From Terriglobia bacterium (lineage in GTDB: Bacteria > Acidobacteriota > Terriglobia > Terriglobales > Acidobacteriaceae), in the NCBI GenBank assembly GCA_020073105.1, contig JAIQFW010000029.1, positions 1 to 52,677 on the forward strand: a stretch of DNA of 52,677 nt, given 5' to 3'. Shown piece after piece: positions 1 to 52,677 of this stretch (within the stretch, counting starts at the first letter, position 1; every line of letters begins with the position of its first letter). The translations under genes were made by a program, and so were the position numbers. The notes beneath the pieces were generated by a model. That model made no database searches. It worked only from the letters and a program-made list of their open reading frames with translations, and was not told the DNA's origin.

Positions 1-345
1 GTGATCCGCGTTCGTTGCCCGTCGCGAATGACCCAAACCTCAATCGCACGCTTCGCGCTCGCGATTTCCTTCATCGCGATGTCTTCCCAGGTTGGATCCA
101 CGACATCGTCGATCTGCATCACGCGATCGCCCGCGCGAATCCCGGCCTGCGCCGCGCCGCCGTCGGGTACAACGTAGCCCACCACCGGATCCTTCGGCGT
201 CGGCACTTTTTCGAAGTGCCGCATGTACAAGCCCGCCAGCAGCACCACCGCCAGGACCACGTTGATCGCCGGACCCGCAAACGTGATGATCAACCGCTGC
301 CACCGCGGCTTCGCCATCAGGCTGCGCGGATCCTGAACCGCGTTT

Positions 346-2973
<2,628 letters not shown>

Positions 2974-3006
2974 GAGAAGGCCACTCTCCTTTATCACCAA
3001 TCGCAA

Positions 3007-3219
3007 TCAGCCCAATGCGCGGAGCCGCATGTTAATGGTCTGTAGATTCTGGTCAAGCACAGCAAACTCGTCAGGCCGCTCGTCTGCAGTCTCGAAGAGA
3101 CCACCAGGGGCATGGTTGGCGACCAGGCTGTTGAGCCTGTTCCGTACTCCCCTATGTCTACGAGGCACTCGGTTACGCGGCTTGAGGGTCGGGGAAGGGG
3201 CAGCCCCTGAAATTGGAAT
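3007..3219 (-). pseudogene. possible 3' end of an unidentified gene upstream of ppdK
   Basis: A 70-codon open stretch bounded by TAA at 3220-3222 and ending in TGA at 3007-3009, 34 bases before the ppdK start. It has no plausible start codon of its own. The last 35 codons read like ordinary protein (FETADERPDEFAVLDQNLQ, ending RLRALG), whereas the first half is arginine-rich and unconvincing. It may be the C-terminus of a gene once cotranscribed with ppdK. I do not recognise the family. Confidence 0.3.
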
Positions 3220-3320
3220 TTAGCAGTCGGACTCCCGTCCGCCTCACGCTGAACTGCGCGGACCCAACGATCGTAGGCGCGGCGTCGCTGCCGGAAGCGG
3301 CGGATGACTCTCAGCTCGAA

Positions 3321-3545
3321 TCACCCCATTGCCCGCTTCGCAGCGCCGACGAGTTGGTCGGCGAGGCAAGTCGGTTCCGGGAGACGATACCGGACGGCGC
3401 AGGCAAGCACGATCTGCTGCGCGCTGCGCGCAGGTCGATCAGGTGACCGACACTGACGAAGACCGGACTGATGCCGTCTTGCGTGCGCACCTCGCCATCG
3501 TCGATCAACGGTGCGTCCCTGGACCGGGATCCGACAGCGATAACT
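3321..3545 (-). pseudogene. nfi: endonuclease V remnant (C-terminal part, frameshifted)
   Basis: Minus-strand translation gives the endonuclease V C-terminal signature in two frames. The first holds GSRSRDAPLIDDGEV, RTQDG and PVFVSVGHLIDL. After a frame change near 3420 it continues VLACAVRYRLPEPT and CLADQLVGAAKRAMG with a stop at 3321. Family members usually have about five extra residues (VxGAVLRT) between the DGEV and RT positions, missing here, and RLPEPTR is RLPEPTC. The catalytic N-terminal two thirds is absent. Endonuclease V nicks DNA next to deaminated bases such as inosine. This is a decayed copy; no function is expected. Confidence 0.65.
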
Positions 3546-3616
3546 TCGCGCCGGGCTCACGGGATGGAGTGTGCCAATGGGCGATGATATAGGCCAGTCT
3601 ATACGCAGGAGCGACC

Positions 3617-3793
3617 ATGGCGCGCAGCGCACGATCCGAGACGACACCGAACGCACGGGCGAAGATCTTCACCAACGGGCGCTCGCAAGCCGTCCGATTG
3701 CCACGAGAGTTTCGGTTCGAGGGGAAAGAGGTGGCGATCCGGAAGGTGGTTCGAAAAAGGTGCCTCACGCGGCGTGATAGAAGCACAATATGA
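3617..3793 (+). CDS. truncated VapB-type antitoxin (AbrB/SpoVT fold), 58 codons
   Basis: A short ORF with a good ribosome site (AGGAG, five bases, ATG). It reads [10 protein letters not shown], then [20 protein letters not shown] and [10 protein letters not shown], which is the swapped-hairpin DNA-binding domain of VapB antitoxins. Antitoxins of this family are usually about 75 residues. Here homology stops at RKV (about 3747) and a short unrelated tail ends at TGA 3791-3793. The C-terminal toxin-binding segment is gone and no PIN-domain VapC toxin follows. Instead Sel1-repeat sequence starts in another frame. Family call is firm; a functional operator-binding stub is possible but unproven. 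Confidence 0.7.
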
Positions 3794-4568
3794 TGCCGCT
3801 TGGCTGTATGAAACCGGCCAAGGCATTCAGCAGAATCTGGGACGAGCATTCGCGCTTTACCGGGAAGCCGCGAACAGTGGTTATGCTCCGGCCGAAAACA
3901 ACCTCGGCCACATGTATGACATCGGTGAAGGTGTCGCCCGGAATTCCATCGAGGCCATGAACTGGTACATGAAATCCGCAATTCAGGGTTACCCGCCAGG
4001 CCAGTTTAATGTCGCCCTCATGTACTGCAAGGGCATTGGCGTTCCCCGCGATTACAGAAAAGCTGCCGAATGGCTGGAGCGGGCAGCTAAGCAGGGACAT
4101 ACTAAAGCCGAAAGCGCGCTAGGCGACCTCTATTTAGGCGGTTGGGGTGTTCATCAGGACGATCATCTTGCTGCATTCTGGCTGGAGATGGCGGCTAGCC
4201 AAGGGGATCCGACCGCACAAACTAAACTGGGCATGCTTTACTTGAATGGTCGCGGCGTTGCGCATGACGATGCGCTCGGAGCAATGTGGCTTTCCAAAGC
4301 AGCAGAACAGGGGCACCACGATGCTCAGGGCAAATTGGCTCTGTTGTATGAAAAAGGCCGGGGTGTACTGTACAACCTGAACCGTGCATATATTTGGCAA
4401 CTGCTGTCCGTCGACGGAAGCAGCTCTAAACAGGAACTCAGGGATCTGGCCCGTTACATGACGGATGATGATGTTGCCGATGCTGAGCGTCACGCTTCCG
4501 AGTGGTTGTCCGTTCACCAACGTAAGCTGCAGCAGGATGCGGAACTGTTTCCTGAGCTTGTGCACTAA
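3747..4568 (+). CDS. Sel1-like repeat protein, N-terminus missing
   Basis: Six consecutive Sel1-like (TPR-related) helical repeats of about 36 residues. They are marked by [74 protein letters not shown] and LYEKGRGV. These scaffolds mediate protein-protein contacts, often in envelope or signalling complexes. A GTG at 3774 gives 264 residues, but Sel1 sequence (WFEKGASRG) continues upstream in frame to about 3747, where it abuts the antitoxin fragment. The true start is therefore lost and no signal peptide remains. The C-terminal 50 residues are a non-repeat helical tail. Translation in the present arrangement is uncertain, since no ribosome site precedes the GTG. Confidence 0.75.
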
Positions 4569-4712
4569 CCCGTGTGGCAATCGTTCGAAATGAACAATCC
4601 GTGAATGCTCGGAGTGTAGCGCCGTTGGCGCAAAATCCCGATTTCACTCATTGACCATTCTTAGGGGCAAAAGTCCCTAGCGGTGGTCAACGAGTGATAA
4701 CGCCTGGTTTCG
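4569..4712. other. gene-free stretch between convergent genes
   Basis: The stretch between the Sel1 stop and the C-terminal end of the propeller ORF holds no credible coding sequence. I see no strong hairpin apart from the terminator just to its right. Confidence 0.5.
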
Positions 4713-6272
4713 TCAACTGCCGGCAAACTTCGACAGGGTGTAAGTGAAAAGCCGCCCCCGGAGAGGCGGCTTGGTTAAGCTTGCGCTGCCCGGCACTTCG
4801 CCGTGACTCTCCCGGTTAGTCGGTGCCTGCCGTGCTTGGCCGGGACGCCTTGAGGTTGAAGTCCGGGCGAAGTGCCTTCGGGTCAGGACGCTTCGGAGCT
4901 TGTTTCGCCAGACCCTTCGGCAGGCCGAAGGCGTAAACATTGCCGTCATCCGAGCCGACATAAACCACCCCATTCGCCACCGCGGGCGAGGAATCCACAA
5001 ACCAGCCGGTTTGGTAGCTCCACAGCTTGGATAAACCACCCCATTCGCCACCGCGGGCGAGGACGACACATAGTAGCCGGTTTGGTAGCTCCACAGCTTG
5101 GCGCCGGTGCTGGCGTCCAGCGCATATACGTTAAAGTCGCTCGATCCAACATAAACCACCCCATTCGCCACCGCGGGCGAGGATACCACGGAGCCGCCGG
5201 TGTGATAGCTCCACAGCTTGGTGCCGGTGCTGGCGTCCAGCGCGTAGACGTTGTAGTCGCCGGAGCCGACATAAACCACTCCATTCGCCACCGCGGGCGA
5301 GGATTCCACAGAGCCGCCGGTGTGATAGCTCCACAGCTTGGTGCCGGTGCTGGCGTCCAGCGCATAAACGTTGCCGTCCCCCGAGCCGACGTAGACCACC
5401 CCATTCGCCACCGCGGGCGAGGAATCCACCCAGGAGCCGGTGGCGTAGCTCCACAGCAGGACGCCGGTTCTGGCGTCCAGAGCGTACACGTTGTAGTCGG
5501 TCGAGTCGAAATACACCACCCCATTCGCCACCGTGGGCGAGGACAACACAAAGTTGCCGGTTTGGTACCTCCCGAGCATGGCACCGGTGCTGGCGTCCAG
5601 CGCATAAACGTTGCCGTCCCACGAGCCGACATAAACTACTTCATTCGCTACCGCGGGCGAGGAAGTCACATAGTCGCGGGTAGTGTACTTCCACAGCTGA
5701 TGGCCGGTGCGGACGTTAAATGCGTATACGCTGTAGTCGTCGGGGGGGGAGCCGATATAAAGCACATCCTTCACCACTGCGGGCGAGGACGGGGCGGCGC
5801 TTAAAGTGAAGCCGATTTTACGGCTCCCTCTCATCTGGAGGGTCCCAACGTTGTTGACATTCAGTACGTTCTCATAAGGGTTGTAGCGCCTCATGTCTTT
5901 GGTGTGGAACTCCGTCCAATTGACGTGAACCTCGAAGATCTCTTGCTTCGCGTGATGCCCAGAGCGCTCCACCGCGCTGACCCAATGCGTCCCGGGCACG
6001 GCGGACCTTGGCGCCTTGATCGCGATCCGTCTGAAGGCTCCTGTAGCGTCAGCCACAGCGAGAGCTTGATCCTGGTTGTCAAAGTAGATGTCAATCTGGG
6101 CATAAGGCGTAAAGCCGCTGCCCGACACGCGCAGAGTGGTCGTGGGCGGGCCGTCCTTGGGTGACAGCGAAACTGCCGGCTGGCCGAAGCAGAAACCTGC
6201 CAGCAGTAGAATTGCGATAGCGACCAGACAGGCCTGCTTGCCTGTCCAAAGATGGTGTAGCTTGCTGGTCAT
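4713..6272 (-). CDS. exported PQQ-like beta-propeller protein, frameshifted near the C-terminus
   Basis: Starts at ATG 6272 with AGGAG seven bases upstream; the ATG at 6302 is less likely. An N-terminal signal peptide (ACLVAIAILLLAGFCFG) precedes an IPT/TIG-like domain (TTLRVSGSGFTPYAQIDIYF). Eight beta-propeller repeats of 40 residues follow, each with SSPAVANGVVYVGS, NVYALDASTG and KLWSY. This is the PQQ-enzyme/BamB-like repeat, probably structural and extracytoplasmic. In the last repeat 49 bases are missing (between about 5030 and 5031), so the reading frame leaves the repeat pattern. It then runs through unrelated sequence (PSCGATKPAGLWIPRPRW) to 4713. The original frame ends at TGA 4816 after KALRPDFNLKASRPSTAGTD, just upstream of a terminator hairpin. 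The intact protein would have about 500 residues. Confidence 0.8.
   Translation of the reverse strand: MTSKLHHLWTGKQACLVAIAILLLAGFCFGQPAVSLSPKDGPPTTTLRVSGSGFTPYAQIDIYFDNQDQALAVADATGAFRRIAIKAPRSAVPGTHWVSAVERSGHHAKQEIFEVHVNWTEFHTKDMRRYNPYENVLNVNNVGTLQMRGSRKIGFTLSAAPSSPAVVKDVLYIGSPPDDYSVYAFNVRTGHQLWKYTTRDYVTSSPAVANEVVYVGSWDGNVYALDASTGAMLGRYQTGNFVLSSPTVANGVVYFDSTDYNVYALDARTGVLLWSYATGSWVDSSPAVANGVVYVGSGDGNVYALDASTGTKLWSYHTGGSVESSPAVANGVVYVGSGDYNVYALDASTGTKLWSYHTGGSVVSSPAVANGVVYVGSSDFNVYALDASTGAKLWSYQTGYYVSSSPAVANGVVYPSCGATKPAGLWIPRPRWRMGWFMSARMTAMFTPSACRRVWRNKLRSVLTRRHFARTSTSRRPGQARQAPTNRESHGEVPGSASLTKPPLRGRLFTYTLSKFAGS
4749..4772 (-). terminator. intrinsic terminator-like hairpin of the propeller gene
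   Basis: The perfect 8-bp stem AAGCCGCC / GGCGGCTT has an 8-base loop and is followed on the minus strand by TTTC. It lies about 45 bases past the ancestral stop at 4816 but inside the frameshifted ORF. That placement argues that 4816 was the real gene end. Confidence 0.6.
4950..5790 (-). repeat. tandem 120-bp coding repeats of the propeller gene
   Basis: The word ccattcgcca followed by ccgcgggcgagg recurs at 5041, 5161, 5281, 5401 and, with small changes, 5521 and 5641, at exactly 120-base spacing. Another copy starts at 4970, only 71 bases from 5041. Units encode one 40-residue propeller blade each. Near-identity at DNA level makes slippage, recombination and assembly collapse likely. Confidence 0.9.
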
Positions 6273-6612
6273 AAACAGACTCCTTTCACTGCGAACATTC
6301 ATTTATGAGTTCCCGTGCCGGACTTGCCGGAGTCGTGCTTGAGAGTTTCTTGACTGCTTCACCTGCCAGTTGAGCTTGTCGGGTCGGCCCGAGGCTAGCG
6401 AATGAACTGGGGTCGAAGGAAACCCGATCTTCCGAGTTGCCTTGATTGGGATCGAACCCGAGGGAAGGAACTCGGAGTCTCGCAGCCAAGTTACCGCCTT
6501 TGACTACGCCCTGCGATGCCCGGCATCACAGTTCAGTGTGATGGGATGGCAAAGTCCGGTCGGGGACTTCCTTGGCGGTCAATTGGCGAAAAATCGCGGT
6601 TACACTCAATGA
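6273..6612. other. 340-base leader region of the propeller gene
   Basis: No credible coding sequence. On the minus strand it contains several self-complementary words before the ribosome site: CCGAGTTCC with CTCGGG, AACTCGG, CTCGGGCCGACCCGACAAG and CTCCGGCAAGTCCGG. It may be a structured 5' leader. I could not match it to a known riboswitch or tRNA. Confidence 0.3.
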
Positions 6613-6981
6613 TTATTCAATCGTCCAAGCGTATGTTTTCTGCAATCGATTGCCCTGTCCGAGAATTGCCGCAAGGCGATCAGCGCTCTGTTCAAGCTGC
6701 CTCAGCACGAGTTGTTCGGTCAGCCCGGCCGGGCGAATCGTAACCAAAGTCGATTCAGATTTCTCACCTCTCGGGTCGACGTCGTACCTAAACAATGCTG
6801 CAACTTGTTGCTCGGTCGCCCCACTTGGGCGAGAAACACTTAATTCTTCGAGGAACAGATGAAATGTTCTGGCGTCAGATCGAGAAATGTGTGGGGTTCT
6901 TCTGGTTGCGGGGCGAAGTTCTCTCGGCTTGCTTTTCGCAGCACAGTGTGGACAAAAACTAAAGTTGCTCTCCATAGGCAT
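6613..6981 (-). CDS. hypothetical protein with one Cys pair
   Basis: A 122-residue ORF when started at ATG 6981; an in-frame start at 7032 would give 139 residues. It opens with MPMESNFSFCPHCAAKSKPR, a single CxxC knuckle. The rest is a mixed soluble region with two similar segments, SRPSGATEQQVAALF and IRPAGLTEQLVLRQL, about 30 residues apart, suggesting an internal duplication. No signal peptide or membrane segment is seen. It sits between the propeller leader and a gene-poor stretch. I do not recognise the family. Composition looks coding, but there is no strong ribosome site. Confidence 0.45.
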   Translation of the reverse strand: MPMESNFSFCPHCAAKSKPRELRPATRRTPHISRSDARTFHLFLEELSVSRPSGATEQQVAALFRYDVDPRGEKSESTLVTIRPAGLTEQLVLRQLEQSADRLAAILGQGNRLQKTYAWTIE

Positions 6982-7032
6982 AGCTGAATTACGGCCTCTT
7001 GAATCATAATTGATGTAACATCCTGATAGCAC

Positions 7033-7327
7033 TCATTGACCCAAGTCTAGTCTCCGACTGCTTCCGGCAAAACTCCCTTGAAGGCCACGTCCAGCTTCGT
7101 CACAGCCTGCCCGGTGTACTGCGGAATCCATGCCACGCGATTCCAATCAGTTACAGGATACTGAGATCCCCGCCAGATTCTAAAGAACCTGCTGGATTGC
7201 AGAGATCGGGATACCCACGGAACTGATTTCCACCAATCCCCGCGACAATGTTTGACGGGCAAGGTTCTCAAACCGAAGGGCCCCCGGGCCCGAGCTGTGC
7301 CGGAGTACAATGCCGGGCGGAGGAAAT
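7033..7327. other. gene-poor stretch upstream of the amidase, possible minus-strand gene remnant
   Basis: One minus-strand frame ending at 7047 contains protein-like text (PVTDWNRVAWIPQYTGQAVT and LDVAFKGVLPEAVGD). A second frame contains RFENLARQTLSRGLVEI. Together they could be the broken 3' end of an older gene, but neither has a start or a recognisable domain. The amidase promoter must also lie here. Confidence 0.25.
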
Positions 7328-9127
7328 ATGCCGAAATCCCGCAGGCAATTTCTGGCGACCACATCTCTTAGCTTGCTTGGCGCAGCAGCGGCTTCTTACT
7401 TTAGCCAAGCACAAGTATCCACGGACCTGCCGCCGGGGTCGCCGTCGGCGTTCGGAACAGGAACGGCGGTCGGACCTGAAGTCTCGGTTTCCACGTTTGC
7501 CGAAGCCGAGAAGCTGATGCAGGTGGAGTTGAGCGCTGCCGAGCGGGCCATGGCGGCCACTAGCTGGCGCAGGACCATGGCAGCGCTTTACGAGCGACGC
7601 ACCGGGCCACGCAAGTTAGCGTTAGAGCCCGAGCTCGCACCCGCGTCTCGCTGGCATCCGGTACTGCCCGGCCAAAAGTCTGGTCCCGAGCGCGATCGAT
7701 TTGTCCGGAGCAAAACCGAAGCGGGTCCGTTGCCGGCAAACGACGAGGACATTGCCTACGCTCCGGTTACGAAGCTTTCGCGCTGGATCGAAGGGAGAAA
7801 GCTCAGCTCCGAGCGGCTCACGAAGATCTATCTGGAGCGTCTGGAGCGTTTCGATCCCAAACTGCGCTGCGTCATCACGCTCACCCGCGAGACCGCACTG
7901 AAGCAAGCCAGGACGGCAGATGGCGAAATCGCTGCCGGGAAATATCGCGGGGCGCTGCACGGCATTCCGTTCGGTGTGAAAGATCTTCTGGACACTGCCG
8001 GAATTCCCACCACCTATGGCGCCGAGCCCTATAGGAACCGCGTGCCTGCTGCGGATGGCGCAGTGGTAAAGCGTCTCTATGATGCCGGAGCTGTGCTGGT
8101 CGCCAAGCTCAGCCTGGGCGCGCTGGCGCTCAACGATATCTGGTTCGGCGGGCAAACTGTAAATCCGTGGCTGCCGGAGGAAGGGGCCTCGGGTTCGAGC
8201 GCCGGGCCGGGGGCTGCTACTGCGGCCGGGCTGGTCGGATTTGCGATCGGAAGCGAAACCGGCGGAAGCATCGTCAGCCCATCGATGCGCTGCGGCGTGA
8301 CAGGATTGCGCCCCACCTACGGACGCGTGCCGCGCACGGGCGCGATGACACTGTGCTGGTCGCTCGACAAACTCGGGCCGATGACCCGCAGCGTCGAAGA
8401 CGCAATGCTGGTGTTGCAGGCCATCTCGGGGCCAGATGCTGGCGATGTGGCCAGTGTGCCGAGCAAGCTCGACTTCGACTCCCGTGTGAGCGTCGCGGGG
8501 TTGCGCGTGGGCTACTTCCCCGGCTGGATGAAGGACAAGCCCGCCACCGACGTGGACCGCGCTGCGCTGGAGACAGTGCGGAAGCTGGGCATGGTTCCCG
8601 TTGAAGTCTCCATCCCCGACTGGCCGTATGGGTGCCTTGGTCTAATTCTCTTTGCGGAAGGAGCGGCGGCGTTCGAGGAACTTGGACTGAGTGGCGGCAT
8701 GAGCCAGCTCAGGGAACAGACTCCCGACGCCTGGCCGAATATCTTTCGTGAAGCGCGGTTCTTGTCCGCGGTCGATTTCGTGCAGGCCGACCGTCTGCGG
8801 CGCAAGGTCGCGCAGGAGATGGCCCGAATCTTCTTTGAAGTTGATTTGTTGCTCGTGCCTTCGCTGCGTGATGAAATGCTCACGATTACCAATTTTACCG
8901 GGCATCCTTCGCTCACCCTGCGGGCAGGCTTTGTGGAGGTGTCAAAAGCGCGTACCGATTGGGCACCGGACCCGAGCCGGTCGCTGCCGACTTTCTCTAC
9001 GCCGCGACGTGTGCCGCACGGAGTTACGCTGATCGGGCGGCTGTTTGATGAAGGAACGCTCGGGAGCGTCGGGCTAGCGCTGGAGCGGGCGTTTGGAGTC
9101 ATGGGCGAAAGGCCGCCGGGGTTCTGA
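7328..9127 (+). CDS. Tat-exported amidase-signature family protein
   Basis: Start ATG 7328 follows a strong GGAGG site; the ORF extends six codons further upstream without support. The N-terminus MPKSRRQFLATTSLSLLG is a twin-arginine signal peptide. An amidase-signature core follows a roughly 110-residue linker domain. The Ser-cisSer-Lys triad is visible: the Lys in IPFGVKDLLDTAGIPTTYG, the cis-Ser in GASGSSAGPGAATAAG and the nucleophile Ser in GSETGGSIVSPS. The family hydrolyses amide bonds in small amides, amino-acid amides or peptide-like substrates; the substrate here is not predictable. About 599 residues, longer than typical amidases because of the N-terminal extension. The gene stands alone between minus-strand propeller genes. 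Confidence 0.88.
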   Translation: MPKSRRQFLATTSLSLLGAAAASYFSQAQVSTDLPPGSPSAFGTGTAVGPEVSVSTFAEAEKLMQVELSAAERAMAATSWRRTMAALYERRTGPRKLALEPELAPASRWHPVLPGQKSGPERDRFVRSKTEAGPLPANDEDIAYAPVTKLSRWIEGRKLSSERLTKIYLERLERFDPKLRCVITLTRETALKQARTADGEIAAGKYRGALHGIPFGVKDLLDTAGIPTTYGAEPYRNRVPAADGAVVKRLYDAGAVLVAKLSLGALALNDIWFGGQTVNPWLPEEGASGSSAGPGAATAAGLVGFAIGSETGGSIVSPSMRCGVTGLRPTYGRVPRTGAMTLCWSLDKLGPMTRSVEDAMLVLQAISGPDAGDVASVPSKLDFDSRVSVAGLRVGYFPGWMKDKPATDVDRAALETVRKLGMVPVEVSIPDWPYGCLGLILFAEGAAAFEELGLSGGMSQLREQTPDAWPNIFREARFLSAVDFVQADRLRRKVAQEMARIFFEVDLLLVPSLRDEMLTITNFTGHPSLTLRAGFVEVSKARTDWAPDPSRSLPTFSTPRRVPHGVTLIGRLFDEGTLGSVGLALERAFGVMGERPPGF

Positions 9128-9146
9128 GGCGCCGGGTTTTGCTGGC

Positions 9147-9177
9147 CCCACCCCTTCGCGGTGTCCGAAAGGGTGGG
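9147..9177. terminator. hairpin between convergent amidase and BNR genes
   Basis: CCCACCCCTTCG pairs with CGAAAGGGTGGG around an 8-base loop, with one bulge. It lies 20 bases past the amidase stop and before the minus-strand BNR stop. There is no T-tract, so it may be a bidirectional transcript end rather than a classical intrinsic terminator. Confidence 0.4.
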
Positions 9178-9214
9178 CGGAACAGGCGGTCGTCGCGCAA
9201 AATGGAAGGAGCTT

Positions 9215-10657
9215 TCACTTCAGCCGGATGCCGCCAACCACGTCTTGCATGTCCACACCATTGCTGCTGTCCATCCAGGCGGCAACGAAGTTGTTCGGTC
9301 CAGCCCAAGTGTTACCGCTGTAGTCGCCCATCCAGCCATTTTGGGGATAGCCATTGCGGTTCGGATCAGAGAAGGCGGTTGTCAGCTGTATGTTCGGTTG
9401 AAACGTCTTGCCTCCATCCGTCGAGATCGCCGCAAACGCCTGATATTTCACGTTAGCAGGATCGTTGCGCCGGTCCAGCCAACTCACGCCTACCAGTCCG
9501 GTAGGGCTTACCGAAAGCCAGGGAAAGAACTGGTCGTGATTGGCACTCGCTGGAGCGATGGGAACCGGCTTGAACCAGGAGTCTCCACCGTCGGTTGAAC
9601 GAATCACACCCACGCGCATGTAGGTTCCCGTCCACGAGTACATCGCTACATACACCGTCCCACCGTAAGGGCCATTGCTATTATCGATGCCCAGCGCAGG
9701 GTAGTTGTACACGCGGATCGTATTGGAGTTCGGCAGAATGCCCGAGGCACATTGGCAAAGTGTAGTACCTCGGTCGATCTTGGCGATTACTCTCGGAGAA
9801 GACCAGGTATTGCCTCCATCGGTGGACTTGGAAAAGAGAGTGTAAACCTTACGGTTGCGACACCCTGCATCAGCTCCAACGTTGCTACAGTGCTGCCAGG
9901 CCACGTATACTGTCCCGTCTCTCCCAATAGTCATGTCGGTAAATTCGTCACTCGCTGGAAATGTTTGTTCAGGTCCAACCGGCACGACCGTCCACGTAGA
10001 ACCGCCATCGCTAGAATGTGAAACTGCAACTCGATTCTTCGAGTTATCATCCGGTGGACCCACCAAGACTGTTGAGACATACAAGCGGTTGATGAAGGGG
10101 CTGCCTGGCTGATCGTCGACAACCATAAACGAATGGTTGGTGAACCTGTCAGGCACGCTTAACGCTATGACCGGCGAACTCCAGTGCACACCATCGCGCG
10201 AGCTTTCAATGCCAACCACACCACCCGCCTGTTCGCTGCTGTAGTCTCCAGCAATATAGGCGACCCCATTCCGATCAAAGCCCACACTGGGATTTATATC
10301 GGGGTCATATTCATCATTTTCAGTGATGATCGCAGTCATGCAGGTGGTGTTTCAGGTGGAGCCCCCATCCCTGGATACATGGAACCCTAGCAGGGACGAA
10401 CCTGGACAGTTGAAATCATCGCTGCCTACGATCAGGTGTTTGGGGTTTCTCGGGTCCGCTGCGATCGGGGCATCCGCCACTTCAAAACCGCCTTCGGAAG
10501 CCTCGACCGGCGGCAGGATGCAAGGTGCCGGAGAGCAGGTCAGTATCTCGCGACGATCAGGCTCGGTTGTTCCCCGGGCATTCACCCCCTGGGCAAACGA
10601 ACCCATCGCCAGAGAGAAACCCACAATGCCAAACATACTAATTACGAAATTCTTCAT
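9215..10657 (-). pseudogene. exported BNR/Asp-box (sialidase-like) protein interrupted by one in-frame TGA
   Basis: A signal peptide (ISMFGIVGFSLAMGSFAQG) is followed by EASEGGFEVADAP and a series of Asp-boxes: SRDGGST, SSDGGSTWTVV, STDGGNTWSSP, STDGGDSWFKP and STDGGKTFQP. The protein ends DVVGGIRLK, like its paralogue upstream. At 10352-10354 the codon after SRDGGST is TGA. The paralogue has TGG (Trp) at the same position and the frame continues unchanged on both sides (NTTCMTAIITEND). One base change therefore splits a gene of about 480 residues. BNR propellers of this type are usually extracellular; glycosidase activity cannot be assumed. Start chosen at ATG 10657; a GTG at 10672 overlaps the upstream stop. 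The two genes are likely one transcription unit. Confidence 0.8.
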
Positions 10658-10668
10658 TTTCAGCCAAA

Positions 10669-12171
10669 TCACTTCAGCCGGATGCCGCCGACGACCGTCT
10701 GCATGTTCACGCCATTGCTGCTGTCCATCCAGGCGGCAATGAAGTTTGAAGCGGCCCAGGTATTGCCCGTGCGGTTCCCCATCCAGCCCGGGTAACCGCT
10801 GTTATTCGGATCGGAAAATGCTGTTGTTAGCTGAATGTTCGGCGCGAAGCTTTGACCGCCGTCGGTTGAGATTGCGGCAAACGCCTGATAGTCGATATTT
10901 GCCGGATCGTTGCGCCGGTCCAGCCAGCTCACTCCGATCAAACCTGTCGGGCTTACAGAGAGCCACGGAAAGAACTGGTCGTGAGTTTGTTTGGGGGCAA
11001 CTGGCACCGGTTTCGACCAAGTGGCCCCACCATCACTTGAACGTATTATGTCTACCTGCACGTAGGAGCCGGTCCAGTTGTAGAACGCGACGTACAGGTT
11101 CCCAGTATGAGGGCCGAGGCTATTGTCGACACCAATTACTGGGTAATTAGTCACGCTCACGTTCGTATTAGGTAAATACGTAGACATAAGCGTCGCGGTT
11201 GTCATTAATCGTGGCTTAGACCATGTACTGCCGCCATCGCTAGATTTTGAGAACAGCATATAGGCGCGGTGGTCATTACAAGCATTAGGGCCAGTATTGC
11301 AATACATCCAAGTAAGGTACACAGTTCCATCTTTGCCGACGGCCATGTTCGTATAGTAGTCAAGTGCTGGAAAAACCTGTACTCCAGCAACGACCACGTC
11401 GTGCCACCGGTTTCCGCCGTCGCTGGAGTGAGAGACGACGACTTCATCGTACTGCTGGGAGTCCCCGCCAACCACAACTCCTGAAACGTAAACATCATTC
11501 AGATGTGGGCTTTGCAAATTCGTATCAATCGTTAGCCATGTATCTCCGGTAAAACTTATGCCGCCACGTGCGGGCACATGCAGTGCCACTGCTGGCGGGC
11601 TCCAGTGCACACCATCTGCACTCTTTTCGAATCCTACGAACCCGTTATTGCCAGTCTCACTATCTGCATAGTCCCCCGCAATATACGCGACGCCGTTGCT
11701 GTCATACGCAACTGACGCATCGGGGCCAACGGGCCAAAATACATAATCGTGGGTAATGATGCTATCCAAGCACTTGACACTCCAAGTCGAGCCACCATCC
11801 CGCGAAACATGAAACCCCAATTCGGATGGGAAGGTACAGTTGAAATCCCTACTGCCCACAAGAATGTGTTTATGATCCGTAGGGTCAATGACAACAGTCG
11901 CATCAGCCACCTCGAACCCTCCCTCCGACGCCTGAGTTGGAACAAAGATGCATGGCGATGGGGAACAGGAGATCACATTGGTCACGTCGCGAGTGCGAGC
12001 AGCAGCATGAAGCCGAAGGATTTCTGGCTCAATCGCGCGCATCCATTGCACCCGCGATGCACCCGACCGCTCTTGCGGCGTATTGATTGACTGACCTGCC
12101 GCCTTCACGAAGACGATGCAACCCAAGACCAGGCCAAGACTGACGGCGAGAATTTTTGAAACCAACTTCAT
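10669..12171 (-). CDS. exported BNR/Asp-box repeat protein (intact paralogue)
   Basis: 500 residues with a signal peptide (KILAVSLGLVLGCIVFVKAAG). Asp-box turns are SRDGGSTWSVKC, SADGVHWSPP, SSDGGNRWHDV, SSDGGSTWSKP, SSDGGATWSKP and STDGGQSFAP, consistent with a six-bladed sialidase-like propeller. It shares long near-identical blocks with the downstream gene, such as HDQFFPWLSVSPTGL, VSWLDRRNDPAN, QAFAAISTDGG and the end VVGGIRLK. The pair is a tandem duplication. No sialidase catalytic set (Arg triad, Tyr/Glu) could be confirmed by eye, so it is called by fold only. Its stop TGA overlaps a GTG of the next ORF, suggesting coupling. Confidence 0.85.
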   Translation of the reverse strand: MKLVSKILAVSLGLVLGCIVFVKAAGQSINTPQERSGASRVQWMRAIEPEILRLHAAARTRDVTNVISCSPSPCIFVPTQASEGGFEVADATVVIDPTDHKHILVGSRDFNCTFPSELGFHVSRDGGSTWSVKCLDSIITHDYVFWPVGPDASVAYDSNGVAYIAGDYADSETGNNGFVGFEKSADGVHWSPPAVALHVPARGGISFTGDTWLTIDTNLQSPHLNDVYVSGVVVGGDSQQYDEVVVSHSSDGGNRWHDVVVAGVQVFPALDYYTNMAVGKDGTVYLTWMYCNTGPNACNDHRAYMLFSKSSDGGSTWSKPRLMTTATLMSTYLPNTNVSVTNYPVIGVDNSLGPHTGNLYVAFYNWTGSYVQVDIIRSSDGGATWSKPVPVAPKQTHDQFFPWLSVSPTGLIGVSWLDRRNDPANIDYQAFAAISTDGGQSFAPNIQLTTAFSDPNNSGYPGWMGNRTGNTWAASNFIAAWMDSSNGVNMQTVVGGIRLK

Positions 12172-12486
12172 ATAGCTGCAGGCAGAACAAGCAAAGAGGA
12201 GAAACGAAGCGACGGCATGGCAGGCCTCCAGAGCGAGGAAGTGAACTGCACCCGGGGTCTACTGCGGCAATGCGGTTATGAACGGTATCACAACCCTGCA
12301 GGGATTCAAAGGACTAAAATCTGACTTCATTCTCGGGGTGGCCACGAGGACGGATAGCCCACGTTTCGTGAGTCGGTATAACTCTTGATTAAAGAGTGGT
12401 TAGTTTCAATCATTGTGGCAGTGTCCGCCGAGCACCGCGAGGGGTGGGCCTGCCCGCAAGCTGGGGCGGGGCACCTTCGGTGATGC
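12172..12486. other. gene-free stretch between BNR genes
   Basis: No ORF here reads like protein. Next to the stop of the 1066-residue gene the words GGGCACC and GGGGTGCC can pair across about 20 bases (12471-12507), a possible transcript end. The promoter for the BNR pair should lie here, but I cannot point to clear -10/-35 boxes. Confidence 0.35.
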
Positions 12487-15400
12487 TTACCGTCCCTTCG
12501 GGGTGCCGCATGATGGCGCGGACGTGATCTGTCCCGCCACCGGCAGCGCCGCCAGGCTGTTCTTCTTCAGCAGTTCGTTGACCGGACTGATCTTCTTCTC
12601 ATTCACCTCTCGCCATTCACCCACCCGTTTGGTCAGCGTCTGACACGACTGCTCGACGGCGTCTTGCAACGGAGCCGCTGGGCGCGCGTCGCCGCTTTCG
12701 ACCATCGATGCAAGCCGCGCTAGTTCCCGGTTGATCGGGCCCATCCCAAACTCGGTCGGCTTCCCATCGTCAATCTCTGCGACTTGGTCGTCGAGCGACT
12801 TGAGCGCGTCCGCCACGTCCTTCATCGCAGAGTTCGTGCCGACCGACTTCTGCCGCTCGGAGATCGCATCTCGCAAAGCAACAATCTGCTTGTCTCCGTC
12901 GTAGCTGGCTGCCATCTGGGCGGAAATGTTCTTTTGCGTTGCCAGTTGCTGCTCGAGATCAGCCTGGGAAGCATGCACGCGCGGGTGCAGCGTGATCGAC
13001 AGCGGCTGCCGGTATTCTTTGCCGCCGACCTGCAACACCACCGAGTACTGGCCAGGCACGATATATGCCCCTACCGGCTGATCGCGGGGAAATTCTCCCG
13101 GGACCGCGTGCTCGGACAGGGTGTACTCGAAGTAAGCCAGCCTTTCGTTGAAGTAACCGTAACGCAACGTTTTGGGCGGGGGATAGTGCAGGTCCCACAC
13201 GAAGCGGTTGAGCCCCCCATGGGTCGAAAGCACCGGTTGCGGAGCAAACCAGTACTCAGGAGCATTGGGCGGCGCCGGATCATAGGGAGCCGGCACGGTG
13301 GAGAACTCGCGGACCGGATTATTCTGCGAGTCGTAGATTGAAAGTTTGATGTCTCCGCTTGCCGGCGATTTGAGGAAATAATTGACGATGGCGCCATCGG
13401 GCGGATTCTGTCCCACAGGTGTTCCAGGGGGCAAGGGTGTGTCCTGGTCCATGTCCCAGCGGGTGCGAACCGCAGGCGAGGGCGTAAGCAGAGTTACGTC
13501 GGTTTGCAGCAACTTGGCATCGAACTGGCGCAGCGGGGAAATGTCGTCAAGGATCCACAGCGCGCGGCCAAACGTCGAAATCGCGAGGTCGTTGCCGTGG
13601 ACATCGATATCGGTTACCGGTGAAATGGGAAGATTGAGCTGCAAGCTTTGCCAATGATCGCCGTCATCGAATGAAACGTAGGCGCCATTGGTCGTGCCGG
13701 CAAAAAGCATTCCCTTGCGCACGGGGTCTTCACGCACCACGCGTGCTGTCCCCGTGCCGGATAGGCCAGTAGTGATCGCCTCCCAATGTTGCCCGAAATC
13801 ACGCGTGCGATAGATAAAAGGACGCAGGTCCAGCCTTACCTGGACCACCGCATACGCGGTCGCAGCGTCGTGGCGCGAGGCTTCCACGATCACCATGGTG
13901 GCGCGCTCAGGCAAGCCAGGAATCGTCACGTTGCTCCAGCTTTTACCGTCTTTCGTGACCTGAATCATGCCGTTTCCCGTGCCCGCCCAGATCACTCCCG
14001 CCTTCACCGGGGATAACGACATCGTATTAATGACGGCAAGGCGAGCATCGACCTTCTTCCGTTTCTCCTCTCCCGTCTTCTTGGCCGCCTCGGTTGGCTG
14101 GGTGAGGTCGGGGCTGATCTCCTTCCAAGTCACCCCGCCGTCCCTTGAGGTCAGAACGTACTGTGCGCCTATGTACAGCGCATGCGGGTCCTGCGGAGAG
14201 AAATAGATCGGCACCATGTTCGCCGTCCGGTATTTCGGTGTGCGAACGAACAGATGCGTGATTTGTTTCGTGGTCTTGTCGTAGCGCAGGACGCTCCCGT
14301 ACCACCCGCCGGTATAGATGTAATTTTGGTTTAAGGGATCGGCAGCGATGTAGGCGAACTCAAAGCCGCCAATCGGCGCCCAATCGCGGTAGCTGATTTG
14401 ACCGAAGTCGCTGCGGCTGGGAACGCCCGCGGTGCCGCTGTCCTGCTGCGCTCCAAAGACGCGATAGGGAAATTGATTGTCGGTACTGACATGGTAAAAC
14501 TGTCCGGTCGGCTGGTTGTACCAGGAACTCCAGGTAGCGCCGCCATTGACGCTGATCACAGCTCCCTGATCGACTCCGGCAATTATGTACTGCGGGTTGA
14601 GGGGATTGATCCAGAGCACGTGATAGTCGTCACCGCTGGGCGCACCTTGCCAGGCTTCAAAGGTGCGGCCGCCGTCGGCCGAGCGATAGAGCGAAGTCTG
14701 TTCGACGTAGAGGATGTCGGCGTTCTTCGGATCAATGGTAACTCCGGTGATGTAGCCACTGCTGAAGATACGCGGGTCGGTGGTGCTTTTCTGCCAGGTT
14801 GCGCCACCATCCTCCGAGCGATACAACCCCTGCTTCGCGTCAGCGTACACTCGCATCCCATTCGTGCCGGGTGCGACTGCCAGACCGAGCCGGCTCATGG
14901 GATCGGTGGGCAGCCCCTTACCCTCGACCGGGGTCCAGGTGCTACCTTCGTCCGTCGATTTGTAGATTGCCGCATCCTGCTCTTTTTTCTCTTCTTCGGG
15001 GGGAGCAAACGGGTCCACCGGGCGCCGCCAGAGAGCGGCATACACAATGCTGGGATTGCTGGGATCGGCCTGAAGATCAACAACCCCGGTTTCCGTGTCC
15101 TTGAAAAGCACCTTCTGCCAGTTCTTCCCGCCATCCACCGTCTTGTAAACACCGCGCTCGACGCCCGAAGTGCGGTCACCAAGAGCGCCGACCAGAACGA
15201 CGTCAGGGTTGCGCGGGTCCACGATCATCGCCGGGATGATGTGCGTCTCCGGCAATCCGACGTTGCTCCAGGTAGCTCCGGCATCGGTCGATTTGTAGAC
15301 GCCGTCCCCTTGAGTTTGCTCTCCGGTCCCGACGTAAACCACGTTGGGATTGGAGGGTGAAACCACGACCGCACCGATTGAGGCTACCCGCTGGCTGTCA

Positions 15401-15687
15401 AAGATCGGCTTCCAGACGCGGCCGGCGTCCTCGCTCTTCCACACCCCGCCACCCGGGGTGCCGATGTAATACACGTTCGGCTGAGTGGGGATTCCGCACA
15501 CTGAGGTGACGCGACCGGCGCGGAATGGCCCGATCAGCCGCCAGCGCATGGCATCAAGCAGGCCCGGAGTGATCTCCTGGGCATGACTGGAACTCGCGAC
15601 GATAACCAGGGTCAAAGCGAGGCTGAAGATCGCTGCGAACTTGTGAAGCAGGCGGAGTCCGCACATTGTTATGTCTATTTTCATCAT
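12487..15687 (-). CDS. exported sortilin/VPS10-like BNR propeller protein, 1066 residues
   Basis: A signal peptide (FAAIFSLALTLVIVASSSHA) leads into EITPGLLDAMRWRLIGPFRAG, the typical opening of large secreted BNR proteins. Residues 40-700 form Asp-box repeats: WKSEDAGRVWKPI, YKSTDAGATWSNV, YKTVDGGKNWQKV, YKSTDEGSTWTPV, YRSEDGGATWQKS, YRSADGGRTFEAW and TSRDGGVTWKEI. After ALWILDDISPLRQFDA comes a C-terminal beta-sandwich region with a TRWDMDQDTPLPPGTPVGQN segment. A helical coiled stretch closes the protein. Such proteins are annotated as glycosyl hydrolase BNR repeat or sortilin-like, and their biochemical role is unknown. A TATACT at 15706-15711 lies at a promoter-like distance upstream. 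Alternative start ATG 15666. Confidence 0.88.
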   Translation of the reverse strand: MMKIDITMCGLRLLHKFAAIFSLALTLVIVASSSHAQEITPGLLDAMRWRLIGPFRAGRVTSVCGIPTQPNVYYIGTPGGGVWKSEDAGRVWKPIFDSQRVASIGAVVVSPSNPNVVYVGTGEQTQGDGVYKSTDAGATWSNVGLPETHIIPAMIVDPRNPDVVLVGALGDRTSGVERGVYKTVDGGKNWQKVLFKDTETGVVDLQADPSNPSIVYAALWRRPVDPFAPPEEEKKEQDAAIYKSTDEGSTWTPVEGKGLPTDPMSRLGLAVAPGTNGMRVYADAKQGLYRSEDGGATWQKSTTDPRIFSSGYITGVTIDPKNADILYVEQTSLYRSADGGRTFEAWQGAPSGDDYHVLWINPLNPQYIIAGVDQGAVISVNGGATWSSWYNQPTGQFYHVSTDNQFPYRVFGAQQDSGTAGVPSRSDFGQISYRDWAPIGGFEFAYIAADPLNQNYIYTGGWYGSVLRYDKTTKQITHLFVRTPKYRTANMVPIYFSPQDPHALYIGAQYVLTSRDGGVTWKEISPDLTQPTEAAKKTGEEKRKKVDARLAVINTMSLSPVKAGVIWAGTGNGMIQVTKDGKSWSNVTIPGLPERATMVIVEASRHDAATAYAVVQVRLDLRPFIYRTRDFGQHWEAITTGLSGTGTARVVREDPVRKGMLFAGTTNGAYVSFDDGDHWQSLQLNLPISPVTDIDVHGNDLAISTFGRALWILDDISPLRQFDAKLLQTDVTLLTPSPAVRTRWDMDQDTPLPPGTPVGQNPPDGAIVNYFLKSPASGDIKLSIYDSQNNPVREFSTVPAPYDPAPPNAPEYWFAPQPVLSTHGGLNRFVWDLHYPPPKTLRYGYFNERLAYFEYTLSEHAVPGEFPRDQPVGAYIVPGQYSVVLQVGGKEYRQPLSITLHPRVHASQADLEQQLATQKNISAQMAASYDGDKQIVALRDAISERQKSVGTNSAMKDVADALKSLDDQVAEIDDGKPTEFGMGPINRELARLASMVESGDARPAAPLQDAVEQSCQTLTKRVGEWREVNEKKISPVNELLKKNSLAALPVAGQITSAPSCGTPKGR

Positions 15688-15803
15688 GGTCTTATCCGGG
15701 GCGGCAGTATAGCATTTCGCGAGCTTCGGCTCTTCCTGCTACCGGGCCCTGCGTGGCGGATCTGACTGCTGTTTGTCGAGCAGGGAGCTCTCTTAGGAAG
15801 GGA

Positions 15804-16595
15804 TCAAGGGTGTGCAGGTTCTGGGCGTATCGGCTCTGCGGTTGCTCCCAAGACCTTACCCTGGTGGGGCTCCTGGACGAAGGCCACGAGTCGCAGATTG
15901 CGAGGATCCAGACCAGGGTTCAGTTTCAAGTGGACATCCTGCGCAAACGCTTGGCCCTGACGGATGATCCCGAGCTTTGACATATTGATGGCCACGGCCA
16001 CGTGGGCCAGAGTACGTCCGGCATTCTCGCCGCGCGCGACGTGGGATTGGGCACGGTTGAGAGCGACCACGACATAGACTTCCGCTTGATCATGCGACAA
16101 GGCGGCCGCCTCCAGATGAGTCTGCAGGGCGCCGGTGGGATCCAAAGAGATTGCAGAGAGACGGACAGGGATCTTGGGTGCGCCTAGGGCTTTGGCGAAT
16201 GCTCTGTCGGCCTGTCCTCGGTCGCTGCCCACAAATTCACTCGCCCCATCAACCAGCATTTGAGGGGTGTAGGGGCCGTCCAGCCCGAAACGTTCGGCGT
16301 AGATGCTCTGGCGGTCGCTGTAGAAGTGGGAGGAATAGGGATCTTGCCAGCCAATGTGGTTCCAGTAGTCGACGTGCTCGCTGAGAACAATCATTTCGGC
16401 ACCGGGCACGGGTTGGCGGTCCAGGGTCTGAAGAAACGCATCGGCTGGAGGACAGCTGGAACATCCCTCGGAAGTGAATAGCTCGACCAGGACCGGCACG
16501 CGGACTGCGGGGTTGGCCGGTCTTGCCAAGGGCTGCGTCCAGAAAGCCAGTCCGGCTATGACAAGAGGGACACCAAGAATGAGCGCGCTCTTCAT
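15804..16595 (-). CDS. DUF1223 (thioredoxin-like) exported protein
   Basis: DUF1223 proteins have a thioredoxin-like fold and an N-terminal signal. Here VPVLVELFTSEGCSSCPPAD carries the conserved CSSCPPAD motif. VLSEHVDYWNHIGWQDPYSS, YTPQMLVDG and a C-terminal beta domain follow. I start at ATG 16595 (MKSALILGVPLVIAGLAFW, membrane signal); the longer ORF to 16733 adds 46 basic residues unlike a signal peptide. About 263 residues. Function is uncharacterised, perhaps redox-related given the Cys pair. It is divergent from the receiver-like gene that starts at 16914. Confidence 0.8.
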   Translation of the reverse strand: MKSALILGVPLVIAGLAFWTQPLARPANPAVRVPVLVELFTSEGCSSCPPADAFLQTLDRQPVPGAEMIVLSEHVDYWNHIGWQDPYSSHFYSDRQSIYAERFGLDGPYTPQMLVDGASEFVGSDRGQADRAFAKALGAPKIPVRLSAISLDPTGALQTHLEAAALSHDQAEVYVVVALNRAQSHVARGENAGRTLAHVAVAINMSKLGIIRQGQAFAQDVHLKLNPGLDPRNLRLVAFVQEPHQGKVLGATAEPIRPEPAHP

Positions 16596-16831
16596 AAGAA
16601 TGTTGCGGACACCTGGCCGCAGTAAGTAGATGCGTGTCCGGGGCGAAAGTTGCGCGGGCCTTGTACCTCGGGACGTCTGCGGCTGCGAACTCAACCACAA
16701 CTTCTTCCACAGGGGTGATCGGGTACCCGGCAAATTTTACAGAAACTTAACAAAACCGAAACCCACCCGAAACCATACTTGCATATCGTCAGGGTTGCGT
16801 CAGCAATTTGGTTTTCTACCACGTGGAAAGG

Positions 16832-16869
16832 CCGGGGGCTGGGATGCCCTTCTGGCTCCCGGTTTTGTT
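16832..16869 (+). terminator. terminator-like hairpin in the leader of the receiver-like gene
   Basis: CCGGGGGC (16832-16839) can pair with GCTCCCGG (16855-16862), followed by TTTTGTT. It lies about 50 bases before ATG 16914, and the gene on its left is divergent. It would therefore act inside a leader, as an attenuator, not at a gene end. A second GC hairpin, GGCGGCTCGCCGCC, follows near 16880. Confidence 0.35.
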
Positions 16870-16913
16870 ACAACGCGGCGGCTCGCCGCCTTACATCGGT
16901 TGTGAGGTAGGTT

Positions 16914-17369
16914 ATGACCCATCTATACAGAGACCAGCGAAGGGTCTTGTTGATCGACGAAAATCCCCGCAAACTCAATCTGCGCGCAGGCATTTTGCGG
17001 AATCATGAGGTCGAGGTCCACACCGCAAGCGGGCTGGCAGAAGCCGCGCGCCTCTGGACGATAATTCCTTACGATTTGGTATTGCTGGCGGCGCCGGAAA
17101 ACTCGGGGGAGGCCGTTGAGGCCACTGAGCAGATCCGGAAGAGCAAACCACGCCAGCGGGTTGGCCTGTTGGTCGGTCCCCCAGCCTACATTCGAGAGGT
17201 GGGCCAGACAGCGAAAAAGTGCATCGTGAGGGATTCGCCGAACCCGCCCGTCCAGGTTGTCACCGAAGCTGTGCCGGCGCCCCAATGGCGGGAGATGGTC
17301 CATAAAGTGGTGAGTGACTGGTATACGCGGCAGGGCGCGTTTCTCGGATCGGGGAAGGCAGCGAGCTAG
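16914..17369 (+). CDS. degenerate receiver-domain protein lacking the phospho-acceptor Asp
   Basis: 151 residues forming a single CheY-like fold: VLLIDENPRKLNLRAGIL (strand 1 with the acidic pair replaced by DEN), HEVEVHTASGLAEAARLW, then YDLVLLAAPENSGEAVEATE. In ordinary receivers strand 3 ends DLVLLD, where D is phosphorylated; here the position is Ala. The C-terminal 60 residues are not an effector domain I recognise. A pseudo-receiver could act as a phosphorylation-independent adaptor. The stop overlaps by four bases the stop of the convergent permease gene. Start ATG 16914 is preceded by a GAGGTAGGTT site. Confidence 0.65.
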   Translation: MTHLYRDQRRVLLIDENPRKLNLRAGILRNHEVEVHTASGLAEAARLWTIIPYDLVLLAAPENSGEAVEATEQIRKSKPRQRVGLLVGPPAYIREVGQTAKKCIVRDSPNPPVQVVTEAVPAPQWREMVHKVVSDWYTRQGAFLGSGKAAS

Positions 17370-18793
17370 CCGGCTGCCGGTGCTTTCCGCCGACTCCGCT
17401 TCCAGTACAAATATCCCGGCACGCCCATCAGCACGATGGCTGTCCCCCAGAAGGCTTCGGTGGGCCGGGTAATGAGAGTGTTTAAAGTCCACGCCGCGCC
17501 AACCAGAACATAAATTCCCGGCAGCCACGGGTACCCCGCACAGCGATAAGGACGTGGAATGTCTGGGCGCTTCCAGCGCAGAATGAAGAGTCCGATCACG
17601 GTCAGCGTATAAGACAGCACCATTCCGTAAATAACGTAAGTGTACAGCTGGTCGTAGCGGCCGCTGAGGGTCAGGAACGCCGCCCAGAATCCCTGCCCGA
17701 TCAGGCTGAAGGCTGGAGTGCGCCATCTCGGGTGGACGACCGCCATGCGCCTGAAGAAAACACCGTCCTGCGCCATCGCGAGATAGACCCGCGCTCCCGA
17801 TAGCGTACAGGTGGCTGCGGCACTGAAACAAGAAATAGCGATCGTGGCCGAAAGCCAGACCGCAGCACCCGGCGAGAACAGTGCAGCTGCGGCAGCGTGC
17901 GCGATGGTCTCATGCTTTGCGACTTCGCTCAGCGGCATGGCATACACGTAGGTCAGGTTCATCGCCATGTAGATCAAGCCGACCACCACGATGCCCAGCA
18001 CCATCGCCAGCGGCACGTTGCGACGCGGTTCCTTGACTTCGCCCGCAACCCAGGTGATGTAGACCCATCCGTCGTAGGCCCAGAAGACGGCGATGAGACC
18101 GATTCCCATCGCGGAGATAAATTGCTCCGGGCCCAGCCCCATAGTCAGGCTTACACCGTGCGGACTGAAGTTGGACCAATGGCCCTTGCCGATGGCGAAT
18201 CCCAGAACCACGAATGCTGCCATGGCCGCGAATTTTGTCCAGGTGGAGAGGTTTTGCAGCAGCGCTCCCCAGCGCAGTCCGATCACGTTGACGTAGGTGA
18301 GCAGGACAATCAGAAACAGACCGACAAGGTGGGCCCGGGTCAGAGTAATGCCCAGCATCGAGAACACAACGTGCTCTTGGGAAATCAGCGGAATGATCTG
18401 GCCCATGTAGGCGGCCGAGGCTACGGCAAGGGCGGCGATGGTTCCGCCGTTCGCGACTGCAAACAGCATCCATCCATAGAGGAACGCCACCAGGTCGCCG
18501 TAGGCTTCGCGCAGGTACACGTATTGTCCTCCGGAATCGGGAAACATCGAGCCCAGTTCGGCGAAGGCCACACAGCCAAAGAGCGAGATCACGCCTCCCA
18601 ACACCCAGACGCCGAGGAACAGGACGGGCTGAGGCAACGGGCCTGCAATGTCTTTCGCGGTCAGAAAAATGGATGAGCCGATGATGCCGCTGACCAGAAG
18701 CAGTACTGAATCCAAGAGCGAGAGGCCACGGATCAGGGTGGGTTGATCGGCGGATTTCGTGACGGAGGGCGGGGGCGCGGCGGGCGACTCCAT
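17366..18793 (-). CDS. APC-family amino-acid permease
   Basis: 475 residues with about 12 transmembrane helices. The APC-superfamily signature is at helix 1 (SGIIGSSIFLTAKDIAG). GLPxxGGxYVYLREAYG-type helix 2-3 sequence follows (SGGQYVYLREAYGDLVAFLY), then YDGWVYITWVAGEVKEPRRN, the consensus loop after helix 6. It most resembles the LAT/heteromeric-transporter-like group, which exchanges or imports amino acids across the inner membrane; the substrate is not predictable. Start ATG 18793 lies four bases after the stop of a 55-residue zinc-ribbon ORF, so the two are probably cotranscribed. Confidence 0.9.
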   Translation of the reverse strand: MESPAAPPPSVTKSADQPTLIRGLSLLDSVLLLVSGIIGSSIFLTAKDIAGPLPQPVLFLGVWVLGGVISLFGCVAFAELGSMFPDSGGQYVYLREAYGDLVAFLYGWMLFAVANGGTIAALAVASAAYMGQIIPLISQEHVVFSMLGITLTRAHLVGLFLIVLLTYVNVIGLRWGALLQNLSTWTKFAAMAAFVVLGFAIGKGHWSNFSPHGVSLTMGLGPEQFISAMGIGLIAVFWAYDGWVYITWVAGEVKEPRRNVPLAMVLGIVVVGLIYMAMNLTYVYAMPLSEVAKHETIAHAAAAALFSPGAAVWLSATIAISCFSAAATCTLSGARVYLAMAQDGVFFRRMAVVHPRWRTPAFSLIGQGFWAAFLTLSGRYDQLYTYVIYGMVLSYTLTVIGLFILRWKRPDIPRPYRCAGYPWLPGIYVLVGAAWTLNTLITRPTEAFWGTAIVLMGVPGYLYWKRSRRKAPAAG

Positions 18794-18796
18794 CGG

Positions 18797-18964
18797 TCAC
18801 CCGATTCCCAGTTCGTCCGGAGATTCCAGAGGCGTGCCACAGCGACGACAGATAACAGCGGAGCAGTCGCCGCAGATAAGCGGGTCGGGGACCTCTGCGG
18901 CGCACTTCGGGCAGTAGAAGACGTCGGGCACCGCTTCAGCCGGCGGCTGCGGATTTGAAGCCAT
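18797..18964 (-). CDS. small zinc-ribbon protein, 55 residues
   Basis: A short ORF directly upstream of the permease (stop to start spacing three bases). It reads MASNPQPPAEAVPDVFYCPK, then CAAEVPDPLICGDCSAV and ICRRCGTPLESPDE. The Cys spacing CxxC-x10-CxxC-x4-CxxC gives six cysteines, enough for one zinc ribbon plus a spare knuckle. There is no membrane segment. No strong Shine-Dalgarno is seen upstream of ATG 18964. Coupling to the permease suggests a regulatory or assembly role, but that is inference from position only. Confidence 0.65.
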   Translation of the reverse strand: MASNPQPPAEAVPDVFYCPKCAAEVPDPLICGDCSAVICRRCGTPLESPDELGIG

Positions 18965-19069
18965 GAGGAAGGGAAATGTAGCACACTTGCAGGGCAGCCG
19001 TCCGTACGACTTCGTTCAGGGTGTTTTATCCCTTTCCTGACTAACATTTCCGGGCTCCGGCGACCAGCG

Positions 19070-19109
19070 CACCCGGCCCCTACCCGGCCCCTACCCGGCC
19101 CAGAGGCGG
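19070..19109. repeat. short GC-rich direct repeats
   Basis: CCCGGCCCCTA occurs three times in tandem, with variants CCCGGCCCAG and GGCGGCCCAGG just after. It lies in the 285-base stretch between the zinc-ribbon gene and the next plus-strand gene. No other feature is clear there. Confidence 0.6.
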
Positions 19110-19250
19110 CCCAGGGGCGGCTGGAAATCAGTCGCCAGAAGGAAATCTTTTACAAATCTCTGACACAGAGGGAGCGCGGCCGGACTAGATTGTTTGCGCC
19201 GTAAATCAGAGCTTTAGGTGGTCAAGAAACCAATCCTAGGAGGACGCAGC

Positions 19251-20432
19251 GTGAACGACAAGAAAAGCGCACTGGCCGTGGCACTTCTCACGACAGCCAT
19301 CCTGTTCCCTCTGTTTTGCCTTGTTCTTCCCGTTCGTGCCACATCCCAGACGAATGGCCCAGCGCCTCTGCTGTCTCATCCCTCGCCCGCGCCGGGTAGC
19401 GTCTTCGTGCACACCGCGCTGGGCGGCTTCATCCTGGGGTACGACATCGACAGGACCGGTACGGAGGGCCTGCTGAGCGAAGCGCTTACCCTGCCCGACG
19501 GAAGTCACAATGTGGCGGTCGAGACTTTCGATCAGAAGACCGGCAAGACCATCAAGATCATCAAGCAACTGAGTAACAGCCAGAACGATTTTGTCACGTG
19601 GGGAATCTTCGGGAAAAACGTCGGGCTGGTGGAGTTTGAACACACCAAAAACGGCTTCGTGGACAAGCGTTTGTACGGCACTCTTGATCCCGTCAATGCG
19701 AACAAATTCACCGGCCGCTGGACGCCGCCCCTGAAGAAGGACGAAATCATTGCGGTAGTGGCGCCTAGCCAGGGGGTTGCCAACACGGCAGTTTTTGCCT
19801 TTGAAAATGGCGGAAGCAACCAGTCGGTCGTCTTCAGCAGCAATGTTGCGGCCAACACCTTTGGGCCGCGCATCACGCTGGACGATCCCATATTTGATTT
19901 CAATTTTTCTCCGGTCATGGCATATGACAGCGCGACCAACCAGGCGATTCTGGGCTCCGGCAATGGATGCCCCAATTGCTCGCCCGTGATCGGGATTGTG
20001 GACCTGACCACCGGGGAACAGACCGAATTTACCGGCTTGGGCTTTGGCCTTATTAACGGGATAGCGGTCGATCCTGTCAAGGGGATCGCATGCACTACTA
20101 CCGAGATCGACTTCAGCGTGGAGTTTTACGACTTGGCGACGCACACCGGCATCATCGTGCAGCTCCCCGGCGCCACCAGTCAGGCCCAGAGAGGGCAGGA
20201 TGTTGAGTTCGACCCCATCCACAAGGTCTTCCTGATCGGGCAGGAGTTTTCCAGTACGGCCCCGAGTGGCAGCAGCATCCAGATCTTCGACGAGCAAGGG
20301 AATTTTCTGGAGTCGGTCAACGGCCTGAGTCTGCCCGCAAGTTCCGCGCTCATTGCACTGCACCCCAGCAAGCGGGCGGGTTATGTAATTGTCACGCCGG
20401 AATTGACCGAGCTTCAGTCCTTTACGTACTAA
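19251..20432 (+). CDS. exported beta-propeller-like hypothetical protein
   Basis: GTG 19251 is chosen because AGGAGG stands seven bases upstream; the ORF extends 11 codons further without a site. A signal peptide (SALAVALLTTAILFPLFCLV) is followed by short repeated beta segments such as VFVHTALGGFILGYDIDRTG, VMAYDSATNQAILGSGN, IGIVDLTTGEQTEF, GIAVDPVKGIACTTTE and DVEFDPIHKVFLIGQ. The alternation of DP..K with beta strands resembles YncE/NHL-type propellers. 393 residues, probably periplasmic or secreted. I know no specific function. A methyltransferase gene follows on the same strand after 81 bases. Confidence 0.65.
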   Translation: MNDKKSALAVALLTTAILFPLFCLVLPVRATSQTNGPAPLLSHPSPAPGSVFVHTALGGFILGYDIDRTGTEGLLSEALTLPDGSHNVAVETFDQKTGKTIKIIKQLSNSQNDFVTWGIFGKNVGLVEFEHTKNGFVDKRLYGTLDPVNANKFTGRWTPPLKKDEIIAVVAPSQGVANTAVFAFENGGSNQSVVFSSNVAANTFGPRITLDDPIFDFNFSPVMAYDSATNQAILGSGNGCPNCSPVIGIVDLTTGEQTEFTGLGFGLINGIAVDPVKGIACTTTEIDFSVEFYDLATHTGIIVQLPGATSQAQRGQDVEFDPIHKVFLIGQEFSSTAPSGSSIQIFDEQGNFLESVNGLSLPASSALIALHPSKRAGYVIVTPELTELQSFTY

Positions 20433-20513
20433 AATTTGGCGTCCTGGCTGACGATCTCTTGGTGCGACGTGGCGGCCCGGGTGGTTATAGAATCAACCAC
20501 CAAGGACAACGCC

Positions 20514-21263
20514 GTGCCGGACAAGACCCCAACTCCCGACGAGCGGCTGCAGAACGAGTTCAACCGCTGGGCTTCCGAAGGTGAAGGCGAGAAGATGGAG
20601 CGCCATCACCTCGACATCACCGAGAAGACCATTCGGCTGATGGACCTGCGCCCTGGGGAGCGCGTGCTCGACCTGGGATGTGGTGCGGGATGGGCCACGA
20701 GGTTGCTTGCACGACTGGCAGCGGACGGGCCGGAAGGCTTCGGACAGGTAGTGGGCCTGGATGTTTCCGATGAAATGATCCGCCGGGCGCGCGCGGCCAC
20801 GAAAGACTTCGACAACGTCTTGTACGTCTGGGGTTCGGCGCAGCAGATCCCGTGGGAAGAAAACTTCTTCGACAAGGTGCTCTCGGTGGAGTCGTTCTAC
20901 TATTACCCGGACCAGGACCGGGCGCTAGCCGAATTGTTCCGGGTCATGGCCCCACAGGGACGTTTGTTCATCCTGATCAATCTTTACAGGGACAATCCCT
21001 ATTCGCTGCAGTGGGTGGACAAGCTGAAAGTTCCGGTACACGTGCGATCGCAAGCGGAATACGTTGAGCTGCTGCGAAGGCATGCCTTCGAAAAGGTCGA
21101 AGCACGGCAGATTCCGGACGATACGCCGACACCGGATGACTACCAGACCACCTCCTTTCACAGTTTGGAAGATTTGCGGGCCTTTAAGCGGATTGGCGCC
21201 CTGCTGCTGATGGCTTCCAAACCCAACCTGCGCAATCCGGCGCCGGGATACGCGATTTACTGA
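20514..21263 (+). CDS. class I SAM-dependent methyltransferase
   Basis: GTG 20514 with AAGGA seven bases upstream gives 249 residues; the ORF opens 26 codons earlier with unlikely sequence. The Rossmann-type SAM site is clear: motif I ERVLDLGCGAGWATRLLA, motif II VVGLDVSDEMIRRAR, then GSAQQIPWEENFFDKVLSVE and the post-motif FRVMAPQGRLFILINLY. This is the UbiE/Methyltransf_11 group. The acceptor cannot be told; no neighbour points to a pathway. Confidence 0.85.
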   Translation: MPDKTPTPDERLQNEFNRWASEGEGEKMERHHLDITEKTIRLMDLRPGERVLDLGCGAGWATRLLARLAADGPEGFGQVVGLDVSDEMIRRARAATKDFDNVLYVWGSAQQIPWEENFFDKVLSVESFYYYPDQDRALAELFRVMAPQGRLFILINLYRDNPYSLQWVDKLKVPVHVRSQAEYVELLRRHAFEKVEARQIPDDTPTPDDYQTTSFHSLEDLRAFKRIGALLLMASKPNLRNPAPGYAIY

Positions 21264-21443
21264 CCGCCCCACCCCTGCCGACCCCCAATCAACCGGGCTG
21301 TGGTTCCTCCGTTAACGTCTTGGCAGCATAAGGAATTCGCCAGCCCCGGTTACCGAAGTATGTTTACTCTGGTTGAAAACCGTGAATTCCTCGGCCGGGA
21401 GGCCGACAATTGAGCGGGCTGAGGTGTATCTGAAAGGGGATTT

Positions 21444-23557
21444 GTGTTTGTAAGCGGCGGTATCCGAGGCAGCGGAAGTCCACCCCCCTCATCCGGGCCG
21501 GACAGCAGCGCAACAACGCTGCGCAGGCGCCCGCCGGTTGCTGGCAGGTGGCAGTTCCGGCTTTCCGGCACCGCCGTGTCGCTCCTGGCGATCGTCATTA
21601 CTCTGTTCGTTCAGCTCACTTGGTATTCCCAGACCGTCATCTTGCTGTCGTTCCCTGGGGGCCGCTCCGTCCGCAACATTATTTGGCTGGCCTGGTTGAT
21701 GCCACTTTTCGTGATCTATCAAGAGAAGCGTATGCAGTGGCTGAAGCGCCGTCTGGTCAAACGGGAGGAACTGTTTCGCCTCATCAGCGAGAATGCGGCG
21801 GACATGATCGCAGTGGTCGATGTGAGCGGGAAGCGGCTCTACAACAGCCCGGCATACGAAAGAGTGTTGGGATATACGCGCGAAGAACTGGCTGCCACAC
21901 CCGCGTTTCAACAGATCCACCCGGTGGACCGGGAGAAAGTCATGGCCGCAGCCGGGGAGGCCCGCCGAACCGGGGTTGGCAAGCGGCTGGAATACCGCGT
22001 GCGGCACAAGGACGGAAGATGGCTGGTGCTCGAGTCTACCGCCAGCGTGGTCCAAAATTCGAAGGGTGAGGCGGAGAAGTTCGTCATCGTCAACCGGGAC
22101 ATCACCGAACGCAAGCGGGCGGAAGAGAGGATGGAACACAACGCCCTTCACGATGCCTTAACCGACTTGCCAAACCGGACGCTGTTTTTCAACCGGCTAC
22201 GGCGCGCGTTTGAGCGGGCCCGGAAGAACTCCAGTTACAAGTTCGCGGTATTGTTCATCGACATCGACAGTTTCAAGGTTTTCAACGACACCATGGGACA
22301 TGGTGTAGGTGATGAGCTGATCATTGAGATCGGCCGGCGGTTGGCGAACTGCGTGCGGTTTGAGGATGCGGTTGCCCGCCCGACGGGGGGAGAGGGAAGT
22401 GGCCCGGGTTGCAGCGATGAGATCCTGGCCAGAATGGGTGGGGATGAATTCACCATTCTTGTAGGCTCGATTCATGAGCCCAGCGATGCCATGCGAGTGG
22501 CGAGACGCATTCAGGAAGCCTTGCGCGCCCCCTTGTCGGTGGAGGGACGAGATGTGTTTACCTCGGCCAGCAGCGGAATCGCCCTCAGCACGACCCCACA
22601 TGATCGGGCCGAGGACCTCCGGACCTGCTGCGGGACGCGGACATCGCCATGTTCCGTGCGAAGAGTCAGGGCAAGGCAGGCTGTGAATTCTTTGACCCGG
22701 AAATGCACACCACGGCAGTCAAGCAACTCGATCTTGAGATCGACCTGCGCCGAGCGGTTGAGGAAGAGGAGTTTCGAATCCACTATCAGCCGATTGTGCA
22801 GCTTGAGACCGGGACCATCGCCGGCTTTGAGGCACTGGTGAGGTGGCAGCGTTCCCCGGCCAACCTGGTGTTCCCGGATAGTTTCATTAGCACTGTGGAA
22901 CGAACGGGGCTGGTGGTGCCTCTGGGACAGTGGATCCTTCGCGAAGCTTGCCGGCAGGCCCAGGATTGGCAATCCAAGTTTCCATCCTGTTCCCATCTGA
23001 GTGTGACGGTGAACGTCTCGCCTCGGCAGTTTGCGGTGGCCAACCTGGAGAGCGTCATTGGGTCGGCACTCGAGGAAACGGGGTTGGACCCCCGCAGGCT
23101 GCACCTGGAGATCACAGAAAGTGTCGCCATGGCGGATCCCCAGCGAACCGAACGCACGCTCTTACAACTGAAGCGCTTGGGGCTCTCCATCAGCATCGAC
23201 GATTTTGGGACGGGATATTCCTCTCTCAGCCGGTTGCGCCACTTTCCCGTGGACACGCTCAAAATTGACCGCTCCTTCGTGATGCACATGGACAGGGATG
23301 GCGAAGCGCGTGAGATCGTCCGCTTGATCATCGAACTTGCGCGCGCCGTGGATCTGAAAGTCATCGCTGAAGGCGTGGAGACTGCGGCCCACCGGGAGCA
23401 TCTCCAAAGCCTGGGTTGTGAACTGGGACAGGGGTACCTCTTTTCGAGGCCGGTGGACCAGGAAGGGGTCGTGAGACTACTGACCGCTGAGGTCGAGAAA
23501 CGTGACCTGGCCGCGCGGGATCCGAACCCGCGAACGCAGGCTGCAGGAACCAGTTGA
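21444..23557 (+). CDS. membrane PAS-GGDEF-EAL c-di-GMP protein, frameshifted between GGDEF and EAL
   Basis: Starts at GTG 21444 behind AAAGGGG. Two N-terminal membrane helices (VSLLAIVITLFVQLTW; NIIWLAWLMPLFVIY) lead to a PAS/PAC sensor (LISENAADMIAVVDVSGKRL). A GGDEF domain follows with an intact MGGDEF site, then an EAL domain with GFEALVRWQ, NVSPRQF, LEITES, DDFGTGYSSLSRL, KIDRSFV and AEGVE. Both catalytic sets look complete, so it could make and break c-di-GMP. At 22613-22628 the words GGACCTCC and GGACCTGC lie in tandem. The extra 8 bases shift the frame, so the first ORF ends at 22841. EAL continues in another frame (DADIAMFRAKSQGKAG onward). As read, GGDEF loses its last helices and EAL has no good start. 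Confidence 0.85.
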
Positions 23558-23581
23558 GTCGGATTCCGGACCGAGAGGCCG

Positions 23582-24739
23582 CTATTTGACCAGCCGATTG
23601 TACTTCTTTAACACTTCGCGCAGGCGATCATGCGGCAGGGCGATCACCGTCCGATTGTTGATTCCGGTCATGGTTTCGGCCGCCACCAGAGCGTTGACTA
23701 CGGCTTCTTCGGTGGCTTGCACCGTGGCCAGGAAAATCGGATCGAGCGAGTCGTTCGGCAACATCGTCACTTGATGAAGCCCGCTGGGAGAAATGGCCCC
23801 GGGATTGGCCGTTGAGAAGGCGAGGAAGATGTCGCCCGACCCATTCCCTGCATAGCTGCCGTCTCTTGCCAGACCCATGGCCACGTGCCTGGCAACTCGC
23901 CTCAGTTGGGTGGGGATCAGCGGGGCGTCGGTCGCGACCACCACGATAATGGACCCTACATCTTTGTTGCGGACCTTTTTGTCCTGAATCTCCTGCCCCA
24001 CGGGCACCCCGGCAATGCGGAGTTGATCGCGATCGCCGTAATTGCACTGCACCAGCACGCCCACCGTGTACTGGCCGAGTTTCGTATCCAGCACCCGCGA
24101 TGCAGTGCCGATCCCGCCTTTGAATTCATGGCAGATCATGCCCGTGCCGCCGCCCACGTTGCCTTCCTCGACCGGCCCCGTATGGGCGCTGTCGAGAGCC
24201 TGGAAAGCATGCTCCGGCTTGACGTGAAATCCGTTGATGTCATTCAGACTGCCGTCCCAAGTCTCAGCGACGACCGGCGCCGACCACCAGTAGCCTTCCT
24301 CGTCCGGGACACCATGCTTCACCTTCCATGCGATGACGGCGTCGTGCACCACGCCTACGCTATGGGTATTGGTCAGCATCACCGGTCCATCGAGGAAGCC
24401 CGAGTCTTCCAGCCAGGTTGTTCCCGTCATCTCCCCAGAGCCATTCTCGGTGAACCACCCCGCGAAGGCAGCATCGTTGGAATCTTTGCCGCGCGGCATT
24501 ATCGCCGTGACCCCGGTGCGCACCGGACCTACCCCAACCTTGAGCGGTCCTTCTCCGGAGATCAGCGTGGTATGGCCGACTTCTACGCCTTTCACGTCGG
24601 TGATGGCGTTCAGCGGCCCCGGCGTGCCGTCGAAGGGAACCCCCAGGTCACGGGCGCGAGGTTTGGCTTGAGCGGAAGCCAGGGCCAGGCACAGCGGGAA
24701 CACCATGCATATTCTGATCAGGCAGCCAGACTTCCGCAT
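23582..24739 (-). CDS. exported DmpA/S58-family aminopeptidase
   Basis: Start ATG 24739 has GGAGG five bases upstream; a TTG at 24751 is less likely. A signal peptide (IRICMVFPLCLALASAQA) precedes the P1/DmpA fold. Family signatures are ITDVKGVEVGHTTLI, EGNVGGGTGMICHEFKGGIG with TASR, and KDVGSIIVVVATDAPLIP. The Gly-Ser bond in the last motif is where these Ntn-type enzymes self-cleave and Ser becomes the nucleophile. They release N-terminal residues or cleave D- or beta-peptides; the substrate here is unknown. 385 residues, of normal length. Probably periplasmic. Confidence 0.9.
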   Translation of the reverse strand: MRKSGCLIRICMVFPLCLALASAQAKPRARDLGVPFDGTPGPLNAITDVKGVEVGHTTLISGEGPLKVGVGPVRTGVTAIMPRGKDSNDAAFAGWFTENGSGEMTGTTWLEDSGFLDGPVMLTNTHSVGVVHDAVIAWKVKHGVPDEEGYWWSAPVVAETWDGSLNDINGFHVKPEHAFQALDSAHTGPVEEGNVGGGTGMICHEFKGGIGTASRVLDTKLGQYTVGVLVQCNYGDRDQLRIAGVPVGQEIQDKKVRNKDVGSIIVVVATDAPLIPTQLRRVARHVAMGLARDGSYAGNGSGDIFLAFSTANPGAISPSGLHQVTMLPNDSLDPIFLATVQATEEAVVNALVAAETMTGINNRTVIALPHDRLREVLKKYNRLVK

Positions 24740-24824
24740 TCCATCCTCCAAAGTGGTTCGGAGGAAGTATAAGGTATGCGTTGAGGTTCGATTCGCTTTG
24801 AAGTAATGGGAAGGTTGCTGCCGG

Positions 24825-25157
24825 CTATTCGATGCCCAGTTGTTTTCGGGCTTCCGGGCTGATCCGCTCCGGCGTCCACGGCGGACTCCAGACCACGTTC
24901 ACGCTGGCGTTACGGACACCGGGCAGCTGTTCCAGGCGCGACTTGACCTGCTCTCCGATCATGACATGAGCGGGGCAGCCTTGGGCGGTGAGCGTCATGT
25001 CCACGGTGACATCTTGTTCGCCGTCTTTCTGATCGGGGGAAGCGGGTTCAAAGCGGACCCCATAGATCAAACCCAGATCCACGATGTTGACGGGAATCTC
25101 AGGGTCGTAGCACTCTTTCAGCGCGCTCATGACTTCGTCCTGGGTAACGGCCGGCAT
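24825..25157 (-). CDS. MIP18/SufT-type iron-sulfur assembly protein (DUF59)
   Basis: ATG 25157 follows AGGAGA. The 110-residue protein is a single MIP18 domain: VMSALKECYDPEIPVNIVDL, GLIYGVRF, then DMTLTAQGCPAHVMIGEQVK with the conserved Cys, and NVVWSPPWTPERISPEARKQ at the end. The family helps mature Fe-S proteins (SufT, PaaD-like). It stands alone here, without suf genes, in divergent orientation to the hypothetical gene at 25218. Confidence 0.88.
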   Translation of the reverse strand: MPAVTQDEVMSALKECYDPEIPVNIVDLGLIYGVRFEPASPDQKDGEQDVTVDMTLTAQGCPAHVMIGEQVKSRLEQLPGVRNASVNVVWSPPWTPERISPEARKQLGIE

Positions 25158-25217
25158 GGATTCTCCTGATAACAACAGTTTACCTCAGGGATGTGAGAAG
25201 CTGGGCATTCAAAGCCA

Positions 25218-25922
25218 ATGAGTCCTGAAATCAAACGCAGAATACAAATAACACTGGCGGTGGCCATCGTCGTGGCTGGGGTACGGACGGCGTACATCCT
25301 GCACCACCGCTATGCTACGCCTGGACAAGCGGTGCAACCCGCAACTGCGCTGAACCCCGACTACTACGTAACTCCCAAGAGGCTTCACCCCTATGACTTG
25401 AGGTCGGCGCGGCAGTTGACCGAGCAGCCGGTGTGGGTGAAGGAAGGCTACCGCTACACCTACTACCCGTATCAAAACCGTCGTACGGATTTCAAGCATG
25501 AAGCCGGATTACTGCTGCCGATTGAGAAATTGCAGATCACCGATGTGGTCACCGAGGCTACGCCGGGATCGGTGGACCAGCGGCAAGTGATGGCAGTATT
25601 CGAAAAAGAGGGCAGGAGCTATGCGTTCTCGATCGGCTCAGTGAAGGGCAGCGATTACCAGATCTACTCCGACGAGATGCTCTACATTCAGGATCCGCAC
25701 GAACTGTATAAACATTGGCCGGGGGACGTTTGGGAAGCCATTAGCCAGCACCAGGTCAAGCCGGGGATGAACGAGCTGCAGGCTTACTTTGCCATCGGCA
25801 TGGGAGTTCCGGAGCGGCAAAGCGACCCGAACGTGAAAACGGTGAACTATCCCAACGGGGGCAAGCCGGTGAGCGTGACGTATCGCAACGGGAAGGCGGC
25901 GGAAATCAAGGGGGGGTCGTGA
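25218..25922 (+). CDS. membrane-anchored hypothetical protein
   Basis: 234 residues. One N-terminal membrane helix (IQITLAVAIVVAGVRTAYIL) anchors a soluble domain with many Tyr (EGYRYTYYPYQNRRTDF) and a repeated DEMLYIQDPHELYKHWPG segment. The C-terminal part (GMNELQAYFAIGMGVPERQS, then SVTYRNGKAAEI) resembles a small beta domain of the SmpA/OmlA type that tracks peptide features, but I would not assign it. No operon partner on the same strand. Start ATG 25218. Confidence 0.6.
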   Translation: MSPEIKRRIQITLAVAIVVAGVRTAYILHHRYATPGQAVQPATALNPDYYVTPKRLHPYDLRSARQLTEQPVWVKEGYRYTYYPYQNRRTDFKHEAGLLLPIEKLQITDVVTEATPGSVDQRQVMAVFEKEGRSYAFSIGSVKGSDYQIYSDEMLYIQDPHELYKHWPGDVWEAISQHQVKPGMNELQAYFAIGMGVPERQSDPNVKTVNYPNGGKPVSVTYRNGKAAEIKGGS

Positions 25923-25964
25923 GGAGCCTGTGGTTTGATCTACATCCGGAAGATGGTTCAAGTA

Positions 25965-26354
25965 TCAGACATCCTCGAACAGAGCCTCCTTAGCTGCAAG
26001 ATGCATGTAAGTGTTAGCGTCGCGTAGAAAGAAACTGTAGAAAAACGTCCCTTGAGGAGCATTCTTACGATACGACTCTAAGTTTGGGAATATCTCCTCC
26101 GTGGTAGCGGACCCATCTACCCAAACTGTACCGGCGGGAGAAAAGGAGCTACTTGGATCTTGAGGCCCCAGCGCGATCAAATGAACGTCCTTAAGCTGGA
26201 GCTTCATTCTCCTTAAAGTATCAGGGTCAGGATCGTCATAATCGACATCCAGTTCGATGCGGCACGTTCCAGCAAGGAAGTCCATCGCAACACTTACTAT
26301 GTATGAATCGTGAAAGCCATTCGGCAACTTGTCTTCCAGCTCACTAATTGTCAT
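25965..26354 (-). CDS. hypothetical acidic cytoplasmic protein
   Basis: 129 residues, no signal or membrane segment, rich in Asp (ELDVDYDDPDPDTLRRMKLQ). It starts MTISELEDKLPNGFHDSYIV; the HDSYI phrase and two-sheet pattern resemble small proteins often found as singletons or immunity-like partners. I cannot assign it to a family. It follows the pilin-like gene by 24 bases on the same strand, so the two may be one unit. Confidence 0.5.
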   Translation of the reverse strand: MTISELEDKLPNGFHDSYIVSVAMDFLAGTCRIELDVDYDDPDPDTLRRMKLQLKDVHLIALGPQDPSSSFSPAGTVWVDGSATTEEIFPNLESYRKNAPQGTFFYSFFLRDANTYMHLAAKEALFEDV

Positions 26355-26378
26355 ATGCCTGGTGTCCCTGGTTCGCGC

Positions 26379-26810
26379 CTACTTGATCTTCGGCGAGTTC
26401 TCGTCCGCGGCCTTCGCCTCGTCCCCGTGGATGACGCCGTCTTCCTTCGCAAAGAAAGACCGGTGTTCGGCATCCTGCTGCTTGGGGGTGAGCACGAGGT
26501 CGAACCCGTCTTTGTGCGGCTGGAAGCTGACGGTGTAGTCGCCGCGATCGGTGTTGACCATGCGGCGGGTGAAGGTGCCGGTGTGCACCAGGTCGGCCAG
26601 GGACGCGGCATACTTCCCGTTCTTCTTGTTGTAGAGATGCTGCGCCCGCAGCAGGGTGCGCATGTAGCCCAGGGCGGCCGCTTCCGACTCGGAGCGTGCC
26701 GGGTCTCCCTGGAACCTTGGCTGATAGATGGCTTGCGCCGCGGGATACAGAGTTCCTGCCAGAATCAAAGTAAACGTCCAGCTTATGGCCCGTACGTAAC
26801 CTGGTTTCAT
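26379..26810 (-). CDS. exported pilin-like-fold hypothetical protein
   Basis: 143 residues. An N-terminal signal or anchor (AISWTFTLILAGTLYPAAQA) is followed by EAAALGYMRTLLRAQHLYNK and KNGKYAASLADLV, the helix and turn typical of type II/IV pseudopilin globular domains. A beta region (GDYTVSFQPHKDGFDLVLTP) and a charged tail follow. The prepilin GFxxxE cleavage motif is absent, so it is not a pilin proper. The neighbour upstream is the divergent LuxR regulator. Confidence 0.6.
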   Translation of the reverse strand: MKPGYVRAISWTFTLILAGTLYPAAQAIYQPRFQGDPARSESEAAALGYMRTLLRAQHLYNKKNGKYAASLADLVHTGTFTRRMVNTDRGDYTVSFQPHKDGFDLVLTPKQQDAEHRSFFAKEDGVIHGDEAKAADENSPKIK

Positions 26811-26936
26811 CAGCTTTCACCCTCGTATTTTGGACTGTTTCGCGACGTTACTCCCGTAATTGGAAGACCCATTACGAAGCTTTCTATCACGGGCGAATGC
26901 AGCTATTCTAGGCCCATCTATCATTGTAGGTATGCT

Positions 26937-27611
26937 ATGAAATCTGCTACAGGCGCGAAAGCTGCACTGGCAAAGAAAACTCCTATTCGCCTTGCCGTGG
27001 TGGAAAGCGATCCCCTGCGGTTTGTAGGGTTCCGGGCCTTGTTCGACAACGAGTCGGATTTTGAGCTCATCTCTGCTTCGCTCCCCGAAATTGGGACCTT
27101 GCAGAACGTTGACTTAATCCTGCTGGGCAATCGCAACGGTCAGAACCTGTTTGATGTGATGGCCAGCCTGAAGGCGAGCCGGCCGGATCTCCGTATCATT
27201 GTGACTGGAGCGGGCATTGACGAAGAGACCATTCTGAAGGCCATCGCTGCTGGGGCCAAGGGCTACGTGGACGAGGCCGCATCGCCGGCCGAGTTCGTGC
27301 AGGCGATCCGGGTGGTGAACGAGGGCTCCGTGTGGGCGCCGCGGCGCGTGCTTTCGATGTTCATCGAGCGCGTGTCGACGTCGCCAGGGCGCATCTTCCC
27401 CGCGGGACGAGTCACCTTCACTGACCGGGAGAAGCAGGTGCTGGAGATGCTGGTGGCAGGCCGTTCCAACAAGGAGATCGGCGCGGCCCTGGGCATCGAG
27501 GAACGCACCGTGAAGGCCCATGTCGCCAAGCTGATGCGCAAGGTGGGCGTGCAGAACCGGATCGCGCTTTCCGTCCATGCCATCACGCATTCGCTGGTTA
27601 CGGCGAAGTAA
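26937..27611 (+). CDS. LuxR-type response regulator with degenerate receiver
   Basis: I start at ATG 26937; the open frame back to 26310 overlaps the opposite genes and reads like non-coding sequence. Residues 17-130 form a receiver (IRLAVVESDPLRFVGFRALF), then DLILLGNRNGQNLFDVM, where the usual phospho-Asp after DLILL is Gly. LRIIVTGAG and the switch Lys in AAGAKGYVDE are kept. A LuxR/FixJ helix-turn-helix follows (VTFTDREKQVLEMLVAGRSN, KEIGAALGIEERTVKAHVAK). It should bind DNA as a dimer without Asp phosphorylation. A terminator-like hairpin lies 125 bases downstream. Confidence 0.85.
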   Translation: MKSATGAKAALAKKTPIRLAVVESDPLRFVGFRALFDNESDFELISASLPEIGTLQNVDLILLGNRNGQNLFDVMASLKASRPDLRIIVTGAGIDEETILKAIAAGAKGYVDEAASPAEFVQAIRVVNEGSVWAPRRVLSMFIERVSTSPGRIFPAGRVTFTDREKQVLEMLVAGRSNKEIGAALGIEERTVKAHVAKLMRKVGVQNRIALSVHAITHSLVTAK

Positions 27612-27736
27612 GCCCGGCCCGCGAGGCAGTTACCAAAGGACAGTGACCTGGGTAATCTTGCCGGCTTTTCCGCTCTGAAGCATACTCGCCTCACCTACCA
27701 CAGAACCTGGGAGACGGGGTTGGGAGCGGAGATTTA

Positions 27737-27766
27737 GGGTCACCGTTGCCGACCCCGAATTTTTTT
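27737..27766 (+). terminator. short intrinsic terminator candidate
   Basis: GGGTC and GACCC form a 5-bp stem around a 9-base loop, followed by CGAA and seven T. The stem is short, but the T-tract is the clearest in the region. It lies in the 295-base gap before the SYLF gene, which otherwise shows no coding sequence. Confidence 0.4.
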
Positions 27767-27906
27767 GCCTTAGTTTTCACCCGCCAGGTAATCAATCGAC
27801 TACCCTCCTTCTCGCCGGACGCCAACCCTTTCCCCCACACCCGAATCCTTTAGAATCAGAGAGCATCGATCTTCCAGGAAATTTCTGTCACGATGTTGGA
27901 GAACAG

Positions 27907-28593
27907 ATGAAAAAGGTTCTGCTGGTGTGGGTTGTGATCTGCCTTGCGGCAACGGCTTGGGCCACGGATGAGTCAAAGAACAAGGCCACAGAGCGGGTGC
28001 AAGCGGCCGCCGCCGTCCTCAATGAAATTCAAGGTGCGCCGGACCAGGGTATGCCGGAAGAGGTGCTTGCCTCGGCTGAGTGTGTGGCGGTTGTTCCCAC
28101 CATGCTGAATGGGGGCTTTATCGTGGGCGCCCGCTACGGTCGCGGAGTTGCCAGTTGCCGGACCCCCAAGGGGTGGAGTGCGCCGGCCTTCTTCAGCGTC
28201 GAAGGCGGGAGCTTTGGCTTCCAGATCGGGGCCCAGGCGGTCGATCTGGTGATGCTCATCATGAATGACGACGGAATGCACAAGCTGCTTACCAGCAAGT
28301 TCAAGCTCGGGGCGGATGCCAGCGTTGCGGCCGGACCGGTGGGCCGGCACGCTTCGGCGGACACGGACTGGAAGCTGCGCGCCCAGATACTGAGCTATTC
28401 CCGCGCTCGGGGGGTCTTTGCCGGGGTGGCGCTGGACGGCGCGGTGGTCAGACAGGATAAGGACAGCACGCGAGAGTTCTACGGGCACATGGTGAGTACG
28501 AAAGCCTCTCTTGGAGGCGCCACCGCCGCTCCGCAAACCGCGTATCCCTTCCTTGAAACCTTGGCGAAGTGGGCCAAGGAGGCAGCGAAGTAG
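27907..28593 (+). CDS. exported SYLF-domain (Ysc84/DUF500) lipid-binding protein
   Basis: 228 residues with a clear signal peptide (MKKVLLVWVVICLAATAWA). The SYLF domain follows: VQAAAAVLNEIQGAPDQGMP, AECVAVVPTMLNGGFIVGAR, YGRGVASCR, then GFQIGAQAVDLVMLIMNDDG and FKLGADASVAAGPVGRHASA. The family binds phosphoinositides or other anionic lipids in eukaryotes; in bacteria it is periplasmic with unclear function. It ends 88 bases before an LpxL-type acyltransferase on the same strand, consistent with an envelope role. Confidence 0.88.
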   Translation: MKKVLLVWVVICLAATAWATDESKNKATERVQAAAAVLNEIQGAPDQGMPEEVLASAECVAVVPTMLNGGFIVGARYGRGVASCRTPKGWSAPAFFSVEGGSFGFQIGAQAVDLVMLIMNDDGMHKLLTSKFKLGADASVAAGPVGRHASADTDWKLRAQILSYSRARGVFAGVALDGAVVRQDKDSTREFYGHMVSTKASLGGATAAPQTAYPFLETLAKWAKEAAK

Positions 28594-28681
28594 AAGACAA
28601 CGCAGCCCACAGTTGGCCCGGCCCGCGGTCCAGGTTTGACACGGGATTTCGCCCGGTGCTACCGTCGCGGTTTTCCGCCAC

Positions 28682-29581
28682 ATGCGTCAGCGTCTCGAAT
28701 ACGCGGTTGCCTGGTTGTTGATCAAGTTTATCGGGGCCTTGCCTCGTCCGTTAGCGCGGCTCTCCGGGATCACGCTCGCCTGGATCGTCTATGTGCTGCA
28801 TGTCCGCCTGCGGCGAGTTGGAATGCGGAACCTGGCGCTGGCATTTCCCGAAAAAAGCCGGCGAGCACGGGCTCGTATCCTGCGCGGAGTTTTCACTTCC
28901 TTCGGGCGCCAGCTGGCCGAGGTTTGCCTGTTCCCCGAGTACACTCGGTCGAATGTCAGTAAGGTCGTGGTGTACGACGGATTTGAAAACTTCGAGCGTG
29001 CGGTGACACGGGGCAAGGGAGTCCTGTTCTTGACCGGCCATTTGGGCGCATGGGAGCTTTCAGCCTTCGCCCATTCTCTTCAGGGACACCCGCTGCGGGT
29101 GGTCATGCGGCCTCTGGACAATGAATACCTGGACCGCTTAGCTCGCCAATATCGGGGCATGCATGGCAACTCCATGGTGGACAAGGACGATTATGTTCGC
29201 GGACTGCTCTCGGCGATGAAAGCGGGCGAGACGGTGGGCATTCTCATGGACACGAATATGACCTCAACGCAAGGAGTGTTCGTGGATTTCTTCGGCGTCC
29301 CGGCTTGTACTGCAAGTGGTCTGGCGCGAATCGCCTTGCGAACCGACGCGGCCGTCATTCCCGGATTCACCATCTGGGACCCGGTGTTGCGAAAGTACCG
29401 TCTGCGTTTCGATCCCGCGGTTTCCCTGGTGCGTACCGGCGATGATGACGCGGATGCCCTGGCCAATACGGCCCGATTTACCAAGATCATCGAAGACTAC
29501 GTCCGGCGATATCCTGACCAATGGCTCTGGGTACACCGTCGCTGGAAGACCCGGCCGCCGGGTCAGCCGCCCTTGTACTAG
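28682..29581 (+). CDS. LpxL/HtrB-type lysophospholipid/lipid A acyltransferase
   Basis: 299 residues. An N-terminal membrane helix region is followed by the acyltransferase motif TGHLGAWELS (HxxxxE, catalytic His and Glu). RVVMRPLDNEYLDRLARQY, ETVGILMDTNM and FVDFFGVPACTASGLARIAL match the substrate-binding blocks of LpxL/LpxM. Such enzymes add secondary acyl chains to Kdo-lipid A or act on related lipids at the cytoplasmic face of the inner membrane. The end DQWLWVHRRWKTRP is the typical C-terminal signature. lpxD lies 314 bases downstream on the same strand. Confidence 0.88.
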   Translation: MRQRLEYAVAWLLIKFIGALPRPLARLSGITLAWIVYVLHVRLRRVGMRNLALAFPEKSRRARARILRGVFTSFGRQLAEVCLFPEYTRSNVSKVVVYDGFENFERAVTRGKGVLFLTGHLGAWELSAFAHSLQGHPLRVVMRPLDNEYLDRLARQYRGMHGNSMVDKDDYVRGLLSAMKAGETVGILMDTNMTSTQGVFVDFFGVPACTASGLARIALRTDAAVIPGFTIWDPVLRKYRLRFDPAVSLVRTGDDDADALANTARFTKIIEDYVRRYPDQWLWVHRRWKTRPPGQPPLY

Positions 29582-29589
29582 CTTCCGGC

Positions 29590-29733
29590 TCAGAACCAAT
29601 CGCTACGATAGGCGACCCACCAACTCACGTACACAATGGGAATGGTCGCCGCCAGCGCCCACCAGATGGGCAGAACGATATCCGCCACGACTCCGAGCAC
29701 CGCGAAGAGGATCCAGAAAACCTTACGCTCCAT
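29590..29733 (-). CDS. small Trp-rich membrane protein, 47 residues
   Basis: A minus-strand ORF between lpxL-like and lpxD. It reads MERKVFWILFAVLGVVADIV, LPIWWALAATIPIVYVSWWV and AYRSDWF with stop at 29590. Two hydrophobic helices are joined by a short polar turn, with five Trp near the membrane boundaries. The start ATG 29733 has no strong ribosome site. The hydrophobic pattern and absence of rare codons make it a credible small inner-membrane protein, but it could be chance. Confidence 0.5.
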   Translation of the reverse strand: MERKVFWILFAVLGVVADIVLPIWWALAATIPIVYVSWWVAYRSDWF

Positions 29734-29894
29734 GACAGCATTCTAGAACCAGGCAAGGGCGGGTCAATTTGCAACCGGGATACGTCACCGCCTCCGCTGG
29801 AGCCGCCAACCCAGATTCCCATTGTGGCAAGGTAAAACGCGCCTCCGGCCGTCCTGTGCTTTCCTTTCCCCTGGCAAACGTATAAAAAGGTGCC

Positions 29895-30890
29895 ATGCGG
29901 TGCTCAGTCAAAGACGTAGCCGAGTTTGTACAAGCCCGTATCATCGGAGACGAAAAGGTTGTGCTCACGGGGATTTCGAGCATACCCGCGGCATCGCCGG
30001 GCGACCTGGTTTTCGTCGAGGACGAGAAGAACCTGCGCCTGGCCCTTGAGTCGCGTGCATCTGCGGTGATCGCAGGCGTTTTCGCGGCGGGGAATAAGGA
30101 GTCTAAACCTTTGCTCCTCGCGGCCCAGCCGCGCCTGGCATTTGCGCGAGCAGCTCGACTTCTCATCCCCAAAATAGCCAGGCATGCTGGCATTCACGCG
30201 AGTGCGATTGTGCATTCCTCGGCGCGGTTGGGTCACGACATCATTGTGGAGGAGCGGGCGGTGATCGGCGAAAACGCGGTCATCGACCGGGGAACACGGG
30301 TAGGCGTTGGTACGGTAATTGGCGCCGATGTGAGCATTGGCCGCGATTGTGAGCTCTATCCAAACGTCACTGTGTACCCCGGCGTGAGGCTGGGCAATCG
30401 CGTGATTGTTCATTCCGGAGCGGTGCTGGGCAGCGATGGGTTCGGCTACGTGCGTGATCGAGGAACCGGCCGTTATGAGAAGTTTCCACAGGTGGGACGG
30501 CTGGAAATCGAAGACGACGTTGAGATTGGCGCGAACACAACGGTCGACCGGGGCGCCCTGGATGTCAGCCGAATTGGGCGTGGCACGAAGATCGACAATC
30601 TGGTGCACGTGGGGCACAACTGCCAGATCGGAGAAGACGTGGTGATTGCCGCGCAAACCGGCCTTTCCGGCAGTATCACGATCGAAAAAAATGTCGTTCT
30701 GGGGGGACAGGTCGGCATCGGCGAGCACGCGCGCATCGAAGAAGGCGTCATGTTGGGTGGCCAGGGGGGCGTGCTCCCTCACAAAGTCTTGCGCGGCAAG
30801 GGAATCGCGTTCTGGGGCACTCCGGCGAAGCCGGTTGGGGAGTATCTAAAGCAGTTGGCGGCGCTGGCACGCCTGGCGAAGAAAGAGTAG
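29895..30890 (+). CDS. lpxD: UDP-3-O-acylglucosamine N-acyltransferase
   Basis: LpxD adds the second acyl chain to UDP-3-O-acyl-glucosamine in lipid A synthesis. The 331-residue protein has the N-terminal uridine-binding domain (residues 1-95), then a left-handed beta-helix of hexapeptide repeats (IVEERAVIGENAVIDRGT, VSIGRDCELYPNVTVYPG). The catalytic His lies in NLVHVGHNCQIGEDVVIAA, and GSDGFGYVRD is the family signature. A C-terminal helix closes it. Usual length for the family. The other lpx genes are elsewhere, apart from the LpxL-type neighbour. Confidence 0.95.
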   Translation: MRCSVKDVAEFVQARIIGDEKVVLTGISSIPAASPGDLVFVEDEKNLRLALESRASAVIAGVFAAGNKESKPLLLAAQPRLAFARAARLLIPKIARHAGIHASAIVHSSARLGHDIIVEERAVIGENAVIDRGTRVGVGTVIGADVSIGRDCELYPNVTVYPGVRLGNRVIVHSGAVLGSDGFGYVRDRGTGRYEKFPQVGRLEIEDDVEIGANTTVDRGALDVSRIGRGTKIDNLVHVGHNCQIGEDVVIAAQTGLSGSITIEKNVVLGGQVGIGEHARIEEGVMLGGQGGVLPHKVLRGKGIAFWGTPAKPVGEYLKQLAALARLAKKE

Positions 30891-30903
30891 GCAGTTCGTG
30901 TGG

Positions 30904-30920
30904 CGCGGGCGCCGCCCGCG
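30904..30920. repeat. perfect GC palindrome after lpxD
   Basis: CGCGGGC GCC GCCCGCG forms a 7-bp stem with a 3-base loop, 14 bases after the lpxD stop and before ATG 30937. It has no T-tract. It may be a REP-like element or an mRNA hairpin. Confidence 0.55.
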
Positions 30921-30936
30921 AGATGCGTGGGTTCCT

Positions 30937-31566
30937 ATGGCAGTTGTTGTCATCGGCGGGCATTCCCGTAACGTGGGTAAGACCAGTGTCGTAGCGGGTC
31001 TCATTGGGGCGTTGCCGCAATACAATTGGACGGCGTTTAAGATCACGCAATACGGCCACGGTATTTGCTCTCGGGATGGTACATCCTGCCACTGCGCCAC
31101 GGACGACCACAGCTGGGCGATCACAGAGGAAAAAGACCGCGCTGGAGATTCTGACACTTCCCGTTTTCTTGCGGCAGGGGCGGCGAATGCATGGTGGGTG
31201 AGGACGGAGCAAGGCCGCCTGGCGGAAGCGATGCCAGCGATTCGCGGCAGACTCGCGGAGTCCGAGAATGTGATTCTGGAGTCGAACAGCATTCTCAAGT
31301 TCGTGCGGCCTGATCTCTACCTGACCGTGCTGGATCCGGCAACCGCCGACTTCAAGCGGTCGGCGCAGGAATTCCTGGATTTGGCAGATGCGGTCATCCT
31401 CCATGGGCCCCGCGACGACAACGATGTCCTGTGGAGCGGGATTTCCTTGAAGCCGGTTGCCGGACGGCCGGTCTTTCGTATCCAGCCACCGGAGTATGTG
31501 ACGGCCGAGGTGGTCAACTTTGTAAGAGGTCGTCTGCCTGAAATTCGTAACCACAGAGGACACTGA
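30937..31566 (+). CDS. P-loop NTPase with a Cys cluster, MobB-like fold
   Basis: I start at ATG 30937 (MAVVVIGGHSRNVGKTSVVA); the ORF extends 13 codons upstream through the palindrome. The Walker A site GGHSRNVGKTS is at the extreme N-terminus, as in MobB and dethiobiotin-synthetase-like proteins. Next comes YGHGICSRDGTSCHCATDDH, with three Cys and three His within 20 residues, a likely metal site. EENVILESNS-type sequence (SENVILESNSILKFVRPDLY) resembles the Walker B strand. 209 residues. The reaction is unknown. Its position directly after lpxD suggests cotranscription, but a link to lipid A is inference. Confidence 0.65.
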   Translation: MAVVVIGGHSRNVGKTSVVAGLIGALPQYNWTAFKITQYGHGICSRDGTSCHCATDDHSWAITEEKDRAGDSDTSRFLAAGAANAWWVRTEQGRLAEAMPAIRGRLAESENVILESNSILKFVRPDLYLTVLDPATADFKRSAQEFLDLADAVILHGPRDDNDVLWSGISLKPVAGRPVFRIQPPEYVTAEVVNFVRGRLPEIRNHRGH

Positions 31567-31599
31567 GGATGCTGGTTTCCTCTGTGCCCTCTGTGGTTA
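31548..31599. repeat. inverted repeat, AACCACAGAGG family (copy 1)
   Basis: Left arm TAACCACAGAGGACACTGAG and right arm TCCTCTGTGCCCTCTGTGGT can fold into a long imperfect hairpin. It overlaps the stop of the P-loop gene and lies between convergent genes, so it may end transcripts from both sides. A related element lies at 45584-45662. Confidence 0.75.
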
Positions 31600-31606
31600 A
31601 TTCAAG

Positions 31607-33013
31607 TTATTGGCTGGCATACATTCCAATGATTCGCTCGATGGCCCTGCTGCACACGGCGCAGAACGATTCATACCGGGTAAACATGATGCAGTTTTCC
31701 TGCGGTCGATAATATCCGTGGGCTTCGTAGTTTGCTCCCTCGAAGGCGCCCACGCGGCCGGAGTATTTGTCTTCGCCCAGCAATGTGTCTTCCTTCCGGC
31801 GTTCCTTCTTGAAAAGCTCGTTTACTTCGGATTCAGGACGGTTTTGTGCCCGGAGTTCTCGCCGTTGCGCTTGGATCGTATGTTCCATGGATTCGAAATC
31901 GTCTTTGCGCCATGGCGTGGGCGTCGGCGTGCCGGGAGTCACCAGATCCTTCCACTTGAGGTTGGTGGGATCGAGCAACGCCGTGGCATTTGGCTCCCAG
32001 GGCTCGATCTTCTTCTCCGGCGAAAGGTAAGCCACTTGAGAGGTGTAGTACTCGTCGGCCAGGCCGGCGAAATGATGCCCGAACTCATGCACGAAGACGT
32101 AAGGCGCAAATTCGTTGTCCGCCGCCACGGTGGCATACAGGTTGAAGATGCCCCCGCCGCCGTAAGTCTTCGCGTTCAGCAGAATCTCGACGAACTCGTA
32201 CGGCGCATACGAAGCGAAGTCACGCATCGGCCGATTCTCCGTGGTCAACACGTAGCGCTCGGTATCGAAGGTGTCGTAGGTGGTGCCCAAAGGCGAGCGA
32301 TGATGAATCCCGGCGGAAGGGCGGGGAACCCCGGATTCCTCAGCTGCCGGGCACAAGCCCCAGACGTTGAAGTCTTTTCGGTGTTCGCGAAAAGGTGAAC
32401 GGCTGAACAGAATTTCGGTAAAGTGCCGGGCGTCTTTCTCAAACTTCGAGCGCTCGGCCGCTGTATAGCCATCGCCCATAATGAGCAGATCAACCTTGCC
32501 AGCCGGCTCGCCGCTCTTCTGGATCGCTAAAAGAGGCCCGGGAGAAGGCGGGCGCGAGGTATCAACGAACTTGTCCTTGGGATCGATGGATGTGGTCCAG
32601 ACCTCGTGGAATTCGCCGTCCTTCCGTTCCTTTAAAACAATCTTTACCGGGGCTGAGGGCGCAGGGAAGCGCAGCGACTCGGAGAACGTGCGGCTGAAAT
32701 TTTTCGCCTCCTCGGTCGTTACCCACTCGCCGAACACCGAGCCAAATCCCCGCGAATAGAGCAAACGGCCGGTGGCTTGGTCGTGAACTTCAAAAAAGTA
32801 GTGGCCAAGATTGCTGTCGTCGATCATTTTGGCGAGATCTCCCGGCCAGGGTGTCGGCTCGATCACGATCCGGTCAACGCTGTACATCTCGGTCGTCGCA
32901 TTGCCGGTGTGATAGTAATCCAGGCGCATCGTGGCGGGTGCGGCCAGTGCGATCAGCGGGAAACATAGAATCAAAACGAGGGAAAAGATGATATTGCGTC
33001 GCATGTCCTGCAT
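31607..33013 (-). CDS. exported M64-family (IgA-peptidase-like) metallopeptidase
   Basis: 468 residues with a signal peptide (IIFSLVLILCFPLIALA). An N-terminal beta domain precedes the M64 catalytic region: VDLLIMGDGYTAAERSKFEK, then the zinc motif FVHEFGHHFAGLADEYY, matching the M64 pattern HExGHxxxGLxDEY with His, Glu and His ligands present. PQENCIMFTRYESFCAVCSR near the C-terminus carries conserved cysteines. Secreted endopeptidase; substrate unknown. ATG 33013 and 33004 are both possible starts. The gene is convergent with the P-loop gene. Confidence 0.88.
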   Translation of the reverse strand: MQDMRRNIIFSLVLILCFPLIALAAPATMRLDYYHTGNATTEMYSVDRIVIEPTPWPGDLAKMIDDSNLGHYFFEVHDQATGRLLYSRGFGSVFGEWVTTEEAKNFSRTFSESLRFPAPSAPVKIVLKERKDGEFHEVWTTSIDPKDKFVDTSRPPSPGPLLAIQKSGEPAGKVDLLIMGDGYTAAERSKFEKDARHFTEILFSRSPFREHRKDFNVWGLCPAAEESGVPRPSAGIHHRSPLGTTYDTFDTERYVLTTENRPMRDFASYAPYEFVEILLNAKTYGGGGIFNLYATVAADNEFAPYVFVHEFGHHFAGLADEYYTSQVAYLSPEKKIEPWEPNATALLDPTNLKWKDLVTPGTPTPTPWRKDDFESMEHTIQAQRRELRAQNRPESEVNELFKKERRKEDTLLGEDKYSGRVGAFEGANYEAHGYYRPQENCIMFTRYESFCAVCSRAIERIIGMYASQ

Positions 33014-33029
33014 TGTAGAAGAAACGACG

Positions 33030-33062
33030 GGAGCCTGGAGCCTGAAGCCCGGAGCCTGACTC
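33030..33062. repeat. short direct repeats, GAGCCTG words
   Basis: GGAGCCTGGAGCCTGAAGCC and CGGAGCCTGA lie between the divergent M64 and lnt genes. The word GAGCCTG occurs three times in 30 bases. Function unknown. Confidence 0.5.
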
Positions 33063-33082
33063 CGGTTTGTTATCCTTGCCAG

Positions 33083-34666
33083 GTGCGGCAGATCGACAAA
33101 AGTGCCTGGCTCCTGGTCCTCCTCTCTGCGGTCTTGCAGATTCTAGTGTTCCCACTGCCTGACTTGTACATGCTGGGCTGGGTGGCGGTGACGCCGCTGC
33201 TGGTCGCGCTGTTGCGAGCACGAAAGCCTGACACGCTGCAGATCAAGGCTGGCATCAGGTTGCTCCCGGCGAAGCATCTGCAGGCCTTCCTTCTGGCGTA
33301 CGTCTGCGGAATCCTGTGGTATGGCGGAACCTGTTATTGGATATATGCCACCATGCGCCAGTACGGCGGCGTGAATGCGCCCGCAGCGGTGGGGATCCTG
33401 ATTTTGTTTTGCCTCTATCTGGCGATTTACCACGGGCTGTTCGGTCTGCTCATCAGTGGGCTTGCGGGAGGTAGTTCTTTCAGCCGCGGGGCTTTGTTGC
33501 TCGCCCCGGTGTTGTGGGTGGCTGTGGAACTGGCGCGCACTCGGATCACGGGATTTCCCTGGGATTTGCTGGGCACGAGTCAAGTGGACAACGTCCCGCT
33601 GGCGCGGATCGCGACCGTGACCGGGGTTTATGGGATTTCCTTCGAGATCATGGTGGTCAACTCGGCCTTAGCTGCCGCATTCCTGGTTCGACGCGAGGCG
33701 CGCAAGCCGCTACTGTTGGCCGCCATCAGCGCCGCCCTGGTTCTGCAGTCGGGGCGTCTAGTGCCCGCGCCGGCCGTTCCAGCGGACAAGACTGCCCTTC
33801 TGGTGCAGGCCAATGTTCCAATCCTGGAGGGAGCCGACTGGACTCGAGACTATTTCAATTCCACATTGCACGACTTAACCCAGCTGAGCTTGAACCTCGA
33901 TGGTGATGACCAGCATCCCCCTCAGTTGGTGATCTGGCCGGAATCGCCTGCGCCTTTTTATGCGAGTGATCCCATCTTTCGCGGAGCCATCAGCGCTGTC
34001 GGCCTGCGGACCAACGCGTGGGTCCTGGTGGGCAGTGTTGGGGTCCTCAACGCCAGCATGACGGCTGAGCATGCCACCCAGCTTTTTAACTCCGCTGCGC
34101 TGGTCAGCCCAAGTGGGGAATGGGTCTCACGCTATGACAAGGCCCATCTCGTGCCGTTTGGCGAATATGTGCCATTCAAGCGCATATTCGCGTTTGCTGG
34201 GGGCCTTACCAAAGAAGTAGGGGACTTCTCCCGGGGAACTTCCCGCGCGCCACTCGATGCTGGCGGCGCCAAGCTCGGGGTCTTTATCTGCTACGAGTCG
34301 ATTTTTCCGGACGAGGTCCGGCAATTTGTCGCTCAGGGAGCGCAAGTCCTTGTGAACATCTCCAATGACGGTTGGTACGGCGACAGTGGCGCCTACGCGC
34401 AGCACCTCAAGCAAGCGCGCATGCGGGCGGTCGAGAACTCCCGCTGGCTACTACGCGACACCAACACCGGGGTCACGGCGTCGATCGATCCGTATGGCCG
34501 CGTCGTGGCCAGTGCTCCGCGCAAGGTCCGCACCGCGTTGTTGGCCCCTTACGCCTTGTCGAACGTTACCACTTTCTACACTCGCCACGGAGACTGGTTT
34601 GCTTATCTGTGTGCGATAATTTGTGTGGCGGCGCTTCTGGTGCACCGTCGGTCACGTGAGACGTAG
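33083..34666 (+). CDS. lnt: apolipoprotein N-acyltransferase
   Basis: Lnt completes lipoprotein maturation by acylating the N-terminal Cys in the inner membrane. 527 residues from GTG 33083. Six or so N-terminal membrane helices include SAVLQILVFPLPDLYMLG and LLAPVLWVAVELARTRITGF with PWDLLG, the family signature. A periplasmic nitrilase domain follows with catalytic Glu in LVIWPESPAPF and Cys in GVFICYESIFPDEVR. ISNDGWYGDSGAYAQHLKQA and RDTNTGVTASIDPYGR are typical. A C-terminal helix ends the protein. The stop lies within a palindromic element. Confidence 0.95.
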   Translation: MRQIDKSAWLLVLLSAVLQILVFPLPDLYMLGWVAVTPLLVALLRARKPDTLQIKAGIRLLPAKHLQAFLLAYVCGILWYGGTCYWIYATMRQYGGVNAPAAVGILILFCLYLAIYHGLFGLLISGLAGGSSFSRGALLLAPVLWVAVELARTRITGFPWDLLGTSQVDNVPLARIATVTGVYGISFEIMVVNSALAAAFLVRREARKPLLLAAISAALVLQSGRLVPAPAVPADKTALLVQANVPILEGADWTRDYFNSTLHDLTQLSLNLDGDDQHPPQLVIWPESPAPFYASDPIFRGAISAVGLRTNAWVLVGSVGVLNASMTAEHATQLFNSAALVSPSGEWVSRYDKAHLVPFGEYVPFKRIFAFAGGLTKEVGDFSRGTSRAPLDAGGAKLGVFICYESIFPDEVRQFVAQGAQVLVNISNDGWYGDSGAYAQHLKQARMRAVENSRWLLRDTNTGVTASIDPYGRVVASAPRKVRTALLAPYALSNVTTFYTRHGDWFAYLCAIICVAALLVHRRSRET

Positions 34667-34715
34667 CAAGCTACGTCTCTACAATAAACTAGCGTAGACA
34701 CGTTGCTTGCAACGT
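34659..34715. repeat. two adjacent REP-like palindromes between lnt and prfB
   Basis: AGACGTAGC AA GCTACGTCT (34659-34678) and ACGTTGC TT GCAACGT (34700-34715) are two perfect palindromes with 2-base loops and related sequence. The lnt stop lies in the first. They may form stable RNA ends or be remnants of a mobile palindromic element. Confidence 0.75.
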
Positions 34716-34737
34716 CGGCCTGACAGGGAAGAATTTC

Positions 34738-35842
34738 ATGGTTGAACAACTGCAACAGGAATACGAAGTGTTGAAAGAAAAAGTCCGCGAACTTCGGGAG
34801 TACCTTTGACGCGGACAAACTGCGTCCGCAACTGAGCGAGATCGAGAAGCAAGTCTCTGACCCGAACTTCTGGTCGAATCCTCAAAAATCCCAGCAGGTA
34901 ATGCGCGAGAAGAAGCGCCTGGAAGACATGTTGGCTACGGAGGCTGACCTGGTGCGCCGAGGCGAGGACATCTCTGCCTATTTCGAACTGGCCCGCGAAG
35001 GCGAAGCCGTTGACGCCGACTTGCGGCGGGAGATTGACGGTCTACGCGCCAAAGTTGATCACCTGGAGACTGAGACCCTGCTCTCCGGCGAGAATGACGC
35101 CCGTAACGCCATCGTTACCATTCACCCCGGAGCTGGCGGAACGGAATCGCAGGACTGGGCCGACATGCTTCTGCGGATGTACTTGAGGTGGGCCGAGCGG
35201 CAGGGATTCCAAACCGTTCTTTACGATTACCAGCCCGGCGAAGAAGCAGGATTGAAGTCGGCGACCTTCGCAGTCAACGGCGAATACGCCTTCGGCCTGC
35301 TCACTGGCGAGATCGGCGTGCATCGCCTGGTCCGCATTTCACCCTTCGACCAGGCCAAACGGCGGCATACGTCTTTCGCCAGCGTCTACGTCTCTCCGGA
35401 AATTGACGACAGCATTGACGTTGTGATCAGGCCTGAAGACTTGCGCATCGATACCTACCGCTCCAGCGGCAAGGGCGGACAGCATGTGAACACCACCGAT
35501 TCCGCTGTCCGCATTACCCATATTCCGACAGGAATTGTGGCGGCTTGCCAGAACGAGCGCTCACAGCACAAAAACAAAGACCGCGCCATGAGCATGCTGC
35601 GCTCCAAACTCTACGAACACGAGATGGAGAAGAAACGCGAAGCCACCCGGAAGATTGAGGACTCGAAGCTCGACATCGATTTCGGCTCACAGATTCGGTC
35701 GTATGTGCTGCAACCCTATCGTCTGATTAAAGACCACCGCACCAAGATGGAGATCGGGGATGTGGACCGTGTGATTGACGGTGACTTGCAGCCATTCATT
35801 CGCGCGTATCTGCAGATGCGGCGAGGAGAAAAGTCGGCATGA
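34738..35842 (+). CDS. prfB: peptide chain release factor 2, with programmed +1 frameshift
   Basis: RF2 releases peptides at UGA and UAA codons. The first 23 codons (ATG 34738, AGGGAAG upstream) end at an in-frame TGA at 34807-34809. A +1 shift at CTT-TGA-C continues with DADKLRPQLSEIEKQV, giving about 367 residues, the normal length. Domain 1 is a coiled coil. The stop-codon motif SPF lies in RISPFDQAKRRHTSF and the catalytic GGQ in YRSSGKGGQHVNTTDSAVR. Regulation is visible: low RF2 lets the ribosome pause at UGA and shift. The stop overlaps the transporter start by four bases. Confidence 0.97.
34796..34810 (+). promoter_or_regulatory. prfB recoding site
   Basis: An internal Shine-Dalgarno-like GGGAG stands three bases before CTT TGA C. 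This is the arrangement that promotes +1 shifting in most bacterial prfB genes. The UGA is the codon RF2 itself reads, which makes the site autoregulatory. Confidence 0.9.
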
Positions 35843-36495
35843 CCACGCGGGAAGCCAGGGTAGCGCGTGGGGTCCGTCTCGAATACCTCACCGTGGCTTG
35901 GAACCTGTTGGAAGCATTCATTGCCATCCTGTCTGGCGTGATTGCAGGGAGCATCGCTTTAGTAGGCTTCGGCCTGGACTCGATGATAGAGGTCTTCTCG
36001 GGGGGAGTGCTGCTATGGCGTTTGCGGAGCGACCTCCACCCCGAGAGTCGCGAACGTACCGAGCGAATGGCGCTGCGGTTGGTTGGCCTTAGCTTCCTTT
36101 CGCTGGGGGCCTACGTGACCTTTGAAGCCATGGAAGCGCTGGTGCGGCACGAGGCGCCAGCAAAAAGCATTCCTGGTGTGGCGCTGGCGATTGCCTCAGT
36201 CATTGTCATGCCCTTGCTGGCTCGCGCCAAACGGAAGGTCGCACGGGATATCGAAAGCCGTGCTCTTCAAGCCGACTCGCGCCAGACGGATTTCTGCGCG
36301 TACCTTTCCGCAATTCTTTTGATCGGGCTGACGCTGAACGGGGTCGTGGGCTGGTGGTGGGCAGACCCGTTTGCGGCTCTGATCATGGTTCCATTCATCG
36401 TCAGGGAGGGAATCAAGGCAATTCAGGGGGTGGCTTGCTGTGATGACGCACTCTGCGGGACTGTCGCTCACACTGAGCAGCGTAGCAAGGGATGA
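35839..36495 (+). CDS. cation-efflux (CDF-like) transporter, short form
   Basis: 218 residues with five to six membrane helices. Helix 2 carries GSIALVGFGLDSMIEVFSGG, where family members have a metal-binding HSxxD or similar; here the Asp of GLDS is kept. Helix 5 reads ALQADSRQTDFCAYLSAILL, matching the AxxxDxxxD pattern. The cytoplasmic metal-sensing C-terminal domain of full CDF proteins is missing; instead the tail has GVACCDDALC, three clustered cysteines. It probably exports a divalent metal. Coupled to prfB (ATGA overlap) and to the HD gene downstream. Confidence 0.78.
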   Translation: MTTREARVARGVRLEYLTVAWNLLEAFIAILSGVIAGSIALVGFGLDSMIEVFSGGVLLWRLRSDLHPESRERTERMALRLVGLSFLSLGAYVTFEAMEALVRHEAPAKSIPGVALAIASVIVMPLLARAKRKVARDIESRALQADSRQTDFCAYLSAILLIGLTLNGVVGWWWADPFAALIMVPFIVREGIKAIQGVACCDDALCGTVAHTEQRSKG

Positions 36496-37103
36496 AGAAT
36501 TCAAGACTAGGATATTCGCTAAAACTCACCCGTCGCTTCGAGCAGGCACTGCTGTTTGCAATTCGCAAGCACTCCGGCCAGAGTCGCAAAGGCACATCCA
36601 CCCCCTATGTCGCCCACCTCATGAGTGTTGCCGGTTTAGTGCTGGAAGCCGGTGGCGATGAAGACTTGGCGATCGCAGCCCTGCTGCATGATGTCGTTGA
36701 AGACTGTGGTGGCGCTCCCATGTTGAAGGAGGTCCGCCGCCGCTTTGGTAAGCGCGTGGCCCACGTGGTTGAGGGCTGCACTGACAGCGACACGTTCCCG
36801 AAGCCACCGTGGCGCGAGAGGAAGGAAAACTACCTGAAGCATCTGCGCACTGCTGACGCAGACACGCGCCTGGTGTCGGTTGCCGACAAACTCCACAATG
36901 CCCGGACCATCCTCACTGACTACCGTGAATCCGGAGAATCAATTTGGGAGCGGTTTCAGGGCAGGCGTGAGGGGACGCTCTGGTACTACCGGGCCTTACT
37001 GAACGAATTTCAGCGCAAGAAGCCGAATCGGCTGATCAACGAACTGGAGCGCGTGGTTAGCGAACTGAACTTGTTAGTCCGCAAGCGCTCCCGGCGACCC
37101 TAG
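36492..37103 (+). CDS. HD-domain hydrolase of the SpoT/MESH1 type
   Basis: 203 residues. The metal-binding HD set is complete: His in TPYVAHLMSVAGLVLEAGGD, the HD pair in AALLHDVVEDCGG, and Asp in VSVADKLHNARTIL. The order and spacing match the (p)ppGpp hydrolase half of RelA/SpoT. There is no synthetase, TGS or ACT domain, so it is a candidate small alarmone hydrolase (MESH1-like) acting in the cytoplasm. Other phosphohydrolase substrates cannot be excluded. It overlaps the transporter stop by four bases. Confidence 0.8.
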   Translation: MKNSRLGYSLKLTRRFEQALLFAIRKHSGQSRKGTSTPYVAHLMSVAGLVLEAGGDEDLAIAALLHDVVEDCGGAPMLKEVRRRFGKRVAHVVEGCTDSDTFPKPPWRERKENYLKHLRTADADTRLVSVADKLHNARTILTDYRESGESIWERFQGRREGTLWYYRALLNEFQRKKPNRLINELERVVSELNLLVRKRSRRP

Positions 37104-37251
37104 CCGCGCAAGCCCGTATGGTTTCCTCACCCCGGCCGTGACCTCGCTGATGGTGCCCTTGGTAACGTTACCTGGCACGAAAAATCTGGCGAAAAGCGCC
37201 TGCCTGCCTGATCCTGTAACTTCCAGGATTATCGGAGCCAGAGGCCGTTCT

Positions 37252-38499
37252 ATGCCACGTATGATCGAGGTCATCCGCCAATCGGCGCTACCGTCCAACG
37301 TGATGCAGTTCGCCGCCAAGGGTGCGCTTCTGGTTCCTCCCCAGGAGATGATCGAAATCCTGGTCCACCTCGCGGTCCATAACAAGGTCTTCGGCGAACA
37401 GGCCCGGATGACCCTGGCGGGATGGGATGAGAAGTCTGCGAGCGAGGCGGCCGCGAATCCGGCCACGCCGAAAGAAGTTTTGAACTACTTCATCGATCCC
37501 GAGAACCTCAGGCCGGTGCTGCTGCCCGCATTGGTGGAGAATTGCGCGGTCAGCGAAAGCTCCCTGGCTGCGCTTGCGAAGCGGGCAACTCGCGAGCAGG
37601 TGGAGGTCCTGCTGAGCAGTGCACGGGTCAGTCATTTACCGGTGGTCCTGAACGTGCTGGTTTCGAACCCGAACGTCAGAGGGAATGAGGCCAAAAGAAT
37701 CCAGGAAGAGATCTTGTCTGGGGGAAGTGGGCCTGCAGCTGAGAACGCCGAACCAGCGCCACCAGCCCCGCCGCAGGAACACCAGGTCGCGGCTTCCTCT
37801 GGAGCCACGCCGGGTCAAGATGGCTCGGAGGAGTTGACCGACGAAGCCATCAATGCTTTCCTGGCCGAACATGCCGACGAAATCGGGGCGGAAGCGGAGA
37901 AGCCGTTTCAGCCGATAGGCGGCGTACATGAGGAAGTTGCCGTGGAGCCCGGCGAACAAGCCGAACGAGCCAAGGCCGCCGCTGCGGGGGCCCAATCCGA
38001 GGGGACGCATGAGGATGCTGCCACTCCGCACCGTACACCGATGAAGAAGTGGATACTGAGTGCCGACGAACAACGCGGCAGCGCACTGCAGAAAATCTCC
38101 AAGCTGGACATCAAGGGTCGCATTCAGCTGGCGATGAAGGGAAACAAGGAAGAGCGTTCGCTGCTGATTCGGGATGGCACAAAGATCGTGGCGTTGGCCG
38201 TCCTGGAATCACCGAAGCTGACCGACGGCGAGGTCGAGAAGTTCGCCAGTCAGAAGAACGTTCTTGAGGCTGTGCTGCGGCAAATCCCCATGAAGCGGCG
38301 CTTCATGAAGATGTACCCGGTGGTCCGGAATCTCACCTTCAACCCGCGAACTCCCATTGACGTTTCTCTCGGCCTAATGAAAAACCTGCTTGTGCAGGAC
38401 CTCAGACACCTTTCCGGAAATAAGGAAGTGTCGGATACGGTGCGCAAGCTGGCGACGAAAATGTTCCGGCAGAAGCTGGATGTCAACAAGAAGAGCTAA
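37252..38499 (+). CDS. hypothetical protein with acidic linker between two helical domains
   Basis: I choose ATG 37252 (MPRMIEVIRQSALPSNVMQF); the ORF opens 38 codons earlier with unlikely sequence. Residues 1-150 are helical and repeat-like (LVPPQEMIEILVHLAVHNKV, NPATPKEVLNYFIDPENL), reminiscent of HEAT-type or leucine-rich variant repeats. Residues 160-260 are Pro/Ala/Glu-rich and probably disordered. Residues 270-410 form a second helical part (KISKLDIKGRIQLAMKGNKE, LIRDGTKIVALAVLESPKLT). No membrane segment. Related proteins are seen in acidobacteria as far as I recall, without function. Confidence 0.65.
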   Translation: MPRMIEVIRQSALPSNVMQFAAKGALLVPPQEMIEILVHLAVHNKVFGEQARMTLAGWDEKSASEAAANPATPKEVLNYFIDPENLRPVLLPALVENCAVSESSLAALAKRATREQVEVLLSSARVSHLPVVLNVLVSNPNVRGNEAKRIQEEILSGGSGPAAENAEPAPPAPPQEHQVAASSGATPGQDGSEELTDEAINAFLAEHADEIGAEAEKPFQPIGGVHEEVAVEPGEQAERAKAAAAGAQSEGTHEDAATPHRTPMKKWILSADEQRGSALQKISKLDIKGRIQLAMKGNKEERSLLIRDGTKIVALAVLESPKLTDGEVEKFASQKNVLEAVLRQIPMKRRFMKMYPVVRNLTFNPRTPIDVSLGLMKNLLVQDLRHLSGNKEVSDTVRKLATKMFRQKLDVNKKS

Positions 38500-38552
38500 G
38501 TGTGGGCGCGGTTGTCCTCACGGGCGCGACGGCCGATTTACAATAGTTTCCC

Positions 38553-38966
38553 ATGGCTTCCTTGCCGGAGACTGATCTCGTCGCTGAACTGCTGAAACGC
38601 TCCAAAACCATTGCCGTGGTCGGGCTCTCGAGCAGTCCGCTCCGCCCCAGCCATGGCGTCTCCGCATACATGCAGAGTCAGGGCTATCGCGTCATTCCGG
38701 TGAATCCTGAGATCAAGGAATCGCTCGGGGAGAAGGCGTATCCCTCCTTACTTGACGTACCCGAGAAGATCGACATTGTGAACATTTTTCGCCGGCCGGA
38801 GTTTGTCGACGAGGTGGTCGATCAGGCCATCCAGTTGAAAGTCCCAGCAATCTGGATGCAAGAGGATGTAATTAACGAACCAGCCGCGGAGAAAGCCCGC
38901 AGACACGGGATTTTCGTGGTCATGGACCGCTGCATCCTGAAGGAGCACCGGGCGCGGTTCGGCTGA
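38553..38966 (+). CDS. CoA-binding domain protein (YccU-like)
   Basis: 137 residues forming one Rossmann-type CoA-binding domain. Signatures are KTIAVVGLSSSPLRPSHGVS, GYRVIPVNPEIKESLGEKAY, DIVNIFRRPEFVDEVVDQAI and PAIWMQEDVINEPAAEKAR. Members resemble the nucleotide-binding part of succinyl-CoA synthetase alpha; their cellular role is not established. Start ATG 38553. It is convergent with the SpoIIE-type phosphatase, seven bases from its stop. Confidence 0.88.
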   Translation: MASLPETDLVAELLKRSKTIAVVGLSSSPLRPSHGVSAYMQSQGYRVIPVNPEIKESLGEKAYPSLLDVPEKIDIVNIFRRPEFVDEVVDQAIQLKVPAIWMQEDVINEPAAEKARRHGIFVVMDRCILKEHRARFG

Positions 38967-38973
38967 TTGGTGC

Positions 38974-40251
38974 TCAGCCCTTCACAAAGATCACGGTCGC
39001 GTCGTCGTGCAACCCTGCGCCGTTAGCGAAAGAGCGTACGTCGTCAAGAATGCTGTCGGCGGAGGCGTCCGGACGCGCCACATGGTTCTGCAGACGCTGT
39101 GCTCCGTATTCCTCCTGCTTCCCGTCTTCCGCTTCGGTGATTCCGTCGCTGTAGAACACCAGGCGCGAGCCCGGCGGCAGCGAGACCTCAGCCTCCGAGA
39201 AATCACCGGACGCGAGCCCCAATGGCATTCCTCGCTCGGAATCCAGAAAACGCGACACACCGTCGCTGACGAGTAAGGGGCGCAAGTGCCCGGCATTGGC
39301 GAAGGTCACACTCCGCTTTGCTGGATCGAGGATGGCATAAACCATGGTTACAAATCTTCCCGCGGGGAAATCCCCAACCAGCAAGCCGTTCAACTTGCTC
39401 AGAACCTCTGCGGGGCTGCAGTTGGCCTCGGCCAGGGAACGCAGCATGCCGCGAGTGGCAGACATCAGCAGCGCCGCTGCCATACCTTTCCCGGAAACGT
39501 CCGCCAGCACCAGGCCCCAGCGCCCATCGCGAAGCGAGATGAAATCGTACCAGTCGCCTCCGACGGCTCCGGCAGAAATCGAAAGTCCGGACACCGCGAA
39601 ACCCGGAATGTGAGGTGAACTTTTGGGGAGCAGGGCCTGCTGAATGATGCGGGCCTCATGGGCCTCGCTGCTCATTTGCTCCCGCTGCCGCTGTTCCTGT
39701 TGGAAACGCCGGGCATTGTGCACTGCAACTGCAACGTCGTTGCACAGCGCTTGCAGCAACCGGAGCTGGGTAGCGGGAAACGCATCCAGATCGTGATGAG
39801 AGGTCGTGAAGACCCCTACCAACTGCCCTCCCACGTGGAGAGGAATAGCAACTTCAGAAAGCGTCGATTCCTCGCAGCCGATGTAGTACGGATCCTTACG
39901 GACATCGGGGGCGTACCGCATCTGGCCGGTGGCTGCGACGTATCCGACCATGCCTTCTTTGCCGATTTTCAGGCTGTGATGGTCTCCGTGAACGGTGCAC
40001 CCTTTGCAACCGTGGGCACAGGCCAGCACCAATTCTCCGCGTTCGTCATCGTAAAGGTAGATATCTGCATCGACGCAGCCGAAGGAACGGGCAACGTCGT
40101 TGACAACCTTGTCGATGAGTTGATCCAGATCGAGGATCGAGTTGATCTTCTGCGCGGCCTTCTGCAGCTTCAGCAAGTCGTCGACTTGATCGAACGCCAG
40201 AGAGCGAACGGAGAGGTATTCGGGGGCCGTTGTTCTGGGAGTGGTTGCCAT
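38974..40251 (-). CDS. GAF-SpoIIE (RsbU-like) serine phosphatase
   Basis: 425 residues. A GAF sensor (about 30-190) contains CAHGCKGCTVHGDHHS, with three Cys and two His that could bind a metal or sense redox. A short coiled coil joins it to a PP2C/SpoIIE domain. Phosphatase metal ligands are present: GGDWYDFISL, LADVSGKGMAAALLMSA, FYSDGITEAED and HDDATVIFV. Such proteins dephosphorylate anti-anti-sigma factors in partner-switching stress pathways. No anti-sigma gene is adjacent. A GGAGGAGGG ribosome site and a TATAAT box lie upstream. Confidence 0.9.
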   Translation of the reverse strand: MATTPRTTAPEYLSVRSLAFDQVDDLLKLQKAAQKINSILDLDQLIDKVVNDVARSFGCVDADIYLYDDERGELVLACAHGCKGCTVHGDHHSLKIGKEGMVGYVAATGQMRYAPDVRKDPYYIGCEESTLSEVAIPLHVGGQLVGVFTTSHHDLDAFPATQLRLLQALCNDVAVAVHNARRFQQEQRQREQMSSEAHEARIIQQALLPKSSPHIPGFAVSGLSISAGAVGGDWYDFISLRDGRWGLVLADVSGKGMAAALLMSATRGMLRSLAEANCSPAEVLSKLNGLLVGDFPAGRFVTMVYAILDPAKRSVTFANAGHLRPLLVSDGVSRFLDSERGMPLGLASGDFSEAEVSLPPGSRLVFYSDGITEAEDGKQEEYGAQRLQNHVARPDASADSILDDVRSFANGAGLHDDATVIFVKG

Positions 40252-40308
40252 GACTTCTGCCCTCCTCCGACTTCGAGTAAGCTAAAGCAGCAAAAGCACT
40301 TACGTTCT

Positions 40309-40314
40309 ATTATA
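40309..40314 (-). promoter_or_regulatory. TATAAT -10 box of the SpoIIE-type gene
   Basis: A perfect consensus -10 on the minus strand, about 58 bases before ATG 40251, in the 88-base gap after rarA. No good TTGACA stands 17 bases upstream. The position predicts a 5' leader of about 50 bases. Confidence 0.5.
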
Positions 40315-40339
40315 AGATGAGGTGGCAGGACATTGCGAT

Positions 40340-41710
40340 TCATTTTTCCGACGCCGGAGAGGTTCGCCCTTCGGGTCGCGATCTTCGCCGCTTGATCTCC
40401 TCCAGCCGCTCGCGAATCCGCTTCTCTACCCCCTCGTTCGTCGGCTGGTAGTAGACCCGGTTTCGCAGATTGTCCGGTAAACACTGCATGTCGGCGATCT
40501 TATCTTCGAGGTCGTGAGCGTACTGATAACCCTGACCGTATCCCAAACCTTTCATTAGCCCTGTGGGCGCATTGCGCAGATGCAGCGGTACCGGTTCAGC
40601 CGCTGTCCTTTCTACATCTTGTTGGACGTCGGTGTAAGCGGTGTAGAGCGCGTTTGACTTGGGTGCGAGCGAGAGATAGACGACGGCCTGCGCCAGGGCC
40701 AGGTTGCCTTCCGGCATGCCGATGAAGTCCACCGCATCGCGCGCCGCCATACACAGGGAGAGCGCGTTGGGCTCGGCGAGGCCGATGTCTTCCACCGCCA
40801 TCCGTACCACCCGGCGTGCGATGTACAAGGGATCTTCGCCTGCTTCCAGCATGCGTCCCAACCAGTAAAGGGCAGCGTCGGCATCGCTGTTGCGCACTGA
40901 CTTGTGCAAGGCCGAGATGAGGTTGTAATGTTCTTCGCCCGTCTTGTCATAGAGCAGAACCCGCTTCTGCAGGGCGTCCTGAACGATCCCGTCGGTGATC
41001 TCGGCGCCGGTTTCCGTGCTTGCGCGCCCGCGAGTCAGCGTCGCCCCGACTTCCAGCACGTTGTAGGCGCTGCGCGCATCGCCGCTGGAGTAGGCGGCAA
41101 TCTTAGCCAGGACTTCGTCGGAGGCACTGATCTTCATCGTCCCCAGGCCGCGTTCTTCGTCCTTCAGCGCGCGTTTCAGCAGCACAACGATTTGCTCTTC
41201 CGTCAGCGGCCTGAGCACATACACCCGGCTTCGTGACAGCAAAGCCGAAATGATCTCGAACGACGGATTCTCTGTAGTCGCGCCGATCAGGCGAATGTTG
41301 CCCTTCTCGACATGCGGCAGGAAGGCGTCTTGCTGCGCTTTGTTGAAGCGGTGGATCTCGTCGATGAAGACGATGGTACGGGTGCCGTACTGGCGGGCGC
41401 GCTCCGCATCCGCCATGACCTGCTTGATCTCCTTGATGCCGGTGAGCACGGCCGAGAACTCGACAAACTCGGCTTTGGTCATGCGCGCGATGATCTGCGC
41501 CAACGTGGTTTTGCCCGTCCCTGGAGGTCCCCAAAAGATCAGCGAGCCGAGATCGTCGCGCTCGATCTGGGTACGCAACGGCTTGCCCGGGCCAACCAGG
41601 TGTTCCTGCCCGACAAATTCGTCGAGCGTCCGCGGGCGCATGCGGTCGGCCAGCGGCCGGGTGCGGTCGGAGGAACTGTCACCGGACGGGATGGGCTGGA
41701 AAAGACTCAT
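40340..41710 (-). CDS. rarA: replication-associated recombination protein A (AAA ATPase)
   Basis: RarA/MgsA acts at stalled replication forks. I start at ATG 41710 (MSLFQPIPSGDSSS); the ORF reaches back to 41779 only through an intergenic repeat. The AAA core has Walker A FWGPPGTGKTTLAQIIARM, Walker B TIVFIDEIHRFNKAQQD and sensor 1 LIGATTENPSFE. The C-terminal tetramerisation domain (KSVRNSDADAALYWLGRMLE, RRVVRMAVEDIGLAEPNAL) and FKGLGYGQGYQYAHD-like end (MKGLGYGQGYQYAHD) are present. 456 residues, usual length. Confidence 0.95.
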   Translation of the reverse strand: MSLFQPIPSGDSSSDRTRPLADRMRPRTLDEFVGQEHLVGPGKPLRTQIERDDLGSLIFWGPPGTGKTTLAQIIARMTKAEFVEFSAVLTGIKEIKQVMADAERARQYGTRTIVFIDEIHRFNKAQQDAFLPHVEKGNIRLIGATTENPSFEIISALLSRSRVYVLRPLTEEQIVVLLKRALKDEERGLGTMKISASDEVLAKIAAYSSGDARSAYNVLEVGATLTRGRASTETGAEITDGIVQDALQKRVLLYDKTGEEHYNLISALHKSVRNSDADAALYWLGRMLEAGEDPLYIARRVVRMAVEDIGLAEPNALSLCMAARDAVDFIGMPEGNLALAQAVVYLSLAPKSNALYTAYTDVQQDVERTAAEPVPLHLRNAPTGLMKGLGYGQGYQYAHDLEDKIADMQCLPDNLRNRVYYQPTNEGVEKRIRERLEEIKRRRSRPEGRTSPASEK

Positions 41711-41717
41711 AGCCACA

Positions 41718-41793
41718 TTGTTGATTGATGAATTTTGATTGTTGATTGAAATTCGGCTCGGAAATTCAACAATCAACAATCAAGAATCAACAA
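41718..41793. repeat. inverted repeat, AATCAACAATCA family (copy 1)
   Basis: Left arm TTGATTGTTGATTGAAATTC and right arm GAAATTCAACAATCAACAAT pair almost perfectly around a 6-base loop; further copies of the TTGTTGATT word extend each arm. It is AT-rich, unlike the surroundings, and fills the whole gap between the rarA start and the TrmH-type stop. Confidence 0.8.
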
Positions 41794-42627
41794 TTATCTT
41801 CTTTGCCTTGCCGCTTCATACAGCACAATACTCGCCGCCACCCCGGCGTTCAGTGACTCCACGCGGGGTGTATGGGGTATAGCCACGACTTCATCCATTC
41901 CTGCCAGCACGTCTCGTGACAGTCCTGCGCCTTCACTGCCAATAAAGATGGCCAATGGGCCGGTCAAAGTGGCTGCGGGAAGCGGCGTGCCTTTGTGAGA
42001 CGAAGTCGCGATCAGGCGCAGGCCATGAGCGCGAAGCTGGGGCAGCATTTCGAGCAGCTTTGTCTTGGTGATTGGCAACCGGAACACGGAACCGGCGGAG
42101 GCCCGAACGACTTTGGAGTTAAACGGACTCACCGTGCCTTCTCCCAGAAGCACTCCCCCGGCCCCGAAAGCCTCGGCTGATCGTAGAATCGTGCCCAGAT
42201 TCCCCGGATCTTGAACTCCTGCGATCGCCAGCAATGGCCCGGCCTGGAACTTGGCCAGCACATCTTCCGCAGTGAAGGTCTTGCACCGGACCAGACCGGC
42301 GACCCCCTGGGGCGTCTCGCTGGGAACGGTATCGGCGAAAAGCTTATCGGGAAGCAGGACCGTCTCGACGTGGGCCCCAATCTGGGGCAGAAGCCGGGCT
42401 GCTCTGGGTTCCGCACCATGGCTGAAGAAGACAGCACGAAACTTCAACCCGCTGCGGATGGCCTCCTCCAGGATGTGCATGCCCTCGATCGCGCAGTAAC
42501 CGTCTGCCGTCGTTTCCCCGTAGGCGAAGGCCTTGCGCAACTCCTTCACCAGCGCATTGTGGCGGCCTTCAATGCGCCGCAAACGCTGGTGAATAGCGGG
42601 GTCGGGGCCGGCTGTGGCTCTCTTCAT
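41794..42627 (-). CDS. TrmH/SpoU-family RNA 2'-O-methyltransferase
   Basis: Start ATG 42627 is preferred (MKRATAGPDPAIHQRL); a GTG at 42660 is possible. An N-terminal substrate-binding domain (YCAIEGMHILEEAIRSGLKF) precedes the SPOUT knot. The three SpoU motifs are LLAIAGVQDPGNLGTILRSA (motif 1), LAIFIGSEGAGLSRDV (motif 2) and VESLNAGVAASIVLYEAAR (motif 3). It should 2'-O-methylate a ribose in rRNA or tRNA with SAM; the target is unknown. 277 residues. Follows rarA's repeat in the same orientation upstream of it, so a common transcript is plausible. Confidence 0.9.
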   Translation of the reverse strand: MKRATAGPDPAIHQRLRRIEGRHNALVKELRKAFAYGETTADGYCAIEGMHILEEAIRSGLKFRAVFFSHGAEPRAARLLPQIGAHVETVLLPDKLFADTVPSETPQGVAGLVRCKTFTAEDVLAKFQAGPLLAIAGVQDPGNLGTILRSAEAFGAGGVLLGEGTVSPFNSKVVRASAGSVFRLPITKTKLLEMLPQLRAHGLRLIATSSHKGTPLPAATLTGPLAIFIGSEGAGLSRDVLAGMDEVVAIPHTPRVESLNAGVAASIVLYEAARQRR

Positions 42628-42719
42628 CTGCCCAGAATCATACCCGTTCTCGGCTTGCACCGCTCGCTCATGGTATGTTAGTTTTCGCGGATTCAGAACA
42701 TCTTCACAGAAGGAATCGT

Positions 42720-43367
42720 GTGCGCGCGGAGATCGTCAAGATAAACAAGGAAAACCCCGAGGCGTCGCTGATCCGGTACGCCGCCGATCAGATTCGCGCG
42801 GGTGAGGTTCTGGGGATGCCGACCGACACTTTCTATGGCCTGGCAGCGGACCCTTTCAACCTGCGCGCGGTTGAGCGCGTATACGAGATCAAGTCGCGCT
42901 CTCGCCACAAGCCTTTGTCGCTGCTGATCGAGAGCACGGACCAGGCGGAGGACTTGGCGAAACCGTTGCCCGAGGAATTCTACAAACTGGCTCGCCGCTT
43001 CTGGCCGGGACCTCTCACCATCATCGTCAGGGCGGCGTCCCGGCTTCCCTTGAAGGTGACCGCCAACACCGGCAACGTGGCCTTGCGAGTCCCCAATGCA
43101 CGGATCCCTCTGGCCGTGGTCCAGGCGGCGGGAATCCCGATCACGGCGACCTCGGCCAACCTCAGCGGAGAGAGCGAATGCACCACGGCCGAAGCGGTGC
43201 GCGATCAGCTCCAGGAGCGTATCTCGATCATTGTGGACGGGGGAACCTCGCCCCGTGAAACAGCTTCCACGATCGTTGACCTGACCGACGAGGAAGCTCG
43301 CTGGCGCATCATGCGCGAAGGCGCCATTCCTTCCCAGGAGATCTCCGAGTTCTTCGCACAGGGATGA
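42720..43367 (+). CDS. L-threonylcarbamoyladenylate synthase (Sua5/YciO/YrdC)
   Basis: First step of the universal tRNA t6A modification: makes threonylcarbamoyl-AMP from Thr, bicarbonate and ATP. I start at GTG 42720, five bases after AAGGA; the ORF begins 15 codons earlier. The YrdC fold shows GEVLGMPTDTFYGLAADPF, SRSRHKPLSLLIESTDQAED, FWPGPLTIIVRAA, NVALRVPNARIPLAV and ITATSANLSGESEC. 215 residues, so a TsaC-type single-domain or slightly extended form without the full Sua5 C-terminal domain. Overlaps the ydcF-like start by four bases. Confidence 0.92.
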   Translation: MRAEIVKINKENPEASLIRYAADQIRAGEVLGMPTDTFYGLAADPFNLRAVERVYEIKSRSRHKPLSLLIESTDQAEDLAKPLPEEFYKLARRFWPGPLTIIVRAASRLPLKVTANTGNVALRVPNARIPLAVVQAAGIPITATSANLSGESECTTAEAVRDQLQERISIIVDGGTSPRETASTIVDLTDEEARWRIMREGAIPSQEISEFFAQG

Positions 43368-43984
43368 GCGAAGTGGCAGAGAACGTGATCTCCCGCGGCC
43401 GCTGGACCAGATGGTTGGTCGCGCTGGCGGGGATTGCGGCCATCAGCTATCTGGCCGCGGTATGTGTGCAAATCGAGCGCGCGGCTTCAGAGCAGGAAAT
43501 TCCTCACGCGGATGCGATTGTGGTATTTGGCGCAGCCGAGTATGCCGGGCGGCCCTCACCGGTCTATCGTGCCCGCCTCGACCACGCTTTCGAGTTGTTT
43601 CAACGTCGAGTAGCTCCGGTGGTCATCACCACGGGTGGAGCTGCCGCCGACCCCCGCTACAGTGAAGGCGGAGTCGGGCACGACTATCTGATGACTCGGG
43701 GAATCCCCGATTCCGACTTGATCGCGGAGACCCAGGGGTCCGACACTGCGCAGTCGGCGGAGCGGGTGGCGGGCATCATGCGCGCCAATCACATGCACAG
43801 CTGCGTAGCGGTCAGCGATGCGTATCATGTGTTCCGGATCCGCAAACTGCTGGAGCACGAGGGAGTAGAGGTCCATATCGCGCCACGACCCGATTCTCGC
43901 CCGCGCTCAGCAGGGCAGCGTGCGGAGGCCGTGCTGCGCGAGGCGGTAAGCTATGTTCTGTGGCAGGCCGGCCTCAACCAATAA
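43364..43984 (+). CDS. YdcF/SanA-family (DUF218) membrane protein
   Basis: 206 residues with one N-terminal membrane helix (WLVALAGIAAISYLAAVCVQ). The DUF218 domain shows DAIVVFGAAEYAGRPSPVYR, VVITTGGAAADPRYSEGGVG, ETQGSDTAQSAERVAGIM and VAVSDAYHVFRIRKLLEHEG. The family includes ElyC and SanA, which influence envelope integrity; the exact reaction is unknown. Translation is coupled to the upstream Sua5-type gene (ATGA overlap). Confidence 0.88.
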   Translation: MSEVAENVISRGRWTRWLVALAGIAAISYLAAVCVQIERAASEQEIPHADAIVVFGAAEYAGRPSPVYRARLDHAFELFQRRVAPVVITTGGAAADPRYSEGGVGHDYLMTRGIPDSDLIAETQGSDTAQSAERVAGIMRANHMHSCVAVSDAYHVFRIRKLLEHEGVEVHIAPRPDSRPRSAGQRAEAVLREAVSYVLWQAGLNQ

Positions 43985-44024
43985 CGATTGCGTTGAGGAT
44001 TCCTGCGACGGGAAGAGTTCGCCA

Positions 44025-44552
44025 TCACCATCCCATCCGTTTCCGCAGTTCGGTGATATGGGCCACGTGATGGCGTCCGTGCCAGGCATACAAAGCAAGA
44101 CTCTTGTCCAGGTTCAAGGTTTCGCCCATCTCGGGATGCCTGAAGGTGCGCTTCCACTCCTCGGACCTTAACGAACGCAACAGACGTACCCAGCGGTCAT
44201 GCAGGGAGTCCAGAAGAGACAGGGAGGTTTCAAGGGGGGTCGCCGGGACATCGGCAAGTTTCGCCCAGCGGTCTTCCATGTAAGGCTTGATCGTCGGCTC
44301 ATCCTCGGTCAGGGCCAGCTTGAAACGGATGTAGGCGTTCATGTGGCTCTCCGGGACGTGATGCACGACCTGGCGCACCGTCCAGCCCCCGTCACGGTAC
44401 GGAGTTTCGATCTGCTCCGGGGACAAGCCTTTGATGGAGGCGCGCAACGCCGCTGGGGCGCGCTCGATGTCAGCAATGTAGCCGTTGCGCTGCGATTCGT
44501 TGATCGGACCAGAAAAGGTGAATTTTCCTACGGGATAACGCGGGTCGCTCAT
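44025..44552 (-). CDS. YfiT/BstA-type DinB-fold metal-dependent hydrolase or transferase
   Basis: 175 residues, four-helix DinB/YfiT fold. Metal His residues are visible in GGWTVRQVVHHVPESHMNAY and LYAWHGRHHVAHITELRKRM. The N-terminus YPVGKFTFSGPINESQRNGY matches the BstA/YfiT group, some of which conjugate bacillithiol to electrophiles. Whether this organism makes bacillithiol cannot be judged here, so a putative metal-dependent hydrolase is the safe call. It lies downstream of the cyclase gene on the same strand, separated by a GC palindrome. Confidence 0.85.
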   Translation of the reverse strand: MSDPRYPVGKFTFSGPINESQRNGYIADIERAPAALRASIKGLSPEQIETPYRDGGWTVRQVVHHVPESHMNAYIRFKLALTEDEPTIKPYMEDRWAKLADVPATPLETSLSLLDSLHDRWVRLLRSLRSEEWKRTFRHPEMGETLNLDKSLALYAWHGRHHVAHITELRKRMGW

Positions 44553-44582
44553 CTCGCCTCTCTTCGGAATTGTGGAATCGAG

Positions 44583-44602
44583 GCCGGGCGTCCTCGCCCG
44601 GC
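44583..44602. repeat. GC palindrome between cyclase and yfiT-like genes
   Basis: GCCGGGCG TCCT CGCCCGGC is a perfect 8-bp stem with a 4-base loop, 30 bases upstream of the yfiT-like start. It lacks a T-tract and resembles REP-type hairpins. Confidence 0.6.
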
Positions 44603-44673
44603 GGAAAGGACATTTGTCCCTCCTCTTTGATTACCTGAGATGAGAGCAAAGCGGGCAAAGCTGCAGAACTTCG

Positions 44674-45462
44674 TTAGCGCAGCAGGGCGAAAATTCGCAC
44701 CGGACTCCCCGAGCCGCCTTCCAATTTCATGGGAGAGACTACGACCATGCCGCTGGCGGCCGGGGCATGTTCCAAATTCGCCACATTCTCAAGATGGTAG
44801 ACACTGCGTGACAAAGTGTACTGGTGAACCGGGAAGTCCTTCGAGGGACCGTAGTCAATACTGAGAGTATCAATGCCGAGACCCAGGACGTGCCGCCCTT
44901 CCACCAGAAACTTTGCGGCCTCCAGTGAATATCCGGGAAAGTGCATGACGCCCTTGGTGTCTGCGTTGCGATAATCTCGCGGCGAGTTCCAGCGTGATTC
45001 CCATCCGGTATTCGCGATGACCACCGCATTCTCTGGCATCTGGCCGTGAGCTTGCTCCCAATTCGCTACGTCTTCGACCGAAACCTGGTAGTCAGGGTTG
45101 GACTTTGGAGCCGTCGTGACATCGAGTATGACTAACGGCGCAATCAATCGCTCCGGCGGAATCTGATCCACGGTCCACATCCCGCGTGCAAAATGGGCCG
45201 GGGCGTCGAGGTGGGTCCCGAAATGCTCGGGTAGAGAGATGTCGCGGGCGAAATAGCCGTCCTTGTCTATCGTTGCCACCGTCCTGGCTTGATAGACCGG
45301 CTTGTCAGTGAGTTCGTACGTGGGAACCTGGGGGTTGATGGTGTGCGTCAGGTCCATCACAGCATGGAAGCCCGAGGGCTGAATCGAAGGCTCGTGATGT
45401 TGCGCAAACAGCAGCAGGGCCAGCGCCAGCGCACAGCCCACCATAAACGTTCGGATCTTCAT
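44674..45462 (-). CDS. exported cyclase-family (kynurenine-formamidase-like) hydrolase
   Basis: 262 residues with a signal peptide (GCALALALLLFAQHHEP). The cyclase-family metal motif HFGTHLDAPAHF (HxGTHxDxPxH) is intact. DLTHTINPQVPTYELTD, VVIANTGWESRW and GLGIDTLSIDYGPSKDF match the KynB/isatin-hydrolase group. Export makes a role in tryptophan breakdown less likely; the substrate is open. ATG 45462 begins MKIRTFMVGCALALALL. Confidence 0.88.
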   Translation of the reverse strand: MKIRTFMVGCALALALLLFAQHHEPSIQPSGFHAVMDLTHTINPQVPTYELTDKPVYQARTVATIDKDGYFARDISLPEHFGTHLDAPAHFARGMWTVDQIPPERLIAPLVILDVTTAPKSNPDYQVSVEDVANWEQAHGQMPENAVVIANTGWESRWNSPRDYRNADTKGVMHFPGYSLEAAKFLVEGRHVLGLGIDTLSIDYGPSKDFPVHQYTLSRSVYHLENVANLEHAPAASGMVVVSPMKLEGGSGSPVRIFALLR

Positions 45463-45583
45463 TGATATCTTTTTCAGATGCCGGGGTCGAAGCCGGGGGT
45501 GCTTTCATTTTCCATCGTCACCGGCCTGCTTTCAAGGAACTGCCGGGCATGGCCTGCGGGGAAAGATCCAGGATGAAAATACC

Positions 45584-45662
45584 TTAACCACAGGGGCCAC
45601 AGAGGTGCACAGGGAAAGCTCTGGAAACATGTCCTCTGTGGTACTCAGTGTCCCCTGTGGTT
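45584..45662. repeat. inverted repeat, AACCACAGAGG family (copy 2)
   Basis: Left arm TTAACCACAGGGGCCACAGA and right arm CCTCTGTGG ... CCCCTGTGGTT are complementary in two blocks, giving a long interrupted hairpin. It lies in the 215-base gap between the cyclase start and the DUF92 stop and shares the AACCACAG(A/G)GG word with 31548-31599. Confidence 0.75.
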
Positions 45663-45677
45663 GGTTTCTTGGTGGGT

Positions 45678-46439
45678 TCACGCCAGCAACATGGCTGCAC
45701 CCGCCGCCACCAGCGTCCCGAGAAAGTTAACCCAGTCGTTGTTCAGCAGTTTCCGGCGTTCCAACAGGGCACCGAGGTAGCTGTCCGCGACCATACCGAG
45801 GATGGCGGCAGCCACCAGAATCCCCACCCACCTGACGGGTGTCAGACCAGCCAGGAACGTCACTGTGCCGATCAGGATGGCGGCTACAATGCCCGCAGCA
45901 GTTCCGGCCACGCTGACACCTCCATCCGTGCCCGCCGGAACCTCCTGCCAGGTAGTAATCAGGCGGGCTTTCTCGCTGCCGGCCTGTCCTAACTCGCTGG
46001 AGACGGTGTCGGCGGCTGCCTCTGCGAGGGCTGCGGCGGTCGCAAGCACGAAAACGGTCCTGCCCGTGGTGGCGGAGAGGGTCGCGCAGACGGCGGACAC
46101 GGACAGGTTAGCTAAAACCTGTGACGCGGTCCGACCTTCTCGATTCTGGGCCGTCCCCAGTTTCTGTTTTCGCCGGTAGCCGAAACGCGTGCTGGTCCAG
46201 GTCAGGGCAAAGAGCGAAACCAACGCGGCAAACGCCCCAGCTCCTATGCCGGAATAAAGCAGAAAGCAAATCGCCGCTCCAGCGATGGCGCCAGAAAAGC
46301 TGACCCCCCGGACCCACCGCGCCAAGACCGTAAATGCCAGCGTGACAACGCCAGCGACCCAGAGGGGGTGTGCCCCATCCGTCACCAGCACCATCAACGC
46401 AGTTTGGGTCAGTTCTCGCATTCCCTTTGCGGGTGCCAC
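45678..46439 (-). CDS. DUF92 integral membrane protein
   Basis: 253 residues, about six membrane helices. The DUF92 (TIGR00297) pattern is visible: VRGVSFSGAIAGAAICFLLY, FALTWTSTRFGYRRKQKLGT, RTASQVLANLSVSAVCATLS, AEAAADTVSSELGQ and GTDGGVSVAGTAAGIVAAIL. Plant relatives such as VTE6 phosphorylate phytyl phosphate, and bacterial members may act on polyprenyl phosphates. The DTVSSELG and GTDGG motifs are the likely CTP/metal site. ATG 46421 is an alternative start. Divergent from ku. Confidence 0.85.
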   Translation of the reverse strand: MAPAKGMRELTQTALMVLVTDGAHPLWVAGVVTLAFTVLARWVRGVSFSGAIAGAAICFLLYSGIGAGAFAALVSLFALTWTSTRFGYRRKQKLGTAQNREGRTASQVLANLSVSAVCATLSATTGRTVFVLATAAALAEAAADTVSSELGQAGSEKARLITTWQEVPAGTDGGVSVAGTAAGIVAAILIGTVTFLAGLTPVRWVGILVAAAILGMVADSYLGALLERRKLLNNDWVNFLGTLVAAGAAMLLA

Positions 46440-46598
46440 GACAGATACTACTACCCATTGTGTTACTCTCGACCATGCCCCAGCGAATCGTGCTTTAACT
46501 TTCGGTTACCACTGCCACCTTTGTGCATCAAACCTTCCGTTGTAGTTTAAACTCACGTCGCGACGCGGCTCTGGCGTCGTTCTGCTACGGGGGAACTT

Positions 46599-47432
46599 AT
46601 GGCAGCCTCGGTTTGGACTGGATACCTGACGTTTGGCCTCATCTCCATGCCCGTGCGCTTGTTTTCTGGCGCCCGCAGCTCGGGCATCTCCTTCAACATG
46701 CTACATCGTGATGACCTGTCCCGGCTGAAGCAGCAGTACGTTTGCCTGGCGGATGGCAAAGTGGTCGAGCGCAGCGAGATTGTCAAAGGCTACGAGTATC
46801 GCAAAGATGAGTACATCGTGATCGAGCCGGAGGAGATCAAGAAGATCGAGCCGAAAACCGCCAAGACCATGGAGATCCTGGAATTCGTGAAGACCAGCGA
46901 GGTCGATCCGGTTTTCTTCGAGTCATCCTACTACATGCTTCCGGAAGAGGCCGGACGGCGGCCCTATGCGCTGCTGACCAAGGCGCTCGAAGAGAGTGAG
47001 TATGTGGCGATCGCCAAGCTGACCATGCACAACCGCGAATACACCGTCTTCCTGCGCCCGCACGAAGGCGGAATGATGTTGCACACCATGTACTACGCGG
47101 AGGAAGTCCGAAAGGTAGAGGGTTTCGGAGCTCCTGACGTCGAACTCAAGGACGCAGAAGTCAAGGTGGCCCACCAGCTCATCGAAGCTCTCGCCGCCGA
47201 TTGGGATCCGGAGAAATATCACGACAACTTCCAGGACAATCTCAAGAACCTCATCCAAACCAAGCTGGAAGGCGGCAAGATCGCCGAGGTGGAAAAACCG
47301 AAGAAGCTGGCCCCCGTCGTGGACTTGATGTCGGCGCTGAAACAAAGTCTGGCCGAGATGGAAGGGAAGAAGAAACCCGCTGCCACTTCGCGGGAAGCTG
47401 CTGCAGGAAAGAGATCCCGCGGAGGGGCGTAG
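46599..47432 (+). CDS. ku: Ku protein, non-homologous end joining
   Basis: Bacterial Ku binds DNA double-strand ends and recruits LigD. The 277-residue protein has the Ku core: VWTGYLTFGLISMPVRLFSG, SFNMLHRDDLSRLKQQYVCL, GYEYRKDEYIVIEPEEIKKI, FVKTSEVDPVFFESSYYMLP and AIAKLTMHNREYTVFLRP. The tail from about 220 is Lys-rich (GKKKPAATSREAAAGKRSRG), as in extended bacterial Ku that bind DNA more tightly. A GGGGGAAC site precedes ATG 46599. No ligD in the window. Confidence 0.95.
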   Translation: MAASVWTGYLTFGLISMPVRLFSGARSSGISFNMLHRDDLSRLKQQYVCLADGKVVERSEIVKGYEYRKDEYIVIEPEEIKKIEPKTAKTMEILEFVKTSEVDPVFFESSYYMLPEEAGRRPYALLTKALEESEYVAIAKLTMHNREYTVFLRPHEGGMMLHTMYYAEEVRKVEGFGAPDVELKDAEVKVAHQLIEALAADWDPEKYHDNFQDNLKNLIQTKLEGGKIAEVEKPKKLAPVVDLMSALKQSLAEMEGKKKPAATSREAAAGKRSRGGA

Positions 47433-47753
47433 GGGTACTTAGCAGTTAGCACTTGGCATTTAGCCAACCTCGGCCGGAAACTCGGCGGTTTGAAATTCAA
47501 GCACCTAACTATCCTAGCCGCCACGTGCAACCCTGCACTTGTCTTTGGGCACTAACCTCAAGAGAGTCTGAGTCAAATTGCTGTCCCTGAAATCGCAGAG
47601 CTCGCGGAGAACAGCCGCAGAGCGCGCTGACCAGCCCTGTGGAGAACAAGCGAGCACTTGGCGTGCGCTCTGGCGCATCTCATGGACAGCCTTTAGAATA
47701 GAGAATTCTCCCGGGACTCTATGAGTGTTTCGTTTTCTCAGACTAGGGTATCG
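47433..47753. other. gene-free stretch after ku
   Basis: Just after ku lies the word series ACTTAGCAGTTAGCACTTGG and CATTTAGCC, short direct repeats of TTAGCA. The rest holds no credible ORF or hairpin. Confidence 0.45.
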
Positions 47754-49229
47754 ATGACTGCGGGGCGAGCGGCGCGGGTGGCGGGCAGCCTTCTCCTCTT
47801 CCTGATCTGTATCAGTTGTGGGGAGACGTACCGGCCGGTGGCCAACCCTGTCATTCCTAACCAGCCCAATCCCGCGTTTGCTCACGTGGCAATCGTGCTC
47901 AGCGGCAATGGCTCCAACAATGCGGGCGCCAGCACGACAATCGATGTCTCGGGCGATACCGCGGTGTCGCAGGCGACGGTAGGTCTTATGCCGGCACATG
48001 CCACCCTGGCGCTGAACGCTACTAGGGTTTATGTCGCCAACGCTGCGGACGACACAGTCTCTGAATTTTCACCGTCGAATCCGACGCCCGTTACGACGGT
48101 CAGCCTGCCCGCGGGTTCAGCTCCCGCCTTTGTGACGACTGCCGAGACCGCTAGTACTTATGTAGCCAACCCCGGAGCCGGGACAATTTCTGTGATCTCA
48201 AATAACGGCACCGTGCTTACAGATACTGTTCCCGTCGGTGTTCAACCCGTGGCCATGGCTGAGACGCCGAACGGGCAAAAGCTTTATGTGGCGAACCAGG
48301 GGAACAACGGGAGTGGCGGTTCGGTCACCAGCATCAACACTGTCGACAAGAGTGTGAATTCCAGCGCACCCTTGACAGGTTTTGCCTGGGTTTCTCCGGT
48401 CTGGGTAGTGGCGCGACCGGACAGCCAGAGGGTCTACGTGCTGGATAGGGGGAGTGGCCAAGTAGCGGCGATTGATACTTCCTTGGACGCGGTGGTTAGC
48501 ACGGTCTCGGTTGGCGCGGGTGCCAACTTCATGATCTACGACTCCAAGCGGAACCGCATCTACGTGGTTGACCCTGCAGCCGGCACCTTGACATCCCTGG
48601 AAGCCGCGACGGATGCGCTGACCGCCTTGACTGTGTCGGTCGCGAATCCAGTCTCCGTGGCGGCTTTGCCGGACGGCAGCCGGGTCTATGTTTCCACGGC
48701 AGCAGTCAGCGGCGGGACGGTGACTTCGGGGGTTGTGGTGCTGAACGCTGTCGGCTTAACCGCCAAAACAACCATTCCGTTGACGTCCGTTCCCGCCGCT
48801 TGTGCCACCCAGACGTGGTCCAGGCTGTCGATAGCGGCGGCTGCCGATAGTTCCAAGGTTTATGTGGGGAATTGCGATGCAGGGAATACCGCGATTATTC
48901 AACCTTCCAGCGATACGCTGCTGTTGCAGGTGCCGGCGCCCATCAGTGCCGCGCAGCCGTCCCAGCTTCGCATAACAGCGGCAACCCAAAGCGGCGCAAA
49001 TACGGCCTATGCGTACACCCTGGTTTCCGGCCCGCCACTCACTGTAGGAGTCCGAGTGGCAATAACCGGCATGGGGGACTCGGGAAACAATGGGACGTTT
49101 TCGGTCATCGCCGCCAATGCGGGGACCTTCACCGTCGCGAATGCGTCCGGCGTGACAGCGAGCGGTCAGAACGGTACGGGTACCGCGGTGACGCTGCAGA
49201 ATCCGGTCTTTGTTCTGACAGGGCCATAG
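47754..49229 (+). CDS. YncE-like beta-propeller lipoprotein
   Basis: ATG 47754 follows AGGG by six bases; an ATG at 47721 is possible. The N-terminus AGSLLLFLICISCGETYRPV looks like a lipoprotein signal with Cys in ISC-G, although the -3 residue is Cys, not Leu. The body holds YncE/Lactonase-type seven-strand repeats: ATRVYVANAADDTVSEF, ASTYVANPGAGTISVIS, GQKLYVANQGNNGSGGSV, SQRVYVLDRGSGQVAAI and RNRIYVVDPAAGTLTSL. The last 90 residues are a separate beta domain (GDSGNNGTFSVIAANAGTFT). About 491 residues, outside the cytoplasm. Ligand unknown. Confidence 0.8.
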   Translation: MTAGRAARVAGSLLLFLICISCGETYRPVANPVIPNQPNPAFAHVAIVLSGNGSNNAGASTTIDVSGDTAVSQATVGLMPAHATLALNATRVYVANAADDTVSEFSPSNPTPVTTVSLPAGSAPAFVTTAETASTYVANPGAGTISVISNNGTVLTDTVPVGVQPVAMAETPNGQKLYVANQGNNGSGGSVTSINTVDKSVNSSAPLTGFAWVSPVWVVARPDSQRVYVLDRGSGQVAAIDTSLDAVVSTVSVGAGANFMIYDSKRNRIYVVDPAAGTLTSLEAATDALTALTVSVANPVSVAALPDGSRVYVSTAAVSGGTVTSGVVVLNAVGLTAKTTIPLTSVPAACATQTWSRLSIAAAADSSKVYVGNCDAGNTAIIQPSSDTLLLQVPAPISAAQPSQLRITAATQSGANTAYAYTLVSGPPLTVGVRVAITGMGDSGNNGTFSVIAANAGTFTVANASGVTASGQNGTGTAVTLQNPVFVLTGP

Positions 49230-49242
49230 ATGCTTCCCGATG

Positions 49243-49300
49243 GTTGATTTGTGATTGCTGAATGGCTGAGTCCCTACAAAGTCAACAATCAGAAATCAAC
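49243..49300. repeat. inverted repeat, AATCAACAATCA family (copy 2)
   Basis: Left arm GTTGATTTGTGATTGCTGA and right arm TCAACAATCAGAAATCAAC match in 17 of 19 positions. It stands between convergent genes and shares its AT-rich word with the element at 41718-41793. Confidence 0.7.
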
Positions 49301-49313
49301 AATCAAACTCCGC

Positions 49314-49808
49314 CTACTGTCCTACCGCCGCTTCCAGTCTGTGGGAGTGGCTATAGCGCAGGGCGATATTCATGAAGACATCGCCGATGCAGGTCTCGAA
49401 GCAGATAACCAATGCTTCCGTGTCTTCACTGGTCTTGGGGCCATGGTCCGCGGTGTGCAGCGCGGGGGGATGGACGCGGAAATGAAAACCCTGGTCGTTG
49501 AGCGATGTGACCGCGTTGCCGATGATCTGGTTGGCCAGTTCGAAAACCGTCTCCCGCACCAGTTCATCTGATTCCGGTAGCTCGGTCCCGGCAAACTTGC
49601 TGGCCACGCGCACCGCGGTTTCCGGGGCGAGGTCGAAAATGATTCGTCCCTCGATGTCGCCGGTCACCCAAATCAGGGCCGCCACTCCCTTTCTCCGGTA
49701 GGCTTCCTCTTCCATCGTCAGATTCTCGATGGAAGTGGGCGATTGCAGCCCCTGCGCCAGCACGGCATCGGCCGAGTTGATAAAGGGCTGGATCAACTCC
49801 ATGCGCAT
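49314..49808 (-). CDS. cheX: CheX-type chemotaxis phosphatase
   Basis: 164 residues. CheX/CheC-family phosphatases remove phosphate from CheY-P. The family helix ELVRETVFELANQIIGNAVT carries the ExxN pair used for catalysis. WVTGDIEGRIIFDLAPETAV is the preceding strand region, and a single copy of the motif is present, as in CheX. It is the last gene of the leftward che operon, two bases after the cheY stop, which fits a role as CheY-P sink. Confidence 0.82.
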   Translation of the reverse strand: MRMELIQPFINSADAVLAQGLQSPTSIENLTMEEEAYRRKGVAALIWVTGDIEGRIIFDLAPETAVRVASKFAGTELPESDELVRETVFELANQIIGNAVTSLNDQGFHFRVHPPALHTADHGPKTSEDTEALVICFETCIGDVFMNIALRYSHSHRLEAAVGQ

Positions 49809-49810
49809 GA

Positions 49811-50251
49811 CTAGACCCCTGCTCCGGCGCCACGCGCCGCCACTCCATCGTCGCGCATCACGTATTTGATCACTTCGTAGAGAACCTCTGGCTTCACCGG
49901 CTTCTGCACGAAGTGCCGGGCGCCGCGCTGCAAGGCCGCCACGATGTTCTCCTGGTAGCCGACCGAGGACACCATGACGATGCGGGCGTCGGGATGATCG
50001 CGGACGATTTTCTCGGCCGCTTCGATGCCTTCCATCTGGGGCATCGTGATGTCCATTAGAACGATGTCGGGATTCAGCCGGTCGTACTCGGTGATCGCGT
50101 TCACCCCATCTCCGGCTTCGCCCACCACCTGTCCACCGAATGATTCCACCATTCGGGCCAGGTTCTTGCGGGCGAACACGGAGTCATCCACGATCAGGTA
50201 GCGTACCGCCTGTCCGTCTTCGCTCCTTTTTACGGGCGCAAACTTTTCCAT
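49811..50251 (-). CDS. CheY-type single-domain response regulator
   Basis: Start ATG 50251 follows GGGGAGGAG. The receiver is complete: YLIVDDSVFARKNLARMVES (acidic pair DD), DIVLMDITMPQMEGIEAAEK (phospho-Asp in LMD), IVMVSSVGYQENI (switch Ser) and HFVQKPVKP (Lys). 146 residues including a short basic N-terminal tail and a Gly/Ala-rich end. With cheA, cheB and cheX around it, it is most likely the flagellar-motor or pili output CheY. Contrast the two degenerate receivers at 16.9 and 27 kb. Confidence 0.88.
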   Translation of the reverse strand: MEKFAPVKRSEDGQAVRYLIVDDSVFARKNLARMVESFGGQVVGEAGDGVNAITEYDRLNPDIVLMDITMPQMEGIEAAEKIVRDHPDARIVMVSSVGYQENIVAALQRGARHFVQKPVKPEVLYEVIKYVMRDDGVAARGAGAGV

Positions 50252-50308
50252 GGCACTCCTCCCCATCTAACACTAAACCACGGTACCCATGCCTTCGGGT
50301 AGATAACT

Positions 50309-51403
50309 CTAGTTACTTCCGGCACTCGTCGACCGTCGGCCTTCGGTGTCCCGCGTGCGCTCCAGTGCGCATTGCGCTTGCAAAGTGGCGGGCAGGTCAT
50401 GCAGACTCACGACCCGCATCGCGTGGCCCCGCTCAACGGCCGCCCGGGGCATGCCATACACCACACAAGTTTCCCGGTCCTGGGCGATGGTCAATCCTCC
50501 CGCCGCCCGGATCATACCCAAGCCCGATGCTCCGTCTTCTCCCATCCCAGTCATCAGGACGCCGATGGACTGCGGGCCGAATTCTTCTGCCACACTCCGG
50601 AACAGAACGTCCACCGAAGGACGATGTCCGTTGACCGGCGCATCTTCGGCCAGCACCGCCACATTGCCCAGCGGCATTCGCTTGACCTTCATATGGCGGT
50701 TCCCGGGACAGATCAGCACCCGCCCCGCCAGCAGCAAATCACCCGACTGCGCCTCTTTCACCCGGAGCGGGCAAGTTTCATCCAGACGCCGGGAAAACAG
50801 TTCGGTAAATCCTTCCGGCATGTGCTGGACCACCACGATGCTCCCTGAAAACTCCGCTGGCAACTGCGAAAAAACGTACTGCAACGCGTTCGGACCACCC
50901 GTCGAAACACCGATGGCGACGATCTGCGTCGGTGCGGCCGGGCCCTGCTTGTCAGGAGCAGGCGGCGGATCGGCGTCGGGCAGGTACTGCACGCTGACCC
51001 GGCGGCTCTGGGCGGCCGCCCGGATCTTGGAGATCAGTTCATCGGCAATCTCCGGCATCCGCGCCGATACGTCGTGCGGCTTGGCTACAAAGTCAACCGC
51101 GCCCAGTGCCAGCGCCTTCAGGGTGATCGACGCCCCCGCTGTGCTGTGCGAACTTACCACCACGACCGGCAACTGCCACCGCCGCATGATTTGTTTCAGC
51201 GTGTCAATCCCGTTCAGCCCGGGCATCTCCAGATCCAGGGTGACGACCTGGGGCGCGAGTTCTTCGATCTTCCGCAGCCCAAATTGCCCATCGATGGCCG
51301 TACCCACCACCTCGATCGAGTCGGCCCGCTCGAGAATCTGAGGAATCAACTTCCGCATCAGGGCGGAATCGTCTATGACCAGCACTCGGATCGGCTTTTT
51401 CAT
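50309..51403 (-). CDS. cheB: chemotaxis protein-glutamate methylesterase CheB
   Basis: CheB removes methyl groups from chemoreceptors. 364 residues. N-terminal receiver: VLVIDDSALMRKLIPQILER, QVVTLDLEMPGLNGIDTLKQ (phospho-Asp). After a linker the esterase domain shows the catalytic Ser in AIGVSTGGPNALQYVFSQLP, His in VVVQHMPEGFTELFSRRLDE and Asp in LMTGMGEDGASGLGMIRAAG. The start overlaps the cheA stop by four bases, so translation is coupled. The C-terminal 25 residues are a polar tail. Confidence 0.95.
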   Translation of the reverse strand: MKKPIRVLVIDDSALMRKLIPQILERADSIEVVGTAIDGQFGLRKIEELAPQVVTLDLEMPGLNGIDTLKQIMRRWQLPVVVVSSHSTAGASITLKALALGAVDFVAKPHDVSARMPEIADELISKIRAAAQSRRVSVQYLPDADPPPAPDKQGPAAPTQIVAIGVSTGGPNALQYVFSQLPAEFSGSIVVVQHMPEGFTELFSRRLDETCPLRVKEAQSGDLLLAGRVLICPGNRHMKVKRMPLGNVAVLAEDAPVNGHRPSVDVLFRSVAEEFGPQSIGVLMTGMGEDGASGLGMIRAAGGLTIAQDRETCVVYGMPRAAVERGHAMRVVSLHDLPATLQAQCALERTRDTEGRRSTSAGSN

Positions 51404-52677
51404 GCTTGGCCCCCGGCCGCCCCGCGTGCCTGGAGGGCAGAGCTCTCACTCGACAGCAGGCCAGCCAGCCGCCCACCGGACCCATCCGTGCGGCCGCGCG
51501 TAAACCGATCGACCAGCGCGGTCAGGTTCAGGATCAGGACCACCCGCCCATCGCCCAGAATCGAGGCGCCGCTCACCAGATCGGTCGAGATCGATTGGTC
51601 GTCCAGCGCCTTGATGACCAGTTCTTCTTCCCCCTCCAGCGCGTCCACGATCAGACCAAACTTCCGGTCGGCGCTATTGATGACCAGCACGAAAGCTTTG
51701 TGGCGGGCGGACGCGGGTCCTGCCTCGGGCGCTCGTCCCAGACGCAGCAGAGGCAATACCTGGTTGCGAAGCTGCAGCACGTCGTAGTGCTCGACTTGAT
51801 GAATGTGTTCCTCAACGGTGCGGGTAATTTCCGCTACCGCGTTGAGCGGAATGGCATAGAGTCGCTGTTCGACCCGGAACAGAAGCGCTTTGATAATCGC
51901 CAAAGTCAGCGGCAGGCGCAGACGGAACGTGGTGCCTCGCCCGGCCTCGGTGTCGATCTGCACCGTCCCCTTGAGGCGTCCGAGCACGGTCTGCACGACG
52001 TCCAGTCCGACTCCCCTTCCAGAGAGTTCCGTGATTTCTGAAGCCGTGGAGAAACCCGGTTGGAAGATCAGCTCCAGCGTTTCTGCTTCCGAGAGCCGGG
52101 TGGCCTGTTCTGCGCTTAACAGGCCCTGGGTCAGCGCGCGCTGCCGGACTTTGTCCGCGTCAATTCCATGTCCGTCGTCGCTGACTTCGACCACCACCTG
52201 GTTTCCCTGGTGATAAGCGTTCAGACGAAGCGTACCCTGAGCACGTTTGCCGCTGCGAACCCGTTCTTCAGCGGACTCGATCCCATGGCCGACCGCGTTG
52301 CGCACCAGGTGCGTCAGCGGCTCTGCGATCGCATCCAGAATGCCCTTGTCCAGATCCGTGTCTCCGCCCTTCACCACCAGTTCGACCTGCTTGCCGCACT
52401 GCAGGCCGACGTCTCGTACGATCCGCGGGAAGCGCCGGAAGAGTTGATCGACCGGCACCATCCGGATCTTCATGACCGAACGCTGCAGGTCGTTCAACAC
52501 GCGCGCCTGGAAGGCCATCGCATCGGAGAACTTGCCGCGCAACGGGTCCCGGGCGAAGCGCTGCGTGAAGTCGAGCAGCGTCTGCTGCAACATCGATTTC
52601 GCCAGGATCATTTCTCCGACCAGATTCAGTACACTGTCGATTCTCTCCGCGTCGACCCGCAGGACGTTGTCGGGTCC
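51400..52677 (-). CDS. cheA: chemotaxis histidine kinase CheA, 5' end outside window
   Basis: The frame is open to the right edge and begins GPDNVLRVDAERIDSVLNLV, the P3 dimerisation domain. The P1 His-phosphotransfer and P2 domains lie outside. The P4 kinase domain has the N box EPLTHLVRNAVGHGIES (the common NAVDHG is NAVGHG here), G1 VEVSDDGHGIDADKVR and G2 LSGRGVGLDVVQTVLGRLKG. The CheW-like P5 domain (ALLFRVEQRLYAIPLNAVAE to VILILNLTALVDRF-like end) follows. It phosphorylates CheY and CheB. About 425 residues are visible. Confidence 0.95.
   Translation of the reverse strand, partial: GPDNVLRVDAERIDSVLNLVGEMILAKSMLQQTLLDFTQRFARDPLRGKFSDAMAFQARVLNDLQRSVMKIRMVPVDQLFRRFPRIVRDVGLQCGKQVELVVKGGDTDLDKGILDAIAEPLTHLVRNAVGHGIESAEERVRSGKRAQGTLRLNAYHQGNQVVVEVSDDGHGIDADKVRQRALTQGLLSAEQATRLSEAETLELIFQPGFSTASEITELSGRGVGLDVVQTVLGRLKGTVQIDTEAGRGTTFRLRLPLTLAIIKALLFRVEQRLYAIPLNAVAEITRTVEEHIHQVEHYDVLQLRNQVLPLLRLGRAPEAGPASARHKAFVLVINSADRKFGLIVDALEGEEELVIKALDDQSISTDLVSGASILGDGRVVLILNLTALVDRFTRGRTDGSGGRLAGLLSSESSALQARGAAGGQA

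Follow-up and report, generated by a model that had tools for sequence, protein, structure and literature searches.

Does a PAS-GGDEF-EAL gene whose GGDEF and EAL halves lie in different reading frames encode a switch, a pair of separate enzymes or simply a broken protein? This question is raised by a locus in a 52,677-nucleotide stretch of DNA from a Terriglobia bacterium, which was analysed at its full length and is called the window here; all of the window features described below lie on the + strand. The first frame, ORF1 (21444..22841, 465 aa), starts with a GTG preceded by AAAGGGG (anti-SD duplex of -7.8 kcal/mol) and encodes a hydrophobic N-terminal segment, a PAS domain at about residues 110-225 (21771..22118; Pfam PAS_3, PAS, PAS_4 and PAS_9) and a GGDEF domain (22143..22619; Pfam GGDEF, E 7e-38), followed after AEDL by 73 out-of-frame residues and a TGA. 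The second open frame (22604..23557) is shifted relative to ORF1, has its first ATG at 22649 and the next at 22703, and encodes the end of the GGDEF domain together with all of the EAL domain (22742..23452; Pfam PF00563 positions 3-236 of 236, E 2.2e-73). It carries EALVRW (22829), NVSPRQF (23012), EITES (23108), DDFGTG (23198), KIDRSF (23261), AEGVE (23366) and GQGYLF (23426), which we take to be the catalytic motifs of EAL domains. Judged as a composite GGDEF-EAL protein, the locus thus has a GGDEF motif (22437-22451), in a domain truncated before its C-terminal segment, and a complete EAL domain, but the two are in different frames, offset by +8 nt. Ahead of the GGDEF motif we also observed some 18 inserted residues (approximately 22383-22436); the solved GGDEF structures aligned here lack this insert, and the aligned homologues have it in variable sequence. 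The RxxD motif, whose usual place lies before GGDEF, was absent from that place when the sequence of the GGDEF half was read by eye.

At the junction of the two frames lies an imperfect 8-bp tandem duplication, GGACCTCC-GGACCTGC (22613..22628), which amounts to 8 extra nucleotides compared with the homologues. Unit 1 (22613-22620) and unit 2 (22621-22628) are identical at 7 of 8 positions and include a perfect 6-bp repeat at 8-bp spacing. The lag-8 identity ends at both edges, so that as a simple-repeat array of the phase-variable kind the site falls short: it consists of two mismatched units without extension. The bare 8+8 repeat is not unusual and no commoner than chance, the window containing 10 clusters of such pairs (at most 1 mismatch) where 30 first-order Markov sequences had 16.1 on average (range 9-26). 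A random 8-mer at a random place matches its neighbouring 8-mer at 7 or more of 8 positions in only 0.1% of cases, and for an 8-nt insertion a match at this chance level makes tandem duplication the likely origin. The one-base difference indicates that one unit was altered during or after the duplication event. An 8-bp inverted repeat (22561-22568 / 22607-22614) abuts the duplication. We rejected hairpin-driven mutation as its cause, because the stretch with the inverted repeat folds no better than shuffled sequences (z -0.44 and 0.29) and because 84 of 1169 91-nt segments of the window contain an inverted repeat of this kind.

To place the extra bases we compared 84 loci from among the matches listed, and obtained both halves in 82 of them at the cut-off used; the other two, L127 and L129, fell below the cut-off of this two-half comparison and each runs in one frame at a looser one. 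PAS-GGDEF-EAL is encoded in a single frame across the junction in 81 of the 82 loci (53 distinct proteins), and the sole out-of-frame locus is the window itself (L132). Two conserved codons at the junction are 9 nt apart in 79 of the 81 in-frame loci and 17 nt apart in the window; in the remaining two (L009 and L158, with identical protein) the spacing is 6 nt, one codon fewer. The homologues read IALSTTPH-RAE(D/E)LLRDADIAM(Y/F)RAK or close to it at this place. None of the 81 homologous loci, which include no congener of the host, carries the extra unit, and a paralogue of the same genome (L002/L131), situated at a contig end, is in frame and without the 8 nt. In this assembly an 8-nt duplication breaks the gene. 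The sequence-only reading had described the duplication, the 8 added bases and a GGDEF protein severed from an EAL domain that is otherwise complete, and all three descriptions hold. The paralogue seems to be part of a second PAS-GGDEF-EAL gene split over two contig ends, of which the GGDEF half would lie in L131 (G000:C152:1-12000) and the EAL part in L172 (G000:C234:1-4000).

Relatives of the PAS-GGDEF half were found in 398 of 398 genomes, and of the 200 genomes of the family that were searched for the EAL half, 150 had a relative. The named assemblies that match the EAL half best are those of Acidobacteria and Candidatus Sulfotelmatobacter, which makes an acidobacterial source probable. 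Acidobacteriota-like PAS-GGDEF-EAL proteins (the best of the matches listed being G056, L087) share with the window the domain order and the extra segment before GGDEF; the best of those listed are encoded in one frame of about 680-750 aa, whereas in the window gene 8 nt interrupt the frame. Protein identity between the window and L087 is 57% in the GGDEF half and 63% in the EAL half. The best relative's gene, L125, is flanked by D-Ala-D-Ala ligase-like, arginase-like and tRNA-synthetase-like genes (translations read by eye) and the window gene by a methyltransferase and a peptidase S58, so position gives no argument for orthology. In a plasmid collection, 19 records gave partial matches and none reached 80% query coverage.

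What ORF1 can still produce was judged from the solved structures. After AEDL, where homologues continue with LLRDADIAM(Y/F)RAK, the last part of the GGDEF domain, ORF1 has its 73 foreign residues. Its match covers chain residues 5-134 of 5m3c and 17-156 of 4rnh, and the matches of the EAL frame begin at residues 144 and 167, respectively. These limits indicate that the GGDEF fold in ORF1 is missing its C-terminal segment, and a working free cyclase from ORF1 is unlikely.

We then asked whether either half shows signs of decay. This analysis covered 48 of the 53 distinct proteins, with L105, L128, L131, L151 and L027 excluded because they were short or partial. In columns with a conservation of 92% or more, the window gene deviates in 3 of 94 positions of the GGDEF half and 3 of 72 of the EAL half, with means over 49 rows of 2.9% and 3.2%. 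Its EAL/GGDEF terminal-branch ratio is 0.77 of the average (rank 36 of 47, from 47 of 49 terminal branches after very short ones were dropped); in contrast, L171, which has a worn EAL domain, has a ratio of 1.72 (rank 8 of 47) and the top EAL deviation, 0.114. No relaxation of either half is visible with these measures, which average over a long terminal branch (0.88 substitutions per site separate the gene from L087, its nearest homologue) and are blind to a recent break. We saw no second inactivating change in the gene, though a one-base difference between the units has already arisen. That both halves are conserved like those of intact homologues points to a recent lesion, to a part that is still used or to an assembly error.

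We consider an ordinary and young frameshift mutation to be the probable explanation. A PAS-GGDEF-EAL gene of an Acidobacteriota-like bacterium would have acquired the 8-bp tandem duplication, with replication slippage as the most likely mechanism, and the C-terminal part of GGDEF and the entire EAL domain would thereby have lost the reading frame. ORF1 would now yield at most a PAS-GGDEF protein without the GGDEF C-terminal end and with a meaningless tail of 73 residues. Lacking a good start within the EAL frame, the gene would be a pseudogene of recent origin or, at the most, would leak some free EAL phosphodiesterase. We infer that the duplication is present in the organism itself, beyond this assembly.

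The alternative that the extra unit exists only in the assembled contig, or in a minority of the population, is, though unlikely, one of the two main rivals. The draft genome comprises 308 contigs and is 97.6% complete, the window making up one whole contig (G000:C282), and an artefact would leave both halves as conserved as in intact genes, as they are. On the other side, the units differ by one base, which does not fit the simple repetition of a single read or k-mer, and an 8-nt near-duplicate would be atypical of short-read assembly. It is quite improbable that the split gene is in use, with EAL translated alone from the ATG at 22649 (or that at 22703) as a free phosphodiesterase. What speaks for it is a complete EAL frame that keeps its motifs and has a coding-like GC content by codon position (0.663, 0.427 and 0.709). 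Against it, the anti-SD duplex upstream of 22649 is weak: at -4.5 kcal/mol it lies close to -4.1, the 25th percentile of the background, compared with -7.8 at the ORF1 start. Moreover this ATG encodes the M of the GGDEF 'ADIAM' motif conserved in homologues; being present within GGDEF in intact genes, it is not purpose-made, and translation of ORF1 passes it and continues to 22841. Eleven putative gene starts of the window, chosen from the ORF list, have duplexes of -6.4 to +1.2 kcal/mol, and with such a spread the weak site at 22649 is compatible with initiation in this host. Of the separate cyclase and phosphodiesterase products proposed from the sequence, the phosphodiesterase is thus still conceivable, given the complete EAL frame and a possible internal start, but the cyclase, without the C-terminal end of its domain, is not expected to work.

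A reversible switch, in which slippage between the units would toggle the fused enzyme on and off, had also been proposed, and we find it very improbable. The perfect 6-bp repeat could in principle slip back, and the EAL half has kept a degree of conservation that would suit occasional use. However, there are two mismatched units and no array, the insertion is missing from all the homologous loci (with no congener among them), and the nearby inverted repeat shows no more than shuffle-level folding. The proposal is accordingly not upheld, and in a partial literature search we found no report of a switch of this type in a GGDEF-EAL or diguanylate cyclase gene. A slow contingency element, whose slippage would alternate between full PAS-GGDEF-EAL and a split state making free EAL only, is tenable insofar as both halves are still conserved despite the break, and we would grant it a very slim chance. 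If true, part of the population would drop its c-di-GMP, and if both states exist this would be an unusual way of switching a second-messenger enzyme. Fusion of ORF1 to the EAL frame by programmed ribosomal frameshifting or transcriptional slippage is hardly credible: the shift needed is -1 and the frames overlap from 22604 to 22841, but the homologues need no such event, and we rejected recoding because the overlap lacks both a slippery heptamer (no XXXYYYZ in 22598-22841) and a long homopolymer (no A or T run of more than 3).

An ordinary frameshift mutation is also in line with what happens elsewhere in the family. Many of the short-frame homologues end at contig ends (for example L164, L165, L166, L168 and L170), the frame change of L163 coincides with a run of N, and the L100 and L101 matches have stops towards their C termini that probably represent natural ends. 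Real breaks among the short-frame homologues examined were found in L162, L169, L171 and L010. L162 (G259:C92:9500-13500, at about 2000) reads QFRIY*QPI right where EAL begins, an in-frame stop after which the EAL domain is still recognisable in the same frame; L169 has a frame change in PAS; and L010 (JASIKQ010000283.1) has an in-frame stop shortly before the GGDEF motif. In L171 (G236:C31:16500-20500, minus strand) EAL has become ETL, DDFGTG has become DNFGTA and KIDR has become KIAR, with a stop near the end of EAL, which suggests that phosphodiesterase function has been lost in that lineage. Sporadic breaks are not rare in these draft genomes, so that an ordinary explanation is sufficient for the window gene. 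The few same-family homologues with breaks or a worn EAL domain hint that EAL is dispensable in some lineages. As an ordinary frameshift the finding is of minor import, another broken c-di-GMP gene, and a caution that composite enzymes can be split by draft genomes.

Among known systems, the best solved relatives of both halves are 4rnh/4rnf ('Motility regulator') and 5m3c ('Diguanylate cyclase'), presumably MorA and MucR, respectively. They lack the 18-residue insert before GGDEF and, unlike the window, hold both domains in one chain. In Clostridioides difficile, c-di-GMP-linked phase variation works through invertible DNA elements and a recombinase (PMC6837544). The likeness is a reversible DNA change tied to c-di-GMP signalling; nothing similar to those elements or to the recombinase was found at the window site. 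In Pseudoalteromonas, wrinkled variants arise mostly by spontaneous mutations in one gene, AT00_08765, which is wspF-like according to a figure legend (PMC8919034). A parallel to a broken gene of this kind comes from Shigella flexneri, where dgcE, dgcQ, dgcN and pdeR are, like the window gene, GGDEF or GGDEF-EAL genes that are broken and have alternative frames near the break (PMC11327459). The Shigella lesions are early nonsense mutations before GGDEF whose products were tested, whereas the lesion in the window, known from sequence, duplicates 8 nt within the final part of GGDEF. With nonsense mutations in dgcE, dgcQ and dgcN, c-di-GMP is still produced and multiple proteins are expressed (PMC11327459). 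Since these broken dgc genes are still expressed, a leaky free EAL product from the window gene would be possible as well.
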